From contig JAJHRD010000004.1 in the NCBI GenBank assembly GCA_020833005.1, positions 1 through 64,000 of the forward strand: a stretch of DNA of 64,000 nt. The letters are read 5' to 3'. Shown one piece after another: positions 1 through 64,000 of this stretch. The translations under genes were made by a program, and so were the position numbers. Every line of letters starts with the position of its first letter. Within the stretch, counting starts at the first letter, position 1. The notes under the pieces were generated by a model, which worked only from the letters and a program-made list of their open reading frames with translations, ran no database searches and was not told the DNA's origin. Source of the DNA: Candidatus Methanomethylicota archaeon. Lineage in GTDB: Archaea; Thermoproteota; Methanomethylicia; Culexarchaeales; Culexarchaeaceae.

Positions 1-11
1 AATGATTTAGG

Positions 12-35
12 TTAAAAATTTAAATGGGGATAGGG
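12..35 (+). promoter_or_regulatory. Probable promoter and Shine-Dalgarno of the surface-protein operon
   Basis: An AT-rich box (TTAAAAATTTAAAT, 12-25) lies about 20 bases before the TTG start at 37 and is followed by a G-rich stretch (GGGGATAGGG, 26-35) that could pair with the 16S rRNA tail. Archaeal TATA boxes sit about 25 bases before transcription start, so the message would have almost no leader. The window begins only a few bases upstream, so further elements cannot be seen. Confidence 0.4.
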
Positions 36-36
36 T

Positions 37-600
37 TTGAAAATCCACCATAAAACATTGATACTTATACTGGTATCCATGCTAACAAGCTTTGTATATG
101 CCTCAGTATTCACATACAACCCACTAATCATCAATATATCACCAGTAGCACCCCCAATAATATTCAAGTATGGTGCAAATGCAGGTAAGGCTGACCTACG
201 TGGAACAACAATAACCGTGAGTATTAGTAATACAAGTACAAGTTTAACATTAACTTTACATCCAACGTATCAGAAGGTGTATTATAAGGATGTTGCAAGA
301 ATAAACAATACTGACACTAATGTATACTATGTAATGTTCAATGTTACAAGCCCATTAACGAACAATAATATTACCAGTGCAAAGTTGTATCTATGGGAGG
401 GAACTACAAAGAAGCTTGAAGTAGATCTGCGTACAACTGGACCAACAAGTCGGGTTCCAATGAATGGTAAAGCTGAATGGAGGATTGATGTGGAAATTGT
501 GATAAGTGAGTCTGGTGGAAGCTATAATACTCCACCCTCTGCAAGTGATTCAGTAACTCTAAATCTAATTTATAGTGCGCAAGATGAGAGTCCACCATGA
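37..600 (+). CDS. Small secreted beta-rich protein (candidate surface-fibre subunit)
   Basis: A 187-residue protein from a TTG start. Residues about 7-23 form a hydrophobic signal peptide ending near VYAS, and the mature part is rich in Thr, Ser and Asn with alternating hydrophobic residues, as expected for beta strands. It begins with FTYNPLIINISPVAPPIIF, a motif repeated in the next gene (YVYNPLNSTFNPVQPPIIF). The stop overlaps the next start by 4 bases (ATGA), so the two are translationally coupled, and a signal peptidase follows two genes later. This arrangement resembles archaeal loci for TasA/camelysin-like fibre subunits with a dedicated signal peptidase. That role is inference; no family was recognised from sequence alone. 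Confidence 0.75.
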   Translation: MKIHHKTLILILVSMLTSFVYASVFTYNPLIINISPVAPPIIFKYGANAGKADLRGTTITVSISNTSTSLTLTLHPTYQKVYYKDVARINNTDTNVYYVMFNVTSPLTNNNITSAKLYLWEGTTKKLEVDLRTTGPTSRVPMNGKAEWRIDVEIVISESGGSYNTPPSASDSVTLNLIYSAQDESPP

Positions 601-1799
601 AGATATACAAAGGTTACTATACTGGGAAGTACAAGTTATTCGTAATGGTAGTATTGATACTTTCAATTTGGCATTTGAGGGTGTTTTCGTCAACATATGT
701 TTATAATCCATTGAATTCAACTTTTAATCCTGTTCAGCCGCCAATAATATTCTCGAATCCAAATAATCCAAATGCAACTGTAATTTTGGGTGAAGCATAT
801 ACGTCGGCAAACGTAACTTTAACGGGGAATTTGGCTTTAAACGTGTATGATGAGGATGGGAATGGATACATATATCTTGAGGGGCCAGCACCATACATTA
901 ACCTAGATCCAGGAGGATACTATAATGTTTCATGGAGCGTACATATGGCAAGCTTTGAAGATCCTATGGGTGAGGGCGTAATGATAATTGACTTAAGATT
1001 CTATAATGGATACACAAATGACTATTATTTGGCAAGTATAACGTACTATGGAAGCTACGTTAAAGCTGCTTTGGGATTATTGTATGGACCAGATCCAGCC
1101 TCCGAAGGGCAAAGCTCACCGTACATGATAAACCCATATCAGAAGCATGAGTTTAAAATTAGGGTGGAGAGGTCTATTGATGGATGCCTATTGACTTTAA
1201 AGTGGTTTGTTGATGGAGTAAACATTTATAGCTACCAGTACAATATCACGCAGGGAACGCAAATAATCATCTATGAATCATACTTTGGATGGTTAAATCA
1301 AGATAAGCCGGAATTGAAGTTTGAAGCTTATTTAGATGATGTACATGTTGAGGGAGCGTATAGTGTTTCAGAAAACTTTGAGGATGGTGTGGATGACGTA
1401 TTCATAATAGGTGAATCCACAGGATATACTGGTAAAAGGATATCGTACTATACGTATCCACAAAAATTCCTGTTGGCATTAAATAATTATGGAGTTTACA
1501 ATGTGAGTTTGGAGTTTGAATCAATAAATGGCATAGTACCATCAGGGTTTAATGCATCCATATGGATAAACTTGAATAGTCAATACAGTAAGTTAGCGAA
1601 GGTTGTTAATGGGTTGATTGTGGAAAATCGGACATCAAAAATTCTCTTACAGCAAAACTCGATACTAAACCTATACGTGAATATTACAGCTCCATACCCA
1701 GCCAAGTGGAATGTGACGTTGAAGATACTATTCAAGTATGAAGTTGAAGATTACATTACGGTAAGTTACCCATTGAGGGTTGAGGCGAGCTATGGATGA
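597..1799 (+). CDS. Secreted protein with lectin-like (jelly-roll) region
   Basis: A 400-residue exported protein. Residues about 12-31 form a signal peptide, followed by the YNP...PPIIF motif shared with the upstream small protein. The middle (about 75-260) has a pattern typical of ConA/LamG-like jelly rolls, with HEFKIRVERS, LKWFVDG and YLDDVHVEG, suggesting glycan binding; this is a weak similarity call. The last third is another beta-rich region without a transmembrane anchor. It overlaps both neighbours by 4 bases (597-600 and 1796-1799), so it is made together with the small secreted protein and the signal peptidase. It may be a tip, anchor or adhesive component of the same surface structure. 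Confidence 0.7.
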   Translation: MKIYKGYYTGKYKLFVMVVLILSIWHLRVFSSTYVYNPLNSTFNPVQPPIIFSNPNNPNATVILGEAYTSANVTLTGNLALNVYDEDGNGYIYLEGPAPYINLDPGGYYNVSWSVHMASFEDPMGEGVMIIDLRFYNGYTNDYYLASITYYGSYVKAALGLLYGPDPASEGQSSPYMINPYQKHEFKIRVERSIDGCLLTLKWFVDGVNIYSYQYNITQGTQIIIYESYFGWLNQDKPELKFEAYLDDVHVEGAYSVSENFEDGVDDVFIIGESTGYTGKRISYYTYPQKFLLALNNYGVYNVSLEFESINGIVPSGFNASIWINLNSQYSKLAKVVNGLIVENRTSKILLQQNSILNLYVNITAPYPAKWNVTLKILFKYEVEDYITVSYPLRVEASYG

Positions 1800-2908
1800 A
1801 ACGAATTTTATTAAAGTTACTGCTCGTAATTCTACTGCTCACACCATTAATTGGTAGAGTGCTGACTTTACCAGCAACAATAATATTGTATACTGGTTCA
1901 AGCATGAAGCCAACAATGAATTGTGGAGACCTCATAGTATGCATATCAAGGGATTATTTGAAATATGATGTTGGGGATATAGTGGTATGCATAATTGAAC
2001 CCATGCAGTATATTGCACATAGAATTGTGGAATTTAGGGGAGACTCCGTAATAATGAGGGGAGACAACATGCAACTACCAGATCCACCAATAGATAAGGA
2101 TTACATTAAATATGTGGTTATAGCAGTAATACCGTTGAAATTATGGTTTCCAATAGTTGTGGCTATTGCAATTGTATACATGGCTTTAAGGGGGAGGAAG
2201 GTTATTGCAAATGTTAGAGGGGGTAGGGGTTTTGAGGTAATGGTGTTTGAAGCATCATTATTGATTAGTATAGCAGCAGTATCGCTTACGCCTATAAATA
2301 GCACTCCAATACAATCAACAATAGCTAAACCATCAGTAAATTTGATGGAAGTGAAAATTCTAAGCGTATCGGAAGTTATGGTTAGGTATAGCGTACAGTA
2401 TGCGTATCCAATAAATGTTGAGGAATGCATATTCAAAATAGCGAACAAAACAATATATTCAAAGGCACACATAAGTGACGATCACACAGTAATAGTTGAA
2501 ACGCCATTGGAAATCTATCAATTGGCATATGGGAATAGGGTTGAGGATATAAATTTCAAATTAAAGGTGAGGTTTGATAAGGGGGTTTTGGAGGGAAACT
2601 ATACCTATAAAATAAACTGGAGGAAATTGAACATATACGTTGAAGGTGAAGAGCTTGTAATTGAAAATCCAAATTATGTGAGTATGAATGTAAGCTGGAT
2701 AAAGGTGATATATATGATGATAGATAAAGCTGGATTCATGAAAATAATGAAAACGGATTACATGGAACCGATAACTGTGAATGCATTATCAAAACAAGTA
2801 TTGAAGATTGGGAGGGAGGGTGAAGCCATCGGTGCATATGTGGAGTTGAAATATGAGTTTCTGGGGGGAGAGATGTTTGAGAGGAAATACATCAAATTCA
2901 CAGGATAA
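1796..2908 (+). CDS. Signal peptidase I (SEC11-type) with long C-terminal extension
   Basis: Membrane signal peptidase that would cleave exported proteins at the outer face of the membrane. After an N-terminal transmembrane helix it carries the catalytic serine in TGSSMKPTM (Ser36) and the general-base histidine in YIAHRIVEF (His75), followed by RGDN with conserved Asp. His in place of Lys is the archaeal/eukaryotic SEC11 pattern. The catalytic domain ends near residue 120. Two more hydrophobic segments (about 115-135 and 150-168) lead into about 200 residues of beta-rich sequence not found in a minimal signal peptidase. It is fourth-base overlapped with the upstream secreted protein, suggesting it is dedicated to these substrates. 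Family assignment is firm; substrate choice is inferred. Confidence 0.88.
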   Translation: MKRILLKLLLVILLLTPLIGRVLTLPATIILYTGSSMKPTMNCGDLIVCISRDYLKYDVGDIVVCIIEPMQYIAHRIVEFRGDSVIMRGDNMQLPDPPIDKDYIKYVVIAVIPLKLWFPIVVAIAIVYMALRGRKVIANVRGGRGFEVMVFEASLLISIAAVSLTPINSTPIQSTIAKPSVNLMEVKILSVSEVMVRYSVQYAYPINVEECIFKIANKTIYSKAHISDDHTVIVETPLEIYQLAYGNRVEDINFKLKVRFDKGVLEGNYTYKINWRKLNIYVEGEELVIENPNYVSMNVSWIKVIYMMIDKAGFMKIMKTDYMEPITVNALSKQVLKIGREGEAIGAYVELKYEFLGGEMFERKYIKFTG

Positions 2909-3461
2909 AACGCTAAGCAGATTTATACTATTATCTTTAGTGATCATGCTATTGAACGCCATATACAAGCTAACTTTAACTTTAACCCCAAAATACACTT
3001 TTAGTGGACCATTGAGTGGAATCATAGCAATAGCATACAATAGATTAGAGTATTATGGATCTCCAATAGAGGTAGACCAATTAAAATCCATAGCAACACT
3101 CTCAATCCCACCAATAACACTATACACATTTGAATTGATGGCATCATTAACTATGATTGTGATGCTATATAGGGGGAGGGAAGCTTCAACAATCATAAAA
3201 TTGATATTCGGGTTAAGTTTAGCCTCAATGATCATGTGTGGATTGATAATTGGATTGACGAGGAACCTAGACATTATAGCACAACAACTTATCATAAACA
3301 ATAATTATGTATCAAATGCTGGAATCATAAAGTTTGGAGAAACAAAAATGGAGACAATAGCAATTGCAACTATGCTCGCAAACCCAACCATGATGATACT
3401 CAGCGAAACCATTCAAACATTAAGTTCAGCAACAACTTATATTAAAATCCATGAACAATGA
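2877..3461 (+). CDS. Polytopic membrane protein of the surface operon
   Basis: An unrecognised integral membrane protein of about 195 residues with roughly four hydrophobic segments (around FILLSLVIMLLNAIY, ITLYTFELMASLTMIVM, LIFGLSLASMIMCGLIIGL and a weaker C-terminal one). I place the start at TTG 2877, because a strong G-rich ribosome-binding sequence (GGGGGGAGAG) stands just before it; an ATG at 2853 in the same frame is the alternative. Either start lies inside the end of the signal peptidase gene, so it is co-translated. It could assist assembly or anchoring of the secreted proteins encoded upstream, but nothing in the sequence proves this. Confidence 0.65.
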   Translation: MRGNTSNSQDKTLSRFILLSLVIMLLNAIYKLTLTLTPKYTFSGPLSGIIAIAYNRLEYYGSPIEVDQLKSIATLSIPPITLYTFELMASLTMIVMLYRGREASTIIKLIFGLSLASMIMCGLIIGLTRNLDIIAQQLIINNNYVSNAGIIKFGETKMETIAIATMLANPTMMILSETIQTLSSATTYIKIHEQ

Positions 3462-3525
3462 GTTACTCTAAATAACTTATGAAAAACAAAAATGAAAATG
3501 TCTATCGATTGTGTAGGGAGAGGAA

Positions 3526-3948
3526 TTAAAATCTCCTTTTCAACGGTGTTTTATCGAAGTCATCATCATTTGATATTATTTCCATAGCTTTGCTTCTTAA
3601 GGCAACAGCTAAGTGTAGAGCGTCCTCATAGTCCAACTTATAGCTTTCCATCAATTCAATGGCTCTTTCAAAATCCTCTGAACTTAGTGAAACTACTTCT
3701 AAGCCTGGGAGACTTTTTATTGCACCTATAACTCCTTTAACTAAACTTTCATCCCTCATGTTCCTTCCAGTTAACCCCGCTATTACGACTAAAGCTTGGT
3801 AGAGGGTTAAGCTTGAAGTAACATATGCCCCCCTCGAAGAGCTTTCAATCCTCTCTATCCATTCATAAGCAGTTTTTCCAAATGTGGTGTGACCTCCAAG
3901 CCAGTAGATGAATACATTAACATCTACATACCTTTTCTGCTCCACCAA
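3526..3948 (-). CDS. vapC: VapC-type PIN-domain toxin
   Basis: A 140-residue PIN domain. VapC toxins are Mg-dependent ribonucleases that cut tRNA or rRNA. The first acidic residue is in RYVDVNVF (Asp9), the third in LDYEDALHLA and the fourth in ISNDDDFDK. At the place where the second acidic residue normally stands (the S-x-x-T-x-x-E motif) the sequence reads TSSLTLYQ, giving Gln51, so catalysis may be weakened or another acid may substitute. The gene overlaps the upstream AbrB-type antitoxin by 25 bases, the normal antitoxin-toxin order. The pair is flanked by unrelated operons. Confidence 0.85.
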   Translation of the reverse strand: MVEQKRYVDVNVFIYWLGGHTTFGKTAYEWIERIESSSRGAYVTSSLTLYQALVVIAGLTGRNMRDESLVKGVIGAIKSLPGLEVVSLSSEDFERAIELMESYKLDYEDALHLAVALRSKAMEIISNDDDFDKTPLKRRF

Positions 3949-4169
3949 TCCTTCATCGCCCTCACAATAAACTCATCTAAATCCTCTGGCCACTTCTCTA
4001 CCTTGAAAACTCCAAAATACTTCTGGGCAACTGGCTTCGCAGGCTTAACAACAATACCCTCATCCTTAACTTCTATCTCCACAAATCCCCCCTCCCTTAT
4101 ACCAACCATCTCCCTCAACTTCTTTGGAATAAGTAATCTCCCCCTCTCATCAATCTTCACCACTTCCAT
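3924..4169 (-). CDS. vapB: AbrB-type VapB antitoxin
   Basis: An 81-residue antitoxin with an N-terminal swapped-hairpin AbrB DNA-binding domain: VVKIDERGRLLIPKKLRE, then MVGIREGGFVEIEV. The C-terminal tail (EKWPEDLDEFIVRAMKDWW) is acidic and amphipathic, as expected for the segment that wraps and inhibits the toxin. It is transcribed just ahead of vapC and overlaps it by 25 bases. Such pairs repress their own promoter, which should lie in the AT-rich 4170-4260 stretch. Confidence 0.85.
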   Translation of the reverse strand: MEVVKIDERGRLLIPKKLREMVGIREGGFVEIEVKDEGIVVKPAKPVAQKYFGVFKVEKWPEDLDEFIVRAMKDWWSRKGM

Positions 4170-4312
4170 AAATATCCCACTGAATTATATAATTCCCACA
4201 ATTTAAATTTTTCCCACAAAATAGAATAACCCACACTCCACGTGAAAAATTTAACTTATCAAACAACAAAAATTTAGAGTTTACTGCAGGTCGACAGCTG
4301 GTTTTTGACTTG

Positions 4313-4984
4313 TTATTCTGGTGTTATGGTTATTGGGATTATTATTTTTCCACTATATACTTGTATATGGAATCCAGTGATTATGTAATTGTATTTATCG
4401 TATTGTATTTCGGCATATGGGTTTATGATTGCATGGATGGTGTAATCGATATTTAAGTATAGTATGCTTGGAAATTTATCTTCCATGAAGGAAATGTAGT
4501 GATGGAATTCTGAGAGGTCTGGTAGAAATCGCTTATAGTGGGGGTCAACATAAGCGTATATGTATATGACGGTTTCATTTTTGTAAAAGATTCTGTAATT
4601 GAATATGTAAGCGTTTTCGATTAATATGATGAACCCCTTTACTAATGGATTATATGTTTTCTCGCTTATCTTCCTAACCACAACAGTCATCCGTAAAAGA
4701 TCTTGTGGAGTTGTTATTGGGTGAAGTAGGGGTGTGGAAATGTATGTGATTAATCTGAAATCAGCCTCTCCAAGAAAGCCACTATAATGAATTGCTGTGA
4801 CGTTAAGAAACTTATAATACTTATACCAGTCTAGAGATGAATTGAATGAGTCTAATTCGATTGTGTTTAGGTAGCGTGGGCATGTTAGGTAGTTGTCTAA
4901 TAGGATTATTGTTGTTATTGCCGTAATTATGAGTAAGATGGTGGATAAGTATTTCTTGTTTATATGTATCTTCATGTTTATCAT
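4313..4984 (-). CDS. Membrane-anchored exported protein, unknown
   Basis: A 223-residue protein with one N-terminal hydrophobic segment (about residues 12-30, STILLIITAITTIILLD) that acts as an uncleaved anchor or a signal peptide, followed by a Tyr- and Ile-rich extracellular region. It starts one base after the stop of the upstream exported protein, so the two form an operon and probably act together. Only one Cys remains after the anchor and no catalytic motif is visible. No family recognised. It may have been produced by the same kind of surface-protein diversification seen at 25.8-32.2 kb, but I found no shared motif. Confidence 0.6.
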   Translation of the reverse strand: MINMKIHINKKYLSTILLIITAITTIILLDNYLTCPRYLNTIELDSFNSSLDWYKYYKFLNVTAIHYSGFLGEADFRLITYISTPLLHPITTPQDLLRMTVVVRKISEKTYNPLVKGFIILIENAYIFNYRIFYKNETVIYIYAYVDPHYKRFLPDLSEFHHYISFMEDKFPSILYLNIDYTIHAIINPYAEIQYDKYNYIITGFHIQVYSGKIIIPITITPE

Positions 4985-4985
4985 C

Positions 4986-5783
4986 TCAGTATGGTTTAAT
5001 TATGAATGTTATATCTGTTGTAGCATACTCGTATACAGTGTCTATTGCCCTATTATATTGTGGTGATGTTTCTTGGTCGATGGGACTTATAACCCTAGGA
5101 TCCCTCTCAACCCATATGGAGATTATGGCACACCAAGTCAACCTACAAGTAACCTCATAAGTATGCGTAGGATCTAAACCACCAAAATATGAAAACTCAA
5201 CATCAATTGAAAATTCACTCTTATTTCCAATGATACTATAGGCGGTAACTTCACCCCACGCAGTACGAGTATCTCTGAACCTCGATAACCCTGTTATTGA
5301 CTGAAAAACATCCCATAATAATCTACTGAGTTCATTTAAAAACCATGAACCTTGGGGCCATACGTAACCAAAATGGAAATGTAGAATATTACGTATTAAA
5401 TTTGGGTCTGTGTATTCTGTTTGATTTGTCAAATCCTTTATCTTTATAACCTCTATCTTATACACCATTCTATCCAACCGTGAATAAAACAATTGATCTC
5501 CACAATACCATGTTTTCGTGCTCACACTTCCAACCATGTATATGTATCCATGAAAGCCAATACCAGGGAAAGCATCATCCCACCAAGCAATCCATGCGAA
5601 ATAACCTACTACGTGAGGATGATATATTCCTCCAATTTGGGGGTATATGTGACTCCATGTAACTTCCGTACCATCACCCCTCGCCCGTGTAGCAGCATAA
5701 ACGTTTCCGCAAAATACTGGTATAGTGAGGAATGCTATTAGGGGTATTATGTATAATAGTGAGGTGTTTTTAACCCCTCCCAT
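4986..5783 (-). CDS. Secreted Trp/Tyr-rich protein, unknown
   Basis: A 265-residue secreted protein. Residues about 8-30 form a signal peptide ending near VYAAT. The mature chain is rich in aromatic residues and His: EVTWSHIYPQIGG, GYFAWIAWWDDAFPG and HFHFGYVWPQGSWF. There is no C-terminal anchor, so it may be released or bound to the membrane protein encoded immediately downstream (one-base gap). A start region with AACATATATATATT lies about 40 bases upstream (near 5819) and fits a TATA box. No family recognised; carbohydrate binding would suit the aromatic content but is only a guess. Confidence 0.6.
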   Translation of the reverse strand: MGGVKNTSLLYIIPLIAFLTIPVFCGNVYAATRARGDGTEVTWSHIYPQIGGIYHPHVVGYFAWIAWWDDAFPGIGFHGYIYMVGSVSTKTWYCGDQLFYSRLDRMVYKIEVIKIKDLTNQTEYTDPNLIRNILHFHFGYVWPQGSWFLNELSRLLWDVFQSITGLSRFRDTRTAWGEVTAYSIIGNKSEFSIDVEFSYFGGLDPTHTYEVTCRLTWCAIISIWVERDPRVISPIDQETSPQYNRAIDTVYEYATTDITFIIKPY

Positions 5784-6046
5784 CTAATGGGGACACCTCA
5801 AAAACATTATGTAAAAGGCAACATATATATATTGGCGAGAAAGCAGCCTTCAATACTCAAGTAAAGGGGTCCTTTAACTTCATTTGAAGAATTATTGTAA
5901 AGTTTGTGTACCGATACTCGGAAATCACAGGGCTTATTCCCTAATTTATGGGAATCAGTGTTATATTGAATTTTGCTTCATTAGTTATGCTTAAGAGTAA
6001 TGTAGTAATTCACATGGGTCCATGATAAATATTTGAATGAAAGTGG

Positions 6047-6313
6047 TTAAGCATTATTTATTCTAAATGTTACTAGGAATTCGTCGGCGTCTATTTGCTC
6101 TATACTATAAATTTTGGAGTTTATTCCATTTTCCTCCAATAATAGTCTGAAATCTTCAAACCACTCATTTAATCCGCATGTGAAGCAGAAGCTACCCTTG
6201 AAGCTTATTTGTATGACTTCCTCATCAACTTTAACTAGTGATGCCACAGCTTCGGGGCTTCTAAACTTATTATATAGGTCGATGACGTACATAACTTTAC
6301 TGGAATCTATCAT
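6047..6313 (-). CDS. Small conserved-looking protein with CxxC, unknown
   Basis: An 88-residue soluble protein with well-formed alternating helix and strand pattern. It contains FCFTCGLNEWFEDF, a Cys-x-x-Cys near the middle that could bind metal or be redox active, and ends with VTFRINNA. It lies 27 bases downstream of the YHS-domain gene in the same direction, so they are probably co-transcribed and may both concern metals. No family recognised. Confidence 0.55.
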   Translation of the reverse strand: MIDSSKVMYVIDLYNKFRSPEAVASLVKVDEEVIQISFKGSFCFTCGLNEWFEDFRLLLEENGINSKIYSIEQIDADEFLVTFRINNA

Positions 6314-6340
6314 GAATTGACCATACCCCCTTCAAACTCA

Positions 6341-6541
6341 TCATTTAGCATACTTCTTTGGGTTTGATTTAAACTTCTCCATACATATAGCGCTACAGAA
6401 GTAGTATGTTTTACCATTGTAATCTAGTTTAAATTTAGTTTTACCTTCATCAACCATCATGCCGCAAACGGGATCTTTAGCCAAAATATCACCAAAACAA
6501 TTATACATCACCAATATATAACTATTGTCATTTTTGAGCAA
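6341..6541 (-). CDS. YHS-domain protein
   Basis: A 66-residue protein whose C-terminal 45 residues are a YHS domain: DPVCGMMVDEGKTKF, then YYFCSAICMEKF and a final KKYAK. YHS domains bind heavy metals such as copper and occur alone or at the ends of copper ATPases. The first 20 residues are not part of the domain. The true start may be ATG at residue 12 (MYNCFGD). It is followed by the small CxxC protein in the same orientation. Confidence 0.8.
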   Translation of the reverse strand: MLKNDNSYILVMYNCFGDILAKDPVCGMMVDEGKTKFKLDYNGKTYYFCSAICMEKFKSNPKKYAK

Positions 6542-6544
6542 GGT

Positions 6545-6778
6545 TTAAACAGTCACTTTTGATCTAACGATTATCCCCCTATAATCTGTGACGGTAATGA
6601 GAATGGTGTAGGGTGGGGGTGGAGGGTTTCTTATGGTGGCATTATATGTGCCCATGCCACAGTATGTTAAGCTCCAAACATTCCTTTGAATACCATTAGT
6701 GGTTATGTTTAAATTGTTTGTTAGGTAAAAATTAGATTTGTTTGAAAATATTTGGGCATATGTTGCATTTAGTTGGAT
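6545..6778 (-). pseudogene. Orphan C-terminal fragment of a secreted-type protein
   Basis: Between the YHS gene and the HTH gene, the minus strand has an open frame of about 77 codons with no usable start codon until an internal Met. Its end reads like the C-terminus of an exported archaeal beta-domain protein: NVWSLTYCGMGTYNATIRN, five prolines, then YTILITVTDYRGIIVRSKV and a stop. The upstream part (beyond about 6731) runs into the coding sequence of the HTH gene in another frame. The likeliest reading is the tail of a gene whose beginning was lost, possibly when the regulator region was inserted. Confidence 0.45.
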
Positions 6779-7124
6779 CTATTTGGGGATCTATTTCTGC
6801 ATGGAAGTTGCATAGATACTTTTTGCTTAGTATGTGTAGGGTTATTTTTATGAGTTCCATTTCTATGCTGTATTCATCTAGCTTTTCCTCTAGGATTCTT
6901 GAGGCTAATTTCTCCATGATTTCATTGATTTCGCTGAATTTTGATAGGTCTATTTTTGATCCTCTTTCCATGGATATGTATCTTGAAACTGTGGATTTCG
7001 ATATTTTTAGGGTTTTTGATGTTTCTATTTGGTTTAAGTTGAATTTTGTTGTGAGTATTTTTGTTAATTGACTTTTTAGTGATGGTAGGATGTATCTATA
7101 TCCTATTTCTAGAGGTGTCTTCAT
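6732..7124 (-). CDS. HTH transcriptional regulator
   Basis: A 130-residue predicted regulator of an archaeal type. A helix-turn-helix lies at about residues 25-55 (FNLNQIETSKTLKISKSTVS, RYISMERGSK), followed by helices and a C-terminal four-Cys patch (KYLCNF and KCNICPNIF) that could bind a metal or Fe-S centre. It starts 3 bases after the DUF438 gene in the same direction, so it is probably made with that hemerythrin/PAS protein and may couple its signal to transcription. The coupling is inference. Confidence 0.75.
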   Translation of the reverse strand: MKTPLEIGYRYILPSLKSQLTKILTTKFNLNQIETSKTLKISKSTVSRYISMERGSKIDLSKFSEINEIMEKLASRILEEKLDEYSIEMELIKITLHILSKKYLCNFHAEIDPQIDPTKCNICPNIFKQI

Positions 7125-7127
7125 AGC

Positions 7128-8423
7128 CTATATCACTAGTATCTTCTTCTTTACTTCTTCAGGGTTTTCCACAATTTCAGTTAAGTCTTCAACTATTTCT
7201 AGAGCTCCAAGATATTTACCTTCATCATTTCTCAGTGCAACCACCATGACTCTAATTATTCTATCGCCCATTTTAGTCCAGAATACTTCATAGTTCTTAG
7301 CGCCGCTTTTAAGTTCATTTAAAACCTTCTTTATGAATGCTTCCAGTCTTGGTGGATGGCAGTATTCCACCCTTCTGCCTAGAATAGTCTTTGATCTAGC
7401 AAACCCCTTATGGAATTTCCCTTCGGAGAAGAATCTAACTCTATCATTGACGTCAGCGAAGGTAACTTCCAATGGTAAGCTTTTGATTAAGCTTTTCAAT
7501 TCATCTAGATTTATGAATCCAGTTTCAAGGTTTAAGTCCCCTGACCTAATCAATTCATACTCGTCTGGTTTTATGCCTCCAGCTAAAGCCATTATCTTCA
7601 TTTCTTGTGGAAGCTTCTCCAAAACTTCCCCACTAACAACTCCCTTAACTTCATAGGGCATTGTAGGCTTTTCCCTAGGAGTCCACTTAACATCCAAATT
7701 AACAAGCCATCCAATTTTATTAGCTTCATCACTTATTGCAGCCCATTCACCTTCGGAAAGCAAAACCCATACTGCTGGGAACAATATCTTATTCTCCCTG
7801 AATATTATCTCTGAAATTCCATTGGCAATTTCCGAAGCCCTCTTAGCTATCTGCGTATAATCATTGGATTCAAGGAGTTTAACCATCCCCCTCAATTTAA
7901 CAATTATTTCATCTTCACGAGCCCATAGAACTCTTGGGACGGCAGATATCCCCCGCTTCTCCAAGTATGGGAAAATTAGCATTTGAATCTTCCTATAATG
8001 AACTCTAATCTTCCTCAAATCGTTAATTAAGTCTCTAATATTGTTGATTAAAGCCTTCTTCTCATCTTCAGAGGTAGCTCTAGATAAGCTTAAAGCATAA
8101 ATGTTTAAAGCTTCAGCTTTCTTCAATAAATACTCATTCTCCATCAATAGTAAGTTCAATGGATGCCCCCTTGGAACATCTTCAAGCTCCCTTGAAACAA
8201 GGAAATCTCTAAATAAAGCCACATGTAAATCACATAATTTAATGATTTCTTGAATTGGAACCCCCTCCCTAACAAGCTCTTGCTCTATTAATGGTATCTC
8301 CATTGGAGAAACATCCTTAAGAAATTCCTTAAACCTCTCCTTTAAAACCTCTAAACTAACACCACTATGCAACTCCCTCAAAACTGCTTTAATGACCTCC
8401 TTCTTCTCATTAAAAGTTGACAC
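7128..8423 (-). CDS. DUF438 / hemerythrin / PAS-domain protein
   Basis: A 431-residue soluble protein of the DUF438 family. Residues about 1-75 are the DUF438 helical region. Residues about 95-230 form a hemerythrin-like bundle with candidate iron ligands in HPLNLLLMENEYL, HYRKIQMLIFPYLE and ENKILFPAVW. Residues about 300-425 form a PAS domain (VRFFSEGKFHKGFARSK, LGRRVEYCHPP, YLGALEIVEDLTEI). Such proteins are thought to sense oxygen, NO or iron. The HTH gene follows after 3 bases, suggesting a sensor-regulator pair. A TATA-like sequence (ATATAAATATTT) lies about 25-40 bases upstream. Confidence 0.88.
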   Translation of the reverse strand: MSTFNEKKEVIKAVLRELHSGVSLEVLKERFKEFLKDVSPMEIPLIEQELVREGVPIQEIIKLCDLHVALFRDFLVSRELEDVPRGHPLNLLLMENEYLLKKAEALNIYALSLSRATSEDEKKALINNIRDLINDLRKIRVHYRKIQMLIFPYLEKRGISAVPRVLWAREDEIIVKLRGMVKLLESNDYTQIAKRASEIANGISEIIFRENKILFPAVWVLLSEGEWAAISDEANKIGWLVNLDVKWTPREKPTMPYEVKGVVSGEVLEKLPQEMKIMALAGGIKPDEYELIRSGDLNLETGFINLDELKSLIKSLPLEVTFADVNDRVRFFSEGKFHKGFARSKTILGRRVEYCHPPRLEAFIKKVLNELKSGAKNYEVFWTKMGDRIIRVMVVALRNDEGKYLGALEIVEDLTEIVENPEEVKKKILVI

Positions 8424-8484
8424 GAGTCAACCACCAATATAACAATTGTTATAGGAGTATATAAATATTTCCATTTAATGGGGT

Positions 8485-9726
8485 TTAGAATCGTGGTTTA
8501 GCTTCATATGGGCCTATATGCCCACGCTCAGTTTGGCATATCACAGTCCTCAATCCAGTTGACTTTAAAATCTCCCAAACCTTAACCATTTCATGGAATC
8601 TTGGCCTAGATATATTCCTCCTCCTAAATTCAGGTCTATAATCGAGTACGCATACTTGAACTTCTGGACATATCTTGTATATTTCTTCACCGATCTCTGC
8701 TATCTCTTCAAGTGATATTAGTTCTTTATTGTATGGTATTCCAACTCCTATGAATACCTTCCCAAGATAATTGTCAACTATGTATTTGAAGGCATTCCAA
8801 GAGGTTTTAAGGTACTTTTCAGCTAAGCTTCTATTACTTATTCCAGTTATATGCATGAATGTTTCAACTTTAATCCCCTTTAAATCTGGACCTATATCTG
8901 TCATTCCAGCTTCAACTAGATCGTCAATGTAATCCTTTGTTAGTATTGTGGCGTTTGTGTCCACGTGGAATCTAGCTTTATCATCTGGGTTAAGCTTTTT
9001 AAGTTCAGCAATATATTGAACTAGCCAATGTCTATTTAATGTGCATTCACCACCTGAAATTGCCATTCTATCCACATTGTAAATCCTCCTAGTATCAGTC
9101 ATTATTAACGCGGCTTCCCTAGGGGTATATGGGATTTCGGAGCCACAGTATGTTGTAGTCCAATTTTGGCATTGTGGGCATCTTAGATTGCAACCGCAAG
9201 CGAAAACTGCAGCTTCAACATACCCTCTCCCCTTAATCCACCATGGAGTACCAACACCACCCACAGGGTGACCCATCCAACCGTGAACAAGCCTCTTTGG
9301 AACATAATTTTCTGGTAGATTTGTTTCAATAATCATCCCATCCCTAACTGGAGTTATACAGCTAGGTTTTAGAGAGCCATCAATGATTACAGCGCAACTC
9401 CAACATCCACCAACACGGCATGGAGCGTAAATATCACCTTCACCGGGGAAACTTGAAACTTTAAAGCCGATGAATTCCAGAGCATTAAGAACTGTAATCT
9501 TATCTGGGACGCTAAACTTCTCACCATTAACCACTATGGATACATGCTTAACCCTATCAGCATCAACCATGTATATGGCTTCATATGGACATGCCAAGTA
9601 GCATGCACCACAACCAACACAATTCCTAGTATCACCAACCCTATTAACTGGGCATGCCACTATGAGATCACATGTACCACAATCCATACATTTCCTAGGA
9701 TCCCTAATGGCAACCTTAAACATCAA
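8485..9726 (-). CDS. Radical SAM protein fused to two 4Fe-4S and one 2Fe-2S module
   Basis: A 413-residue redox/radical enzyme of the PFL-activase-like group. The N-terminus has two 4Fe-4S ferredoxin motifs (Cys13, 16, 19, 25 and Cys36, 39, 42, 46). Residues about 62-130 match a 2Fe-2S ferredoxin fold with Cys103, 108, 111 and 123. The radical SAM motif C-x3-C-x2-C is at Cys179, 183 and 186, followed by a glycine-rich SAM-contacting AISGGEC. The usual activase is about 250-300 residues, so the extra modules probably form a built-in electron path. No obvious glycyl-radical partner is beside it. The substrate is unknown. Confidence 0.85.
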   Translation of the reverse strand: MMFKVAIRDPRKCMDCGTCDLIVACPVNRVGDTRNCVGCGACYLACPYEAIYMVDADRVKHVSIVVNGEKFSVPDKITVLNALEFIGFKVSSFPGEGDIYAPCRVGGCWSCAVIIDGSLKPSCITPVRDGMIIETNLPENYVPKRLVHGWMGHPVGGVGTPWWIKGRGYVEAAVFACGCNLRCPQCQNWTTTYCGSEIPYTPREAALIMTDTRRIYNVDRMAISGGECTLNRHWLVQYIAELKKLNPDDKARFHVDTNATILTKDYIDDLVEAGMTDIGPDLKGIKVETFMHITGISNRSLAEKYLKTSWNAFKYIVDNYLGKVFIGVGIPYNKELISLEEIAEIGEEIYKICPEVQVCVLDYRPEFRRRNISRPRFHEMVKVWEILKSTGLRTVICQTERGHIGPYEAKPRF

Positions 9727-9767
9727 ATTAATTTGTGATTAAAGAGTTTAATAATTGTTTGGAAAAT

Positions 9768-10874
9768 CTATGAGGATAAGATATCTCCATAAACTTCTTC
9801 AATCATCCTAGCTATAATTTTCCAATCATATTTTTGAACTTCCCTATAAGCATTTAATGAAATATTCTCGGATAATGTTTTATCCTTTAATAGTTTGCAT
9901 ATGTTTTCAGCAAGCTTCCTAGTTAACCCTTCACCTTCAACTAGGAGTCCTGTTTCACCATTTTCCAGCAACTCTCTAATTCCACCTTGAGCTACGGCTA
10001 CAACTGGAGTTTTTGAAGCCATGGCCTCCAAGATAACTATGCCAAAGGATTCTCCATACACTGAGGGTAAGACGAATACGTGGGATCGCTTATAATATTC
10101 GATTAAATCCTCCCTTCCCACACTGCCAATTAGGGTTATGTTTCCTTGGAGGTTTAGGGATTTAACCATTAATTTAATTGTTGAACTTAGGTATCCAGAT
10201 CCAATCATGTATAAATGTGCATCCTCAACTTCCCTAACAATGTATCTCATGACGTTTAAGAGTCTATGAACCCCCTTCCTATATACAAGCCTACCAACGA
10301 AAAGTATGCTTCTACCATCAAAATCCTTCCTTGACGGCGTGAACTCCTCAACATTAACACCATTGGGAATCACCATTACATCTTTATCTGTGAAGTGTGA
10401 AATGAATTTCGCAGCAGCACAACTTACAGCTAGGATTCTGTCAGCATAATTTATGTATTGCGTTATGGGGAAGGCTAAGTAGGAGAATGGCTTCCACAAG
10501 TATGCCACATCATATAGGAATTGTATGGAGTGATTCGTTAAAACAGTCTTGATTCCAAGCCTCCTACCAATAGCCAATGAGAATAGGGATATGGGTGAGA
10601 AGGCGTGATGTGCATGTATAATATCAGGCTTCTCCCTCCTAAAAACATCCATAAGCTCATCAGTATATGGGATGTCGATGGTTTGAGAAGTTCTAAATAG
10701 GGATTTAACCCTAACAACCCTTAAACCATGAATATTATCATCAAAATCAGCCTTCTTAGTGACAATGAATACATCATGACCCTTAAACTCCAAAGCCTTA
10801 GCCAAATTCTCAACATGAACAGTTATACCACCAATCTTAGGATAAAAGTAATCACTACAAAGAGCAATCTTCAC
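9768..10874 (-). CDS. Glycosyltransferase family 4
   Basis: A 368-residue GT-B-fold glycosyltransferase. The N-terminal half shows YFYPKIGGITVHVENLAKAL (acceptor-side glycine-rich start) and HAHHAFSP; the C-terminal half has ILFVGRLVYRKGVHRLL, and the donor-site E-x7-E region in ESFGIVILEAMASKTPVVA. Such enzymes transfer sugars from nucleotide sugars to lipids or glycans in surface glycan or N-glycan synthesis. There are no transmembrane segments. It is single, with no sugar genes next to it, so the acceptor cannot be told. Confidence 0.9.
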   Translation of the reverse strand: MKIALCSDYFYPKIGGITVHVENLAKALEFKGHDVFIVTKKADFDDNIHGLRVVRVKSLFRTSQTIDIPYTDELMDVFRREKPDIIHAHHAFSPISLFSLAIGRRLGIKTVLTNHSIQFLYDVAYLWKPFSYLAFPITQYINYADRILAVSCAAAKFISHFTDKDVMVIPNGVNVEEFTPSRKDFDGRSILFVGRLVYRKGVHRLLNVMRYIVREVEDAHLYMIGSGYLSSTIKLMVKSLNLQGNITLIGSVGREDLIEYYKRSHVFVLPSVYGESFGIVILEAMASKTPVVAVAQGGIRELLENGETGLLVEGEGLTRKLAENICKLLKDKTLSENISLNAYREVQKYDWKIIARMIEEVYGDILSS

Positions 10875-10975
10875 ATAGAAATCTATGGTGGAAAGGCTAT
10901 TTAAACAATTTCAATGGAAATAAACTTATAATGCGATGAAAACACAATATAATTATAATTGAAAGTGGTTTAAAC

Positions 10976-11497
10976 GTGGAAAAATCTAGTATTAAAATTG
11001 AATGGGGAAACATGGATTTAAAAGCAGATGAAGATAGAGCTGCAGTAATGATAATACTGTGTGAAGATGGAGAGCTCGAAGCACTATATATTAGGAGAGC
11101 TGTAAATCCCATGGACCCATGGTCTGGACAAATAGCATTCCCAGGGGGGAGAACGAAGATGCAAGATGTGGACATAATAGAAACAGCCATAAGAGAAGCA
11201 TGGGAAGAGGTAGGCATAGAAGTGAAGAGAGAAGATGTCATTGGAATTCTAGGAGTATTCCAACCAGCCAATGAACCAAAACTAAAAGTATATCCAGTCA
11301 TAGCAAAATTAAAATTCAAACCAGAAGTAAAACTCTCAAATGAAGTTACAGATTACATGTGGATCCCAATTAAAAGGCTATGTTTAAGTGAAGTAGAAAT
11401 TGATGGGAGGAGGGTTGAGGGATATAGGTATGGAAGCTACATAATATGGGGGTTAACAGCCAGAATAACTAAAAAATTAATAGAAATATTAAAATAG
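10976..11497 (+). CDS. Nudix hydrolase, CoA-pyrophosphatase-like
   Basis: A 173-residue Nudix enzyme from a GTG start. The motif preceding the Nudix box (GQIAFPGGRTKMQD) is the one seen in coenzyme A pyrophosphatases, and the box itself continues with TAIREAWEEVGIEV carrying the metal-binding REAxEExG-type acids. It probably hydrolyses a diphosphate such as CoA or a nucleotide derivative. A TATA-like element lies in AT-rich sequence upstream (10915-10950). The GNAT gene follows in the same direction, about 65-80 bases on. Confidence 0.85.
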   Translation: MEKSSIKIEWGNMDLKADEDRAAVMIILCEDGELEALYIRRAVNPMDPWSGQIAFPGGRTKMQDVDIIETAIREAWEEVGIEVKREDVIGILGVFQPANEPKLKVYPVIAKLKFKPEVKLSNEVTDYMWIPIKRLCLSEVEIDGRRVEGYRYGSYIIWGLTARITKKLIEILK

Positions 11498-11636
11498 GGG
11501 AAGATTTATATAGCAACAACGTCATTCCCAAATTAAGGAAACATATTGGATTGGTGGGATATTGCAAGTTAACGAGAAAGTTTGACTACAAAACTTAATT
11601 ATACGTGAAGCTAGACTTGAAGACTTAAATGGAATA

Positions 11637-12431
11637 ATGGATGTATACCTTGAAAACAAGGATGTTTTGGAAGAAGCTGATGAAGAATGGTATAAGAGCA
11701 TAGTAATGGCAAATGGCAAACAAAACATACTACTCGTAGCATGCTTAAATGATAAAGTAGTGGGATTCCTACACCTATACTATGGTGGGGGGAAAGGGTA
11801 CATTGAAGCAATAGCAGTTAAGGAGGAGTATAGGGGGGCTGGAATTGGTGGAAAACTACTAAATGAAGCTGAAAGGATACTTAAGAGGAGGGGGATAAGT
11901 AAAGTTAGATTAAACGTAAAACACAACAACTTGAAAGCTCTAGCATTCTACATTAGAAATGGATACAGCATAGATGGAGTCACAATGATTATGAAATGGG
12001 AACCGAGAGGAAAAACTTCAACTAATGGCAATGTGAAGTTAATCAAATTGTCCAGGGAAGATTTGAAGAAGATTGATGGTTTAACATCAACATGGTGGAG
12101 TACAGTTACCGAGAGAGCTGATAGGGAGATATACAAGTATTATAGGGGTGAAGTAGCCTACGGAATATATGTGGAAGAAAGGTTCTGTGGTGTAGTTGAA
12201 TTTGAACCTGAAGAAACATTATACATAGATTACCTATCAGTATCACACAGCAACCCACAACAAGCATTAAGGAATATAATTGAAGGGTTAAAGATTTATG
12301 CCATGGAAAACGATGTTAGGGAAGTTATCATCCCAGTGGATTCAACGAAAAAACTATTCATACAAACAATGATTGAAGAGGGGTTTAGGGTATCCGACGT
12401 GGAGTACAGATTCTATAAGGATTTGGATTGA
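11637..12431 (+). CDS. GNAT-family N-acetyltransferase, 5' end disrupted
   Basis: A GNAT acetyltransferase of about 264 residues from the first usable ATG. The acetyl-CoA loop is EYRGAGIGGKLLNEAERIL; the C-terminal half is a second GNAT-like lobe with a weaker motif. The expected first strand of the fold (LIIREARLEDLNGI) is encoded just upstream in the same frame but has no canonical start: a TTG at 11562 is followed by an in-frame TGA at 11583, and a TTG at 11582 would need a one-base deletion near 11595 to join. The true start is therefore uncertain and the gene may carry a frameshift. The substrate is unknown. Confidence 0.8.
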   Translation: MDVYLENKDVLEEADEEWYKSIVMANGKQNILLVACLNDKVVGFLHLYYGGGKGYIEAIAVKEEYRGAGIGGKLLNEAERILKRRGISKVRLNVKHNNLKALAFYIRNGYSIDGVTMIMKWEPRGKTSTNGNVKLIKLSREDLKKIDGLTSTWWSTVTERADREIYKYYRGEVAYGIYVEERFCGVVEFEPEETLYIDYLSVSHSNPQQALRNIIEGLKIYAMENDVREVIIPVDSTKKLFIQTMIEEGFRVSDVEYRFYKDLD

Positions 12432-12491
12432 AAAGTTATCATACGAAAAACGAATATATGTAAGTATATATCAACAGTATATGGATGAGGG

Positions 12492-13907
12492 TTGAGCGAG
12501 GTAGATGCAGTAGTTAATACTGTTAGGATTTGGCTTGGAAACCCATTGTCGAGGGGATTAATGAGATACATATATAATGGTAGCCCACAATCCTTCAACA
12601 AAATGCTGGAGAAGTATGCAGGGTTAAATGTAAACTTAAGTGCAAGTGAAAAATTCAAATACATTTTACTGGAAAGGATACTGAATATTGGAGCTAAAAG
12701 CTTTGGGAAATCAGAGGAGGAGTTAAGGAGTTCACTGAGGAGCCCATTGATTAGGAGAGCTATAGCAAATGTACTTGGGGGGATAGCTGAATATGGAGTT
12801 ATGAGACCTCAAACAACCATAGCACCATTCCTAGTGGTATGGAATTATACGAGACTATGCAACTTGAAATGTAAACACTGCTATGAAAATGCGGGACCAA
12901 AACAAGATGAAGATGAACTCAACACCATTGAGGCGAAGAGGGTTGTGGATGAATTTGCAGAGGCAGGTGTTGTGGCAATAGCATTCTCCGGAGGTGAACC
13001 ACTAATGAGGAAAGACTTCTACGAAGTGGCAAATCATGCATACAAGAGGGAATTCTACATATCCATAGCCACCAATGGGACATTAATAGATCGTGAAACC
13101 GCAATGAAACTTAAGGATTCAGGAGTCCAATACGTTGAAGTATCATTGGATGGATTGGAGGAAACACATGACAATTTCAGAGGTGTAAAGGGGGCGTTCA
13201 AGAAGAGCATTGAGGGGATAAAGAATTGTATAGATGTGGGTTTAGATGTGGGCGTAGCAACAACAATAACGAAGCAAAACATGAATGAAGTGCCAAAACT
13301 TGTGGATATGCTTGAAGGTATTGGTGTTAAGAGGTTCATAGCCTTCAACTTCATACCAGTAGGTAGGGGGAAAGATATTGTGAAAATGGACTTAGAACCG
13401 GAGGAGAGGAAGAGGATTCTAGAGGGACTTTATGGGAAACTCATAACTCCAAACTGTAGAATACAAACATACAGTACAGCACCACAATACTCAGTTATAT
13501 CAGTAAACTTTGAGGGAGGACCAATAATAGCCACACACTTCACAAACAAATCGGCAATGGAACTATTAAAGGGGAAGGCTAAGGCACTGGCAGAATTCAT
13601 TGGCGGATGCGGTGCTGGAAGACTATACTGTGGCTTAGAGCCAAATGGCGACATAATACCATGCGTATTCATGCCAATAAAAATTGGAAACATAAGGGTG
13701 AATAAACTCATAGACGTATGGAGGGATTCACCAATACTATGGAAGCTTAGAAATAGAGATGAACTGGAGGGGTGCGGTGAATGCGAGTACAGATACATAT
13801 GTGGTGGATGCAGGGCGAGGGCATATGCATACTTCAACAACATCCAAGGGCCAGACCCAGGATGCTTCATAAAAACAGAATACTGGCAAAAGATAAATAA
13901 CAGTTAA
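12492..13907 (+). CDS. Radical SAM-SPASM protein
   Basis: A 471-residue radical SAM enzyme from a TTG start. An N-terminal helical region of about 110 residues precedes the core with Cys123, Cys127 and Cys130 (CNLKCKHC) and a SAM motif FSGGEPLMRKD. The C-terminal SPASM region has cysteines in GGCGAGRLYCG, EPNGDIIPCVFM, GCGECEYRYICGGC and GPDPGC, enough for two auxiliary 4Fe-4S clusters. The family includes peptide-modifying and heme-pathway enzymes (AhbC/D-like). No short precursor peptide or heme gene is adjacent. A PadR-type regulator follows after 24 bases. Confidence 0.88.
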   Translation: MSEVDAVVNTVRIWLGNPLSRGLMRYIYNGSPQSFNKMLEKYAGLNVNLSASEKFKYILLERILNIGAKSFGKSEEELRSSLRSPLIRRAIANVLGGIAEYGVMRPQTTIAPFLVVWNYTRLCNLKCKHCYENAGPKQDEDELNTIEAKRVVDEFAEAGVVAIAFSGGEPLMRKDFYEVANHAYKREFYISIATNGTLIDRETAMKLKDSGVQYVEVSLDGLEETHDNFRGVKGAFKKSIEGIKNCIDVGLDVGVATTITKQNMNEVPKLVDMLEGIGVKRFIAFNFIPVGRGKDIVKMDLEPEERKRILEGLYGKLITPNCRIQTYSTAPQYSVISVNFEGGPIIATHFTNKSAMELLKGKAKALAEFIGGCGAGRLYCGLEPNGDIIPCVFMPIKIGNIRVNKLIDVWRDSPILWKLRNRDELEGCGECEYRYICGGCRARAYAYFNNIQGPDPGCFIKTEYWQKINNS

Positions 13908-13931
13908 ATTCAAAATAGTGGGTGAAGAGGG

Positions 13932-14258
13932 ATGAGTGGAATAGAATTAATGGAGCTTGAATGGATGCTGATGAGGGGGGCCATAAGACTACTAATACTT
14001 GCACTACTACAGAAATCAATGATGACATGCTACCAAATAATAAAAGCAATACAACAAATAACTGAGAGGAAGCCAAGCCTAAGCACAATACACGACATAC
14101 TCACAGAACTTGAAGAGAGGAGGCTTATAGAAAGCTTCACAACACAACAAGCGGAAAAATATTACAAGATAACAGAACTTGGAAGGAGAATACTGAATGA
14201 AGCTAGGGGGAGAAGCCTAAAGAAGATGATGAATATAATAAACATTATATTAGAATAA
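13932..14258 (+). CDS. PadR-family transcriptional regulator
   Basis: A 108-residue winged-helix regulator. The domain reads LALLQKSMMTCYQIIKAI, then KPSLSTIHDILTELEERRL and the wing IESFTTQQAEKYYKITELG, all typical of PadR, with a short C-terminal helix for dimerisation. It follows the radical SAM-SPASM gene after 24 bases on the same strand and probably controls that operon. The ligand is unknown. Confidence 0.88.
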   Translation: MSGIELMELEWMLMRGAIRLLILALLQKSMMTCYQIIKAIQQITERKPSLSTIHDILTELEERRLIESFTTQQAEKYYKITELGRRILNEARGRSLKKMMNIINIILE

Positions 14259-14422
14259 TAAGGTGAATTTAAACACAACCAGACCCCAAACAATTAAATC
14301 AAACAATCATTATTGAGAGAAAAGTATGCTGAAAATCTATAGAATTATATTATTAATATGAATTCATCATGTCTGTTGAAAACTTTATTAAGTTAACCCA
14401 TAACAATTCCTTATGACATGCT

Positions 14423-15085
14423 ATGATGCTCCCAAAGGTTTTTATTGATTGGGCTTATTTTGGTAGAGTTAAGGTTTTGAGGGATCAATTGAGTAGGGGG
14501 TTCACCCAAGACCCAATGTTCTTCATCGATATGATGAGGCATACCCCAATACTTGCCACTGCAAGTATTATTGATGGTAGGATTTTCGTTAACGCTAAAG
14601 TTGTGGGTGCAGGATTTATTTTAAAGGAGAATTACATTGATGAAGCTTTAGTTAAGTTGAGGGAGCACTATTTGAGGGGGGAGGGTATGGATAGATTGAA
14701 GTATGCTATGGAGGGGGTTAAGTTGCTGCTGGAGGTATTGTACTTTGATGATGAAGCTGAAGCATATGAGAAGGTGGATTTCACTAAGATAGCCACATTG
14801 GAATTGGCTGTGGGTAGGAGGGATTCTTCAAAACACACATGGATGAATCTTCAGAGTAATAGGGAGGCTTGCCTACTATACTATATGCCTCCAAACATAA
14901 GCTTCGAAATCCACGGTGAAGTAGAGGTGTACTTAGAAGGGAAATATCATGAATTTGTAAATTTAGTTCACGACGCATTCCACTACACACCACAAAAACT
15001 CAAAGCTAACAGGCCATGCTTAATATTTAATGTTAGGGAAGTTTACGATAACAGCCCAAGAGCCATGGGAATTAAAATTTCATAA
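14423..15085 (+). CDS. Unknown protein, possible FMN-binding split barrel
   Basis: A 220-residue soluble protein I do not recognise with confidence. The C-terminal half has a pattern similar to pyridoxamine-phosphate-oxidase-like split barrels: HTWMNLQSNREACLLYY, then ISFEIHGEVEVYLEGKYHEF. The N-terminal half contains ATASIIDGRIFVNAKVVGAG. There is no signal peptide. The EF-Tu domain-2-like gene follows after 24 bases, so they may be co-transcribed. Confidence in the fold is low; the gene itself is well supported by length and codon pattern. Confidence 0.6.
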   Translation: MMLPKVFIDWAYFGRVKVLRDQLSRGFTQDPMFFIDMMRHTPILATASIIDGRIFVNAKVVGAGFILKENYIDEALVKLREHYLRGEGMDRLKYAMEGVKLLLEVLYFDDEAEAYEKVDFTKIATLELAVGRRDSSKHTWMNLQSNREACLLYYMPPNISFEIHGEVEVYLEGKYHEFVNLVHDAFHYTPQKLKANRPCLIFNVREVYDNSPRAMGIKIS

Positions 15086-15109
15086 AATTTATTTATTGAA
15101 AATGGAATA

Positions 15110-15394
15110 GTGAATTTGGTTGAACCATACTTGAGTGAGGAAAAACTTGTAAATGTTGGTAGAGTTATACATTTCTATCCACGTATAAGTGTAGCCATAG
15201 TTGAACTAACATCAAAACTATCCGTTGGAGATAGGATAGTTATTAGGGGGGCTTCAACAAACTTTGAACAAACAGTTGAATCCATGCAAATACAGCACAA
15301 GAATGTTGAATCAGCTGAAGCAGGACAACTTATTGGATTGAAAGTTGCACAAAGGGTTAGGGAGAAGGATATCGTCTACAAAAAGGTTTCATAA
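15110..15394 (+). CDS. Small EF-Tu domain-2-like protein
   Basis: A 94-residue protein from a GTG start that resembles domain II of translational GTPases without any GTPase domain: NVGRVIHFYPRISVAIVEL, then LSVGDRIVIRGASTNFEQ and SAEAGQLIGLKVAQRVREKD. Stand-alone proteins of this type are known in archaea and bacteria, often near U32 peptidases, and are annotated as translation-factor-like; their role is not settled. No U32 peptidase is seen next to it here. It follows the split-barrel-like gene. Confidence 0.75.
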   Translation: MNLVEPYLSEEKLVNVGRVIHFYPRISVAIVELTSKLSVGDRIVIRGASTNFEQTVESMQIQHKNVESAEAGQLIGLKVAQRVREKDIVYKKVS

Positions 15395-15414
15395 AAATAT
15401 CATTATTTTTTAAT
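15395..15414 (+). terminator. T-rich terminator between convergent genes
   Basis: The 20 bases between the EF-Tu-like gene and the convergent metallo-hydrolase contain a run CATTATTTTTTAATTT. Archaeal RNA polymerase terminates at such T-rich stretches without a hairpin. On the other strand the same bases are A-rich, so this serves mainly the plus-strand operon. Confidence 0.45.
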
Positions 15415-16260
15415 TTACTTTAGCTCCAAACTTTCACCTACACTTAGAATCTTCACCTTCTCACCGAAATTGTTTATTAGTGCTGCAATCATTTTAATCC
15501 CCGTGCAGTGCATTGGAACGATGTATTGGAAATCTATCTTCTTAAGCTCACTTATAGTTCTTGAAATTCTTTCATCTGGTGCAGATTCAAGGTGGAAGCC
15601 TCCAATTATGGCTTTAAACTTCCTAGCATTAAACTCCTTCATAGCGTAATGTAATGTGTTGATTAAACCTGAATGTGCACATCCAGTCAAAACTATGAAT
15701 TCACCATTTAAGTTGGCTATTAAAGCTCTATCATCAATTATATTGTCATCAACGAGTCTACCATCCTCCTCAATAAAGTACCCCTCAACCTTCTCAAAAT
15801 CATTAACCCTATCAATTTCACCACTAAGGAAGACTTTACCAGCAAAATCAACTGGATTCCTACATGGAACAACTATTCCACCAGCACTCTCAACATCGCT
15901 TGGCTTGAATGGGACTCCAACAACCCTAAGATCCCTCTTAGCAAACCTATTGGAGAATGTCTTCGGATGAACCAACACTGGAACCCTCCTACCAATACGC
16001 TTAACAACCTCGATCAACCCTCCAGTATGATCATAATGTCCATGACTCAAGAAAATTGCATTAACACCACTGAAATCAAGCTTCAAAACATCCAAATTAT
16101 GCTTAACAACATCCATGGAAGGGCCGCAATCAAAAACCACATTCAAAATTAAATCCTCAAATCTAAACTCTAGCAACGCACCAAAACCATGCTGAGCCCA
16201 ACAACTCCTACTCCTAAGACTAACATAATTATCAGAGAAAACAGTCATCCTAAAAGCCAA
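15415..16260 (-). CDS. MBL-fold metallo-hydrolase (COG1237-like)
   Basis: A 281-residue metallo-beta-lactamase-fold protein. Zinc ligands are seen in LSHGHYDHTGGL, then GCAHSGLINTL and late His residues in GGFHLES and VPMHCTGIK. The arrangement with AQHGFGALLEF near the N-terminus matches the family that includes the archaeal enzyme making the ribofuranosylaminobenzene phosphate intermediate linked to methanopterin, but many members have unknown substrates. It is convergent with the preceding operon and not part of a visible pathway cluster. Confidence 0.85.
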   Translation of the reverse strand: MAFRMTVFSDNYVSLRSRSCWAQHGFGALLEFRFEDLILNVVFDCGPSMDVVKHNLDVLKLDFSGVNAIFLSHGHYDHTGGLIEVVKRIGRRVPVLVHPKTFSNRFAKRDLRVVGVPFKPSDVESAGGIVVPCRNPVDFAGKVFLSGEIDRVNDFEKVEGYFIEEDGRLVDDNIIDDRALIANLNGEFIVLTGCAHSGLINTLHYAMKEFNARKFKAIIGGFHLESAPDERISRTISELKKIDFQYIVPMHCTGIKMIAALINNFGEKVKILSVGESLELK

Positions 16261-16379
16261 ACCACATCACCAAACACAATCTAAATTGTAACTGAATATA
16301 ACATTTTCCCCATCACCAAATCCACATCCCATTTAAAAGCTTCTCAGAAACTCTTGCAAATTACATTATGCTCCACAAT

Positions 16380-17033
16380 TTATGTTAACTTTAATGCTTG
16401 TCCAAAACTTAAAATTAGATTAAGTAAAGGTTGCAGCGACTCCTCCTTTAATTCTGCAATTAGGTATATCCATGATTCTTGCTGATTTAAAGATAATCTC
16501 TTTATGAAATTCTTCATATTCAATAAACCTTCTCTTATCTCTGGTTTCAATAGAATCCTCTTTGCAAAATTTATGTCATCAGCTAAAAATACATATGATT
16601 CTTCCAATCCCCCCTCTTCTATTGTTACTTCCTTTAACCTTCTTTCTGAAATAATCTTTTCATAATTCTTCTTATCAGTTTTCTGGAGAATCTCAATGTT
16701 TGAAGTTATTTTATTTTTTAGAAATCCCCAGCAGACAATGCGATCATATTCTTTCGTGATAAGGGAGAGGGGGTAATGCATTAAGTTTTCACGATCAACA
16801 AGCGCTATAGCCATTTCAATTCTATCAAATGCACTCTCCCCCCTCAATCTACATAGCGATCTAAAACCACTATAACCAAACGATTTAAAACCAACAAATT
16901 CGCTATATGGCTTCATATACTCCCTTATCATTTTCGCATACTTTACACTAAGTTTCCTATTCCTATTGCTCCCTGCAAAATATGCTATGAGGAAAATTAT
17001 TGCTAAAAGGTATATTATCCAAAATTCATCCAT
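16380..17033 (-). CDS. Single-pass membrane protein, unknown
   Basis: A 217-residue protein with one N-terminal transmembrane segment (residues about 4-22, FWIIYLLAIIFLIAYFAG) followed by a basic stretch (NRNRKLSVKYAK), so the remaining 190 residues should be cytoplasmic. The soluble part has an alpha/beta pattern with GESAFDRIEMAIALVDREN and a C-terminal helical end. No family or active site recognised. It is divergent from the CstA gene and shares its upstream region (17034-17115). Confidence 0.6.
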   Translation of the reverse strand: MDEFWIIYLLAIIFLIAYFAGSNRNRKLSVKYAKMIREYMKPYSEFVGFKSFGYSGFRSLCRLRGESAFDRIEMAIALVDRENLMHYPLSLITKEYDRIVCWGFLKNKITSNIEILQKTDKKNYEKIISERRLKEVTIEEGGLEESYVFLADDINFAKRILLKPEIREGLLNMKNFIKRLSLNQQESWIYLIAELKEESLQPLLNLILSFGQALKLT

Positions 17034-17115
17034 ACATATTCCTATATACAGGTTATGCCTAAAAATTTATATGTTCAACATTTCATTTAAATATAAAAAT
17101 TGAGGGGAAAAAGAG

Positions 17116-18774
17116 ATGCTTTCATTAATAGTTATTCTCATTGGTATAATTGTATATGCCCTTGTCTACCGTAGCTACATAAAGTGGTATGACAAAAACG
17201 TTATAATGTCGGATCCGAAACGAGCGACACCAGCCCACACATACATGGATGGTGTGGAATTCTTCCCCACAAGCCGCTATATTCTATTTGGCTTTCAATG
17301 GAAGAGCATTGCCGCCTTAGGCCCCGTCCTAGGCCCCATCATAGCGATACAGTGGGGTTGGCTACCAGCCTTCCTATGGATACTCTTTGGAAATATTTTC
17401 ATTGGATGGATTCATGATTATGGAAGCTTGATGGTGTCCGTGAGATCTGAGGGGGCTTCCTTCGGACCAATAACATACGAATTAATATCACCAAGGGCGA
17501 GAACAATACTACTTTGGTATATCTTATGGTATATAGTGCTAATTCTATCATCCTTCACAAATGTAGTTGCCGGCTTATTCAATACCTACCCCGTAACACC
17601 AATACCAGTACTCATAGTGACTATTGTGGGTATGCTGGCTGGTTATATGACATACAAGCTTAAAATCAATATCGTCTATACAACCATTATTGCTGTGGTT
17701 ATCATGTTTCTTGGGGTTTGGGTTGGAATAATGTCACCAGTAATTGCTCCAATACCAAAGGATTGGGTTTTGGACTTCTGGATGGTTATGACACTTCTAT
17801 TCTGCTTCTTGGGCGCAGTCCTACCAATATGGGTCTTCATTCAACCAATAAACTACCTTTCATTCTACCTAGTTTATAGTGGCGTAATAGGTATGATATT
17901 GGGAGTCCTCGTGGCACACCCAAATTATGAATTCCCAGCCATTACAACATTCTTTGACCCGAAAACTACGCCATCAGGACCATTATGGCCAATGATGTTT
18001 GTAACAATTGCTTGTGGAGCAATATCAGGTTGGCATAGTTTAATTGGCTCCTCAGTTTCATCAAAGCAATTGGATTCGGAACCAGACGCCCATTTCGTCG
18101 CTGGTGGTGCTATGCTGGCTGAGGGCATTCTAGCTCTAGTAGCTTTAACAACAGTTGCAATATTGCGACCTGAAGTTGCTCTACCCCTAGCTCCAGCAGT
18201 TCGTTTCGTAACTGGTGGTTCTACACTACTCAGCTACATTGGAGTTCCAATAGCTTATGCAAAAGCTTTTGCAGCAATAATGCTGATCATATTAGCAATA
18301 ACTATCATGCATATAGGGCTTAGGATAACCAGATTAGTGTTATCTGATCTAGCTGGACCAAGATTTGGTGGAATACTTAGGAATAAGTATGTGAGTGCAA
18401 TTGTAGTAAGTTTCATAGTGTGGCTGGTTACAAGCCCACATACTGGTGCAGCCTTCAGCTATATTTGGGGCACTTTTGGTGGAGCAAATCAACTTATGGC
18501 TGGATTGGCTTTAATGATAGTATCACTCTGGCTTACAAGGGAGAAGCGCCCCACAATATACACAGTGATCCCAATGTTCTTCATGATTGGAACAACGATA
18601 TCAGCATTAATCTACCTCTCATACACTGGAGTAACATCCTACATAGCTAATCCAATGATGATTGGGGCTGGAATAGCTGCCACCATAAATATAATCCTAC
18701 TGATACTGGCCTTCTTCATGTGCTATGAGGGTGTAAGAGCATACAGAAGGATAAAAACTGAAATTAAAAAATAA
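17116..18774 (+). CDS. cstA: CstA-family carbon starvation transporter
   Basis: A 552-residue polytopic membrane protein with about 14-15 helices. Family landmarks are YRSYIKWYDKNVI near the start, the segment RATPAHTYMDGVEFFPTSR, then GFQWKSIAALGPVLGPIIA, and SGWHSLIGSSVSSKQLDSE in the middle. CstA proteins import peptides or pyruvate in bacteria; substrates in archaea are inferred only. A Shine-Dalgarno-like GAGGGG stands 13 bases before the ATG. It ends 2 bases from the convergent ArsA gene. Confidence 0.92.
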   Translation: MLSLIVILIGIIVYALVYRSYIKWYDKNVIMSDPKRATPAHTYMDGVEFFPTSRYILFGFQWKSIAALGPVLGPIIAIQWGWLPAFLWILFGNIFIGWIHDYGSLMVSVRSEGASFGPITYELISPRARTILLWYILWYIVLILSSFTNVVAGLFNTYPVTPIPVLIVTIVGMLAGYMTYKLKINIVYTTIIAVVIMFLGVWVGIMSPVIAPIPKDWVLDFWMVMTLLFCFLGAVLPIWVFIQPINYLSFYLVYSGVIGMILGVLVAHPNYEFPAITTFFDPKTTPSGPLWPMMFVTIACGAISGWHSLIGSSVSSKQLDSEPDAHFVAGGAMLAEGILALVALTTVAILRPEVALPLAPAVRFVTGGSTLLSYIGVPIAYAKAFAAIMLIILAITIMHIGLRITRLVLSDLAGPRFGGILRNKYVSAIVVSFIVWLVTSPHTGAAFSYIWGTFGGANQLMAGLALMIVSLWLTREKRPTIYTVIPMFFMIGTTISALIYLSYTGVTSYIANPMMIGAGIAATINIILLILAFFMCYEGVRAYRRIKTEIKK

Positions 18775-18776
18775 AC

Positions 18777-19778
18777 CTACCATTTTTTACTTAATGCTTC
18801 AGCAACACGAGCAATCATATTTATACCAGCAACCTCAGTTTCGTAGAGTGGGATGTAAGCTCTAACAAGTCCAGGGAACTTGTTGTGAATGATTTCTAAG
18901 TAGTGTTCTTGCTCCTTAATCTTATTAGCTATATATGGTGAAACATTTGTTAGATCGAACTCCTCCTTTGGGAGAACTCCATTAACGATAACTCCCCCTA
19001 TCGGTATTTCAAATGCTTTAACCCATCCAATAAACCTCTCAATAACTGCAATTGGGAGTGCGAGGGGTAGAGTGACGAAGAAGAATGCTGTCCTCTCACT
19101 ATCAGTTAATAGTTTACGCCCCTTCTCAATCTGCTCCCTCGTTGATAGAAGGCTAACTAGTAGTGGATCCTTCTTTATCTCCTCCATCACCTTCTCCTTC
19201 CTAAATGAGAGTTTAACTCTAAGGGATAATGCTTCCTTACGACTCTCAATCATTTTATGCAACCAAAGATCATAAACTTTCGACATACCAAGCAAACGAT
19301 ATGTATGTGCAACTGGTGCAGTATCGAAAACATAAGCATCGAATTCCCCCTTCAACATGATATTTATCATATCATCAAACATTGCAGATTCCTCAAATGC
19401 AGGATTTGTGGTGGCAATATCAATGAATGGTTCTGGATCTACTGGGATATCTGCATACTTTAGGAATGCAATTATCTTCTCCCTTATCTCACCCTTATAC
19501 CTTTTAATTGTATCTGAAATATCTATCTCAATGGCATACAAATTCTTCGTATCCCTAATCTTCTGCACCCCCTTCCCCCATATATCCTGCCCAAATGCAC
19601 TCGATAAACTATGAACTGGATTTGTTGAGGATATCAGAACCCTCTTCCCCAAATGTTCAGCAAGGTAATATGCGGCTCCAGCTGCAACAATAGTCTTCCC
19701 AACACCACCCTTCCCACCGAAAAACAAGTATTTCAAATTGGGTTTTGAATCAATGAATTCCTTAAAACTTAAACTCAT
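18777..19778 (-). CDS. ArsA/Get3-like ATPase, copy 1, with switch-I Asp replaced by Asn
   Basis: A 333-residue P-loop ATPase of the ArsA/Get3 family. The deviant Walker A is GGKGGVGKT (residues 21-29) and switch II is in FDTAPVAHTYRLL. Switch I, which reads STDPAHS in active enzymes, is STNPVHS here, so Asn53 stands where the catalytic Asp is expected (Asp57 of yeast Get3). This predicts ATP binding with weak hydrolysis. It lacks the Cys set of arsenite pumps. It is last in an operon with a second ATPase copy and two small paralogues. A tail-anchored-protein or related chaperone role is likelier than arsenite export. Confidence 0.88.
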   Translation of the reverse strand: MSLSFKEFIDSKPNLKYLFFGGKGGVGKTIVAAGAAYYLAEHLGKRVLISSTNPVHSLSSAFGQDIWGKGVQKIRDTKNLYAIEIDISDTIKRYKGEIREKIIAFLKYADIPVDPEPFIDIATTNPAFEESAMFDDMINIMLKGEFDAYVFDTAPVAHTYRLLGMSKVYDLWLHKMIESRKEALSLRVKLSFRKEKVMEEIKKDPLLVSLLSTREQIEKGRKLLTDSERTAFFFVTLPLALPIAVIERFIGWVKAFEIPIGGVIVNGVLPKEEFDLTNVSPYIANKIKEQEHYLEIIHNKFPGLVRAYIPLYETEVAGINMIARVAEALSKKW

Positions 19779-19793
19779 ATTAAACCATCCCCC

Positions 19794-20765
19794 CTATCCA
19801 AAGAGGACTTCAGCCACTTTAGATATCATTTCAAGACCTTTAGGTTCACGATCAAACATGGGGACAACCCCTCTAATCAATGGTCCAAACTCCCTCCTTA
19901 TTATCTCCATATACTTCTGCTGCATCAATATCTTATTTTTCAAGAGTGGTGGAACGTTTGGCTGATTTAGCAATTCAATTGGGTAGACTTGATTCACTAT
20001 TATGCCACTCAATGGTATATTGAATGCACTAAACATTTCCAAAGCCTTCTTAGTATCCAGTATGGGCATTTGCTCCGGTATTAAGACATAGAAGAATGCT
20101 GTATGCTCCTTATCCTTCATCATATTACTAACGAAATCCAATCTAGACCTTATAAACTCCAATTCCTTCAATATCTGATCTTCCTGAGCAAGCCCTCCCC
20201 TCCCACTGAGAACTGCAGCCACATCCCCATATTCATCAGCCTTCTTACGGGTTTCAACTATCTTATCAACCCACCTATCTAGAATTTCCGCCATACTTAA
20301 AAAGCGAATTGCATGTCCATGTGGCATCATATCAAATATATAGTAATCATATGCTCCACCAGTCATCAATTCCACCATAGCATCGAAGGTGGCTGATTCA
20401 GCCATTGCAGGTTCCGCTGCAGATGCTTTAATATAATCGTCCACCTCCTTAGGCACTTCCCCATACATTTCAATAATCTTCCTCCTTATCTCCTCTTGAT
20501 ACATTGCTATCCTCTTATCAGCATCAATTTCCAAAGCGAAGAGGTTTGGAGCTATCTCAACCTCCCCCTTCCCAAAAATATTCCTCTCAAATATATCTGT
20601 GAGGCTGGCTTGAGGATCAGTTGAAAATACTATAACCTTCTTCCCCCTCTTCGCCAACCAATATGCTGTTGCTGCGGAAAGTGTTGTTTTCCCTAACCCT
20701 CCCTTACCCCCAAACAATATGTACTTGATGTTTGGATTGGATTCAAAATATTGTCGAATGGACAT
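19794..20765 (-). CDS. ArsA/Get3-like ATPase, copy 2
   Basis: A paralogue of the neighbouring ATPase. I choose ATG 20765 (MSIRQYF...) because it aligns with the start of copy 1; a GTG at 20786, two bases after the stop of the preceding small gene, would add seven residues. Walker A is GGKGGLGKT. Switch I keeps the catalytic Asp (STDPQASLTDIF), unlike copy 1, but AHS is replaced by QAS. Switch II is in FDMMPHGHAIRFL. Get3 works as a dimer, so the two copies could form a heterodimer with one hydrolysing half; this is inference. Copy 1 follows after 15 bases. Confidence 0.88.
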   Translation of the reverse strand: MSIRQYFESNPNIKYILFGGKGGLGKTTLSAATAYWLAKRGKKVIVFSTDPQASLTDIFERNIFGKGEVEIAPNLFALEIDADKRIAMYQEEIRRKIIEMYGEVPKEVDDYIKASAAEPAMAESATFDAMVELMTGGAYDYYIFDMMPHGHAIRFLSMAEILDRWVDKIVETRKKADEYGDVAAVLSGRGGLAQEDQILKELEFIRSRLDFVSNMMKDKEHTAFFYVLIPEQMPILDTKKALEMFSAFNIPLSGIIVNQVYPIELLNQPNVPPLLKNKILMQQKYMEIIRREFGPLIRGVVPMFDREPKGLEMISKVAEVLFG

Positions 20766-20788
20766 AGTTACTGACAAAATTGGCACCT

Positions 20789-21085
20789 CTAACCAAAAAT
20801 GCTATCAGTAACATCCCTCTCCCTTAACAAAGTCCTCTTCCAAGTCTTTATATGTGGAACAGCATATGGCAATAATCTTAGGGAATAGTATGGTGGGAGT
20901 ACTGGGACGCCAAGCATATCCCCCATGGTTATCAACATGAAGAGATTCTCCAAATACATCCTCGTCCTCAATGCATAGGTAACCATACCATGCATAGCCA
21001 TACCATACACTAAACCCTTAACAGCCTTCTTCACTTCCCCCTCCCCTTTCTTATCTTCACCCTTCTTCTCAACCATAGAATCCAC
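20789..21085 (-). CDS. Small ArsA-associated protein, paralogue 2
   Basis: A 98-residue protein with a charged, Lys/Glu-rich N-terminus and a conserved second half: FMLITMGDMLGVPVLPPYYS, LRLLPYAVPHIKTWKR and TLLRERDVTDSIFG. The same pattern is present in the neighbouring gene at 21139-21408, so the two are clear paralogues. It lies 2 bases ahead of the possible GTG start of ATPase copy 2, which means tight coupling. I know no described function. It may be a helical partner or client adaptor of the ATPases. Confidence 0.7.
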   Translation of the reverse strand: MDSMVEKKGEDKKGEGEVKKAVKGLVYGMAMHGMVTYALRTRMYLENLFMLITMGDMLGVPVLPPYYSLRLLPYAVPHIKTWKRTLLRERDVTDSIFG

Positions 21086-21138
21086 CTCATAAATTAGATT
21101 TAACTCTATTTATAAATATTCCCAGTTCCCCCATAATC

Positions 21139-21408
21139 CTACTCCAATTTCTCAGTTATATCTCTTTCCCTAAGGAGATAATGCTTCCAAGATTGAAGTT
21201 TAGGTATGTAGTAGGGGAGTAATTTAAATCGATAGTATGAGGAGACGGGGTATCCAAGCATATCCCCCATGAGAAGCAACATAAGCATATAATCAACACA
21301 CAGCTTCCTCACCTCTAAATATTGAATCATATCATACACATTCGTAGCACCCAATAGGAAATCCCTCACAGCCAATTTAATCTCCCTAACCTTACTACCA
21401 AATGGCAT
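21139..21408 (-). CDS. Small ArsA-associated protein, paralogue 1
   Basis: About 89 residues from ATG 21408; a longer frame from 21471 would add a stretch unlike the paralogue, so I prefer the shorter start. The second half reads MLMLLLMGDMLGYPVSSYYR, FKLLPYYIPKLQSWKHY and LLRERDITEKLE, matching the next gene residue for residue at MGDMLG, LLPY, SWK/TWK and LLRERD. It is first in the operon small-small-ATPase-ATPase. Hydrophobic but not clearly transmembrane. Function unknown. Confidence 0.65.
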   Translation of the reverse strand: MPFGSKVREIKLAVRDFLLGATNVYDMIQYLEVRKLCVDYMLMLLLMGDMLGYPVSSYYRFKLLPYYIPKLQSWKHYLLRERDITEKLE

Positions 21409-21715
21409 AAAGCTCACATTACCTATCCAAATGCAACTTATAAATCTAATTGGAAGATGTATGAAAACCAAAAATAAGGAAAATCCAATACAACTTCACA
21501 CAAATGAGTATAATCCCATCCAACATCTATCTTAGAAATGAAGATAGCATGTTAATTTCAAAACTGCTTAGTAGTATGGAGATCCCCATTCCAAATAGAC
21601 CTCGAAATCCTCCTCTCACATTATTGGAAATCATGTTTAAATAATTGGAAAAGGTGTTTCAAAGAATCCCTTAAATCAAACTGTAAAGTAAATGTTTATT
21701 GGGGGTGTAAGGGAA
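21409..21715 (+). other. Gene-poor divergent region with one possible small reading frame
   Basis: About 307 bases separate the ArsA-operon start from the next secreted protein. The only thing seen is a plus-strand frame at 21504-21644 (46 residues, starting MSIIPSNIYLRNEDSMLISK) with no clear ribosome-binding site and no recognised family. The rest is AT-rich and should hold the two divergent promoters. No RNA gene was recognised. Confidence 0.3.
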
Positions 21716-22168
21716 GTGAGGAAGCTAGCATTAATAGCCATGCTATCAATGATAATGCTCGGCATTGGAATAGCCACAGTATATGCTGGATATGCTTGGA
21801 GACAACAGTATAAGTGGGCTTGCAATGGAAATCAAATACAGCAACCAATACAGCCATTAATGAAGGGTAAGATTAAGGGATTCACAGTTGAAATAAGCGA
21901 TGAATTTAAGAGCAAAGTTTTAAGCATAGCTTTAAGCGATAGCGATGTACAGAAGCTAATAAGCCAAGGATACAATGTTACAGGGATAAAGCCAACCATT
22001 AAAATGACAATTCAAGGTGATGGGACAATAACACTAAAAGCCACTGGAGCGATAGTGACGTTGAGAAATGGGAATGGTGGATTCGCCCAAGTAAACGTAG
22101 ACCTAGAGAAGGGTACAGTAACACAAATAATAATCAGAAACATAACAGTAATAAATAAGACTGGCTAA
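21716..22168 (+). CDS. Secreted protein, unknown
   Basis: About 150 residues. I prefer GTG 21716 (MRKLALIAML...) because a G-rich sequence (GGGGGTGTAAGGG) lies just before it and the result is a clean signal peptide; an ATG at 21692 adds eight residues. The signal peptide ends near VYAGYAW. The mature part has VEISDEFKSKVLSIALSDSD, then repeated beta-type stretches (TIKMTIQGDGTITLKATG and VTQIIIRNITVINKTG). No anchor is seen. No family recognised, although the helix followed by beta strands recalls small inhibitor-like or PepSY-like domains. Confidence 0.65.
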   Translation: MRKLALIAMLSMIMLGIGIATVYAGYAWRQQYKWACNGNQIQQPIQPLMKGKIKGFTVEISDEFKSKVLSIALSDSDVQKLISQGYNVTGIKPTIKMTIQGDGTITLKATGAIVTLRNGNGGFAQVNVDLEKGTVTQIIIRNITVINKTG

Positions 22169-22195
22169 GAGAGAACACTTAAATAATCCTTCAAA

Positions 22196-22202
22196 TTTTT
22201 TT
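22196..22202 (+). terminator. T-run terminator
   Basis: Seven T bases follow the secreted-protein stop by about 28 bases, in otherwise A-rich sequence. This fits the intrinsic termination signal of archaeal RNA polymerase for the upstream gene. Confidence 0.4.
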
Positions 22203-22317
22203 AACCCCAATACAGATTTAAGTCCACAAGCCTATTTGCTTTATCTCATTCTCAATTTTACGTATGAGTTTCAGAAATATTTTTATTCGATTCTGGCAAG
22301 CAATTAACAAGGTATTT

Positions 22318-22509
22318 ATGAAGATACGTGTTGGAAAGCGGGGAACTATTGTCATCCCCAAGAGTATAAGGGAAAAGCTTGGAATTGAAGAGGGAGCTGT
22401 TTTAGAGTTGGAAGTTGTGGAAGGGGGACTTCTCTTAAAAGTGGGGGATCTCTGGCAAGAACTCAGGGAAAGAGGGAGAAATGTAGAATTCGACGTTGAT
22501 GCATTTTGA
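22318..22509 (+). CDS. AbrB-type antitoxin with a probable frameshift near the end
   Basis: The true start is ATG 22318 (MKIRVGKRGTIVIPKSIRE...), the beginning of the AbrB fold; a longer frame from 22264 is not part of the domain. The DNA-binding part is followed by EEGAVLELEVVEGG. The frame stops at 22509 after VEFDVDAF. Removing one T from the run TTTT at 22503-22506 lets translation continue as FERELDEAEENWLKRRK to a stop at 22567, which is a normal antitoxin tail. So the gene probably has a one-base insertion, or this is a sequencing error. No toxin gene follows. Confidence 0.75.
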   Translation: MKIRVGKRGTIVIPKSIREKLGIEEGAVLELEVVEGGLLLKVGDLWQELRERGRNVEFDVDAF

Positions 22510-22735
22510 GAGGGAACTTGATGAAGCTGAAGAGAATTGGCTCAAGAGGAGAAAAATTCAAAATTGAATTTTCTTTTTCAATCAAACAAGCAAAATAGAC
22601 TTATTCCTCATTTTCCTTGCAAAATCATTCGAATACATCAACTTCCTTAAACCCCTCAAGCGTTTTCATAATATTAATAAAATTGCCGAATGCTTCCTTT
22701 TCCTCATATCTTAACTAAAGCCGATCTTTCTGATC

Positions 22736-23092
22736 TTATCCTACGGAAATAGGCTTTGCTTGCTTCTCTAATTCTTTTTCCGCAATCTTAAGAGACATTT
22801 CATTTATGATTTCATTCAATCTTTTAACCAGCGGATGCTCCATATTTATCTTGTACATTACCGCCCTCCCTACTTTCCTAGAAATCTTTACTATTTCAAG
22901 TTCCTCCAAATCTTTGAAGTTCTTATAGAGGGTTTGCTTACTCATTCCCAATTCTCTTGCAAGTTCTTCCTTGCTGAAATCAAAATAGGGGTTTGTAAGG
23001 AAAATGTCAATTATTCTAATCTTTGGGGAATCTCCTAAAGCCTTTATTAGTAATGAATCCCCAAGATCCTTATATTTGACTCCCTCACTCAT
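22736..23092 (-). CDS. Winged-helix transcriptional regulator
   Basis: A 118-residue regulator. The winged helix lies at about residues 25-85: PKIRIIDIFLTNPYFDFSKE, ELARELGMSKQTLYKNF and the wing VKISRKVGRAVMYKINM. The C-terminal helices are probably for dimerisation. It is of the MarR/ArsR-like archaeal group; no ligand motif is visible. Downstream in the same frame lies a short open stretch (22625-22714) that may be the remains of a further gene. Confidence 0.82.
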   Translation of the reverse strand: MSEGVKYKDLGDSLLIKALGDSPKIRIIDIFLTNPYFDFSKEELARELGMSKQTLYKNFKDLEELEIVKISRKVGRAVMYKINMEHPLVKRLNEIINEMSLKIAEKELEKQAKPISVG

Positions 23093-23181
23093 ATTCTCAT
23101 ATTATTAAATGAATACGTAAACATGTATATTTTTGCTCTTTTAAAGTTCTATAAACGTAATATGTTTCAAAGAACTGCAAA

Positions 23182-23364
23182 ATGGTTAGGGCATGTCTAA
23201 AGGATCTGGTTAACGAGGCTTATACTTTAATTCATAAAGGAGTGGATTGTTTATCTCAATCTTGCAATGACAAAGAGATTATTGAATCCATTAGAGAAGT
23301 GAGAAGTGAGGGCTTAAAGGAAGTTAAATTTTTGACAGTATGCTTGAATATTTCTCCATTCTAA
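23182..23364 (+). CDS. Doubtful small helical protein
   Basis: A 60-residue frame with a helical pattern (CLKDLVNEAYTLIHKGVD, NDKEIIESIREVRSEGLKEV) reminiscent of a HEPN or four-helix fragment. Its last 41 bases overlap the end of the convergent HhH gene. It could be a small gene or the remnant of a longer one; there is no family match I can name and no clear ribosome-binding site. Confidence 0.3.
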   Translation: MVRACLKDLVNEAYTLIHKGVDCLSQSCNDKEIIESIREVRSEGLKEVKFLTVCLNISPF

Positions 23365-24013
23365 TCATTTTCCCCTCTGGTTGTATTAGCCATGTCATCC
23401 AGCAAAGCTCTATTGGTCTATATCCGCAGGATAATGCTAATTCTTCAGCCTTCTTAATGAATTCAATATCGTCGTTTATGGGTTCCAGTCCAGCTTTAAC
23501 TAGAATTTCATTTATCACTCTCTTAACGATTTTATCTGGCATTATGGTGTCTATGCCTCCCATCATCCTGAGGTATTGGAATGTTACTAGTCCAACCCCC
23601 TTAATCCTTCCAATGGGGTCCTCTCGCCAATTCTCGAGTTTAGTGTTCTTTGCCCAAGTTCTAAGGGTTTCCCTATCATCACTGCTTATGGTTGAGAGGT
23701 GGGAGGCTATTTCCCTGGCTATGAGCCACGACCTCATATTCTTCCACACCTTCCTTAACTCATTTATGTCTGCCTTTGCAAGATCTTTAAGAAACCTAAT
23801 CCTCCCGGTCTCAACCAACTTCTCACTGAACTCTTCAACCTTCGGGACAACAGCTGTAAAATAGTTTAAGCCAATTGATGTGAAGGCTGCATCCACAACC
23901 ATCAAAACAACACATCCTCCCCACCTCTCAGTTCTAAGGCATCTCTCACAATGCTCCCTCAAACCAGAAACCTTCCCCATATAGCCATCAACTATCTCTT
24001 TCAGTGAAGCCAA
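23324..24013 (-). CDS. HhH-GPD-like DNA repair protein
   Basis: A 229-residue all-helical protein of the endonuclease III superfamily. The helix-hairpin-helix is IKGVGLVTFQYLRMMGG, followed by the segment TIMPDKIVKRVIN, where the Asp would be the catalytic or structural acid. A cluster of cysteines at the N-terminus (HCERCLRTERWGGC) is not the usual C-terminal 4Fe-4S set. It probably recognises damaged bases, but the glycosylase Lys seen in bifunctional enzymes is not evident, so activity is uncertain. It is a single gene. Confidence 0.75.
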   Translation of the reverse strand: MASLKEIVDGYMGKVSGLREHCERCLRTERWGGCVVLMVVDAAFTSIGLNYFTAVVPKVEEFSEKLVETGRIRFLKDLAKADINELRKVWKNMRSWLIAREIASHLSTISSDDRETLRTWAKNTKLENWREDPIGRIKGVGLVTFQYLRMMGGIDTIMPDKIVKRVINEILVKAGLEPINDDIEFIKKAEELALSCGYRPIELCWMTWLIQPEGKMIRMEKYSSILSKI

Positions 24014-24145
24014 CCGCTAGTCCCGTAAATACATTAGCATTGAAACTTCAAAAATATGATGTTGAAGTTTTGAAGATAAACTGCAGATTCATTTGAGAAC
24101 AAAATTATCAATGGATTACTAAATATTGCAAGGGAATAAATGCAT

Positions 24146-24820
24146 TTATGTGCTCATATGGAATCCTACCCTCTTAACGATAGATATCATGAATGCGTAT
24201 AGTGCGTAATCAAATTTTGTATATAGGTCTTTTCTTGATTTTGCTGTGGATAGCATTTCAAGTATGTTTTGTGGTGTTGTGGTGAGTGTTTTGTTTTTGA
24301 ATTGGCAGAGCATGATCATGTTTGGGAGGTCTTCAGGTTCTTTGAAGAGGGTCGTGTAGAGGACTAATGTTTCCAGTTCAGGCAGTTTAAGCAGTCTACC
24401 AACGATTTCTCCCTCAAGGTATGCTTTTGCTTCTCTCTCCTTAATTGGGTTGAATTCGAAGGCTAAGAATAGTGTGGTTGAATCTGATAGCATGTCACTC
24501 TCGCTTTTAAACACTTTACTTACATCGCACCAGTATCTTTCAGCTCTTGGGTCTAGGTGGAGGCTCCACCTAGCTCGTGTATCTGCTCTGCAAGCAGCCA
24601 TTTCAGCACTATTCTTACCTTCCATCATCCCATCTTTACTACTGAATTCATATATGGCTAGATATTTTATACCTCCACTCAGTGAAATGAAGCGTCTTGC
24701 AGTAATGAGGTTTGGAACTTTTAGAAGGTCTGGGAGATGCACATTATTATACCATCTATTAAAATCCCCCTCCAACTCCGGCGTTTTAAAGTTTAATCTA
24801 ACAATATATACTGGTTTCAT
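24146..24820 (-). CDS. Dimeric alpha-beta barrel (EthD-like) protein
   Basis: About 224 residues from ATG 24820, chosen because GAGGT stands 8 bases before it and the fold begins there (MKPVYIVRLNF). Longer starts up to 24925 give unlikely sequence. The first half has the EthD/ferredoxin-like pattern: FNRWYNNVHLPDLLKVPNL, then RRFISLSGGIKYLAIYEF. A second similar half follows (TTLFLAFEFNPIKEREAKAY, LETLVLYTTLF), so this is a duplicated barrel. The role is unknown; relatives include monooxygenase-like and small-molecule-binding proteins. Confidence 0.7.
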   Translation of the reverse strand: MKPVYIVRLNFKTPELEGDFNRWYNNVHLPDLLKVPNLITARRFISLSGGIKYLAIYEFSSKDGMMEGKNSAEMAACRADTRARWSLHLDPRAERYWCDVSKVFKSESDMLSDSTTLFLAFEFNPIKEREAKAYLEGEIVGRLLKLPELETLVLYTTLFKEPEDLPNMIMLCQFKNKTLTTTPQNILEMLSTAKSRKDLYTKFDYALYAFMISIVKRVGFHMST

Positions 24821-25058
24821 TCCAAGAGACCTCGACATATAGTTTAAGGGGGTGATTAATGTATATAAGGTTTGCAATTTCATTAAGGCATGATTATAAT
24901 AACCCCTAAATGTTGAAAGGCTCAAAACTTTATGATGATCCCTTGAATCGTTAACATCATAATTACTTCAGCCTCTTCCATTGAAATTGGGTATGCAAGA
25001 ATCTAAGAGTAAGGAGAACATAATGTTATATGGAGCTTAAATAATCTTTGGGGGGGTA

Positions 25059-25694
25059 ATGTTGGAGGAGTATGATTTGGCAATTGTTTTGGGTTCTCAA
25101 GTTAAAAAGTGGGATAATAGGTACTTTTTAGCGCCTCATACGGAACTTAAAGCTAGAGCAGCTGGAATAGCTTATCAAAGGGGGGTTGTTAAAAAGTTTA
25201 TCATTTCTGGTGGATACAACTTTGGAGTTAGATATGATTATAGCAGGATACTGGAGAATCCAAACTTTTCCTTTGAAGCTTTTGCTCTCGCAAGATGGGA
25301 GAAATCGGAAGCCCAAATAATTGCTGAATTTCTTCATGAGGAATATAATGTCCCCTTACAAGACATGCTCTTAGAAGAACTCTCATCAACCACTGAAGAA
25401 AATGTGGAGTTTATAAAAATCTTACTGAAAAGAAAAACCTTCAACTTTGCAAAGAGAATTGGAGTTTTAACACTCCTCCCCCACATGGAAAGAGCATTAC
25501 CACTATTCAAAAGAGCCAATTTAAATGTGAAACCAATCTTCGCCGAAGAACTATTAGTCCTCGAAAAATATGGAGTTGATAAAATCTGCGAATTTTACTC
25601 AATACCCTCAGATAAAGAAGCAGAAAGGATGAAAAGGATAGAAGAGCTAATTTCAAAATGTAAAGAATTGGCACAGCGGTTTTGTTCACTTTGA
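25059..25694 (+). CDS. DUF218 (YdcF/SanA-like) protein
   Basis: A 211-residue protein of the DUF218 family. Family marks are AIVLGSQVKKWDNRYFLAPH near the start, KFIISGGYN, the acid KSEAQIIAEFLHEE, and SSTTEENVEF. Members are thought to act on cell-envelope sugars or SAM-like ligands, but the reaction is not established. No transmembrane helix here, unlike SanA/ElyC. A strong GGGGGGG ribosome-binding region precedes the ATG. It is convergent with the first gene of the A/B array. Confidence 0.82.
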   Translation: MLEEYDLAIVLGSQVKKWDNRYFLAPHTELKARAAGIAYQRGVVKKFIISGGYNFGVRYDYSRILENPNFSFEAFALARWEKSEAQIIAEFLHEEYNVPLQDMLLEELSSTTEENVEFIKILLKRKTFNFAKRIGVLTLLPHMERALPLFKRANLNVKPIFAEELLVLEKYGVDKICEFYSIPSDKEAERMKRIEELISKCKELAQRFCSL

Positions 25695-25778
25695 TGAATA
25701 TGTTGGAACCCAAAACTCCCCCTTTGATTGCCATAAAATATTATGAATATTTAGGCTTTGTTTAGAACTGGCATCACC

Positions 25779-26885
25779 TTAAGTGTTTAAGGAGGATGGG
25801 GAGGAGGATTTTATGGTGGGCTGCCCTCCTTTATGCTTTCTCATCTTGTAAAGCATGGCTATGGATACAAATACGCAGATAATTATTATTGAAATGCCAA
25901 TTACATTTGGAAACTCTATGCCTGCGGAGAATCCATACTTAACTATTTTAAATGTTATACGCATATGATCAACAACATCACCAGCAGTAAGGGAGAATTT
26001 AGGGGTAACCACACCACCAACCCTCTCAGTTATCAGATTTTCAATGTTAAATCCTGGTGGATAAGGTCTATTGGCATATGTAATCTTACCAACCCTATAT
26101 TCGAATGGGAAGTCTACATTCAATATTTCAGCTTGAATATCTGGAATTACATTGAGGATGTCAGCTTTTTCATAGGATAGTAGAGTTATTTGAATCCATG
26201 TGGCATGATCAGACATTTTATGAATTTTTAAGGGGCCTGTGAAATTTAGTAATTTGAAAATGTCTAGAGTGTAGGTTTCGCCAGCTTTAAAATTAAAGTA
26301 GTTTGGAAAAGATTTTGAGAAAGTTAATTTGCATGCTTTCGTCCCAACATAAAAGCCTAGCATGAATGTGGTTCCATTGGAAATTATCCTTCTACTAACC
26401 ATCGACAACAACCCCTCACTTGGAATTAAACTTAGAAATTTATCAATAATGACATCTGGATTATAATTCTTAGTGGAAAATGTGTATCTTATATTACCAA
26501 TATATCCTTGAATTGGAGATTGATACTCTCGCTTAACTTTACTATTAAAATCAAAACTCACCCCAAGCCAACCCTCAACAGGTTCAACTATCTTAACTGC
26601 TTGAGCATCAGACTCAACCTCACTAATCAAATTCAAATCCACATCCCAACATACACTAACATTACCACCAACATACAACACAACTACAAAATAGCCATTA
26701 ACTAAACCACGAGCATACGGCACATCAATTGGAGGATTCTCAATATCAGAAGTTATGGTGCAATTAATACCACCATCAAACGAAACGGTAAGATTCAAGT
26801 AATCAAAATAATTCAATGAATACTGATTCGGATAAGGAAATACGCTGATAAATGTTAAGAGGATAAAGAGCAAACAAGTTTTCAT
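25779..26885 (-). CDS. Family A exported membrane-anchored protein, copy 1
   Basis: About 368 residues from ATG 26885 (a TTG at 26906 would lengthen the signal peptide). It has an N-terminal signal peptide (CLLFILLTFISVFPY), a large extracellular beta-rich domain, and a C-terminal transmembrane helix (IGISIIIICVFVSIAMLY) followed by a basic tail, so the body faces outward. Motifs shared by all four copies are an acidic E-x-E-x-D-A stretch (EVESDAQA here), NPDVIIDKFLSLIPSEG, YFNFKAGETYTLDIFKLLNF and LTAGDVVDHMRITFKIVE. It is divergent from a small secreted gene. No known family recognised. Confidence 0.8.
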   Translation of the reverse strand: MKTCLLFILLTFISVFPYPNQYSLNYFDYLNLTVSFDGGINCTITSDIENPPIDVPYARGLVNGYFVVVLYVGGNVSVCWDVDLNLISEVESDAQAVKIVEPVEGWLGVSFDFNSKVKREYQSPIQGYIGNIRYTFSTKNYNPDVIIDKFLSLIPSEGLLSMVSRRIISNGTTFMLGFYVGTKACKLTFSKSFPNYFNFKAGETYTLDIFKLLNFTGPLKIHKMSDHATWIQITLLSYEKADILNVIPDIQAEILNVDFPFEYRVGKITYANRPYPPGFNIENLITERVGGVVTPKFSLTAGDVVDHMRITFKIVKYGFSAGIEFPNVIGISIIIICVFVSIAMLYKMRKHKGGQPTIKSSSPSSLNT

Positions 26886-26907
26886 CAAAAAATATTTTAA
26901 AAACAAT

Positions 26908-26941
26908 AAAATTTAAATTTTACCATATATATATACGGTGA
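26908..26941. promoter_or_regulatory. Bidirectional promoter of A/B unit 1
   Basis: A conserved core of 34 bases: the palindrome AAATTTAAATTT, then TTACC, then ATATATATATACGG. The palindrome is centred about 29 bases before the A1 ATG and the ATATATA box about 21 bases before the B1 TTG. These distances fit TATA boxes of leaderless transcripts in both directions. The same layout occurs in the other three units. Confidence 0.6.
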
Positions 26942-26950
26942 ATTATAACA

Positions 26951-27397
26951 TTGAAAAAGAAAACATTGTATTTATTGACAATTATCAGCATAATAATGCT
27001 CACAATTAAAGTTGCATATGCAACAGAGATACTCTCTATTGGAGAATTCATAGATCACATAAGTGGATACCTAGAAAAACCAGGGGATAAAGAGCCTCAT
27101 AACGTGTATAAATGGGGTACCGGTCCCGGGGCAACAACAATTGAAATAGTCAACTTCTATTGGGATGATCCAAACACAGCATTAATAATACACTTAATAT
27201 TTGAATGTGGAAGTGGGAGTACAAGTGAAGTGTGGGCTGGAGGACATGTATATTACAGAATACTACAACCAACACCACCATACACCACAATAACACAAAT
27301 AATAGTTGAGTATGGATGGTATTATGGTGGCGAAGCTACAACTCCAAGCGTTGCTTATTGGGGTCAGTGTAACTGCTACGGTTATGATCAAATTTAA
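26951..27397 (+). CDS. Family B small secreted protein, copy 1
   Basis: A 148-residue secreted protein from a TTG start (MKKKTLYLLTIISIIMLTIK), whose signal peptide ends near VAYATE. The mature chain of about 120 residues is rich in Tyr, Trp and Gly, with TTIEIVNFYWDDPNTALII as the family motif and an aromatic end (YGWYYGG, VAYWGQCNCYGYDQI). There is no anchor. It is divergently paired with A1 across 65 bases and convergent with A2. No family recognised. Confidence 0.72.
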   Translation: MKKKTLYLLTIISIIMLTIKVAYATEILSIGEFIDHISGYLEKPGDKEPHNVYKWGTGPGATTIEIVNFYWDDPNTALIIHLIFECGSGSTSEVWAGGHVYYRILQPTPPYTTITQIIVEYGWYYGGEATTPSVAYWGQCNCYGYDQI

Positions 27398-27457
27398 AAT
27401 GCTGAATAAACTCCCAATTTTATTTTTTAATGTTTGTGGGTGTTGGTTAAAGCTTGT

Positions 27458-28513
27458 TTAAGTGGTGCATCGCTTCATCTTCAACATTCTAATTAAAAGT
27501 ATGGGTATGGAGATGCATAACGCTACTATTAGCAGTCCAGTAATTGTTGTTAAGTTTAGATTACTTAGTATATTGGAGATGTTGAATCCAGCTTCAACTA
27601 TCTTAAATGTTACACGCATGTATTCAATGGTTTGACCAGCACGTAAAGTATATTCACCCTTAACGACGTTATAAATTATGAAGGATGTTGGATGATCAGG
27701 ATTTGCAGATTTCCCAATGCTAAATTCATAGGGGAGGTCAACTTTAACTATTTCAGCTTGAATATTGAGAGGCCCAGTGGAGGGAGGATAGGTTAGTAAT
27801 TCTATTTGAATTTCACAGTAGTTGCTTGGGATCTTGATGGATCCTGTGAAATTGAGGATTTTGAAGACATCCAAGGTATAGGTTTCTCCAACTTTGAAAT
27901 TGAAGTAGTTTTCGAATGCTTTTGTGAATGCTAATTGAGCATAATTGGAGCCTCCGTAAACTGTTAAATAAAAGTAGTTTCCTGGCGATATAATCTTCTT
28001 ATTCACCATGACGAAAAAGCCTTCAGAGGGGGTTAAGCTCATAAATTTGTCGATTAAAACGTCTGGATTGAAGTTTTCAGCTTTAAAATCATATTCCACC
28101 CACATCAGATAACCAAGATATTGCGACGTACGTGAGCGTATCAACTTGTTAATACTACCAATTTTACATCTAAGCCAACCCTCCAAGAAATTTTTAATCT
28201 TCTGAAATTCAGCATCAGCTTCAGCCTCACCCATACCAGTCAAATCCAAAGATACCTTACCAGTCAATTCATTACCAATATTATAGGTTAGGCTAACATA
28301 ATTTGATACTTTAGTTCCAACTGGAATTCGAGGAAACTCCTCAGGCAATCCAACACGATAATTAGATATCAAAACACCAACATCTCCATTAGATGTAACA
28401 ATAATACGAAAAAACTCTGTTGGAGGAACCCCAGATAATGAAAAATCAAAGGCTGAAATCAGACATACTGCCATAATGATTAACGTTAATAATAATTTAG
28501 ACTGCCTATACAT
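27458..28513 (-). CDS. Family A exported membrane-anchored protein, copy 2
   Basis: About 351 residues from ATG 28513 (a TTG lies two codons upstream). Signal peptide KLLLTLIIMAVCLISAF; C-terminal helix TGLLIVALCISIPILLIR with basic tail. Shared motifs are GEAEADAEF, FNPDVLIDKFMSLTPSEGFF, YFNFKVGETYTLDVFKILNF and RAGQTIEYMRVTFKIVE. It differs from copy 1 mostly in the N-terminal third and in loops, the pattern of duplicated genes that have diverged in an exposed region. It is paired with B2. Confidence 0.8.
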   Translation of the reverse strand: MYRQSKLLLTLIIMAVCLISAFDFSLSGVPPTEFFRIIVTSNGDVGVLISNYRVGLPEEFPRIPVGTKVSNYVSLTYNIGNELTGKVSLDLTGMGEAEADAEFQKIKNFLEGWLRCKIGSINKLIRSRTSQYLGYLMWVEYDFKAENFNPDVLIDKFMSLTPSEGFFVMVNKKIISPGNYFYLTVYGGSNYAQLAFTKAFENYFNFKVGETYTLDVFKILNFTGSIKIPSNYCEIQIELLTYPPSTGPLNIQAEIVKVDLPYEFSIGKSANPDHPTSFIIYNVVKGEYTLRAGQTIEYMRVTFKIVEAGFNISNILSNLNLTTITGLLIVALCISIPILLIRMLKMKRCTT

Positions 28514-28539
28514 TTCCAATATAATGATTCGAGTTAGAA

Positions 28540-28570
28540 AAATTTAAATTTTCCCATATATATACGGTGA
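28540..28570. promoter_or_regulatory. Bidirectional promoter of A/B unit 2
   Basis: The core matches unit 1: AAATTTAAATTTT, CCC, ATATATATACGGTGA. It differs by a shorter TA run and TCCC in place of TACC. The box nearest B2 is centred about 21 bases before the TTG codon at 28580 and 18 before ATG 28577; the palindrome is about 32 bases before the A2 ATG. Confidence 0.6.
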
Positions 28571-28576
28571 AATATA

Positions 28577-29014
28577 ATGTTGAAAAAGAAATACATTATA
28601 CCAATATTAACTATGTTAACTATATTGTTAACAGTTCACATTACTGTTGCAACTGAGTATCAACCATTAGGTGGATGGTTTTACATATGCGGCTACCTAC
28701 CATCAAAAGGGAGTCAGTATGATCATAATTATGAATTTGGGGGAAAGGTAGCTACATCTATTGAAATAGCCAATTTCTTTTGGAGCGGCCCATATACTGA
28801 ATTGAAAATAGAATTCTGGCTTGGACCACCGGAGAGCAAAGACAGCATACTTCAATTTGTAGACTACTACGTTGCAAGCAGTCAAGGCGGATTCATGCCA
28901 TACGCATACTACCAATTGCCTGGTGTGAATTGGATAAGAGTAATATATTATCAGTATTGGGGGGAGGGGGAACCTCCATACATTAGCTACATGGGCTATT
29001 GCGAATGGATATGA
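28577..29014 (+). CDS. Family B small secreted protein, copy 2
   Basis: A 145-residue secreted protein. ATG 28577 is followed at once by TTG 28580, which corresponds to the start of B1. Signal peptide LTMLTILLTVHITVATE. The family motif is TSIEIANFFWSGPYTELKI. The mature part ends YYQYWGEGEPPYISYMGYCEW, similar in aromatic character to B1 although little else is conserved. No anchor and no recognised family. Paired with A2 and followed by a 156-base gap before the end of A3. Confidence 0.72.
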   Translation: MLKKKYIIPILTMLTILLTVHITVATEYQPLGGWFYICGYLPSKGSQYDHNYEFGGKVATSIEIANFFWSGPYTELKIEFWLGPPESKDSILQFVDYYVASSQGGFMPYAYYQLPGVNWIRVIYYQYWGEGEPPYISYMGYCEWI

Positions 29015-29170
29015 AATAACAATGACGGCATGCCTTAATATTCCTTCCCTTTCTTTTATTATTTTATAATTGCAGATTTTCATTGCTCTTTGAATTCAGT
29101 TGTGTTAGTGAAGTGAATTATAGACAAGGATTTCTGGGGTGCAATGATGTTTTAAGGTTTGAAGGCTTTT

Positions 29171-30289
29171 TTATTTTAGGTTAAAAGGGGCTTGATGGGT
29201 TAAACTGGATCTATATCGTTTAAATCTCCAAACAATCACCGCTAAAATGGAAACAGAAATCAGAACTATTAGTAGTCCTGCAACATTTATAGATTCAAAT
29301 TTTATTCCATAACCCTCTTCAACGATCTTAAAAGTTATACGCATATAATCAACAACATCACCAGCAGTAAGTGTGTACTTTGTGGGGGCAGCGTATTGAG
29401 GAATATCATTATCAATGGTGTATGTCCCTGCCCCCCTAATTCTATACCTAAATGGAAACTCTACGTTAATAATTTCGGCTTTAATATTTGTGTATATCTT
29501 TTCTGTACCATAGCCATATGATAGAATGTGTATCTCTACACATGAACCATTTATGGATTTTTCATGAATTTTTAGTGGTCCAGGGAAATCGAAGAGTTTG
29601 AAGATGTCAAGAGTATAGGTTTCTCCAACTTTGAAGTTAAAGTAGCCTATAAACTCTTTTGCATATATGAATTTACAGTATCTTGAGCCAAAATAGAATT
29701 GCAACCAAAATTTGTCATTTTTAGAGATTACCTTTCTACTAATTAGTGACATGAATCCATTCTTTGGGAGTAAGGCTAGAAACTTATCTATAATGGCATC
29801 GGGATTGAAATTTTCACAAACAAACTCGTAGTACATGCTCCTAAGAATGCCAAATTGTGGATGATTGAAAGTTTCTAACACCCTCTTAGTTTCCTTAAAA
29901 TTCACACTCAACCAATCTTCACACAACCCCCTAATCTTATTGGCATGGGCATCAGCTTCAGCTTCACTCATATAATGTAAATCAATCCTAATTCCAAAAG
30001 TTATTGGATCACCAACAACATAATACAAACCATAACTTGAAACACTAAGACCTGGTAATGGAGGATAGTAGAATGGTGCATCAACAAAGCGGCAAGTCAA
30101 TTGACAAACAACATCACCATTAGCACGAACCTCAACATACAACCAATCAAAATAACTTGGTTCAACAATAATGGTTTGCGAACTCCACAAAGAGGAAGTA
30201 TGCCAATCAACCATACACGAATAAACATAGGGCACTATAATTAAAAACTGTAAAACTATAATGAAAAACAAAACCCAAAAATTCCGCAT
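29171..30289 (-). CDS. Family A exported membrane-anchored protein, copy 3
   Basis: About 372 residues from ATG 30289 (TTG one codon upstream). Signal peptide WVLFFIIVLQFLIIVPYVYS; C-terminal helix VAGLLIVLISVSILAVIVW with a basic tail. Shared motifs are SEAEADAHA, FNPDAIIDKFLALLPKNGF, YFNFKVGETYTLDIFKLFDF and LTAGDVVDYMRITFKIVE. Although its B partner is only a remnant, this copy is intact, so A3 may work without it or use another B protein. Confidence 0.8.
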   Translation of the reverse strand: MRNFWVLFFIIVLQFLIIVPYVYSCMVDWHTSSLWSSQTIIVEPSYFDWLYVEVRANGDVVCQLTCRFVDAPFYYPPLPGLSVSSYGLYYVVGDPITFGIRIDLHYMSEAEADAHANKIRGLCEDWLSVNFKETKRVLETFNHPQFGILRSMYYEFVCENFNPDAIIDKFLALLPKNGFMSLISRKVISKNDKFWLQFYFGSRYCKFIYAKEFIGYFNFKVGETYTLDIFKLFDFPGPLKIHEKSINGSCVEIHILSYGYGTEKIYTNIKAEIINVEFPFRYRIRGAGTYTIDNDIPQYAAPTKYTLTAGDVVDYMRITFKIVEEGYGIKFESINVAGLLIVLISVSILAVIVWRFKRYRSSLTHQAPFNLK

Positions 30290-30310
30290 CAATACAAATG
30301 TTTAATTAGG

Positions 30311-30341
30311 AAAATTTAAAATTTACTATATATACATTATG
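30311..30341. promoter_or_regulatory. Bidirectional promoter of A/B unit 3
   Basis: A more divergent version of the core: AAAATTTAAAATTTACTATA, then TATACATTATG. The leftward box is still about 28 bases from the A3 ATG, while the TATATATA box is about 20 bases before the TTG of the broken B3. The rightward side has lost the CGGTGA sequence seen in units 1 and 2, which fits loss of selection on B3. Confidence 0.5.
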
Positions 30342-30350
30342 TGTATAGTA

Positions 30351-30430
30351 TTGAAAAAGAAATACATTACACTAGTATCAACTATAACTTATCTTAACAG
30401 TTCAAGTTACCGTTACTGAAGTGAATCTCT
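30351..30430 (+). pseudogene. Remnant of family B gene, copy 3
   Basis: From TTG 30351 the sequence encodes KKKYITLVSTIT, nearly the B2 signal peptide start, then goes out of frame and stops at a TGA after about 22 codons. Shifting frame by one base restores ILTVQVTVTE, which matches the end of the B2 signal peptide (ILLTVHITVATE). The rest of the gene is missing: the next base run belongs to the 3' end of A4 at 30433. This is a frameshifted and truncated relic that marks a fourth A/B unit. Confidence 0.7.
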
Positions 30431-30432
30431 AT

Positions 30433-31581
30433 TTATTTGGGACTTCTTTTACGTGCTTTTCTAATTAGTATTGGTATTGATGCACATGAGGCTACAACCA
30501 ATATTATTCCAATTATAGTTGTGGGTGTTAAATCTATTTTGAGAATAGCATAGCCATACTCAACTATCTTGAATTTTACCTGCATATACTCAATAACGTC
30601 ACCTGCAGTGAGGGAGTATGTGGGATACGGCAACCCCTCCTTGGTGTAAAGGATCATGCGATTTTCAATGGTGTAATCGGTAGCTCTCTCCGCACCGCCA
30701 GTAGATTTACCTACACTGTATCTAAATGGTAGACTAATTTCAATTATCTCAGCCTTATAAGGATATGATTTTATCCATTTATTGTTGACAGGATCCTTAT
30801 AGTATAGTAAAATTATGGTTACACTACTCCTATGATCAGACTTCGGATGCGTCGTAATAGGATTAGTTATGTTTAATAGCTTGAAAACATCTAATATGTA
30901 AGTGTTTCCAGGTTTGAAGTTGAAGTAATTTCTCACAACTTTACTAATCCATAACTCAGCGAAGTTGGTGGTGGAGGATATTACTAAAAATATCTTGTCT
31001 CCTGCACGTAGAAACTTCCTAGTCACTATGGACATAAACCCTTCATTAGGCTTCAATTTGAGAAAATTATCTATTACAACATCTGGATTAAAGTCGGTTA
31101 CAGTACAAGTATACTTAATGCCTCTAAAAACTTCCCCAGTAACTTGACTTTGGTAAGAATATGGAGATCTAACCATATTTTTGAACTGTATTCCCATATA
31201 ATTTTCAAGGGATTTTGTTATATTGTAAAGGTAGGCATCAGCCTCCTGCTCACCGATACCCATTAAAGACCAACCACTTTCAAAATACAATTGATTATCA
31301 CCCACAACGTACTCAAGTCTTGCATAATAACCTGCACCAAAAACTCTGGGTAGCTTAAAAGGCAATTCAACCTCATAGAAATTAATGTCAAAACCAACAT
31401 CACCAGTACAGTATATAATTACACCAAAATCCTCTAATGGCTTCTCAAAGGTGATTTGGGAGGGGTATAGGACATTCGAAGTTGGAAATGAAAATGCATG
31501 TAAACAATTATTTTGAATAATACCAGTAAATGCGGAAGCAATCAACATTATAATTAACATCAAGTGAAAACTTCTCAACAT
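30433..31581 (-). CDS. Family A exported membrane-anchored protein, copy 4
   Basis: About 382 residues from ATG 31581. Signal peptide LMLIIMLIASAFTGII; C-terminal helix TTIIGIILVVASCASIPIL with a basic tail (RKARKRSPK). Shared motifs are GEQEADAYL, FNPDVVIDNFLKLKPNEGF, YFNFKPGNTYILDVFKLLNI and LTAGDVIEYMQVKFKIVE. It is the most divergent copy, with several insertions. It is paired with B4 across about 100 bases, and its 3' end abuts the B3 relic. Confidence 0.8.
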   Translation of the reverse strand: MLRSFHLMLIIMLIASAFTGIIQNNCLHAFSFPTSNVLYPSQITFEKPLEDFGVIIYCTGDVGFDINFYEVELPFKLPRVFGAGYYARLEYVVGDNQLYFESGWSLMGIGEQEADAYLYNITKSLENYMGIQFKNMVRSPYSYQSQVTGEVFRGIKYTCTVTDFNPDVVIDNFLKLKPNEGFMSIVTRKFLRAGDKIFLVISSTTNFAELWISKVVRNYFNFKPGNTYILDVFKLLNITNPITTHPKSDHRSSVTIILLYYKDPVNNKWIKSYPYKAEIIEISLPFRYSVGKSTGGAERATDYTIENRMILYTKEGLPYPTYSLTAGDVIEYMQVKFKIVEYGYAILKIDLTPTTIIGIILVVASCASIPILIRKARKRSPK

Positions 31582-31603
31582 CAAACTAATATTATTTCAA
31601 GAA

Positions 31604-31638
31604 AAATTTAAATTTTACCATATATATATAGTTGGTGA
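31604..31638. promoter_or_regulatory. Bidirectional promoter of A/B unit 4
   Basis: The core is AAATTTAAATTTTACC followed by ATATATATATAG and TTGGTGA, nearly identical to unit 1. The palindrome is centred about 28 bases before the A4 ATG. The TATA run is centred about 20 bases before position 31645, which is where the B4 message should begin to be read although no in-frame canonical start stands there. Confidence 0.6.
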
Positions 31639-31683
31639 TTACTTATTGTAAAGAAATCAATTACATACATATGCATAGTCTTA

Positions 31684-32178
31684 TTGATTTTCACAGCAAT
31701 TTTCAATGCAGTTATAGTAGCAAGAGATGTTAAACCAGAATTTTGGGGAACCCAAGAAGTACATTTTGCAGGAACACTTGAAATTCCAAAGATACTTTAT
31801 GACTTAGGGTATACAAGTACATATAGTTATGATGACAGTTATATGGTTGACTTTCCACCGGATACGATTGAGGTACATGATTTCATGTGGACAGGTGCAT
31901 ATACCTTAATTGGATTTGAATTGCGGTGTGGCAAGACATTAGTATTTTCAGAAGGTTGGGGTGCTGGTGAGAATGGTGGATACATATCTTATAGGGTATA
32001 TCAAGCGTATCAGTGGGGTGGTGGTCCCATTGATCGCTTATGCATAGCATATTACGACTATTATCATAGCTACCCGCTTCCCTATCCATACCCGCAACCT
32101 CCAGTGGTTGATTTTAGTGGGTATGCAACTCTTTATGGTCCTGATACTGGTGGGGAATCAGTAAATTTAAACCCATAA
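31684..32178 (+). CDS. Family B small secreted protein, copy 4, damaged start
   Basis: A 164-residue frame from TTG 31684. The frame is open upstream to 31642 and encodes VKKSITYICIVLLIFTAIF, a proper family B signal peptide, but the only TTG at the promoter-predicted position (31646) is out of frame and meets TAA at once. So either a non-standard start (ATT 31645) is used or a one-base change has weakened the gene. The motif is DTIEVHDFMWTGAYTLIGF. The C-terminal part is longer and Pro/Tyr-rich (YPLPYPYPQPPVV). Followed by a T-rich terminator. Confidence 0.65.
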   Translation: MIFTAIFNAVIVARDVKPEFWGTQEVHFAGTLEIPKILYDLGYTSTYSYDDSYMVDFPPDTIEVHDFMWTGAYTLIGFELRCGKTLVFSEGWGAGENGGYISYRVYQAYQWGGGPIDRLCIAYYDYYHSYPLPYPYPQPPVVDFSGYATLYGPDTGGESVNLNP

Positions 32179-32179
32179 A

Positions 32180-32198
32180 TTTTTAATTTTTCTTTTTT
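32180..32198 (+). terminator. T-rich terminator after B4
   Basis: The stop of B4 is followed by TTTTTAATTTTTCTTTTTT, a strong archaeal-type intrinsic termination signal, 17 bases before the NEW3-domain gene. It suggests that the NEW3/ABC operon has its own promoter or depends on read-through. Confidence 0.5.
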
Positions 32199-32214
32199 AA
32201 GTGTTATTGATGGG

Positions 32215-33747
32215 GTGGGTGAAGTTTTGAGGTTTGGGTTTTTAGTTTTATTTGGGTTGATTTTGTTTTCGTTTTTGTTTGTGGGTGATTTTGTTTATTC
32301 GGTTGCTATGGATTTGAGGTTGTGGTGTGGTGCTCCTAGTAGGGTGTGTTTTGCTGGTGATGTTTTGAGTTATGATTTTAGTGTGAGTTATGTTGGGCCT
32401 TTACCTTTTGTTGATGTGTTTTTGATGGTGGGTGATGTTCCTAGTGGTTGGGGGTTTAGGTTTGTTTATGGTGGTTATGAGGTTGATGCTGTTAGGTTGA
32501 TGAATAAGACTAGTGTTAATCTTGTTTTGATGGTTTATGTTCCTGGGGATGCTTCTCCTGGATCTTATGATTTTCATGTGGTTGCATGTTATGATTATCC
32601 GCCTTATAAGAGTTATTTGAATTTGAGGGCTACTGTTAAGCCGATGGTTGGTGGTCTTGTTTTATCTTGTTTGACTCCAGCTAAGGTTGTTGAGGCTGGT
32701 GGCACTGTTAGTTTTGATGTTAGGGTTAAGTATTATGGTGTTAGGGATGAATTTAGGTTTAGTGTTCCGAATCTTCCCAGTGGTTGGGGTGTGAGCTTCT
32801 ATTATGGTTTGGATGAGATATTGCTTGTGTCTCTGAATAATGGTGATGAGGTTACAGTTAGGGTTAAGTTTAGTGTCCCCATGGATGCTAGTGTTGGGGA
32901 TTACAATTTAACTTTAAACGTATATTCTAAGAGTGTTGGTGAATGTTTGAATTTGATGGTTAGGGTTAAGCCTTCCTCCATTGTTAGTAGGGGGTTGAAG
33001 GTTTCTGTGGATTACCCTATAGTAGATGTGGAAGCTGGGAGAACAGTATACTTCACTTTAACCATAAGGAATGTTGGTTTAATGGATGAGGTTGTTTATT
33101 TGAATTTAACTGATAAGCCTAGTGGCTGGAGCACTACATTTAGGGTTGCAGGTAAGGTTGTTAGGGGATTATTATTGCCTGCAGGTGGAAGTGTTAATGT
33201 GGCTTTTGAAGCTACACCATCACCATACATCAATATAGGTGAGCATAGGTTTAAGGTTCAAGTGTACTCTGAGGATAAGGTGATCGTGAAGGATTTAACT
33301 TTGATTGTTAATGTTATTGGAAGTTACAGTCTATCCATAACATTCCCAGAATTTCCAGCATTATATTTCACAATAAATTCAGGTGAGAGTAAGAGTTTCA
33401 CTGTAACTGTAACCAATACTGGATTTCTAAATGTGACTAACGTGTATGTGTCTGTGGATGTGCCATCAGCCATAGATTGGAGGGTTAATGTGGAGCCAAG
33501 TAAAGTTTTGATGCTTAAACCCAATGATAAAGTTGATTTCAAAGTAACCATTTATGTTTCAACAATAGTTTCTGCTGGAGACTACTTCATAACTGTAAAG
33601 GCAGTTTCAGATCAAGTTTCATCAACAGCTAGGGATGTTAGGGTTAGTGTGACAAAGCCGACGGAGTGGGGGTACATAGGATTCGGCATAGTTTTAGTGG
33701 CATTGGTGCTGGTTGTAATTGTTTTTAGGAGGTTTGGGAGGAGATAG
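32215..33747 (+). CDS. Surface protein with four NEW3/CARDB-like repeats
   Basis: A 510-residue exported protein from GTG 32215 (TTG 32227 is possible). After a signal peptide (about 8-28) come four beta-sandwich repeats of about 110 residues, each ending in a pattern like DASPGSYDFHV, DASVGDYNLTL, INIGEHRFKVQV or VSAGDYFITVKA, with PSGWG or PSGWS near the middle. A C-terminal helix (YIGFGIVLVALVLVVIVF) and RRFGRR anchor it. NEW3 proteins of this kind commonly stand beside ABC-2 exporters. The first 780 bases use G/T-ending codons heavily, unlike the second half. The ABC ATPase starts 2 bases after the stop. Confidence 0.82.
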   Translation: MGEVLRFGFLVLFGLILFSFLFVGDFVYSVAMDLRLWCGAPSRVCFAGDVLSYDFSVSYVGPLPFVDVFLMVGDVPSGWGFRFVYGGYEVDAVRLMNKTSVNLVLMVYVPGDASPGSYDFHVVACYDYPPYKSYLNLRATVKPMVGGLVLSCLTPAKVVEAGGTVSFDVRVKYYGVRDEFRFSVPNLPSGWGVSFYYGLDEILLVSLNNGDEVTVRVKFSVPMDASVGDYNLTLNVYSKSVGECLNLMVRVKPSSIVSRGLKVSVDYPIVDVEAGRTVYFTLTIRNVGLMDEVVYLNLTDKPSGWSTTFRVAGKVVRGLLLPAGGSVNVAFEATPSPYINIGEHRFKVQVYSEDKVIVKDLTLIVNVIGSYSLSITFPEFPALYFTINSGESKSFTVTVTNTGFLNVTNVYVSVDVPSAIDWRVNVEPSKVLMLKPNDKVDFKVTIYVSTIVSAGDYFITVKAVSDQVSSTARDVRVSVTKPTEWGYIGFGIVLVALVLVVIVFRRFGRR

Positions 33748-33749
33748 GT

Positions 33750-34688
33750 TTGAGCGTAATAATTGAAACTGAGAATTTAACGAAGATATATCGTGTTGGT
33801 GGTAGGGAGATTAGAGCAGTTGACAATTTAAATTTGAAGGTTTATGAGGGAGATGTATTTGGATATCTAGGACCTAATGGTGCAGGTAAAACGACAACAA
33901 TACTAATGCTACTTGGATTGATAATGCCCACAAGTGGTGGTGGAAGGGTTTGCGGATACGATATCATAAGGGAGTCTAGGAAGGTTAGGAGTGTGGTTGG
34001 ATATGTGCCGGAGAAGTATAGCTTCTACGAGGATATGACTGCATATGATAATTTAAGGTATTTTGCAAAACTCAACGGCATCCCAGATGGGGAGATTGAT
34101 GATAGGATAAGGAGGGCATTGGAGATCGTGGAGCTTCAAGATAGAGCTGGAAGTCTCGTAGCAACATTTTCACGTGGAATGAAGCAGAGACTCGCATTAG
34201 CCAACACTCTAATAAAGAATCCAAAACTAATATTCTTAGATGAACCTACAGCTGGATTAGACCCATATGCCACGGCAAGCTTCAGGGAGCTTATGAGGAA
34301 GCTGAATAGGGAATTTAAAACTACAATATTCATTTCAAGTCACATGCTACATGAAGTGAGGCAATTATGTAATAGGATTGGATTCCTAAATGAAGGTAAA
34401 CTAATAGCTGTGGATACAATTGATGAATTCCTAAGGAAGGCTGGTGTAAGGATAGTTTTGGAGGTTGTGGGTGGAGGTGATGAGGTGATTAAGGTGATAG
34501 AGGGGGTTAATGGTGTAAATAGAGTTTTGAAGAGGGATGAGGGGATAGTGGTTTACGCTGGAAGCGATGTTAGATTGGAAATTGTGGATTTAGTTATGAA
34601 GATGGGTTTAAAAATACTTACAGTAAAGGTTGAGCCACCCACATTGGAGGAAGTATTCTTCACAATTTATGGTGGAGGTGTAAGATGA
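33750..34688 (+). CDS. ABC transporter ATP-binding protein (ABC-2 type)
   Basis: A 312-residue ATPase from TTG 33750. Walker A GPNGAGKTT, signature FSRGMKQRLALA, Walker B LIFLDEPTAGLDP, and the switch His in FISSHMLHE. The C-terminal 80 residues are a regulatory extension common in ABC-2 exporters. It overlaps the permease gene by 4 bases and follows the NEW3 protein after 2 bases, so the three form one operon. The transported substrate is unknown; export of surface polymers or peptides is a family-level possibility. Confidence 0.93.
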   Translation: MSVIIETENLTKIYRVGGREIRAVDNLNLKVYEGDVFGYLGPNGAGKTTTILMLLGLIMPTSGGGRVCGYDIIRESRKVRSVVGYVPEKYSFYEDMTAYDNLRYFAKLNGIPDGEIDDRIRRALEIVELQDRAGSLVATFSRGMKQRLALANTLIKNPKLIFLDEPTAGLDPYATASFRELMRKLNREFKTTIFISSHMLHEVRQLCNRIGFLNEGKLIAVDTIDEFLRKAGVRIVLEVVGGGDEVIKVIEGVNGVNRVLKRDEGIVVYAGSDVRLEIVDLVMKMGLKILTVKVEPPTLEEVFFTIYGGGVR

Positions 34689-35572
34689 TGAGTTTAAAGA
34701 CAGTTATGATGAAGGAATTCTCAGATAACGTGGTGAGCAAAAGATTCATAATACTATTCTCATTCCTCACCCTGATATCGATCATATCAGCCTTCGCATC
34801 AAGATACTATACTGGAACTTATGGGTTAACATTCTCACAGCTAATCACACTTACAAGTGCATCAATAATACCATTGATAAGTAAGATAGGCCCATTAATA
34901 GGGATAATGCTTGGCTTCGACTCAATAAGCAAGGAAATTGAGAAGGGGTCAATAATACTGCTCCTCTCATGCCCAATATACAGAGATACAATATTGAATG
35001 GTAAGATACTTGGGGGAGTATTGACAATAGCTTTAGCAATATCCACATCAATAATGGTATCCACTGGAGTGATAATGGCAGTTATTGGGATAATGCCAAC
35101 CACAGATGAAGCCATTAGGCTAATAATATACTTGATAGCCTCAATAATATATATTTCAATGTACATGGCAATCTCAGTATATACATCAATAGCCACAAAA
35201 AACACTTCCATGTCACTACTAATATCCATAATAGTTTGGCTTACATTCACACAGCTAATATACAATGCTTCAAATGCAATTTCAGCATTAATACCGGAGA
35301 TACTTAGTGAAACAAGGCTTAAAGTTCTCACAGCAATAAGGATGATTACACCAGACCAACACTACAACAATTTCAGCATGAACATTCTAAATGCTAAGAT
35401 GGCTTTAGACCCATTTGGAATATTCCCAAGGGGGGCGCCGCCTGGAAGATCCCTAACCATAATTGAAAGCTTAGCAATATCATGGCCAAACCTAGCAATA
35501 ATAACATCAATACTAATAGCATTCATAGCAGCATCCTACATAAAATTCCTAAGGGAAGAAGTGAGATGTTAA
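34685..35572 (+). CDS. ABC-2 type permease
   Basis: A 295-residue membrane protein with six hydrophobic segments, the first at about 22-40 (FIILFSFLTLISIISAF) and the last near the C-terminus (LAIITSILIAFIAASYI). Residues ISKEIEKGSIILLLSCPIYR, before helix 3, match the intracellular loop typical of NosY-like ABC-2 permeases that contacts the ATPase. A large outside loop lies between helices 5 and 6. It is the last gene of the operon. Confidence 0.88.
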   Translation: MMSLKTVMMKEFSDNVVSKRFIILFSFLTLISIISAFASRYYTGTYGLTFSQLITLTSASIIPLISKIGPLIGIMLGFDSISKEIEKGSIILLLSCPIYRDTILNGKILGGVLTIALAISTSIMVSTGVIMAVIGIMPTTDEAIRLIIYLIASIIYISMYMAISVYTSIATKNTSMSLLISIIVWLTFTQLIYNASNAISALIPEILSETRLKVLTAIRMITPDQHYNNFSMNILNAKMALDPFGIFPRGAPPGRSLTIIESLAISWPNLAIITSILIAFIAASYIKFLREEVRC

Positions 35573-35659
35573 ATGGAGCCTCAAATTTACGTTTATAATG
35601 ATTTCTTTGTGTAGAATTATAAAAAGTTGTGGTGTTTTTGTGCAGTTTCCTTTTTGAAT

Positions 35660-36685
35660 TTATTTTTGTGGGGTTTTCTTTATTTTTGGTTTTGCAGGTT
35701 TTTCGGGTAGTATTCCTTGGGGGCGGAACATCATCACTAGTATGAGTGCTAGGGCTAGTAGTATTTGTTCAAGCCAGACAACCGAGAATGGTATGTATGC
35801 TTCAAGTGAATACTTGTAGTATGTTATGACTCGTCTAAATATGATTACTGTGGCTACGCCCACTAATGCTCCAATATTATTCCCCATTCCACCAATCATG
35901 GCCATTAACCAAGGCCAGAAAGTCCAGTCGGTTCTGGTGTACGCGGCAGCTATCACTGTGCCACAATAGAAGCTCCAGAGGGAACCTGCAATACCAGCAA
36001 TCGCTGACCCCAACATCATTATCTGAATTTTAACTTTCACAACATCCTTTCCAACACATTCAGCCGTAAGTTCATTTTCTCTAACAGCCTTTATTAATCT
36101 CCCATAAGGCGATGAAACAACGTATTGAAGGAAGAGGAATATTAGTATTGAAATTGTCAGTATTAGTATTATTAGGAATTGGGATGCTATGTCACCCATC
36201 CATATGAATACGTTTGGAACTGAAACCCATGTTGTTCCTCCAACAAGGGGGGTGTAATTTAACCCTATGATCCTAGCAGCTTCAGCCATAGCTATTAAAA
36301 CCATTATGAGGTAATCAGCTCTCAATCTTATGGCAGGGTATGAGGCTATAAAACCTATGATTGCACTTATAATTACCACTATGATAATTGTTAAGAGAAA
36401 TATTGCTAAACCCTTTAAAGGGTCATACTTCACAGCACTATTAATCATACTTGTAATCATGGCATTATACATTATGTAGTCTAAATCGCTTCTTATACCA
36501 CATATCCACATCCCAATTCTACCAGCCAGCGCACCAGTAACGTAGGCTCCAGTAGCTACAGATAATGCTAATCCAAAGTTTGGTATACCAGTATATCCGT
36601 ATTGCAAGTTTAACGCCAATGTAACTATTAGGTAGGCGGCAAAGAATGCTATGATATCAAGTAGCCAGCTTATACTTTCCATCAA
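35660..36685 (-). CDS. livM: Branched-chain amino-acid ABC permease, LivM-type
   Basis: A 341-residue permease with about 8-10 helices. Family landmarks are NLQYGYTGIPNFGLALSVATG at the N-terminus in part (YGYTGIPNFG), GFIASYPAIRLRADYLIMV, SSPYGRLIKAVRENELTAE, and GSAIAGIAGSLWSF. It forms the channel together with LivH. It is last in the operon livK-livG-livF-livH-livM and overlaps livH by 4 bases. The substrate may be amino acids or another small polar solute such as an amide. Confidence 0.9.
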   Translation of the reverse strand: MMESISWLLDIIAFFAAYLIVTLALNLQYGYTGIPNFGLALSVATGAYVTGALAGRIGMWICGIRSDLDYIMYNAMITSMINSAVKYDPLKGLAIFLLTIIIVVIISAIIGFIASYPAIRLRADYLIMVLIAMAEAARIIGLNYTPLVGGTTWVSVPNVFIWMGDIASQFLIILILTISILIFLFLQYVVSSPYGRLIKAVRENELTAECVGKDVVKVKIQIMMLGSAIAGIAGSLWSFYCGTVIAAAYTRTDWTFWPWLMAMIGGMGNNIGALVGVATVIIFRRVITYYKYSLEAYIPFSVVWLEQILLALALILVMMFRPQGILPEKPAKPKIKKTPQK

Positions 36686-37635
36686 CCTTGTTCACCCCTA
36701 AATTTAGCCATAGCCTTTGAAGCTCTCCTTGCTTGAATATCCTCTATTAAACCAGTTATCCCCCTTGGGAAGATTAATAACACGATACATAATACTGTTA
36801 AGGGTATCAGGGATCTATATGCAGTTAAATGTGCCCCAAAAGTTTGAGCTAGGAGATATGTTCCAAATATTTCGGTTAACCCTACAATGTATGCTCCGAT
36901 CATTGCACCATAAATGCTGGATATACCTCCAAGTATAGATGCCGCGAAAACGCTGGTCAATAGCATACTTCCAGTATACGGGTGCCCCTGAAACCATAGA
37001 GGCAACAGTGATCCTGCAATTCCAGCTATCCCAGCAGTTAACATCCATGAAATTGTGCAAGCCAATTCCACGTTAACCCCCAAAATGGATGCTAAACTTG
37101 GGTCTTCAACAACAGCTCTAAGGGATATACCAAACTTAGTTTTCGTTAACATTGAATGGAGAAGCGTTATTAAAGCTATGAGGAATATTGTTGAAACTAT
37201 AAGGACTCCAGGCAATCCTATAAACTCAAAATCTAAGTGTCTAAATAGGAAGAGTCTAGAGTAAGCTCCCGCGATTGGATATAGATAATCTGCATATATT
37301 TCTAGCAATGCGGAAATCATTATTTGCATAGCCAACGTTGATATGGTTAATGAAATCATAGTTCCACCAAACCTTTTCAGAGTTCTTAAAACGCCATTGT
37401 ATATGAGGGCGCCGGAGAATGCAGATATTAGGAAGGCTATTGGTACAGCCACATATGGATTAGACCTCCAAACTTGAGCTACAGTAAATGTTATGTAAAC
37501 GCCAATACCAGCAAATTCTCCATGAGCAAAATTGGGTATTTTTGCTATTAAGTAGGTTAAAGTGAAACCAACAGTTAACATGAGCAATAGATTTGCATAT
37601 ACCAATGCATCTTCTATTAATGCTGATGGAATCAT
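36682..37635 (-). CDS. livH: Branched-chain amino-acid ABC permease, LivH-type
   Basis: A 317-residue permease. Landmarks are GFTLTYLIAKIPNFAHGEFA, TKFGISLRAVVEDPSLASIL, the loop GIAGIAGSLLPLWFQ, and FAASILGGISSIYGAMIGAY, all typical of LivH. It overlaps livF by 4 bases at its start and livM by 4 at its end, so the two permeases are made in equal amounts. The length is close to that of bacterial LivH. Confidence 0.92.
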   Translation of the reverse strand: MIPSALIEDALVYANLLLMLTVGFTLTYLIAKIPNFAHGEFAGIGVYITFTVAQVWRSNPYVAVPIAFLISAFSGALIYNGVLRTLKRFGGTMISLTISTLAMQIMISALLEIYADYLYPIAGAYSRLFLFRHLDFEFIGLPGVLIVSTIFLIALITLLHSMLTKTKFGISLRAVVEDPSLASILGVNVELACTISWMLTAGIAGIAGSLLPLWFQGHPYTGSMLLTSVFAASILGGISSIYGAMIGAYIVGLTEIFGTYLLAQTFGAHLTAYRSLIPLTVLCIVLLIFPRGITGLIEDIQARRASKAMAKFRGEQG

Positions 37636-38345
37636 AATTTCTTCACCCCAAGATAAAGCTTCCCCAGCTCAGGATGCTCCAAAAGCTCTTTCGAACCACC
37701 TTCATATATAACTCTGCCAGAAACAAGTAGGTAGGCTCTATCACTCATTTCCAAAGCTTTCCTCGCTGCTTGCTCCACCAACAGTATTGTTAGCTTGGAC
37801 TGCTCTCTCAACTCGACAATTTTATTTAAAACTTCAGTGGCTATCTTCGGTGCAAGATTACCAGTAGGCTCATCAAGCATTATAAATTTAGACTTCATTA
37901 TGAGTGCCATAGCCATTGAAAGCATCTGCCTCTCACCACCACTAAGAGTTTTAACCTTCCTATCTAGGCAAGCTTTAAGGAATGGGAAAACGCTTAACGC
38001 ATATTCCAATCTATCATTAAACTCACTTTTATCCAGAGTTAAACCAGCCATTATTAGATTCTCCTTAACAGTTAAATTTGTAAAGACGTTTCCAATTTGT
38101 GGTATGTATGTTAATCCAAGTCTTGCCTTCTCATCAGGTCTAAGTTTAGTTATGTCTTTACCATTAAAAATTATTCTACCACCATATATTGTTGTAAGCC
38201 CCATTATAGTCTTCAACAAAGTACTCTTACCACTACCATTAGGACCAAGTACAGCAACTATCTCATTACTATTAACTTTTAGGTTAACATCATATAATAC
38301 GTGTAGCTTACCATAACCAGCATTGAGGTTATCAACTTCTATCAT
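37632..38345 (-). CDS. livF: ABC ATPase, LivF-type
   Basis: A 237-residue ATPase. Walker A GPNGSGKST, signature LSGGERQMLSMA, Walker B FIMLDEPTGNLAP. The short length and YIPQIGNVFTNLTVKENL are LivF marks. It starts 3 bases before the stop of livG (4-base overlap). Confidence 0.93.
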   Translation of the reverse strand: MIEVDNLNAGYGKLHVLYDVNLKVNSNEIVAVLGPNGSGKSTLLKTIMGLTTIYGGRIIFNGKDITKLRPDEKARLGLTYIPQIGNVFTNLTVKENLIMAGLTLDKSEFNDRLEYALSVFPFLKACLDRKVKTLSGGERQMLSMAMALIMKSKFIMLDEPTGNLAPKIATEVLNKIVELREQSKLTILLVEQAARKALEMSDRAYLLVSGRVIYEGGSKELLEHPELGKLYLGVKKL

Positions 38346-39106
38346 ACAACACCACCAAGATAAGCTTCAATAACCTTTTCATCATTAAATACCTTCTCAG
38401 GACTACCCTGCGAAATTATTTTACCCATATGCATTGCATAAACGTAATCCACATAATCCAATGCTACATCCAATCTATGTTCAACGATAAACAGAGTTAC
38501 TCCAAGCTCATCCCTAACTTTCTCTAAATTCTGAAATATTTTATGAGCTAAAACTGGATTTATACTTCCAGCAGGTTCATCCATGACTATCATTTTAGGA
38601 TCAGCCATTAAAGCTCTACCAATTTCAAGAAGTTTCAATTGACCACCACTCAATGTAAAAGCAGGTTTATCATAAGAATCTGTAAGTTCAAGTAGATCTA
38701 AGATTTTAAAAGCTCTGTCTAAGGCTTCGCTCTCACTCTTAAGCCAAGACTTCTTAAAAATACACTTAAAGAAATTCTCACCCGGATTACCCTGATATGC
38801 TAATAGCAGATTATCTAGAACGGTCAATCTATAGAAGGGGGATGGTATTTGAAATGTTGGCACTAACCCCATTTTAACTATTTCATGGGGCTTCTTACCA
38901 GTAATGTCGAAGCGATCATATAATACCTTACCAGAATCAGGTTTATACACTCCAATAACACAATTAATTAATGTCGTTTTACCACTACCATTAGGACCCA
39001 CCAGTAACGTCATCTTCCCCCTATCCACATTAATAGACACATTATCAACAGCTCTAAATTCTCCAAACTTCTTAACTAAACCCACAACCCTAAGCATAGC
39101 GTCCAT
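38342..39106 (-). CDS. livG: ABC ATPase, LivG-type
   Basis: A 254-residue ATPase. Walker A GPNGSGKTT, signature LSGGQLKLLEIGRAL, Walker B MIVMDEPAGSINP. LivG marks are VPTFQIPSPFYRLTVLDNL and the C-terminal PEKVFNDEKVIEAYLGG. It follows the binding-protein gene by 32 bases and overlaps livF by 4 bases. Confidence 0.93.
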   Translation of the reverse strand: MDAMLRVVGLVKKFGEFRAVDNVSINVDRGKMTLLVGPNGSGKTTLINCVIGVYKPDSGKVLYDRFDITGKKPHEIVKMGLVPTFQIPSPFYRLTVLDNLLLAYQGNPGENFFKCIFKKSWLKSESEALDRAFKILDLLELTDSYDKPAFTLSGGQLKLLEIGRALMADPKMIVMDEPAGSINPVLAHKIFQNLEKVRDELGVTLFIVEHRLDVALDYVDYVYAMHMGKIISQGSPEKVFNDEKVIEAYLGGVV

Positions 39107-39138
39107 ATCAAATATCCTCCAAAAAGTTAAAAAAAGGT

Positions 39139-40524
39139 TTATGTAAGTTTTTGATCAAAATCGCCGATCAGTACAGTATATGCGGCCTTTGGAGCTAAAG
39201 TTGGTTTGAATAGCCACTTTATGGATCCAGTGGCAGCACTATAAGAGCCTACTATAGCCCATGCCAATCTCTCTCCATCAACGGTCACATTATAATAATA
39301 ACGAGTGAATAGTGAAGCGGATTTAATTTCGCTTTCCTTTACCACAGCCCATATATCATAATCCATAGCAGCCCTATCACCATTCTTATCCAATAAGCAC
39401 CATCCACTAGCCCCAAAATATTTGGCGGCAACTTCAGGTAAAATCTTTTTAAGAACTGTAGTATCCGTAGTGGCAGCTTCAAGAATAGCCTTCGCAACAA
39501 GCCATACACTATCATAGAGGCATGTGGAATATGTCCCTGGAACATATCCCACCTTCGCCCTATGCTTCTCTGCAAAACTCATCCAAAGTGTAGAATTGGT
39601 GATAGTAACGTATGTACATATATGTCTAACCACATAGGCATATCTCCCAGCCTCATTAACCAACCTATCACTCACCACATGCCCATCAGAACCAAACCAC
39701 AATACTGACATTAATGCTGGATAATCCTTAGCTTGTGATTGTATTACTGCAGCTTCATCAAATGCTAAGAGTAGGAATCCAACTTTATCTTTACCATAAG
39801 TCTTAATTGCACCATCAATCTTAGATGCTAAAATAGCCAGTTCAGCTGAAAACTCCGTTTTCTCAGGATCATATCTAACTCTCTCAACAATTGTACCCCC
39901 AAGCTTCTTGAAGTTTTCCTCTACAACAGCATATAACCCATCACCCCAAGTATCAGCTCTCTGTAAAACCGCTATTGCCTTCACACCATAATCAACTATT
40001 ATCTTAGGTATCACAACACCCTGCACAGTATCAGGGGTTGGTAATCTAAAGACGAAGTCATCTGCTATGCTTAGTAGTGGTGAAGTTGAACCATCACTTA
40101 TAACTAAAATCTTATTCGCCTGTATATAGTCATAACATGCCCTTATATGGCTACTCCATCTCCAACCAAGAACGATTCTTATACCTTTAGCATATAAGCT
40201 TTGAAGTTTCTCAAAAGCCTTCGTAGCCGACCCTTCAGCATTCTCAATATAAGCTTTAAATGTTATTGGTAATCCAAGAGTTTTAAAGTAATTGTTCACT
40301 TCTTCTATGGCTATTTCAACAGTAGCCCTTTCAGTTTCCAAGTTAGGAGTGCTCGCCACTATCACTCCTATTGGTATTTCACCCTTCAATGGGTAAACGG
40401 GTTTTTCAACAATCTTCTCCTCAATCTTTGGAGGAGCCATATAATATCCAATTGGATATCCTATGACTACCCCCACAACAAGCAACACTATAAATAATAT
40501 TGGAGTTGTTTTTGCACTTTGCAT
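39139..40524 (-). CDS. livK: Branched-chain amino-acid-type substrate-binding protein
   Basis: A 461-residue exported binding protein. An N-terminal hydrophobic anchor (ILFIVLLVVGVVIGYPI) has no lipobox cysteine, so it is probably a membrane-held signal anchor, as common in archaea. The periplasmic-binding type I fold begins at GEIPIGVIVASTP and continues with VLGWRWSSHIRA, SDGSTSPLLS and YGVKAIAVLQRADTWGDG. It is first in the importer operon. Ligand not deducible; it is longer than bacterial LivK (about 350). Confidence 0.88.
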   Translation of the reverse strand: MQSAKTTPILFIVLLVVGVVIGYPIGYYMAPPKIEEKIVEKPVYPLKGEIPIGVIVASTPNLETERATVEIAIEEVNNYFKTLGLPITFKAYIENAEGSATKAFEKLQSLYAKGIRIVLGWRWSSHIRACYDYIQANKILVISDGSTSPLLSIADDFVFRLPTPDTVQGVVIPKIIVDYGVKAIAVLQRADTWGDGLYAVVEENFKKLGGTIVERVRYDPEKTEFSAELAILASKIDGAIKTYGKDKVGFLLLAFDEAAVIQSQAKDYPALMSVLWFGSDGHVVSDRLVNEAGRYAYVVRHICTYVTITNSTLWMSFAEKHRAKVGYVPGTYSTCLYDSVWLVAKAILEAATTDTTVLKKILPEVAAKYFGASGWCLLDKNGDRAAMDYDIWAVVKESEIKSASLFTRYYYNVTVDGERLAWAIVGSYSAATGSIKWLFKPTLAPKAAYTVLIGDFDQKLT

Positions 40525-40619
40525 ATAGTATCAATAAATACTATTAGGTGATAAACACAATTTAAAGCTTACGTTATATATGTAGCAAAATTTTCTATCA
40601 TTTTAACTTTATGTTATGT

Positions 40620-40644
40620 AAAACTTAATCATTACGTAAGTTTT
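40620..40644. promoter_or_regulatory. Inverted repeat, candidate operator
   Basis: Perfect 8-base arms AAAACTTA and TAAGTTTT flank a 9-base spacer, and the internal TTACGTAA is itself palindromic. It lies in the 148-base divergent region between livK and the antiporter, about 30 bases before the antiporter start. A dimeric regulator could bind here; which gene it controls is not known. Confidence 0.35.
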
Positions 40645-40672
40645 AATATTCCATTGGCTACTATAAATTCCA

Positions 40673-41869
40673 GTGTTTTGTATGTTTAGTGATGATGTGT
40701 TGTTGATGGTTTTGTTGGTTTTCATGTTTGGTGCCTCTTATTTATTGCATTTCTTGTTGGATAGGTTTCATTTGCCCAGTTTGCTTGCCCCTCTACTTGT
40801 TGGTTTAGTGTTTAGGCTTGTTCCACAATTTTCTTGGGTTGGAAAGTATGCTTCTAGTGGTGAGCTTGGCTTCCTCTCCAGTTTGGGTATTATGCTCTTG
40901 ATGTTTCTTGTGGGTGTGAGGGTTGATGTTAATGAGTTTAAGAGGCAGTCTTTAAATATGGTTTCCATAGCCATATTGAATATACTTTTCTCAACTTTGA
41001 TTGGTATGCTTGTGCTCTTATATTATGGTTATCCATTGTTGATTTCAGCTTTGATATCTAGTGCTCTTGCAACTGTAGCTGAAGCTACAATTGCACCTAT
41101 ACTTGATGAGCTTGATGTTATTAGGAGTAGGAGTGCCAATTTGATTTTGGGTCCTGGGATTTTGGATGATGTTTTGGAGATTGCCACTGCATCCATAGCT
41201 TCAGTTATGGTTGGGAGTATGGGGACCTTCAATCCATCCATGATACTATTAGGCATATTTGTATTGCTTATTCTTGCCATCATATTTCATAGGTTAATCC
41301 TCCCAAAACTTGCATCCCTTGAGGTTGAAGCTAGAGCGTATAGTTTAACTATGCTTATGATTGTTGTGGCATTGACATTCACTTTAATCTCTGAATATTT
41401 TAGTCTTGGAATACTTCTTGGGGCTGTGACTGCAGGTATAGTTTTCCAGAAGTTTATATCGAAGTCTGGTGGTGAATGTGTTAAACTGCTTAGAGCTCTA
41501 GCCTATGGGTTTCTTGGGCCAATATTCTTCTTCACCATAGGTTTAAGCATAACCCCTGAAAGCATAGTTAAGAGTGCCATGCTAACTTTATGGCTTGTAT
41601 TGGCTAATTTTGCTGGTAAGTTTGCCTCAACGATTATTGTGGGGGTTTATGCCAAGATGAATTGGAAGGAGATTGTGGTTGTGGGTATGGGGTTGAGTGC
41701 AAAATTCTCCATGGGCATAATACCTGCACAAATACTCTACTCGGCTGGTTTAATCGATGAAGCATTATTCACATCATTTGTTGGAGTTTCCACAATAACT
41801 ACGATGACCATACCCTTCACATTATCATATATTGTGAAGAGGTGGAGGGAGGATATAATTAACCCTTAA
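40673..41869 (+). CDS. Cation/proton antiporter (CPA2, KefB-like)
   Basis: A 398-residue membrane protein with about 12 helices. The ion-site region is in ILGPGILDDVLEIATASI (paired acids, DD) and in SSALATVAEATIAPILDELD, both typical of CPA2 exchangers. No RCK or TrkA nucleotide-binding domain follows, so regulation is not by that route. The 5' 250 bases are T/G-rich with many GTT and TTG codons, like the start of the NEW3 gene. It is a single gene, divergent from the importer operon. Confidence 0.88.
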   Translation: MFCMFSDDVLLMVLLVFMFGASYLLHFLLDRFHLPSLLAPLLVGLVFRLVPQFSWVGKYASSGELGFLSSLGIMLLMFLVGVRVDVNEFKRQSLNMVSIAILNILFSTLIGMLVLLYYGYPLLISALISSALATVAEATIAPILDELDVIRSRSANLILGPGILDDVLEIATASIASVMVGSMGTFNPSMILLGIFVLLILAIIFHRLILPKLASLEVEARAYSLTMLMIVVALTFTLISEYFSLGILLGAVTAGIVFQKFISKSGGECVKLLRALAYGFLGPIFFFTIGLSITPESIVKSAMLTLWLVLANFAGKFASTIIVGVYAKMNWKEIVVVGMGLSAKFSMGIIPAQILYSAGLIDEALFTSFVGVSTITTMTIPFTLSYIVKRWREDIINP

Positions 41870-41895
41870 TATGGTATTGGTATTCTAGGCGTAGT

Positions 41896-42234
41896 TTACC
41901 AGACCTTAGAACCCAGTGGGACTTCATCCCCAACTGTTATGAGGTGAACCTTCCCATCAGCCTCCTCAGCAACTATTAGCATGGCTTGACTCTCCACACC
42001 AGCAATATTCTTAGGCTTTAGGTTAACGACGAAAATCATCTTCTTACCCATGAGATCTTCTGGTTGATATTGATCTCCTATACCTGCCACTACAATTCTG
42101 GTTTCATCGCCGAAATCCACAAAGAGTTTTATTAGCTTCCTAGTTCTCGGAATCCTCTCAGCACTCTTAACAAGCCCAACCCTCATCCTAAACTTCCAGA
42201 ATTCTTCAACATCAAACAATTCATGTGTGGACAA
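41896..42234 (-). CDS. Stand-alone MetRS-beta tRNA-binding protein
   Basis: A 112-residue OB-fold protein like the C-terminal domain of methionyl-tRNA synthetase, encoded separately, as in many archaea. Marks are FRMRVGLVKSAERIPRTRKL, then VVAGIGDQYQPEDLMGKKM, and VNLKPKNIAGVESQAMLIVA. It would bind tRNA to aid aminoacylation by the MetRS alpha subunit, which is not in the window. It is convergent with the antiporter gene. Confidence 0.92.
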   Translation of the reverse strand: MSTHELFDVEEFWKFRMRVGLVKSAERIPRTRKLIKLFVDFGDETRIVVAGIGDQYQPEDLMGKKMIFVVNLKPKNIAGVESQAMLIVAEEADGKVHLITVGDEVPLGSKVW

Positions 42235-42295
42235 TGCTATTCACCATTAAAAATTTAATGTTTATTTAATAGATAACGTTTCCCATTCGATGATG

Positions 42296-43249
42296 TTAGC
42301 CTACCTCTTCAATCATTATTGGAACTTTAACTCTCCTATAACCGTAACCTTGCCTATAAATCTCCAATTCCACGTAACCTTGCATTATGGAGTCTTCCAC
42401 AGCCCTCCTAAGTTCCCTAACATCCGAAACCTCTTTACCAGCAATCTTAGTTATAATGTCTCCAGGTGCAATTCTAGCTTCATAGGCTGGCGTTCCCGGG
42501 ATGACTCTAACTATTAGTAGTCCACGTTTGAGTGGTAGTCTGTAGGCTGAGGCCAGTTGGGGGGTTATGGATGCAGCGTAAACCCCTATCATAGCTCTAA
42601 CGGGTCTACCATAAGCTTCAATCATTTCCAAAACTCTCTTAACAGTGTTTATTGGTATTGCGAAGCCAACTCCTTGAGCATATGGGATTATTGCTGTAAC
42701 CATCCCCACAACCATCCCATCAACGTTGACGAGGGGACCTCCACTATTACCTGGATTTATAGCTGCATCAGTCTGTATCAAGTCTTCCAATGCAACATTC
42801 TCACCAACAATATTCCTACCAACAGCGCTAACCACACCCATGGTTACTGTGGGTCCAGGTAAACCTAGAGGGCTACCCACAGCGAAAACTATTTCACCAA
42901 CCCTAAGCTGATCTGAATCCCCTAAGGATAGCGGTTTAATACCTTTTGGGACATTTTCAACGCTAACTAAAGCCACATCCCTATAAGTATCAGCTATTAA
43001 AACTTTACCATCAAACCTAGATCCATCAAAGAATATTACATCCACAACCCTTGCATCGGAAACCACATGTGCATTGGTTACAATTATGTTTTCACCTATT
43101 AAGAAGCCTGAACCAAGCCCCCTAATTGGAACGGTACCAAAAATGCTTTCAAAACCAAGTTTAACAGTGGTTATCGTTACAACACCCCTTGAAACTTCAT
43201 TCACAACTTTAATCACATGTTCATTGAAGTCCTTTAGCGGAGTAGCCAT
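42296..43249 (-). CDS. HtrA/DegP-like serine protease without signal peptide
   Basis: A 317-residue trypsin-fold protease with one PDZ domain (about 225-312). The triad is His61 (TNAHVVSD), Asp91 (YRDVALVSV) and Ser169 (NPGNSGGPLV). The N-terminus (MATPLKDFNEHVIKVV) has no signal peptide or helix, so the enzyme should act in the cytoplasm, unlike most bacterial DegP. It is likely a protein quality-control protease. It is followed on the same strand by no obvious partner. Confidence 0.92.
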   Translation of the reverse strand: MATPLKDFNEHVIKVVNEVSRGVVTITTVKLGFESIFGTVPIRGLGSGFLIGENIIVTNAHVVSDARVVDVIFFDGSRFDGKVLIADTYRDVALVSVENVPKGIKPLSLGDSDQLRVGEIVFAVGSPLGLPGPTVTMGVVSAVGRNIVGENVALEDLIQTDAAINPGNSGGPLVNVDGMVVGMVTAIIPYAQGVGFAIPINTVKRVLEMIEAYGRPVRAMIGVYAASITPQLASAYRLPLKRGLLIVRVIPGTPAYEARIAPGDIITKIAGKEVSDVRELRRAVEDSIMQGYVELEIYRQGYGYRRVKVPIMIEEVG

Positions 43250-43289
43250 AAAACCACTGTAATATACTTTGAAGAGATTCGATATAAAC

Positions 43290-43598
43290 CTATTTCAATG
43301 GGAATCTCTGAATGAATTTATCACCATCACCTGAAAGCCTATACCTATAACCATTCAACTCTAGGTAATTGTTATCCCTAGCATTGGCTTCAATAAGCCT
43401 CTGCTTCAATTCCGGGAAATCATCTGAGAAAGCCCACTCCCCAACACCACTCTTAAATGGATGCCACTTATGAACATTCAATGAAGCTTCAAGGAATCTA
43501 AGCCTATCCTGAAGCATATCAATTATCTGCCTAAGCTCCTTAATCTGAGCTTCAAGCATAACCCTCTCCAAATCTATGGATTCCCCAACCCTTTCCAA
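43290..43598 (-). CDS. Small coiled-coil protein, unknown
   Basis: A 102-residue protein. Residues about 10-42 are a heptad-rich coiled coil (LEAQIKELRQIIDMLQDRLR), followed by a small domain with WHPFKSGVGEWAFSDDFPEL and ELNGYRYRLSGDGDKFIQRF. It reads like an oligomerising protein with a short C-terminal fold. It lies just upstream of htrA on the same strand (40-base gap), so they may share a transcript. No family recognised. Confidence 0.6.
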   Translation of the reverse strand: MERVGESIDLERVMLEAQIKELRQIIDMLQDRLRFLEASLNVHKWHPFKSGVGEWAFSDDFPELKQRLIEANARDNNYLELNGYRYRLSGDGDKFIQRFPLK

Positions 43599-43652
43599 GA
43601 CGCATCAAAATAAATATACATAATTTATGTAATAAATGTCTCGGTGTAAGGT

Positions 43653-44651
43653 TTGAAGGCAATGATTTTAATGGAGCAAAAGCCAATAGAGGAAGCACCA
43701 CTAAAAATGGTGGATTTGGAGATGCCAACCCCATCCAAGGATGAAGTGCTATTAAAGGTGAAGTGTTGTGGAGTGTGCAGAACAGACCTACACATAGTGG
43801 AGGGGGAGTTGAAGGCTTTAAAGCTCCCAGTAATAATTGGACATCAAGTTGTAGGTGAAGTTGTGGATGTGGGATCTGAGGAGAATTCCCATTTAATGGG
43901 GAAGGTTTTCGGAGTTCCATGGCTATACTGGAGTTGTGGGAAATGCAAGTACTGCATAAATGGAAATGAAAATCTATGCCTAAACGCACTGTTCACTGGA
44001 TATAGTGTGGATGGTGGATATGCAGAATACATGAAGGCTAAAGTGGATTATATACATGAAATTCCATTGGGCATGGACCCAATACAGGCAGCACCACTAC
44101 TATGTGGTGGAGCCATAGGGTATAGGGCATTTAAAATGGCAAAGGTTAAGGGGGGAGATAAACTTGGACTATTTGGGTTTGGATCATCAGCACACATGAT
44201 AATACAAGTGGCAAACAGTATTGGTGTGGAAACATATGTATTCACAAGATCTAAGAACTCGCAAGAACTGGCCATAAGCTTGGGAGCTAAGTGGGCTGGA
44301 GATCCTAGGGAGAATATAGACACACCATTAGATGCAGCAATAGTATTCGCACCTGCAGGATGGGTTGCTGTGGAAGCATTAAGGAAGCTTGATAGGGGTG
44401 GAAGACTAATATTGGCTGGAATATACATGACCCCAATAGAGAGGTTAGATTATAATGACTTATGGCTTGAGAGGGAAATTAAAAGCGTTGCTAACGTTAC
44501 GAGGAGTGATGTTAGAGAATTCCTAAATATAGCGTCAAAAATAAATTTGAAGACAAAAGTGACAGTCTACCCACTAAATGAAGCCAATGAAGCTTTAAAA
44601 AGCCTTAAACTTGGAGAGCATAGTGGATCTATAGTTTTAAAAGTGAATTAG
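43653..44651 (+). CDS. Zinc-dependent alcohol dehydrogenase
   Basis: A 332-residue medium-chain dehydrogenase from TTG 43653. The catalytic-zinc site is CGVCRTDLH plus GHQVVGEV; the structural-zinc lobe is CGKCKYCINGNENLC. The nucleotide-binding motif is LGLFGFGSSAHMIIQVA. Thermophilic archaea use such enzymes for primary alcohols or aldehydes; the exact substrate is not evident. The next gene starts 24 bases later in the same direction. Confidence 0.93.
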   Translation: MKAMILMEQKPIEEAPLKMVDLEMPTPSKDEVLLKVKCCGVCRTDLHIVEGELKALKLPVIIGHQVVGEVVDVGSEENSHLMGKVFGVPWLYWSCGKCKYCINGNENLCLNALFTGYSVDGGYAEYMKAKVDYIHEIPLGMDPIQAAPLLCGGAIGYRAFKMAKVKGGDKLGLFGFGSSAHMIIQVANSIGVETYVFTRSKNSQELAISLGAKWAGDPRENIDTPLDAAIVFAPAGWVAVEALRKLDRGGRLILAGIYMTPIERLDYNDLWLEREIKSVANVTRSDVREFLNIASKINLKTKVTVYPLNEANEALKSLKLGEHSGSIVLKVN

Positions 44652-44675
44652 GGGTTAAATGTAAGTGTAGGATAT

Positions 44676-45227
44676 ATGTCCATCATAATAAGTGAATTGA
44701 AGAGGAGACTTAGGGAGCTTGAAGCAAAACATAAAACTAGACCAATACCATCAATAGTCATAGAAACTGAATTCTCAAGGAAACCTGCAACCATAACATA
44801 TACTTCAAGTGAATATAAGGATTTAACTGAGATATTTAAGGGGGCTTCAATTAAGGGGGAGATATTGGGCGATGAGTACGTCATATACAATCTACCACAA
44901 ATATCCTTCGACTCAAAAACATTCAAGAAGATTGAGGATATAGCTTATGGGAAATTCAAAGTTGAGAGGATAGTGGATGTCCCACCAATACCACACCCAA
45001 GATATGGTAGAGAAACTTCAGCTGGATTAGAGTTGATTAAGGATGGTAAACCCATAGCCACAATATACTCAACTAGATTCCATATAAACATAAACTTTGA
45101 ACTTGCAGAGGATCTTGCAGATGAATTAATTAGAGAGGTTTATAGGTTTGAAGAGAAGCCAAGCTTATTGGCAATACTAATATGGAAGATTAAGAGGTTC
45201 TTTAAGAGGAGGTTTGGAGGGGAGTAG
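44676..45227 (+). CDS. Conserved-looking protein, unknown
   Basis: A 183-residue protein with an N-terminal helix (ELKRRLRELEAKHKT), then an alpha/beta body (AGLELIKDGKPIATIYSTR, ELAEDLADELIREVYR) and a C-terminal basic amphipathic end (LLAILIWKIKRFFKRRF) that could touch a membrane. Its last 51 bases overlap the convergent amidohydrolase gene, so one of the two ends may be read differently from shown. No family recognised. It follows the alcohol dehydrogenase and may share its transcript. Confidence 0.6.
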   Translation: MSIIISELKRRLRELEAKHKTRPIPSIVIETEFSRKPATITYTSSEYKDLTEIFKGASIKGEILGDEYVIYNLPQISFDSKTFKKIEDIAYGKFKVERIVDVPPIPHPRYGRETSAGLELIKDGKPIATIYSTRFHININFELAEDLADELIREVYRFEEKPSLLAILIWKIKRFFKRRFGGE

Positions 45228-45938
45228 GGATAGTGAATTTAAACCCATAATCTTAAGCTTATCATCCCATGAAACCTTCAAATTCATAATCTTCGAAATC
45301 TCCATTTGAATGTTGGAGTATGGGTAATCCGAGCCGAATAGCACCCTATCGGAGCCAACCCTATTAACAGCATACTCAATAACCTTAAACCCCCTATAAG
45401 TGGAGGTTTCAAGGAAGACGTTATCAAAATCCTCTGCAACCTTAATAGCATCAACAGACCCTTGAGCCATATGACCAATAATGACCTTCAATTCAGGGTA
45501 CATGGAGCATATATGTCTAAGGGCATTTGGATGGGAAACACCATATCCGGAGCAATGAACATAAACAAGCATCCTCATCCTACAAGCATAACTCAATATT
45601 GGGTCGAGTAGTGAAATATTGAATAAACTGTAACCATCAGTTTCAGGTCTAAACTTTAATCCAACAAAACCATGTTTCAAAGCCCTTGAAACCTCATCCA
45701 GAATACTTGAACGTTTAGGGTTAACCCAATAGAAACCGAAAAGCCTACCTGGATACTTTGAAACTTCACCCATCAATTTGAGATTATGATTTAAACTAGA
45801 TGAAGCAGCAGTTACAAATCCGTAGGAAATGTTGAAGTCATCCATGATTGAAAGCATGTGTTCAGCGCAAATATTTGTTGCAAATACCCCGAAAACTGCA
45901 CCAATATGCATATGGGCATCTACAATCATTTCACTCAT
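45177..45938 (-). CDS. Amidohydrolase-2 family protein
   Basis: A 253-residue TIM-barrel metal-dependent hydrolase. Metal and catalytic residues are in DAHMHIG, LVYVHCSGYG, VIIGHMAQGS and VLFGSDYPYSN, matching the ACMSD/COG2159 group. It is shorter than the second amidohydrolase at 62962 and not similar to it beyond the fold. It is followed on its strand by nothing close, and the racemase lies 12 bases upstream in the same orientation. Confidence 0.85.
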   Translation of the reverse strand: MSEMIVDAHMHIGAVFGVFATNICAEHMLSIMDDFNISYGFVTAASSSLNHNLKLMGEVSKYPGRLFGFYWVNPKRSSILDEVSRALKHGFVGLKFRPETDGYSLFNISLLDPILSYACRMRMLVYVHCSGYGVSHPNALRHICSMYPELKVIIGHMAQGSVDAIKVAEDFDNVFLETSTYRGFKVIEYAVNRVGSDRVLFGSDYPYSNIQMEISKIMNLKVSWDDKLKIMGLNSLSLLPSKPPLKEPLNLPY

Positions 45939-45950
45939 CCAATCGGAAGC

Positions 45951-46640
45951 CTACTTCAAAGCATACTTGACGGCTTCCTCAGCTAAAACTTGCAATGGAT
46001 CCACAATTGGAACCTTCAAATCGCCACTCCTAATAACCACTGAAACCTCCGTGCATCCGAGGATAATAAGCTCAGCACCTCTATATATAAGCTTATTTGC
46101 AACATCCATTAAAAGTCTCCTACCAAGCTCCAAATTCCCAGCCTTAACACCATCATATATCCCACTCATAACAAGCTTCTGATCATCATCTCCCGGAACT
46201 AGCACCTCAACACCATACCTCCCAAAAGCCTTCTGATACAATCCAGTTTTAACAGTTCCAGTTGTAGCTAAAAGTCCCACTAACCTAACTTTCGGATAAA
46301 CTTTCGAAACATATTCAGCCGCCAATTCAATCATATTGAAAAATGGGATTTTAACTGAGGATTTAAGTTCCTCATAATAGTAGTGTGCAGTGTTGCATGG
46401 CATTATGATGAAATCTGCACCAGCCCTCTCAAGCAATCTAGCAGTTTTAATTAGTTCTGGAAGTGGATTCTCACCACCATAAAGTATTGCCGCAGTCCTA
46501 TCTGGAACTTTTGGGTTATTGAATATTATTATTGGGATGTGATCTTGATCCCTCTTGGCAGGTGTAGCTTTAATTATTCGTAGGAATAGTTCTGCAGTGG
46601 CTTCAGGACCCAAACCACCCAAAATACCAATAATCTTCAA
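45951..46640 (-). CDS. Aspartate/glutamate racemase family protein
   Basis: About 229 residues from TTG 46640 ([15 protein letters not shown]); a longer frame begins 11 codons upstream but does not fit the fold. The two catalytic cysteines are in [15 protein letters not shown] and [12 protein letters not shown]. These enzymes racemise Asp or Glu; aspartate racemase is known in hyperthermophilic archaea. The amidohydrolase gene follows after 12 bases, so they are one operon. Confidence 0.88.
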
Positions 46641-46694
46641 AACCTGACACCACGATAAATAATGTTGAATCAACCATTATTAAAATTAACCCCT

Positions 46695-47261
46695 CTAAAC
46701 CTTAAACCTTAAAGTCATACCCATCAATTTAAACTCACATTCACTGCAAAACGTGTAACCTTTAAAATCGGTGTCAATAATGCTATTACTGAAATGCATA
46801 ACACACCTCCTATTTGGACAATGCCTTAAACCAAGTGTATGTCCAAGTTCATGAACAGCCTCCTTCAAAGCCCTCTCAAAAAACAATTCCAAATCAGCAC
46901 TATGACCATAAAATTCAGGCCTCAACCTATATAGGGATATAACTGCAAAACCACCTCCAAGCATAGCTTCACCGAAAACGAAATTGAGGGCATCAGCATA
47001 CATATCCACATCCAAAACACCCAAAACCCTATAATTACTTGAAATCCTACCGAAACTCCTACTGAGATAATTAAGTATGATTGAAGAGTTATATTGCATC
47101 CTACGGGAATTATAAGCTTCATCAATCAATGGCAACTCATACTCAGAAACAATGGCTCTGAAAAATTTAACCTTAGAATTAATGTCGAAAGCTAAACGCT
47201 CAACAACTGCTGGCTCAACAAACCCTACTGGCTGAACTAGAACATTGATCAACCTATTCAA
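46695..47261 (-). CDS. amzA: Archaemetzincin metalloprotease
   Basis: About 188 residues from TTG 47261 (TTG 47252 is also possible). Zinc-binding motif HELGHTLGLRHC, followed by CVMHF and a CSEC pair that bind a second, structural zinc, all typical of archaemetzincins. A much longer frame up to 47471 would run under the divergent pyrophosphatase gene and is not part of the family. It is a minimal soluble protease; its substrate is unknown. Confidence 0.9.
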   Translation of the reverse strand: MNRLINVLVQPVGFVEPAVVERLAFDINSKVKFFRAIVSEYELPLIDEAYNSRRMQYNSSIILNYLSRSFGRISSNYRVLGVLDVDMYADALNFVFGEAMLGGGFAVISLYRLRPEFYGHSADLELFFERALKEAVHELGHTLGLRHCPNRRCVMHFSNSIIDTDFKGYTFCSECEFKLMGMTLRFKV

Positions 47262-47343
47262 AGCGTAAAACCATAAAATATATTCAAAATGCAAATATAA
47301 AAATAAAATCGAATTACAAGCATAATGTGGAAAGACATTTAAG

Positions 47344-47919
47344 ATGAATTTACAATTAACTTCTGGAAGTGAGATATTGGCGTTAAACCTTTGGAGGGAT
47401 ATACCACCAGGAGATAATCCACCAGAAATATTGAATATGGTTGTTGAAGTTATAAGTGGATCGAGAGACAAGTATGAGTATCACCGTGAATGGGGTGCAT
47501 TCGTACTCGACAGAATAATACATACATCCACAGTATTCCCAGTGGATTATGGATTCATACCACAAACATGGTATTATGATGAAGACCCACTGGATATAAT
47601 GGTCTTATCATATGAGCCTCTTGAAATTGGATGCATAATAAAGGTTAGACCAATAGGTGTACTAATACTTGAAGATGAGAAGGGGGAAGATCCAAAAATA
47701 CTCTCAGTTCCAATAGCAGACCCAAGATTCAATGGTATAACAAGACTGGAACACGTCCACCCACACCTACTAGTGGAGATAAGGGAATTCTTCGAAGCAT
47801 ATAAGAAGCTTGAACCAAATAAGTGGGTTAAATTTAAGATGTGGGGAGATCATGATTTAGCTAAGAGAATAGTTATGGAGAGCATAGAACTATATAAGAA
47901 GACATTCTTGAAAACATAG
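47344..47919 (+). CDS. ppa: Soluble inorganic pyrophosphatase
   Basis: A 191-residue family I pyrophosphatase. The signature is DEDPLDIMVL, with FPVDYGFIPQTWYYDED before it and ADPRFNGITRLE after. It hydrolyses PPi with Mg2+. The N-terminal LWRDIPPGDNPPEILNMVVE is standard. It is divergent from the archaemetzincin gene. Confidence 0.95.
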   Translation: MNLQLTSGSEILALNLWRDIPPGDNPPEILNMVVEVISGSRDKYEYHREWGAFVLDRIIHTSTVFPVDYGFIPQTWYYDEDPLDIMVLSYEPLEIGCIIKVRPIGVLILEDEKGEDPKILSVPIADPRFNGITRLEHVHPHLLVEIREFFEAYKKLEPNKWVKFKMWGDHDLAKRIVMESIELYKKTFLKT

Positions 47920-47981
47920 AAGCGGAAAGCATGAACACATATTTATACTGAAATAGGGCAATGAATAATGGATAAGGGGGT

Positions 47982-48374
47982 ATGCCATCCAGCTACGTTA
48001 AAGGTAGGAAATTCGAATACACGGTTAGAGCGAAATTTGCAAAACATGGTTATCTAAGTATAAGGGCTAGTAGCAGTAAGGGGACACCTAAAGGTCAACA
48101 TCCACTAGATATAGTGGCAGTAAAGGATGGTAAGGTGATAATGGTGGAATGCAAAATGCAGAGGGAGAAGATAACACTACAATTACTGAGGGAGATGAAG
48201 GAGCTTGGTGAAAAGTATGGAGTGAACACAGTGATAGTTCACAGTAATGGTAGGATAACATGCATAATAGTGCACGATAAGGATGGAATTGTAGATGAAT
48301 TGAAGAATGTTTTTGAAGAAGTTAAGGTTGCAAAAATATTTAATGGAGAATATGAGTTTATTGAAGTCACATAA
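47982..48374 (+). CDS. hjc: Holliday-junction resolvase Hjc
   Basis: A 130-residue nuclease-fold protein. Catalytic residues are Glu12 (GRKFEYTVR), Asp42 (PLDIVAV), Glu55 and Lys57 (VECKMQ). The archaeal resolvase cuts four-way junctions during recombination. Ends overlap the convergent beta-lactamase-fold gene by 8 bases. Start follows GGATAAGGGGG at a suitable spacing. Confidence 0.94.
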   Translation: MPSSYVKGRKFEYTVRAKFAKHGYLSIRASSSKGTPKGQHPLDIVAVKDGKVIMVECKMQREKITLQLLREMKELGEKYGVNTVIVHSNGRITCIIVHDKDGIVDELKNVFEEVKVAKIFNGEYEFIEVT

Positions 48375-49782
48375 CCTTATGGAACCTATCCCTCTCAATA
48401 TACATATCAACCCTTCCATCACTGTAAATCACAAATTCCACAGGCATCCTAACACCATTGGAGTAAACGTAGAATCTATTGGACTCCATTAAATCATCCT
48501 CTGGAATTAGTGGCATGGTAATGCTTCCAAAAACCCCCTTCTGAACCAAGTATAACATCCCACCCCTATTAACAACTTCAGCATTATCCACACCCATATA
48601 TGTGGAGTAATGGCCGCAAAGCATATTCATCTTCCTCCTAACCTTAACATATGGAACTTCCTCAGGATCCCTCCCCAAAAGGATGGCATAGAGGGTTTGT
48701 GCAAACTCATCATATGGGAAGCCAGCTGAATTGGATGCCATGGCTATGCCGAAACCGTACTCTGGTAGTAGTGATAGGTGGGATGTTGAAACCAGTATTG
48801 ACCCTCCATGTGAAACAAGTTTAGTTCCAAAGAACCCTTCAATCACACTCCAACCATAACCATACCCATGCTTACCATAAAGTCCCCTCGGGAATTCTAT
48901 ATGTATCTTGAACATCTCCTCAAGAGATTCTCTACTAATAACCCGTCTACCATCAAATACACCCCAATTCAAATTAGCCAATAAGTAATTGGATAATTCA
49001 GTAACGGAGCTTATCAATCCACCAGGAGCTGATATGAAGGAGAATTCAGGGTTATCTTCAACGTTTGGATATGGGTATGGTGTTGGTATGAATCGTCCAG
49101 ATTCATCCACCCTATATGGTGTTATCCTATCAGGATCCCTCTCAAAAACGCTCTTAACGAAGGTGCTCCTAAACATTTTAAGAGGCTTCAAAACATTTTC
49201 AGTTACATAAACGTGGAATGGCATCCCACTAACATTTTGAATTATGTGTCCAAGCATCCTATAACCAGCATTTAGATAGAAGTATCTCCTCCCAGGTTCA
49301 TCCACAATCTCATTTTGAGCTCCATTAACAAACCTATAGAAATCATTCACACTGGCCATGGGTATACCCATATGAAATCCCATACCACTCTGCAATATTA
49401 TGGTGGAAGTCCCTAAATCTGGAATGCCGGAAGTGTGTGAGAGGAGGTGACGTATACGTATGGGCTTATCCTTAAACCCTATCTTTAATGGCACATAATT
49501 GGATACTGGATCATCGAGGGATATCTTCCCAGACTCAACAAGTTGCATTATGGATAAAGCCACAAAGGATTTGGTAGTTGAACCTAAACCATAAAGGGTG
49601 TTGGGAGTTGCTGGGAGAGCTCTCTCCAAATCCCTATAACCAAAACCCTCACAATACAGAATACCACTCCTATCCACAATGGATATACTGAACCCTGGAA
49701 CTTTGAAGCTCTTCATTAATTTTGGAACTTCCCTCTCCACATAACCCTTAACCCTATCAATCTCACGTGACATAACCATCAA
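48367..49782 (-). CDS. Beta-lactamase-fold serine hydrolase
   Basis: A 471-residue protein of the serine beta-lactamase/esterase family. S-x-x-K motif in LGSTTKSFVAL, the Tyr-x-Asn motif YLNAGYRML and the third motif in LVSHGGSILV. The C-terminal 100 residues form a separate beta domain. The N-terminal MMVMSREIDRV has no signal peptide, so it is likely cytoplasmic; ATG 49773 is another possible start. Probably an esterase or peptidase, not an antibiotic-resistance enzyme. Confidence 0.9.
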   Translation of the reverse strand: MMVMSREIDRVKGYVEREVPKLMKSFKVPGFSISIVDRSGILYCEGFGYRDLERALPATPNTLYGLGSTTKSFVALSIMQLVESGKISLDDPVSNYVPLKIGFKDKPIRIRHLLSHTSGIPDLGTSTIILQSGMGFHMGIPMASVNDFYRFVNGAQNEIVDEPGRRYFYLNAGYRMLGHIIQNVSGMPFHVYVTENVLKPLKMFRSTFVKSVFERDPDRITPYRVDESGRFIPTPYPYPNVEDNPEFSFISAPGGLISSVTELSNYLLANLNWGVFDGRRVISRESLEEMFKIHIEFPRGLYGKHGYGYGWSVIEGFFGTKLVSHGGSILVSTSHLSLLPEYGFGIAMASNSAGFPYDEFAQTLYAILLGRDPEEVPYVKVRRKMNMLCGHYSTYMGVDNAEVVNRGGMLYLVQKGVFGSITMPLIPEDDLMESNRFYVYSNGVRMPVEFVIYSDGRVDMYIERDRFHKVM

Positions 49783-49887
49783 ATAATACTATTAACATTG
49801 AGGCTATTAAAGGGTTTGTAAAACGCCTAGAACCATGAAATTTACATTTATCATTTAACCATCATGAATAAAATGTTATGAAGTTGA

Positions 49888-50331
49888 CTAGTACTTTAAT
49901 CTTTCAAGTATTATTGAGGGACAAACCCTCTTCACACCCTCAATACCCCCAATCCCCTCAGAAAGAATCCTTGAGAGGTCATTGCCATCCCTAGCCCAAA
50001 TTTCAACCATAATCATATGATCACCAGTGGATATGAATACATTTTTGGCTTCAGGAAGTTCACAGAGCTTCTTAGCAACTTTTAAGAGTTGCTGAGGCTC
50101 CACATCCACACCCACAATTGCTACAGAATTGAAACCAAGCTTGTAGGGATCAACAATCACAGTAAACTTATTTATAACATTACCCCTCTTCAATTTCTCA
50201 ACCCTCTTCCTAATTGTAGACTCACTCAAATTCAGCCTCCTAGCCAATTCACTAAAGCTAATATCACCCTCCTCCATCAAAATACTTATAATCCTAAAAT
50301 CAACCTCATCCACCATGACTAATTCACCCAC
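49888..50331 (-). CDS. Lrp/AsnC-family regulator
   Basis: A 147-residue regulator. The HTH is DFRIISILMEEGDISFSELA, RRLNLSESTIRKRVEKL; the C-terminal RAM domain has FNSVAIVGVDVEPQQLLK and FISTGDHMIMVEIWA. Typical archaeal Lrp, sensing amino acids and binding as an octamer. It is divergent from the rubrerythrin operon and may control it. Confidence 0.92.
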   Translation of the reverse strand: MGELVMVDEVDFRIISILMEEGDISFSELARRLNLSESTIRKRVEKLKRGNVINKFTVIVDPYKLGFNSVAIVGVDVEPQQLLKVAKKLCELPEAKNVFISTGDHMIMVEIWARDGNDLSRILSEGIGGIEGVKRVCPSIILERLKY

Positions 50332-50416
50332 CTAAAGTTTAAAACCATAACTTAGTGCTAAAATCGGACAATAAAGTTATATTATAGTCTTAAATATAAA
50401 TTTATTGGGAAATAAA

Positions 50417-50920
50417 ATGAGGAAAATAAGTGAAGAAAATCTTAAAAACGCACTTTCAGGGGAAAGCCAAGCACACATAAAGTACATGATTTACGCAGAG
50501 AAAGCTGAAGAAGAAGGGTTTAAAAACGTTTCAAGACTATTCAAAGCAGCAGCATACTCAGAATTCATACATGCAAAAAACCATTCCAGAATTCTAGGTA
50601 TAATTAAAAGTACAAAGGAAAACCTTGAGAATGCAAGGAATGGGGAGAAATTTGAAGTTGAAGAAATGTATCCAGCATACAATCTAGTTGCAAAGAGTCA
50701 AGGTGAAAGTGGAGTTGCATTAACCACAAATTGGGCTTTGGAATCTGAGAAAATCCACTTATCACTATACGAGAAAGCAAAGAGCAAAGTTGACATGGGA
50801 GAAGACATGGAACTAGGGGAGATACATGTATGTAGCATATGTGGATACACAGTTGTGGGGGAGAAACCTGAAAAATGTCCAATATGTGGTGCATCAAAGG
50901 ATAAATTTAAAACATTCTAA
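50417..50920 (+). CDS. Rubrerythrin
   Basis: About 167 residues from ATG 50417 (MRKISEENL); TTG 50405 would add four residues. The diiron site is in GESQAHIKYMIYAEKA, YSEFIHAKNHSRI and ESEKIHLSLYEKA; the C-terminal rubredoxin domain is CSICGYTVVGEKPEKCPICG. It reduces hydrogen peroxide in anaerobes. The stop overlaps the superoxide dismutase start by one base, so the two are co-translated. Confidence 0.94.
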   Translation: MRKISEENLKNALSGESQAHIKYMIYAEKAEEEGFKNVSRLFKAAAYSEFIHAKNHSRILGIIKSTKENLENARNGEKFEVEEMYPAYNLVAKSQGESGVALTTNWALESEKIHLSLYEKAKSKVDMGEDMELGEIHVCSICGYTVVGEKPEKCPICGASKDKFKTF

Positions 50921-51516
50921 TGGGGATATATATGAGCATGTATAAACCAGCAAACTATGAACATTTAATAGGATTAAGGGGGTTCAGCGAACAACTACTC
51001 AGAAACCACTTCCAATTATACCAAGGATACGTATCCAACACCAATAAACTCATGGAAACACTTAGAAACCTTGAAAGGGAGGGTAAAATTGGAAGCCCCG
51101 AATACGCTGAAGTTAAAAGGAGATTTGGATGGGAATTCAATGGAATGCGCCTCCACGAATACTACTTCGAAAACATGACGAAGGAATCCATGGAACCAGA
51201 CAAGAATTCAAAACTGTACTTGAAGATTGTAGAGGATTATGGTTCTTACGAGAATTGGGAGAAGGAATTCAAATCCATTGGAGCTATGAGGGGGATTGGC
51301 TGGGTAGTATTATACTATGATGCAAAGGCTAATAGGCTTCTAAACGTTTGGATAAATGAACATGATGTGGGACATTTAGCTGGAGCAAAACCAATACTGG
51401 TCATGGATGTCTTCGAACATGCATACATGCTGGATTATGGATTGAAGAAGGTGGATTACATAGAAGCATTCTTCAAAGCCATCAATTGGAGAGAAGTTGA
51501 AAGGAGATTTGGATGA
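50920..51516 (+). CDS. sod: Fe/Mn superoxide dismutase
   Basis: A 198-residue SOD. Metal ligands are His in LLRNHFQLYQGYV and in MRLHEYYFE, and Asp and His in MDVFEHAYMLDYG. The start may be 50920 or the ATG at 50932 or 50938; the longer ones add only a short tail. Together with rubrerythrin it forms a two-gene oxygen-defence operon. The FE/Mn choice cannot be fixed by eye. Confidence 0.93.
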   Translation: MGIYMSMYKPANYEHLIGLRGFSEQLLRNHFQLYQGYVSNTNKLMETLRNLEREGKIGSPEYAEVKRRFGWEFNGMRLHEYYFENMTKESMEPDKNSKLYLKIVEDYGSYENWEKEFKSIGAMRGIGWVVLYYDAKANRLLNVWINEHDVGHLAGAKPILVMDVFEHAYMLDYGLKKVDYIEAFFKAINWREVERRFG

Positions 51517-51559
51517 AGTGAAATTCAAATGGATGAAATAAATATCAACTCACCTTTTT

Positions 51560-52480
51560 TTACGTGACCCTTATAACCTCCTTCTCCAATATAAGGAATG
51601 TATGCTCCCATTGAGCCACAGGCTTCCCATTACCTTCAACCATATACGGGTACTCAGTAATGTATCCCCTATCCAACAATTGATAGAAGGCCTTTGAGTA
51701 TGAGGGGTTGTCTCTAAAGTCTGATAGCCAACGTCTAGTGAATGGGAGGTAATTGAACCTCCTTTGAATTGTTAGGAATAGGCTTCTAGCTGCACCCATC
51801 TTTGGAGGTCTTGGGCTAACGAGTTTAAATATATTTCCACCCCTAACCCCATTAACTTCACCTTTACCTGAATCAATAGTTGCGAAGGGTTCAATGGCGT
51901 AAGCATATCCTGGATATAGCTTTGTGAACACATCCTTCACTTGCTTAACATTTGGTATTGCAAATCCAGTATGAAGCTTATACCTATCCATCTGATGCCC
52001 ACATAGATTCCTTATTGGCTTAAATCCATAGGACTTAATGGTCTTCTCAATTATTGTGCTAATCTTCATAACCGAAATTCCAGTTTCAATATCATTTGAA
52101 ACGTTATCAATGGCTTCCCTAACAGATTTAATTAAATCTTCATGTTCAGAGGATAAGTTTATGGTTACAGCTGCATCTGCAATGTATCCATCATAATGTG
52201 CACCCACATCAACCTTGACAATACAATTATCTGGAATTATGGTTCTTGTATTTTCATCTGCAGTGTAGTGGGCTGCAACCTCATTTATACATATATTGCA
52301 GGGGAAGGCTGGCTTACACCCAAACTCAATAATCTTCCTCTCAAGATCATCACAAACATCCTTAATACTTACACCTGCACGTACAATTTCAAAAGCCCTA
52401 TTTATAGCGGCCCTAGCAGCCTCCCCAGCCCTCCTATAAGCCTCAATCACCTCATCACTTACCAAACCACTACACCACAA
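51560..52480 (-). CDS. map: Methionine aminopeptidase, type II
   Basis: A 306-residue MetAP2. The metal ligands are in KVDVGAHYDGYIADAAVTI, then NLCGHQMDRYKLHTG, YAIEPFATIDSGKG and EHTFLILEKEV. The 60-residue insertion of type II enzymes is present (LFLTIQRRFNYLPFTRRW). The start is TTG 52480; TTG 52465 is also possible. It removes initiator Met. It follows the ferritin-like gene by 34 bases on the same strand. Confidence 0.94.
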   Translation of the reverse strand: MWCSGLVSDEVIEAYRRAGEAARAAINRAFEIVRAGVSIKDVCDDLERKIIEFGCKPAFPCNICINEVAAHYTADENTRTIIPDNCIVKVDVGAHYDGYIADAAVTINLSSEHEDLIKSVREAIDNVSNDIETGISVMKISTIIEKTIKSYGFKPIRNLCGHQMDRYKLHTGFAIPNVKQVKDVFTKLYPGYAYAIEPFATIDSGKGEVNGVRGGNIFKLVSPRPPKMGAARSLFLTIQRRFNYLPFTRRWLSDFRDNPSYSKAFYQLLDRGYITEYPYMVEGNGKPVAQWEHTFLILEKEVIRVT

Positions 52481-52514
52481 ATAAATTTAAGTAAAAACTG
52501 GAATTTAAATTAAA

Positions 52515-52976
52515 CTAAAAGAAGAAGGGCACATCCTTCCAAACAATGTTAAGCCATTCAAATTCTGTGACAAGTTCCCTCCTATTAACAGCCTCCTGCA
52601 AACCCAATAGCAATGCATGATGACGCTTCTCATCATCAAGTATATACCTCAAAACATACTTCAACCTTTCATCTCCAATAAACTTTATAAGATCCTCAAC
52701 ATCCCTCATCATTTTCAACTCAACATTTATATGCTCAGCAATGGTCTTCCCAAGCATCTCATATTCCCCTTCAGTTAGAGGTCTAGCTTCACCCCTCAAC
52801 ATTTCCACTAAAGCTTTAAAGAGATATGCATGTTTCCTAGAATCATATGCTATACCAGCCATCAAAGCTTTGACCATGACATTAGAAACCTTCGCTGAAA
52901 CATCCTCTAAACTTGTAGCATTCCAATCCTCAGATTTAATCATATCCGTGATTCTTGAAATAAACTGACCACTCAT
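52515..52976 (-). CDS. Ferritin-like superfamily protein
   Basis: A 153-residue helical protein. Candidate metal-binding helices are EGEYEMLGKTIAEHINVE and YILDDEKRHHALLLGLQEA, a ferritin/rubrerythrin-like pattern with DEKRHH. The other two ligands are not obvious, so metal binding is not certain. It lies near the SOD and rubrerythrin genes and just ahead of MetAP, so it may be part of the oxygen-stress response. No rubredoxin domain. Confidence 0.65.
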   Translation of the reverse strand: MSGQFISRITDMIKSEDWNATSLEDVSAKVSNVMVKALMAGIAYDSRKHAYLFKALVEMLRGEARPLTEGEYEMLGKTIAEHINVELKMMRDVEDLIKFIGDERLKYVLRYILDDEKRHHALLLGLQEAVNRRELVTEFEWLNIVWKDVPFFF

Positions 52977-53034
52977 GAAACAATTTAGAAAAAAGGTGTT
53001 ATATATGTGTTAGGGTTTGGAGGAGGATGCCCAT

Positions 53035-54105
53035 TTAATGGTTTGGGTGAGCCTTTAAAACGTCGCTGAAAAGCCATGACATATCAGAAGGTTTCCTCTT
53101 AAACTTAATCCTCTCATTCAATGCATGTGTTATTAGAGGTAGAGCAATTGTGGCATCACAATAGCATGTAACCCTCTTACCCTCAGCATCAATTTTACCC
53201 CAACTAATAGCCTCCTCCAATGTACAACCAGATAAACCACCCCACTGTGGAGAGTCAGTTGTTATCTGTATGGCATATTTATGTGGGTAATAGTATTCCT
53301 TCAAACTCTTCCTCATAAACCCCCTCCTACCAGGAACTTCACGATGCATAGTCTTTAAGGTTAGGGAGATGGCGAGGAGTTGAGTATAATCCTTGGGGAC
53401 GCCGCCACCAATATATATGACGCCAATATCTTTAACCCTCTCACCTATACTAACAAATTGATCGAAATCCTTAACGTTATCAACAATTATCGTTTTACCC
53501 TCATTCTTAGCCATTATGAAAGCTTCACCATAAGCACTATCTGCAATGGCTGGACAGAATACTGGGACACCATGCTCTGCAGCTACAGCCACAATGCTCC
53601 TAACCCCCCTCTTCAAAAGCCATCTACCAAATAGGTGTAGGAATTCCATTGATGAGTAAATGTAATCTTCACGCAGAGTCAATACAAATTCTTTTATGAG
53701 ATTCTCCATAGCAACGTAATCCTTCTCAAAACCGTAAACATCATAATACCTATTTATATCAGCCTTCAAAAGTTCCCTATCATTAACCAGATGGCTACCC
53801 TGCCAATATGAGAATCCCATAGCTTCAACAATATCCTCTGAAACATTAGCCCCTGTGGAGACCAGTACATCAATAAACCTATTCTCAATGAGCCAATTAA
53901 TCATCTTCCACTGTCCAGCAGTACTCATAGATCCAGCTAAACCCATAATTATCGTCACATTTGGATCCTTAATCATCTCCTCCCACACTTCCACAGCTTC
54001 ACCGAGCTTCCTACCCTGATAAGCGGTTTTAGCCATTTCAGCAAGCAGTTGCGATATACTCTTCTCTTTCACCTCTATCGATTCAACCTTCCTCTTTAAC
54101 TCCAC
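53035..54105 (-). CDS. dys: Deoxyhypusine synthase
   Basis: A 356-residue enzyme that makes the first step of hypusine on archaeal IF5A from spermidine. The active-site Lys is in LEEAISWGKIDAEGKRV, and NAD/spermidine contacts lie in IIMGLAGSMSTAGQW, LVSTGANVSEDIVEAMG and VPVFCPAIADSAYG. ITTDSPQWGGLSGCTLEE is also characteristic. Length agrees with the family. The IF5A gene is not in the window. Confidence 0.93.
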   Translation of the reverse strand: MELKRKVESIEVKEKSISQLLAEMAKTAYQGRKLGEAVEVWEEMIKDPNVTIIMGLAGSMSTAGQWKMINWLIENRFIDVLVSTGANVSEDIVEAMGFSYWQGSHLVNDRELLKADINRYYDVYGFEKDYVAMENLIKEFVLTLREDYIYSSMEFLHLFGRWLLKRGVRSIVAVAAEHGVPVFCPAIADSAYGEAFIMAKNEGKTIIVDNVKDFDQFVSIGERVKDIGVIYIGGGVPKDYTQLLAISLTLKTMHREVPGRRGFMRKSLKEYYYPHKYAIQITTDSPQWGGLSGCTLEEAISWGKIDAEGKRVTCYCDATIALPLITHALNERIKFKRKPSDMSWLFSDVLKAHPNH

Positions 54106-54322
54106 TTTCAGATTATACCTCCGTTATTTCCTAATATGTAAGTTAATACACTTTTATCCTTTTCTATTCTAAACTTATATCTGAGAAAACGAGGTAAAAA
54201 TGTATAATAATGTTGATAAACATGATAAATGGGTTATAAATTTCGTAATTCATTTTTACTTTGAAGATATGTGTGAAAAGTCTATTTGAATCTATTAGAA
54301 TGCTAATTTATTGTAGGGAGGG

Positions 54323-55177
54323 TTAGTTTCCCAATACTTCAATGACCTCTAAACTTATGTCCACACGCTCGGGATTCATGGTTATCCTGCTGGTGCTTAT
54401 AACGTCAACATCCAATTTGGCATAATCGGCAATATTATCGAACCCTATTCCACCACTCACTTCAATGATAACCTTATCCCTTAATCCTCTCCGCTTAAGC
54501 TCATTTAAAACATTTGAACATTCCTCAACACTCATATTATCCAGCATTATTACGTCAGCTCCAGATTCAACAGCTTCAATAGCCTCCTCCAAACTCTTAA
54601 CTTCCACTTCAACCTTATGCATGAATGACGCCCTCTCCCTAGCAGTCTTAACTGCATTGGCAACACCATCTAGAATTGCAATATGATTATCCTTCACCAA
54701 TACTGCATCGCTAAGAGAGAATCTATGGGTATCTCCACCACCATAAGCCACAGCCTTCTTAACCAGATACCTTAATCCAGGGGGGACTTTGCGGGTGGCA
54801 GCCAACCTAACCCTCCCATTAACCATCCTAACCTTGTTGAGGAGAGTTCTTGTTGAAGTTGCAACGCCAAATAGGTAGGATAGGAGGTTTAGTAGAGTCC
54901 TCTCCACTAGAAGTATACTCCTCGCAGAACCTTCAAGAAACATTAAAACATCTCCAGCTTTAAAATCTTGACCGCTCCTAACTCTACATTCAACCCTAAT
55001 TCCTAGAAGCTCTAAAACCTCAGATAAATCTTCAATGCAAGCAACAACCCCACTAGACTTGGCTACGATTGCAGCCTTAACTTTGCAATCCCTTGGAATT
55101 AGGAGTTCCGAGGTTAAATCCCCATGTGGAGCATCCTCAAGAAGCCATTTCATAAAAGTGTCACGTAGCAACTCCAT
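54323..55177 (-). CDS. nadC: Quinolinate phosphoribosyltransferase (NadC)
   Basis: A 284-residue enzyme converting quinolinate to nicotinate mononucleotide. Family motifs are GDLTSELLIP, AATRKVPPGLRYLVKKAV, then GGGDTHRFSLSDAVLVKDNH, and EVEVKSLEEAIEA with the final EVSGGIG. It starts 7 bases after the stop of nadA, so they form an operon. The L-aspartate dehydrogenase or oxidase is not adjacent. Confidence 0.95.
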   Translation of the reverse strand: MELLRDTFMKWLLEDAPHGDLTSELLIPRDCKVKAAIVAKSSGVVACIEDLSEVLELLGIRVECRVRSGQDFKAGDVLMFLEGSARSILLVERTLLNLLSYLFGVATSTRTLLNKVRMVNGRVRLAATRKVPPGLRYLVKKAVAYGGGDTHRFSLSDAVLVKDNHIAILDGVANAVKTARERASFMHKVEVEVKSLEEAIEAVESGADVIMLDNMSVEECSNVLNELKRRGLRDKVIIEVSGGIGFDNIADYAKLDVDVISTSRITMNPERVDISLEVIEVLGN

Positions 55178-55184
55178 AACAACA

Positions 55185-56093
55185 TCACTCCAATAACTCC
55201 AAGGAGTTGAATATTACCTCACGGGCTTTAGAGATTACTTCACGATCCAATGTAACTCTAAACTTAAGATTCTCAAGGCAATTTATAATCTTCCTTGGAG
55301 TGATCTTCTTCATATCAACACATACAGCTCTACAATTGACTGGGAAAATCCTCTTACCCACATAAAGCTTCCTAGCTCTATAAGTCAACCCCTCCTCAGT
55401 ACCTAGGAGGAATTCATCCCCCTCAAGATCACCAATAGCCCTAATCATACCACTAGTACTACCAACAAAATGTGCAAGTTTACGGACGCCTCTAGGAACC
55501 TCTGGGTGGACGAGTAGTTTAGCATTGGGATGAAGCTTCAAAGCCTCCAAAACATAATATTCATCCAATAGATATTCGTGGACTGGGCAATGGGATTCTG
55601 GAGATAACTGTATAACATTAACATTCAATTTCTCAGAAATATAATCGGCAAGATTCCTATCAGGCCCAAAAATCACATTTTCAACATTCAACTTCGAAAT
55701 AAGCCTCAGAATAGAGGAGCTTGTTACAAAGTAGTCTGCAACAGCCTTAACCTCAATGGGGGAATTAACATAAACCACCACGGGGACACCCTTAAACCTA
55801 CTCCTAAAATCAGAAACCAAACCAGCATTGACACTATCAGCCAATGGACATCTGGAATTAGGCTCCGGATGCAAAACAATCCTATCGGGATTTATTGCAG
55901 CCACAATTTCAGCCATAAACCTAACACCAGCCACAACAATCACATCAGCATCCAAATCAACAGCCCTAAAAGCCATTTCAAGACTATCCCCAACGAAATC
56001 AGCCAAATCCTGAACTTCTGGGGGCTGATAGTTGTGTGCAAGTATAACAGCCCTACGCCTCCTCTTCAAATCCTCAAGCAAATCTAAACTCAA
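55185..56093 (-). CDS. nadA: Quinolinate synthase (NadA)
   Basis: A 302-residue 4Fe-4S enzyme. The three conserved cluster cysteines are in NSRCPLADSVN, ESHCPVHEYL and FPVNCRAVC. Other marks are ILAHNYQPPEVQDLADFVGD and FVGSTSGMIRAIGD. It condenses iminoaspartate with dihydroxyacetone phosphate. First gene of the nadA-nadC operon. Confidence 0.95.
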   Translation of the reverse strand: MSLDLLEDLKRRRRAVILAHNYQPPEVQDLADFVGDSLEMAFRAVDLDADVIVVAGVRFMAEIVAAINPDRIVLHPEPNSRCPLADSVNAGLVSDFRSRFKGVPVVVYVNSPIEVKAVADYFVTSSSILRLISKLNVENVIFGPDRNLADYISEKLNVNVIQLSPESHCPVHEYLLDEYYVLEALKLHPNAKLLVHPEVPRGVRKLAHFVGSTSGMIRAIGDLEGDEFLLGTEEGLTYRARKLYVGKRIFPVNCRAVCVDMKKITPRKIINCLENLKFRVTLDREVISKAREVIFNSLELLE

Positions 56094-56217
56094 AACACAT
56101 CAACCCCAAAAAGGGCGCCATCCAAACATTTAGTATAAATTGTTTAGAGGGATTATAAAAAAGATATCCCAGAATTCTGGTAAATGTTTAAATGCTTAAC
56201 TGGGATTAATGTGATAC

Positions 56218-57363
56218 ATGATTGATATAAGGGAATTTAGACTTGAAAGATGGCAAAGCTTAAGGGAAACCAAGGCAAAAATACTTTTAAGTGAAAGTGG
56301 AGTTGAACCACTAAGCATAGGAGAACTCAAAGAGATAATTGGAGAACCAATACTTGAAGATGAATTTACAATTGGATATGGATGGACTAAGGGAAGCATT
56401 GAACTTAGAGAAGCAATAATGAATACTTATCAAGCAAAGCTGAACGTGGATAACATACTCGTAACCCATGGAAGCATAGAAGCAAACCTACTGGTAACAT
56501 TATCACAAGTGAAAAGTGGAGACAAAGTAATACTGGAGAAACCAAACTACATGCAAATACATGGATTAACAGAATGGATTGGAGCAAAACGAAACTTCAT
56601 ATGGAGGAGGAGGGAAAACGATTTCAAAATAGATTTAACGGAACTCATAAACTTAATGAGGAGGGAGAAGCCTAAAGCAATATTCCTAACAAACCCAAAC
56701 AATCCCACAGGACAATATCTAACCACAAAGGAATTGGAAGAAGTGTATGTTGAAGCGGAAAGGTTAAATGCAAAGGTTATTGTGGATGAAGTCTACCTTG
56801 GAACAGAACATGAAGATGATAAGTTAAAGAGCATAGTGGATATAGGATTTGAAAGTGGAAACGTTATAGCTACATCAGGATTATCAAAGGCATACGGACT
56901 CCCAGGACTTAGAATTGGATGGATAATAGCTGGGGAGAGGGAGATAGAGAGGATGTGGAGCTTAAAGGATTACACAACAATAGCACCATCAAAGATAAGT
57001 GATAAAATAGCATCCAAATGCCTACAACCACAAGCAAGAATGAAGATACTGGAGAGAACGAAAAAGATATTGAATGAGAATATGAAAATCCTAAAAGAAG
57101 CCTCCAAAAACCTAGAGAAAATTAGAGTGCATATGCCGAAGGCTGGAGCAATATTCCTAATGGAATTCATAGATAGAAGTGACGATGAAGAGATATGTGA
57201 AGAACTATTCAGAGAATATGGGATACTAATATGCCCAGGATCCACATTCGATTTAAAGGGGTTTGCAAGAGTTGGCATGGGAGCTAAACCAGAATTATTC
57301 AAAGAAAGACTGGAAATACTGAAACAATCCATTACAAAAATACTCTCAAAGGAGAAATGTTAA
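56218..57363 (+). CDS. PLP-dependent aminotransferase, class I/II
   Basis: A 381-residue aminotransferase. The PLP lysine is in TSGLSKAYGLPGLRIGW; NPNNPTG is also present, and an Arg for the substrate carboxylate near the end (FARVGMG). It resembles aspartate-type aminotransferases and could make glutamate/aspartate pairs or act on aromatic amino acids; the substrate cannot be fixed. It lies between the NAD genes and Thi4, separated from both by promoters. Confidence 0.9.
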   Translation: MIDIREFRLERWQSLRETKAKILLSESGVEPLSIGELKEIIGEPILEDEFTIGYGWTKGSIELREAIMNTYQAKLNVDNILVTHGSIEANLLVTLSQVKSGDKVILEKPNYMQIHGLTEWIGAKRNFIWRRRENDFKIDLTELINLMRREKPKAIFLTNPNNPTGQYLTTKELEEVYVEAERLNAKVIVDEVYLGTEHEDDKLKSIVDIGFESGNVIATSGLSKAYGLPGLRIGWIIAGEREIERMWSLKDYTTIAPSKISDKIASKCLQPQARMKILERTKKILNENMKILKEASKNLEKIRVHMPKAGAIFLMEFIDRSDDEEICEELFREYGILICPGSTFDLKGFARVGMGAKPELFKERLEILKQSITKILSKEKC

Positions 57364-57407
57364 AGCATATAAACACATATGTAAACTTTGATTTAATGGT
57401 GTAAATC

Positions 57408-58187
57408 ATGAGTCTTGAGTGGAGGATAAGTAGACTGATATGGGAGTACACTGCGAAGGACTGGGTGGAAAACATTATAAAGAATGATGTTACGATAGTT
57501 GGGGCAGGACCATCCGGATTAACAGCCTCAAAATATCTAGCTGAGAAGGGTTTGAAAACAGTGATTATAGAGAAGAGGCTCAGCTTTGGTGGAGGGATTG
57601 GCGGAGGCGGAATGCTACTACACAAAGTTGTTGTAGGTGAAGAGGCAAAACAGATACTAGATGAAATGAACATTAAAGCTGTTAAAGCAGATGAAGGACT
57701 ATATGTTGTAGATACATATGAATTGATGACGAAACTAGCTTACAACGCCATTGAAGCTGGTGCAAAGATAGTATATGGACTCCAAGTGGATGACGTGATA
57801 TATAGGGATAACCCACCAAGAATAACTGGAGTAGTAGTATTGTGGTCGGCAATACCCCTATCCGGATTACATGTAGATCCACTATTCATAGAATCAAAAG
57901 CAGTTGTAGATGCAACTGGACATGAAGCACAAGTAATATCCATAGCTTCAAAGAAGAATCCATCACTAAACATAAGCGTCAGGGGGGAGAGATCAGCATA
58001 CGCAGAACTTGCAGAGAAGCTTGTGGTAGACTACACTGGGAGAATCATACCAGGACTCTACGCAACGGGAATGGCGGTTGCAGCCATATACAACCTACCA
58101 AGAATGGGACCAATATTTGGAGGAATGCTACTATCAGGGAAGAAGATTGCAGAAATAATATACAACGACATCAAGAAAACCCAATGA
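57408..58187 (+). CDS. thi4: Thiamine thiazole synthase (Thi4), His type
   Basis: A 259-residue NAD-dependent enzyme. The dinucleotide motif is [17 protein letters not shown], followed by [17 protein letters not shown]. In yeast the sulfur-donor Cys lies in a CCMDP context; here the same place reads SGLHVDPLF, so His155 replaces it. This is the sulfide-dependent archaeal form, which is catalytic and does not destroy itself. The C-terminal segment [20 protein letters not shown] is standard. It is a single gene. Confidence 0.92.
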
Positions 58188-58205
58188 GCAATAAAAGGGG
58201 AAGTT

Positions 58206-59450
58206 TTATGTTTTCAGTATAATGGCCCAGCATGGCAAACTATAATCAGCATTAACAGTCCTATAAACCTTAATGTAATATACCGAAACAGTATAACCAC
58301 TCTCACAATAAACTGTTACAGAAGCAGTTACTGCATACCCACTCTTTAGAACCAGACACACATCGATTGCAACAACTAATGATGCTGGTAAATAATCTAA
58401 TGGTATTTCACGCACAAACCAGAATACGGGAATCGCAAACTGTGTGCTTACATCTTCTTGAAGTATTACAACTGTTGCAGGATTTTCAGGATCTAAACCT
58501 TTCCCAGGAGCGCTCTTTAGAAATTGTTCAGTACCCTCAATGTCGTCAACACCCTTAGTGGTATCCAGAGAGTCTGGGAGATGATAACGTATGTATACCC
58601 TATGCTCCCTATAAAGCTCACCGCCATCAGCAGGCTCCTCATACTCCCAACACTCATAGGTAATTGTAACCAAACATGAAATGTATTTAACACCATTTTG
58701 CCCAACGCCAAAAACGAGCTCCTTTTCACTCTGTGATGTAACCCAACTTATCTCCTTATCAACTTTCCATGGAATTATTACTTTACCACTATATTTTAAA
58801 GTGACCGAGAACGTGCATTTGAAAGCTATCTCCTCATACTTTTTCATAATATAACCAACTGCAGCCTTTGTGTGAGGGTCTGTAGCCACTTTGAATAATG
58901 TTTCTCTTAGTGATTCCTCCTTGCTGTATACTAGTGTGGCCCATGGAGGGGCTTGTTGTTTGTAGTTAACTGTGGAGGCAAGTGTACCTTCAACTTTAAG
59001 GAGCCTATCCTTCAGTTCTACAATTGTGCTGGTGATTAGTGGCCCAATGGTTTTTAATGGTAATTTCATGGATCCAGTTCCAAAGTATTTGTATTCCCCA
59101 ACCCTCCCTATGACTGTTATGTAGAATCCTGGACTAATTTGTATGGCTTTTTGAACGGAATTCCAATTAATTATTGGTTTAATTACCTCTCCTATTGAGA
59201 ATTCAAATGTTGCCATTCCCTGATTATCTGTAGAGGCCACTGCCATTAGGCGGGTTCCATTCGGGGTTACTGCAAAAACGTATACATTGGCATCGCTAAC
59301 GGCTTTACCATCCTTAACCACAAGGACGGCTAAATGAATTGTGTTAAGCTCCTTTCCTATAACAATTGCACCATACAATGAGACTATGAAGAGCAATATG
59401 ATAATTATAGTTCTCAAATTCGATTTTATAATAAGCATTATGGATCCCAA
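58206..59450 (-). CDS. Membrane-anchored exported protein with Ig-like domain
   Basis: A 414-residue protein, starting at TTG 59450 or ATG 59438. One N-terminal helix (TIIIILLFIVSLYGAIVIG) anchors it; no C-terminal helix. Residues about 38-95 look like an Ig-like or carboxypeptidase-regulatory type fold (LAVLVVKDGKAVSDANVYVF, LMAVASTDNQGMATFEF). The rest is beta-rich with KATVGYIM-like helical region around 190-210. No family recognised. A 17-base TA repeat upstream suits a TATA box. Confidence 0.6.
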   Translation of the reverse strand: MGSIMLIIKSNLRTIIIILLFIVSLYGAIVIGKELNTIHLAVLVVKDGKAVSDANVYVFAVTPNGTRLMAVASTDNQGMATFEFSIGEVIKPIINWNSVQKAIQISPGFYITVIGRVGEYKYFGTGSMKLPLKTIGPLITSTIVELKDRLLKVEGTLASTVNYKQQAPPWATLVYSKEESLRETLFKVATDPHTKAAVGYIMKKYEEIAFKCTFSVTLKYSGKVIIPWKVDKEISWVTSQSEKELVFGVGQNGVKYISCLVTITYECWEYEEPADGGELYREHRVYIRYHLPDSLDTTKGVDDIEGTEQFLKSAPGKGLDPENPATVVILQEDVSTQFAIPVFWFVREIPLDYLPASLVVAIDVCLVLKSGYAVTASVTVYCESGYTVSVYYIKVYRTVNADYSLPCWAIILKT

Positions 59451-59471
59451 AAAATTTAGTTTGAATTCAAG

Positions 59472-59488
59472 TATATATATATATATAT
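59472..59488 (-). promoter_or_regulatory. TA repeat serving as TATA box
   Basis: An uninterrupted (TA) run lies about 30 bases upstream of the TTG 59450 start of the exported protein, the same distance as in the A/B array promoters. A run of this type could also vary in length by slippage and so alter expression. Confidence 0.45.
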
Positions 59489-59555
59489 CGCTAGCTAAAG
59501 CGATTAAGGTTTGGGGGGAAGTTTGGTTTGTTTAGTAGCCAATGTTGAATTATTT

Positions 59556-60455
59556 TTACCAGTTTATTTCTGGTCTTAGGTTTAGGTAGTATGCTATGTT
59601 GGCTTTACTGTTTATTACTGGTTTAATTTTACCTTTGCTTGAGGTTAGTATGGTTGTTACTCCTGGACCGTGGCCTGCAATGTATGAGTTTGTGTGTACA
59701 ACTACGCCTATGGTTACAGCCCCCCTCCTATAAATTCTACCGTAAGTGCTATCTGCATCCATTATTGCAACTATGTCTCCAAGTCTCAGTGTGGATAAAT
59801 TATGCTTCTTAACAGTTTCCTCATCGAATAATGTTATGTCGTAATCTCCACTGTATGTTTGATTGCTACCTAAACCAGAACCCATTATCCCAGCTGGAAT
59901 TATATGTGTAACTCCAACTACGAGGCAATCTCCCTCAACGGATAGGTTCATCTTCATTAGTAGTGATGGATCTATATTCATTACTGTGATGTCTGGGAAG
60001 TCTAGGAGTTTTAATCCTTGACCGAAGGCTTTAACTTGAACTTTATCCCCTATAACCAGTTTATCCAAAACTTCCGGTGGGAAATCCACCATAACATGTT
60101 CTATTCCACCATGCTTACCAGTGACGTATCCAATTGCCCCCTTAGCTTCTCCACTAACAACTCTAGCCTCATTACCAATACATGATAGAACGTTTAATGC
60201 ATTATTGGGCCCTTCAGGGTTACCTGGGTAGCTGGATAAATTCTTTATGCTAACGCCAGGCTCCACGTGATCTGCAACCCAATTGACAGCTGAATCTCCA
60301 ACGCGAACATTATACCTTATTCCGCCAACCCCTGGGCACACTATCAATTGGCCGAAGGCTGAAATGTTGTATGGTGGATACCTGAATACTGGGCTTGCCA
60401 CTTCACCTATCACAGAAACTTTAACTAGCCTATCAACATTGGTTTTCAAATTCAT
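59556..60455 (-). CDS. DUF4438 protein
   Basis: A 299-residue protein of the DUF4438 family (TM1086-like fold). Typical stretches are PGVGGIRYNVRVGDSAVNW, then ADHVEPGVSIKN, GAIGYVTGKHGGIEHVM, and the late GHGPGVTTILTSSKGKI. Function is unknown; family members are conserved in thermophiles. It lies between the nitroreductase and the exported protein on the same strand. Confidence 0.85.
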   Translation of the reverse strand: MNLKTNVDRLVKVSVIGEVASPVFRYPPYNISAFGQLIVCPGVGGIRYNVRVGDSAVNWVADHVEPGVSIKNLSSYPGNPEGPNNALNVLSCIGNEARVVSGEAKGAIGYVTGKHGGIEHVMVDFPPEVLDKLVIGDKVQVKAFGQGLKLLDFPDITVMNIDPSLLMKMNLSVEGDCLVVGVTHIIPAGIMGSGLGSNQTYSGDYDITLFDEETVKKHNLSTLRLGDIVAIMDADSTYGRIYRRGAVTIGVVVHTNSYIAGHGPGVTTILTSSKGKIKPVINSKANIAYYLNLRPEINW

Positions 60456-60476
60456 TTAGATCACCATTAAGAATTA

Positions 60477-61019
60477 TTATTGTTTACCAGATTTAAAGGA
60501 TTCCACATTCAACTTTACACCATAAGATTCAATGCTCACAATATCCTCCAATGGAACTCTAGTGGATGTACGTTCATGCGCCGGATATCCAAGGGTAATC
60601 GCACATACAACCCTAAACTTTTCTGGGATGTTTAAAATCTTCTTAAACTCACTTTCAAAGGGTGTGAATTGGACGCCGATCCAACATGAACCCAACCCTT
60701 CAGAGAAGGCTGTTAAAAGGATGTTTTGAACTGCTGCACCAACATCATTCTGCCAGAATACTGGAGACTTCTCAGGGTCTGCTAAGACAACTATAACCAC
60801 TGGGCTGGAGACCATATGCTTACCATATGGATGTATGCTTGCAAGCTTCTCACGAACAGATTTATCCCTAACAATTATGAAGTGCCATGGCTGTGAATTG
60901 TGAGCTGAGGGAGCCCACCTAGCAGCTTCCAAACACTTCAAAACCTTCTCAGGCTCCACAGGCTTATCCAAATACCTCCTAATACTCCTCCTCTTCAATA
61001 TGGCTTCAAAGACATCCAT
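60477..61019 (-). CDS. Nitroreductase-family oxidoreductase
   Basis: A 180-residue FMN enzyme. Motifs are RRSIRRYLDKPVEPEK, AARWAPSAHNSQPWHFII and GLGSCWIGVQF. It reduces a small electrophile with NAD(P)H or a flavin cofactor; in archaea some members act in cofactor metabolism. It lies 21 bases upstream of the DUF4438 gene. Confidence 0.9.
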   Translation of the reverse strand: MDVFEAILKRRSIRRYLDKPVEPEKVLKCLEAARWAPSAHNSQPWHFIIVRDKSVREKLASIHPYGKHMVSSPVVIVVLADPEKSPVFWQNDVGAAVQNILLTAFSEGLGSCWIGVQFTPFESEFKKILNIPEKFRVVCAITLGYPAHERTSTRVPLEDIVSIESYGVKLNVESFKSGKQ

Positions 61020-61064
61020 GATAAAACTATTTCTTGGACAACCTATATAAACGTTAATATGACG

Positions 61065-62309
61065 CTAAAAGCGGTATTCCACTTTAACCCCCTCGGATGG
61101 ACGTGAATAGAATGCCATTGGAAATCCACGATCAATACAGGCTTTACAAACCCTTTCCGCAGAACCCTCATCCCTAACTAAACCGATAATGGCTCCACCA
61201 AGCCCAGCTCCAGAAATCTTAGCTCCCAAAGCACCATTATCAATCATAACCCTCCTAATATCCTCAAGTATTGGTAGACTAACATCATAGTAATCCCTCA
61301 AAAGTTCATGCTGATAATTAACTATTAAACCAAGCAAACTCAATTTATCTTCAAAATCCACATGACACTCTAAATTCATGAGGCTACTAAGATCTTCAAA
61401 TCTAGGTTTAATCACCCCCTTAATTAAATTCACAGCGTAAATCGTGGATTTATTCATTTTAATTGTGAATATGAGTCTATTGGCAAGCTTTTTGGGTATG
61501 GAATTCAAGTATGGTTTGAGATCCTCCTCAGAAATTAAATGCCATGGAACTCTATCATAGGATGTTGAAAGCTTAGACTTCAAATTCTCATCAACACCAA
61601 CCTCAAATAACAATATCCTTAAAGCTTCATTAAGTTCAGCTTGTCTAACTGGATGAACATTGAAAATCCTCCTATGAACCCCTGAATCCACAACCACGAA
61701 AATTAAGTCTTCATGGGGTAGATGCTCAATGGTGCATGGAGGCTTAGGATCTAGTAGAATTACTCCACCATAAGAACATGCATACTGATCCAATCTACCA
61801 CAAGGAATACCCATAACATCATGTTCAGCGAAGTAAGCCAACTCAGCAATCCTCTGCCTATCTAGATTCAACCCATAAATTTCGGATACAAGCTTAATTA
61901 TTGAAACTTCAAGGGCAGCACTACTTGCAAGACCGGAACCCATGGGTATCTCACTCCACAAAACAATATCAATACCATTGAGTTTGAAGCCGAAATCCTC
62001 CATGGACTTGAAAACAGCTCTAACATAATCCCCAAACCATCCACCAATAAGATTGAAATCACCAATACTGAAACTATCAAAACCATTGGGAATATTTAGT
62101 GAAGTGAAATTTACAACTCCACCACAACCCCTAACACCAGCCACATAACATCTAAGATTAATGGCAACTGGAACTACTGGTAAACCCTTATAATCTTGAT
62201 GGGTATTCAGGAAGTCAACTCTACCAGGACTGGATACTAAAACTGGTTTAAAATTTGAATTGGAGGGGAGATGTGAAATCAATTTACGGCGAATTTCACT
62301 TACATCCAC
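61065..62309 (-). CDS. galK: Galactokinase-like GHMP kinase
   Basis: A 414-residue GHMP kinase. The galactokinase signature is GRVDFLNTHQDYKGLPVVPV, with Asn-Thr for the Gly-Glu of classic enzymes; ATP loop PMGSGLASSAALEVS; third motif ISGAGLGGAIIGL. The N-terminal change (usual GEHTDY is NTHQDY) suggests the sugar may not be galactose. It is followed downstream by the nitroreductase gene. Confidence 0.85.
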   Translation of the reverse strand: MDVSEIRRKLISHLPSNSNFKPVLVSSPGRVDFLNTHQDYKGLPVVPVAINLRCYVAGVRGCGGVVNFTSLNIPNGFDSFSIGDFNLIGGWFGDYVRAVFKSMEDFGFKLNGIDIVLWSEIPMGSGLASSAALEVSIIKLVSEIYGLNLDRQRIAELAYFAEHDVMGIPCGRLDQYACSYGGVILLDPKPPCTIEHLPHEDLIFVVVDSGVHRRIFNVHPVRQAELNEALRILLFEVGVDENLKSKLSTSYDRVPWHLISEEDLKPYLNSIPKKLANRLIFTIKMNKSTIYAVNLIKGVIKPRFEDLSSLMNLECHVDFEDKLSLLGLIVNYQHELLRDYYDVSLPILEDIRRVMIDNGALGAKISGAGLGGAIIGLVRDEGSAERVCKACIDRGFPMAFYSRPSEGVKVEYRF

Positions 62310-62346
62310 AATAATGATATAAGGTGAAGTTTTATAGAAATTTATT

Positions 62347-62928
62347 GTGAATGATATGGAGTTGGAGAAGATTGATTTGGATAAATTCTATTTGATATTG
62401 CATCCAAGACCAGCATATGTTATAGGTTCTGGGAAGTTTGGTGAGAAAGTGAATTTCATGGCTGCAAGCTGGGTTACACCCATGGGTGAAGAACCCCCAC
62501 TAGTCTGCGTAGCCATAGGTAAGGGGAGTTTAACCAATGAATTGATACGTGAATATAGGCAGTTTTCAGTGAATGTGCTCCCAATAGATAGAGTCAACGA
62601 ACTATACACAGTTGGAACTGTTAGTGGTAGGGAGATGGATAAAACCAAGATATTGAAGGCTGTGGAGGGTGATGAATTAACAGTTCCAATAGTTGAAGAT
62701 GCCATAGCAGTCCTCGAATGTGAATTATGGGATAAAGTTGAATCAAATGATGTCACACTATTTATAGGGCAAGTTGTAAATGCAAAGGCAAACCCAAAAT
62801 ACTTCAACCAGAAAACGGGGTGGAATATTAGGGATAACCCAGTACCATTACACAATTGGGGTAAAGGCTTCCATAGAGTAGGCCAATTCATAATGGCAAA
62901 AACACTAGATAAACATGAAACAAAATGA
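62347..62928 (+). CDS. Flavin reductase-like protein
   Basis: A 193-residue FMN-binding split-barrel protein. It begins at GTG 62347 or ATG 62356. Motifs are FMAASWVTPMGEEPPLVCVA, then FSVNVLPIDRVNELYTVGT and VLECELWDKVESND. It binds FMN and passes electrons to an unknown partner. It is divergent from the GHMP kinase. Confidence 0.88.
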   Translation: MNDMELEKIDLDKFYLILHPRPAYVIGSGKFGEKVNFMAASWVTPMGEEPPLVCVAIGKGSLTNELIREYRQFSVNVLPIDRVNELYTVGTVSGREMDKTKILKAVEGDELTVPIVEDAIAVLECELWDKVESNDVTLFIGQVVNAKANPKYFNQKTGWNIRDNPVPLHNWGKGFHRVGQFIMAKTLDKHETK

Positions 62929-62961
62929 TTAAAGAAATATTGCAGTAAAACAATTTCACTT

Positions 62962-63942
62962 TCAATTTATTTTGAAAACTTTAATGGCATTCTCCCCCAG
63001 AATCATCTTCTCTTCTTCCCCGCTTACCCCCAACTGCTTCACTCTCCAAACAGCATTTTCAATATCAGTTATTTGGTGTGGGAAATCTGTTCCAAGCATT
63101 ATTTTATTGGCACCGAGAAACTCGCATGAAAACTTTAATATATTGTTGTTGTAGCATATGGAGTCAAAATATATATTTTTGAGATATGCTGATGCTGGCT
63201 TATTAATAACCTTCTTAGCTTCAGGGTATGCCCGAATACAAGTATCTATTCTACCAATAATGTATGGTAAAACCCCTCCAAGATGTGCAACAACAATCTT
63301 CAGTGAAGGAAACCTCTCCATAACTCCACTTAAAATTAACCTTAAAACTGCTAAGCTGGTGTCCACTGGAAAACCGAACATTGGCACAATCCTATAATCC
63401 TCCATGAACTTGAAGTTTATTGGGGATGTGGGATGTATGAATAATGGGAAACCCAGCCTTTCAGCTTCACCATATATTGGCCAGAATTCCCTTGAATCAA
63501 GAGGTTTACCATTAATGTTTGAGAATATTATGGCACCATTCAGCCCCAAATCCAAAATTGCCCTCCTAAATTCCTCCAAAGCCATTTCTGGGGATTGCAA
63601 TGGTAAGATTGCAAGAGCCCTAAACCTATCCGGATACTTCTCAACAATCTCTGAAAACGAATCATTAACTATTTTAGCCAATTTAACCCCCCTATCCACA
63701 GGTTCCCTTTCAACGCCAGGAGTGGTTAAAGTTAGTATCTGCATATCTATACCATACTTATCCATAACCTTAATCCTCTCCAAGACATCAATGTGCGGTT
63801 TAACCACCACATTGTAATCCCCCTCATACCTTATGATCAAATTTCCATGCCCATTGAAGTCGATGGATGCGTAGCCTCCACCAATCTTCAATTCTTCAAT
63901 ATATTGTGGTGGATAGAAGTGATTGTGAACATCAATGTTCAT
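62962..63942 (-). CDS. Amidohydrolase-2 (ACMSD-like) family protein
   Basis: A 326-residue TIM-barrel metal enzyme. Metal ligands are in DVHNHFYPPQ, PLFIHPTSPI, VVAHLGGVLPY and MLGTDFPHQI. Members include 2-amino-3-carboxymuconate-6-semialdehyde decarboxylase and hydroxybenzoate decarboxylases. It is convergent with the flavin reductase gene and ends the annotated part; the last 58 bases of the window show nothing. Confidence 0.88.
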   Translation of the reverse strand: MNIDVHNHFYPPQYIEELKIGGGYASIDFNGHGNLIIRYEGDYNVVVKPHIDVLERIKVMDKYGIDMQILTLTTPGVEREPVDRGVKLAKIVNDSFSEIVEKYPDRFRALAILPLQSPEMALEEFRRAILDLGLNGAIIFSNINGKPLDSREFWPIYGEAERLGFPLFIHPTSPINFKFMEDYRIVPMFGFPVDTSLAVLRLILSGVMERFPSLKIVVAHLGGVLPYIIGRIDTCIRAYPEAKKVINKPASAYLKNIYFDSICYNNNILKFSCEFLGANKIMLGTDFPHQITDIENAVWRVKQLGVSGEEEKMILGENAIKVFKIN

Positions 63943-64000
63943 TTCAACTCAACCCATAAGCTCTAAATTACATTCCCCCCATCATATCAATTATCTTAAC

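Follow-up and report, generated by a model that had tools for sequence, protein, structure and literature searches.

A conserved switch-I Asp/Asn split between paired Get3/ArsA-type ATPases of CstA transporter modules in archaea and bacteria

ATPases of the Get3/ArsA family are generally pictured either as symmetric dimers or as two halves in one chain, both with the catalytic aspartate. In these proteins the switch-I Asp positions the attacking water, the beta-7 Asn selects adenine, and a deviant P-loop carries the intersubunit lysine. What, then, does it mean when two such genes lie side by side and one of them reads Asn at the catalytic position? The question is raised by a window of 64,000 nucleotides (the whole stretch of DNA that was analysed) from a Candidatus Methanomethylicota archaeon, in which copy 2 (19794-20786, reverse strand) lies upstream of copy 1 (18777-19778) on the same strand. 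The two encode single-domain ArsA homologues of about 330 residues each, and the genome contains no other full-length ArsA-type gene.

Both proteins match PF02374 over its full length (210 bits for copy 1 and 238 bits for copy 2, cut-off 24.3 bits) and score 216 and 229 bits with TIGR00345, the GET3/ArsA/TRC40 subfamily, against a cut-off of 135. Copy 1, of 333 residues, has the P-loop GGKGGVGKT, followed by SSTNPVHSLSS at switch I and DTAPVAHT at switch II; copy 2, whose start is uncertain (GTG 20786, TTG 20777 or ATG 20765), reads FSTDPQASL. A preliminary description of this DNA had set Asn53 in the STNPVHS of copy 1 against the Asp in the STDP of copy 2, and both codons do read so (AAT at 19622-19620 and, in the ORF, GAT at 20618-20616, both on the reverse strand). 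Asn53 occupies the position of yeast Get3 Asp57 and aligns exactly with the Asp of STDPAHSL in the archaeal Get3 structures 3ug6 and 3zq6. Asp57 is catalytic in yeast Get3, and the D57N protein binds ATP without hydrolysing it (PMC12506534; also PMC10248533); the trapping of ATP that the description had stated for this change is borne out by the first of these papers, and would extend to copy 1 by analogy. As the Asn of copy 1 falls on the Get3 catalytic Asp and the effect of D57N is known, the switch-I observation is therefore correct. Further, Ala157 (codon 19308-19310, reverse strand) stands for the switch-II Gly of DTAPTGHT. Scans for promoters and terminators gave no signal exceeding chance.

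The same description had proposed an alignment of homologues from related genomes to see whether the Asn is conserved or unique to this assembly, and that alignment now excludes the latter. Two Thermoproteota genomes, in which the pair is likewise present, carry a copy 46-47% identical that reads SFNPVHSL. A scan of named genomes, with peptide patterns of which the switch-I motif was no part, gave 80 loci spanning Bathyarchaeota, other Thermoproteota, Chloroflexota, deltaproteobacterial lineages, Acidobacteria, Spirochaetes, Bacillota and others; 398 Thermoproteota genomes yielded 30 further loci, and a survey of 301 Chloroflexota genomes 30 more sequences of the copy 1 kind (N-type, as against D-type for copy 2), all locus counts being raw and uncorrected for kinship. 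The motif S[TFL]NPVHSL is found in 107/107 distinct N-type sequences and S[TV]DPQASL in 99/99 readable partners, and all 30 Chloroflexota N-type sequences have NPVHSL together with the switch-II Ala. In the combined N-type alignment the Asn, the switch-II Ala and the P-loop GKGGVGKT are each present in 137/137 sequences, a total that is not fully de-duplicated, as a few genomes may be in both collections; in the D-type alignment the switch-I Asp and the switch-II Gly-His are each kept in 125/125. The Asn of the N copy is thus a family signature, far beyond chance, and the 107 distinct and 30 Chloroflexota sequences rule out a chance or assembly-private substitution. Neither the deviant Walker A motif GKGGxGKT nor the beta-7 Asn varies in either family, and the switch residues are split between them; thus the features of ATP binding are found in both, and those of hydrolysis in the D-type only.

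It is also evident that the two types share a long history. A maximum-likelihood tree of 122 sequences, built by a short search, supports the N clade and the D clade with SH-aLRT values of 99 each and their sisterhood with 95, and the N and D types derive from one duplication. Within-clade distances are correlated between the two (r = 0.956 over 49 pairs), the best of 500 permutations reaching 0.25. Both genes are present in 104/107 loci, the D copy adjoins the N copy wherever the contig permits checking, and the order is D then N throughout, in archaea and bacteria alike; the three apparent cases of a lone N copy were contig ends or removed duplicates. By these comparisons, the N copy is best described as an ancient partner protein obligately paired with the D copy.

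The pair belongs to a larger unit, overlooked in the preliminary description, namely a six-gene CstA transporter cassette of the order cstY-cstA-N-D-cstX-cstX (16391-21448). The CstA-family transporter (17116-18774, forward strand; 552 residues, PF02554 E=3.8e-123) is convergent with the N copy and is the only CstA in the genome. On the reverse strand, a CstY-like protein of 217 residues with one N-terminal transmembrane segment and a weak PF07946 (CCDC47) match lies at 16380-17033, the small protein CstX-B (20789-21085, 98 residues) adjoins the D gene, and CstX-A follows at 21139-21408 (89 residues, with an assumed start at ATG 21408). Almost every pair has small proteins of about 90 residues beside it, with the core GD.LG.P...YY.LRLLPY...WK...LRERD.T. 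These are distantly related to NF041419 (cory-CC-star) and fall below its curated cut-off; at 32 bits for CstX-B and 22 for CstX-A against 80, membership was rejected for both window proteins, and a C-terminal CC was found in 0/161 CstX-like ORFs, the Cys-Cys trait being suggested by the name cory-CC-star only. CstY relatives recur in other CstA modules and are missing from many. Where 3.5 kb or more of sequence was available on each side, CstA was found in 39/41 relatives and was truly lacking in 2/41; CstA was absent, or a short contig could not show it, in 4/41 well-flanked loci or 13/80 in total.

The module itself has been known since 2010, when Castillo and Saier reported that cstA shares operons with cstX, with arsA homologues and in some cases with cstY, and proposed that ArsA energises CstA through CstX (PMC2963123). 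By size, context and shared genera, the small proteins and the 217-residue protein are identified with their CstX and CstY; here, as in their operons, CstA is accompanied by a CstX of about 90 residues, a CstY of about 210 with one transmembrane segment (in their set confined to some archaea) and single-domain ArsA-type ATPases. Adjacent ArsA pairs were also noted, in Cluster 15, for Pyrobaculum arsenaticum and Symbiobacterium thermophilum, and the SXD motif of single-domain ArsA proteins was described as one in which Asp is replaceable only by Asn, with no tie to one member of a pair (PMC2963123). In that account, however, the pairs were ordinary paralogues, whereas the present comparison points to an obligate D/N split. 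What appears to be new here is this Asp/Asn split, its conservation and the contrast with single-copy modules. A literature search, in which subscription journals were scarcely covered, found no paper linking the split to the members of a pair, and queries on cory-CC-star, on D57N with heterodimer and on CstX/CstY with Get3 returned nothing on an Asp/Asn pair.

Modules with a single ATPase serve as a natural control. In 32/32 CstX modules of this kind from the same phylum the switch-I Asp is kept and there is one CstX each, and CstA lies within the fetched stretch in 30/32. At least two CstX genes are present in 59/107 paired loci against one in each single-ATPase locus (Fisher p of about 9e-10, uncorrected for kinship, and counted such that divergent CstX may go undetected). 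The two arrangements occur even within one genus, the pair in two genomes (G048 and G055 of genus g29) and the single-copy module in two others (G090 and G150). Since Asn occurs solely in paired operons and Asp in the single ones, the Asn is found only where a normal partner is available, as would be expected if a heterodimer kept one of its active sites intact. The preliminary description had suggested a heterodimer with one regulatory subunit. Taken as a putative heterodimer with one subunit impaired in hydrolysis, this suggestion is partly supported, and the comparative support from conservation, adjacency, mirrored trees and the restriction of Asn to pairs is strong.

The cassette also appears to behave as a unit. 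DNA similarity between the window and a genome of another family (G113, locus L137) is confined to the six genes, in one blastn block of 78.7% identity over 5118 columns that ends at the cassette edges, and in the genus to which the window belongs two genomes with good coverage have neither the pair nor CstA; the six genes are thus gained and lost together. The pattern points to a set that was transferred or lost as a whole, or else to a mis-binned contig, the last being a possible reason for the absence from the genus that would leave the rest of the argument unaffected.

Taken together, we consider it probable that D and N are obligate subunits of one heterodimeric Get3/ArsA-type ATPase in a CstA-CstX-CstY module, in which N holds ATP and the cycle drives or gates CstA. 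The D and N proteins would pair as a heterodimer in which both subunits retain the ATP-binding features, and the water-positioning switch-I Asp is present in the D subunit only. The N subunit, with its switch-I Asn and switch-II Ala, would hold ATP without efficient hydrolysis, so that each cycle would spend ATP at one site; this cycle might power CstA or control its gating, and the CstX proteins would be the linkers that dock D/N onto the transporter. The asymmetry and the partnership of D and N are strongly supported by the sequence comparisons, and the coupling to CstA is suggested by gene context. In E. coli, CstA requires the small protein YbdD for pyruvate transport (PMC5847655), and CstX is, purely by analogy, a plausible YbdD-like partner; the YbdD family itself, PF04328, was not found in this genome.

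The main rival to the transport reading is that the D/N pair is a dedicated membrane-targeting or assembly machine for CstA, acting as Get3 does on tail-anchored proteins, the ATP being spent on biogenesis and not on transport. The cargo of the heterodimer would be CstX or a part of CstA, delivered to the membrane, where CstY, which weakly resembles CCDC47, would aid insertion. The E. coli CstA-YbdD transporter resembles the present module in being a CstA-family permease with a small partner, but it runs on the proton gradient, without an ATPase of this kind (PMC7730263), so that an ATPase is dispensable for CstA transport as such. The membership of both copies in TIGR00345 also fits this role, as does the comparison of CstY with PF07946, the CCDC47 family of the eukaryotic PAT complex: 7/14 CstY members match at E<=0.1, one exceeding the curated cut-off (29.0 of 27.7 bits) and the rest below it, and in three of them (16380-17033 on the reverse strand of the window, L025:6387-7163 and L140:9722-10519) the match is collinear over profile positions 6-206. 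CstY may thus be a possible prokaryotic relative of this membrane-protein assembly factor; no earlier report of CCDC47 in archaea was found in a literature search, and a genome search with PF07946 gave no clean match, the model being too weak for such a search. Against the assembly role, the CCDC47 match is marginal and CstY has no sequence match in the PDB, many modules are without CstY, and the CstX proteins of the window have no clear transmembrane segment (maximum hydropathy 1.41 and 1.34). On balance, we regard the assembly role as a real but unlikely possibility. Its boldest form, in which an asymmetric prokaryotic Get3 heterodimer, a CCDC47-like CstY and CstX serve specifically to insert or assemble a multipass transporter and tie bacterial and archaeal carbon-starvation operons to the ancestry of Get3 and the PAT complex, is quite doubtful.

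The other readings concern the ATPases themselves and are less likely than the assembly role. N and D could be separate homodimers, D an active ATPase and N an ATP-locked chaperone or scaffold; every characterised Get3 protein is homodimeric, and homodimers were suggested for the CstA-linked ArsA proteins by Castillo and Saier (PMC2963123). A shared complex accords better with the strict adjacency and fixed order, with trees of nearly equal shape and with the lack of any lone N copy, which makes this arrangement improbable. It is more improbable still that the Asn copy hydrolyses ATP normally, with a switch I that functions with Asn: its P-loop and adenine-binding Asn are intact, but in yeast Get3 this substitution does away with hydrolysis (PMC12506534), and the Asn goes together with a further change in switch II (Gly to Ala) and is seen only next to an Asp copy. 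An arsenite pump ATPase divided over two genes, as annotation by similarity and the closest tandem fold (ArsA) might suggest, has a negligible probability, given that the neighbour is CstA, that the arsenite-pump equivalog is missed widely (about 100-112 of 650 bits), that two-domain ArsA-type proteins (L235 and L241) have Asp in both halves, and that a sequence check found no cysteine in either copy and so no metalloid site.

The heterodimer that we favour may be compared with several known systems. E. coli ArsA likewise has two Get3-type domains (A1-A2 of ArsAB) that serve a membrane transporter as a pseudo-dimer, but it is one polypeptide with arsenite-binding cysteines and an ArsB partner, and here there are two genes. 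Get3/TRC40 proteins share the fold, the deviant P-loop and the subfamily; they differ in being homodimers with a CxxC zinc motif at the dimer interface, which the cysteine-free copies lack, and in their catalytic switch-I Asp, which is present in copy 2 and absent from copy 1 and all its N-type relatives. The mycobacterial BagA/BagB (Rv3679/Rv3680, PDB 6bs3) are also two adjacent Get3-like ATPases, and they share crystal entries. The similarity is only distant (36 and 29 bits with copy 2), and membership in these families was rejected at 57 bits at most, against NCBIfam equivalog cut-offs of 400 and 521.

In the window, the D and N genes share a frame with one TAG between them, the commonest relation among relatives being a short overlap (59/97). 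The TAG was read as Gln to give a fused D-N chain, which was folded together with 20 similarly in-frame relatives (pLDDT 72, pTM 0.61). The best matches of this model are full-length closed ArsA structures with MgATP (TM 0.71 and 0.81), ahead of Get3 monomers; as the fusion imposes the tandem order, the model therefore speaks for compatibility with an ArsA-like pseudo-dimer and not for association. No natural D-N fusion was seen among the collected ORFs, a single-module ORF of 661 residues (L233) having been rejected because it comprises a single Get3 domain preceded by an open frame. As a separate observation, cstX, D and N lie in one frame with stop codons between them in 12/94 loci (L030:3639-5999, L049:2570-5119 and others), close to the chance value of 1/9; a three-part fold of the first of these gave no usable placement of CstX, for which the confidence was too low.

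If the heterodimer reading is true, the pair would be a two-part ATP engine of which only one half burns ATP, and a substitution used in the laboratory to trap ATP would have been fixed by evolution, across archaea and bacteria, in one of two obligate partners. Such a naturally occurring pair could help to show how many ATP sites are needed in a Get3-type engine and what its ATP-held state does, much as the degenerate sites of heterodimeric ABC transporters have served. Moreover, as the subunits could be assayed singly and mixed, the 2010 proposal that ArsA homologues energise CstA is testable, and ready controls would be at hand in the single-copy modules and in a cassette with such sharp edges.

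Finally, two minor observations concern the surroundings of these modules. Outside the cassette, the window encodes at 12492-13907 (forward strand) a radical SAM/SPASM protein of the NirJ/AhbC/AhbD type that is under every curated cut-off shown. Near some paired modules there are small proteins with a CxHC-type motif (HCQHC), which gave no Pfam match and fall into two clusters, of 13 and 4 loci (L045:1012-1443 and L033:8611-9069).

Follow-up and report, generated by a model that had tools for sequence, protein, structure and literature searches.

Several described systems resemble parts of the locus analyzed here. Operons with genes for a NEW3/CARDB-domain protein, an ABC ATPase and an ABC-2 permease (PF10633, PF00005, and PF12679) occur in archaea. 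In Thermococcales, the VARTIG modules are arrays, restricted to their lineage, that encode exported beta-rich surface proteins and vary in gene content, and a role in conflict or self/non-self recognition has been proposed for them; their large immunoglobulin-domain protein possesses a C-terminus that is hypervariable as a result of recombination (Makarova et al. 2021, PMC8416519). In Pyrococcus furiosus, a symmetric TATA element (TTTAAA flanked by AAA and TTT) fires in both directions, and the tested example yielded an antisense transcript (PMC6640164). PIG-T, a type I membrane protein with a beta-rich ectodomain, is the scaffold subunit of the eukaryotic GPI transamidase (PMC9098846).

We analyzed a locus of a heat-loving uncultured archaeon within a stretch of 64,000 nucleotides (the window). 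The array consists of four A genes (353-383 aa), three B genes and one B relic (Table 1). The initial annotation described four head-to-tail units in which A lies beside B. The unit number held for A (four ORFs) but not for B, for which only three ORFs were found. The unit size was as given there, about 1.3-1.75 kb (1.26-1.75 kb measured). However, according to the ORF calls, all A genes are on the minus strand and all B genes on the plus strand, so that each unit is a back-to-back pair around a common near-palindromic TATA element. In addition, the array had been ended at 32178, whereas the locus reaches past this position: the NEW3-ABC operon at 32215-35572 belongs with the array. The initial annotation had overlooked this operon, the bidirectional promoter and the B relic.

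Table 1. Features of the A/B array and the adjoining NEW3-ABC operon (positions in the window).
Feature	Position	Strand	Basis
A1	25779..26906	-	ORF, alignment, conserved TTGATG start, topology; likely true start ATG at 26885
Pair 1 promoter element, AAAATTTAAATTTTACCATATATATA	26908..26933	.	Element matching
B1, secreted, aromatic-rich, 8-strand beta-sandwich (predicted)	26951..27397	+	ORF; model pLDDT 87.6
A2	27458..28519	-	ORF, alignment, profile match
Pair 2 promoter element, 1 mismatch	28539..28564	.	Element matching
B2	28577..29014	+	ORF, alignment, family profile
A3, copy modelled, pLDDT 80.5	29171..30292	-	ORF, alignment, structure model
Pair 3 promoter element, 3 mismatches	30311..30336	.	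Element matching
B3 relic	30349..30460 (3' limit approximate)	+	Frameshifted; only the start and a broken signal peptide region remain
A4	30433..31584	-	ORF, alignment
Pair 4 promoter element, exact	31603..31628	.	Element matching
B4, ORF intact	31684..32178	+	ORF, family profile
NEW3/CARDB-domain membrane protein, 510 aa	32215..33747	+	PF10633, E 1.9e-29, three stretches
ABC transporter ATPase	33750..34688	+	PF00005, E 6.9e-29
ABC-2 type permease	34685..35572	+	PF12679, E 1e-28

Each of the four pairs has the near-palindromic TATA element, AAAATTTAAATTTT, between its A and B genes. The 26-bp element has four matches in the window (<=3 mismatches), as opposed to none in 100 shuffles. Its symmetric TATA 14-mer, AAATTTAAATTT, is exact in three pairs and has one mismatch in the fourth; five matches (<=1 mismatch) were counted in the window against 0.2 expected. 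Thus, closely spaced divergent A and B genes with a symmetric TATA between them have the sequence arrangement of a bidirectional promoter. The same core lies between divergent starts in the symmetric TATA promoters of P. furiosus (PMC6640164). In contrast to the antisense transcript of the tested example, both directions would here serve protein genes.

In the alignment, the other A paralogues are 36-39% identical to A2, the first-listed copy, and the paralogues recovered one another by profile with E < 1e-100. Together with the count of the 26-bp element against the shuffles, this excludes a chance origin of the array. Among the motifs that had been assigned to all A copies, E-x-E-[AS]-D-A, NPDxxIDxF and YFNFKxGxTY are present in four of four copies, whereas TAGDV is present in three, A2 having RAGQT instead. 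The true start of the A proteins is probably the ATG of the conserved TTGATG, which in A1 would replace the start called at 26906. Topology prediction and the structure model give a signal peptide, a beta-rich ectodomain, a C-terminal transmembrane (TM) segment and a basic tail, in agreement with the earlier view of A as exported and C-terminally anchored. The N-terminal hydrophobic segment is uniform among A homologues, and nearly all full-length ones possess the C-terminal TM segment with the basic tail.

Structures were modelled as single chains for A3 and B1. In the Foldseek search, the best solved fold for the predicted A ectodomain was PIG-T (TMq 0.40, TMt 0.30, prob 1.0), which was the only whole-domain solved match with a TM-score near 0.4. 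The two proteins share the type I membrane topology and the beta-rich ectodomain. However, the TM-score falls short of the 0.5 same-fold threshold, sequence similarity is absent, and the locus contains no transamidase partner; the modelled resemblance to PIG-T is a lead and not a relation. Matches to the FMO protein fold (E 1e-6) were dismissed because their TM-scores were only about 0.2. No match with E < 1e-3 came from the viral fold search, and the scan of viral contigs recovered no relative. A C-terminal match in another genome (G078, L062) was also dismissed, since only the TM segment was in common. In Pfam, NCBIfam, PHROGs and PADLOC, A gave only sub-threshold chance matches and B gave none, and comparison of both with PDB sequences gave chance matches only. 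Thus, A and B lie outside described families, as had been supposed.

The B copies share [ST]-I-E-[IV] followed by F-x-W, a slightly wider form of the motif reported before (T-I-E-[IV]). Their aromatic-rich character was also borne out: F, W and Y make up 17-25% of mature B, compared with 8-17% in other ORFs nearby. B homologues have an N-terminal hydrophobic segment and lack a second one, and are therefore predicted to be exported without an anchor. The confident B1 model has nearest solved folds that include jelly-roll proteins and carbohydrate-binding modules, all weak matches (TMt 0.41-0.53; CBM36 0.45-0.48, CBM86 0.45). B may resemble CBM36, CBM86, the Tk-SP jelly roll and the fibre protein Ena2A in predicted fold class and in its many aromatic residues, but the TM-scores are 0.4-0.5 and B has no sequence match to them. 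From this aromatic, jelly-roll-like fold, any ligand would perhaps be a glycan.

Two B genes of the array are damaged or appear so. In pair 3 the promoter is still present, but what is left of B amounts to about 110 bp, a stretch that passes into the 3' end of A4. The third B is a truncated, frameshifted relic. A fuller but likewise frameshifted B3 orthologue was found in genome G002 (L047:1916-2361). The ancestral start codon of B4 also looks damaged. Its TTG (at about 31646) directly precedes a TAA, and according to the family profile, in-frame homology reaches upstream of the called TTG to about 31663-31672. B4 would therefore have to start at an ATT or, with its signal peptide shortened, at an internal codon.

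B4 heads an operon; the NEW3 gene begins 36 bp after it and is followed by the ATPase and permease genes. The three genes match the Pfam families of the archaeal operon type, are adjacent and run in one direction. For the ATPase, the nearest NCBIfam model is DrrA, below cutoff. The order of B and NEW3 was retained wherever the upstream side of NEW3 was visible (the studied genome G000, G002, G005 contig 120, and G006 contigs 19 and 53), and NEW3-ABC operons also adjoin A or B in G005 contig 191 and G006 contig 79. G001 has lost B and NEW3 together with the ATPase and most of the permease. Comparable three-gene operons are present in other archaea and on contig 53 of the studied genome. A and B were absent near this second operon and beside the NEW3-ABC operons inspected outside the Culexarchaeales group (L098-L104). 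The idea that all NEW3-ABC operons carry A/B-like partners was accordingly dismissed, and this transporter type has no need of A or B. Only the Culexarchaeales subtype, with a short NEW3 protein of about 510 aa, has B in front and a divergent A.

Our preferred reading of what the locus does, which we hold tentatively and at somewhat less than even weight, is that A and B form a surface complex, anchored by A, in the service of a dedicated ABC-2 transporter. In this reading, the C-terminal helix keeps the exported A in the membrane, and B, exported without an anchor, would be made jointly with A from one bidirectional TATA element. B may then dock on A outside the cell, so that A retains B at the surface. 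The NEW3 protein, the ABC ATPase and the ABC-2 permease would load or move a ligand held by the A/B complex; alternatively, they would use ATP in assembling or releasing this complex. Several pairs that differ in their binding faces would have arisen by tandem duplication, and over time such pairs would be gained, lost and put in a different order. The linkage of A-B and NEW3-ABC could also come from co-regulation or inheritance instead of contact.

Among 398 genomes sampled from the phylum, full-length homologues were found only in the Culexarchaeum lineage, A in five genomes and B in four. One distant A-like trio occurs outside this lineage. A search with the distant A-like pair of G043 returned mostly Big_7 domains and one further ectodomain relative, also in G043. 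As the initial annotation had expected, A and B neighbour each other: each of the 16 evaluable B genes lies divergently next to an A gene, and a B or B ruin stands opposite 17 of the 22 A genes, the other five being without B. The distances among A proteins correlate with those among their partner B proteins (r = 0.80-0.83, p = 1e-4; r = 0.80 over 11 pairs), which indicates that the pairs travel as units.

The pairing is one-sided, B never being found without A, and this favours a different reading, in which secreted B inhibits related archaea, A protects the producer as a membrane-anchored immunity protein or receptor, and NEW3-ABC exports B or gives extra protection; A genes without B would then be orphan immunity genes. 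We regard it as unlikely. A toxin is expected never to occur without its immunity gene, which may itself stand alone, although the same pattern is also expected under other models. Decay of B while the facing A remains open points the same way (pair 3 of this array, G002 pairs 3 and 4, and G006 contig 53), as do the weak relatives of the ATPase, which include DrrA and lantibiotic-protection subunits, all below cutoff. Furthermore, array content varies between genomes with nearly identical left flanks (dS 0.05-0.19, compared with 0.98 for the surviving A). However, no toxin, bacteriocin or defence family was matched in Pfam, NCBIfam, PADLOC and PHROGs, A is large for an immunity protein, and both proteins have ordinary signal peptides, so that B would not need an ABC exporter.

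Selection on the copies also speaks against such an arms race. In the one comparison at a suitable distance (G000 vs G002), the A orthologues gave dN/dS values of 0.24-0.32, and those of B1 gave 0.24-0.25. Nonsynonymous change did not exceed synonymous change in any 40-codon window of the A orthologues; diversifying selection was not found. Thus, the copies are old paralogues under purifying selection and not fast-changing variants. The earlier step from divergence to recognition or kin/antagonist interaction is left unsupported by these values. The array is like the VARTIG modules in its restriction to one lineage, its exported beta-rich surface proteins and its variable gene content. It differs from them in that A and B have no immunoglobulin-domain match above the Pfam cut-off and their orthologues are under purifying selection; a multi-immunoglobulin head protein with a hypervariable C-terminus was not found among A and B. 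The NEW3 domains are Ig-like in type, yet the NEW3 protein is 91% identical in G002.

That all copies are under purifying selection agrees with a doubtful alternative, in which A and B are lineage-specific structural proteins of the envelope, belonging to a sheath or fibre or accessory to an S-layer. The number of copies would then follow from dosage and drift, and the transporter would export a glycan or lipid with which A/B is decorated. Lineage-restricted, aromatic-rich exported proteins are often structural, and the fold matches of B include the self-assembling fibre subunit Ena2A (TMt 0.50). In contrast, G001, which is 99% complete, possesses one A, no B and no NEW3-ABC operon. A can therefore outlast the rest of the locus, and B is not an essential envelope part. 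In addition, the low identity among the A copies is beyond what dosage would require.

It is quite improbable that the A/B pairs are matched sets of surface receptor and secreted ligand, each having its own specificity and coupled to an ABC transporter of its own, which act in self/non-self recognition or antagonism among related thermophilic archaea; we know of no counterpart of such a recognition locus in this archaeal branch. Very unlikely is a maturation role with ATP spent on assembly or mechanical work, in which NEW3-ABC acts on A/B outside the membrane, as proposed for NosDFY, and A/B is the substrate matured and not a ligand receptor: the layout of ATPase, ABC-2 permease and exported beta-domain protein resembles NosF/NosY/NosD in kind and the best whole-domain match of A is a scaffold subunit, but no sequence relation to Nos proteins was found, the TM-score of that match is under the usual threshold, and neither A nor B showed a cofactor motif.

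Two new protein families emerge from our analysis, along with a five-gene locus in which A faces B-NEW3-ATPase-permease. An archaeal ABC operon type of unknown function thereby gains candidate extracellular partners. One symmetric TATA per pair is predicted to be a simple way to co-express two surface proteins through pair duplication. If the pairs bind specifically, surface recognition in uncultured hot-spring archaea would become directly testable.

In the array region of the source genome (2.23 Mb in 150 contigs, of the Ca. Culexarchaeum type), four ORFs for C-terminally membrane-anchored proteins (A1-A4) were found on the minus strand and three for small secreted proteins (B1, B2 and B4) on the plus strand. 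The A copies show 36-39% identity with the first-listed A copy, and the B copies 23-38% (alignment). Of the B gene expected in the A3-A4 interval, no more is left than the promoter and a short frameshifted piece. Thus, of the four A/B pairs proposed in the initial annotation, all four A genes stand, and the B side is reduced to three genes and one relic (B3). A TAA directly follows the inherited TTG start of B4, and the match to the B family profile continues, in the same frame, beyond the called start on its upstream side; the gene would thus have either an ATT start or a shortened signal peptide.

Coordinates of the array and of the related loci
Feature	Genome	Position
A/B array	source genome (G000)	window 25779-32178
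NEW3, ABC ATPase and ABC-2 permease genes	G000	window 32215-35572
Liv-type transporter genes	G000	window 35660-39106
Second NEW3-ABC operon	G000, contig 53	L098:332-4190
Reduced array, compared with window 25703-35572	G001	L046:5588-7320
Units compared with window 25779-32178	G002	L047, L048
Decayed A/B-NEW3 locus	G006, contig 53	L057:5457-6376
A-like ectodomains	G043	L119:3086-5955; L149:3509-4753

A begins with a signal peptide and ends with a single C-terminal TM and a basic tail; its ectodomain is beta-rich and contains two main helices (structure model, mean pLDDT 80.5). B possesses a signal peptide and, in the predicted model, an 8-strand beta-sandwich (pLDDT 87.6). No family match was detected for A or B in Pfam, NCBIfam, PHROGs or PADLOC, or among PDB sequences, in agreement with the earlier statement that no described family was recognised for either. 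The fold matches of the models are only suggestive: A matches PIG-T at TMq 0.40, and B matches jelly-roll modules, CBM36 and Ena2A at TMt 0.4-0.5.

In every pair, the two genes lie divergently on either side of AAAATTTAAATTTT, which an ATATATA run follows. This promoter, taken as a 26-bp element, was detected at all four pairs with three or fewer mismatches, with no match elsewhere in the window and none in 100 shuffles. A conserved TTGATG forms the start of the A genes, and the B genes have a ribosome site of GGTGA type. In Pyrococcus furiosus, symmetric TATA elements of the same form fire both ways from start sites separated by 49 bp (PMC6640164); it is therefore likely that one element co-expresses A and B in each pair.

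Among 398 genomes sampled from the phylum, five have full-length A and four have B, and all of these are of the same order as the source; Ca. Culexarchaeum nevadense (G002) and Ca. Culexmicrobium profundum were the close relatives retrieved by sequence. The A/B family is expanded in two genomes, G005 and G006, where part of the B family is very divergent and was joined via profile-profile comparison (E 1.4e-6). A distant A-like ectodomain occurs in three copies in G043, a genome from a different family within the phylum. The two copies on L119 carry added Big_7 domains, and ABC ATPase, ABC-2 permease and CitMHS-type transporter genes lie close by on the same strand.

All 16 B genes with their 5' side on the contig face an A gene; for one (G005 contig 191), the partner is an A-like gene at the end of the contig, read from its first 37 codons. 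On the A side, 17 of the 22 genes with readable upstream DNA face B or a B ruin (hand count), and the five without facing B belong to G001 (one), G005 (three) and G006 (one). The proposed neighbouring of A and B is supported, on the A side with ruins included. The distance matrices of the two families are correlated (r = 0.83 for 13 pairs, 0.80 without G002; p = 1e-4), which shows joint inheritance of the pairs rather than contact between the proteins.

The gene of the NEW3-domain membrane protein begins 36 bp after the end of B4 and is followed by the ABC ATPase and ABC-2 permease genes. A facing B-NEW3 was also found in G002, G005 contig 120 and G006 contig 19; a decayed version lies on G006 contig 53. 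At this last locus, A is intact, B is frame-broken, NEW3 and the permease are in fragments and the ATPase is absent. NEW3-ABC operons with A or B at the far end are present on G005 contig 191 and G006 contig 79; G005 contig 220, a fragment, was left out of this tally. In genomes outside this group, the inspected NEW3-ABC operons of this general kind had neither A nor B beside them. The source genome has a second such operon, whose NEW3 protein is longer, at 640 aa, and which likewise lies away from A and B.

Between the source genome and G002, the order of units 3 and 4 is swapped, and in both the inner unit has only a ruined B (B3 of G002 is frameshifted). The four A types are older than the split of the two genomes. 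In G001, whose left flanks differ from the window by dS 0.05-0.19, B, NEW3 and the ATPase have been lost by deletion together with most of the permease, including its 5' part; what is left is a broken permease remnant (dS 0.22), a single divergent A and no B. The array is flanked by genes of a Liv-type (branched-chain amino acid) ABC transporter. One of them on the right flank, LivG, has an unusually high dS (0.97 against G001, 0.78 against G002), suggesting recombination. Since this value is also high, the region is best read as a recombination mosaic, and the dS of 0.98 between the G001 A and its nearest copy, A4, is not to be over-read alone.

The dN/dS of orthologous A and B copies was 0.24-0.32, that of NEW3 0.16 and those of the transporter subunits 0.07-0.11. 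These ratios indicate that A and B are under purifying selection, laxer than that on NEW3 and the transporter subunits. This selection test, together with the family searches, argues against an antagonist/immunity relation between A and B; such a relation is a less probable reading, in whose favour stand the one-sided dependency, B never occurring without A, and the decay of B beside intact A. The recognition function initially put forward as an inference is not demonstrated by the present data, and neither is A-B binding. The reading best favoured by these data is that of a paired surface system linked to an ABC-2 transporter, with A/B copies born and lost over time. A and B form a sound new gene-family pair with a useful genomic context.
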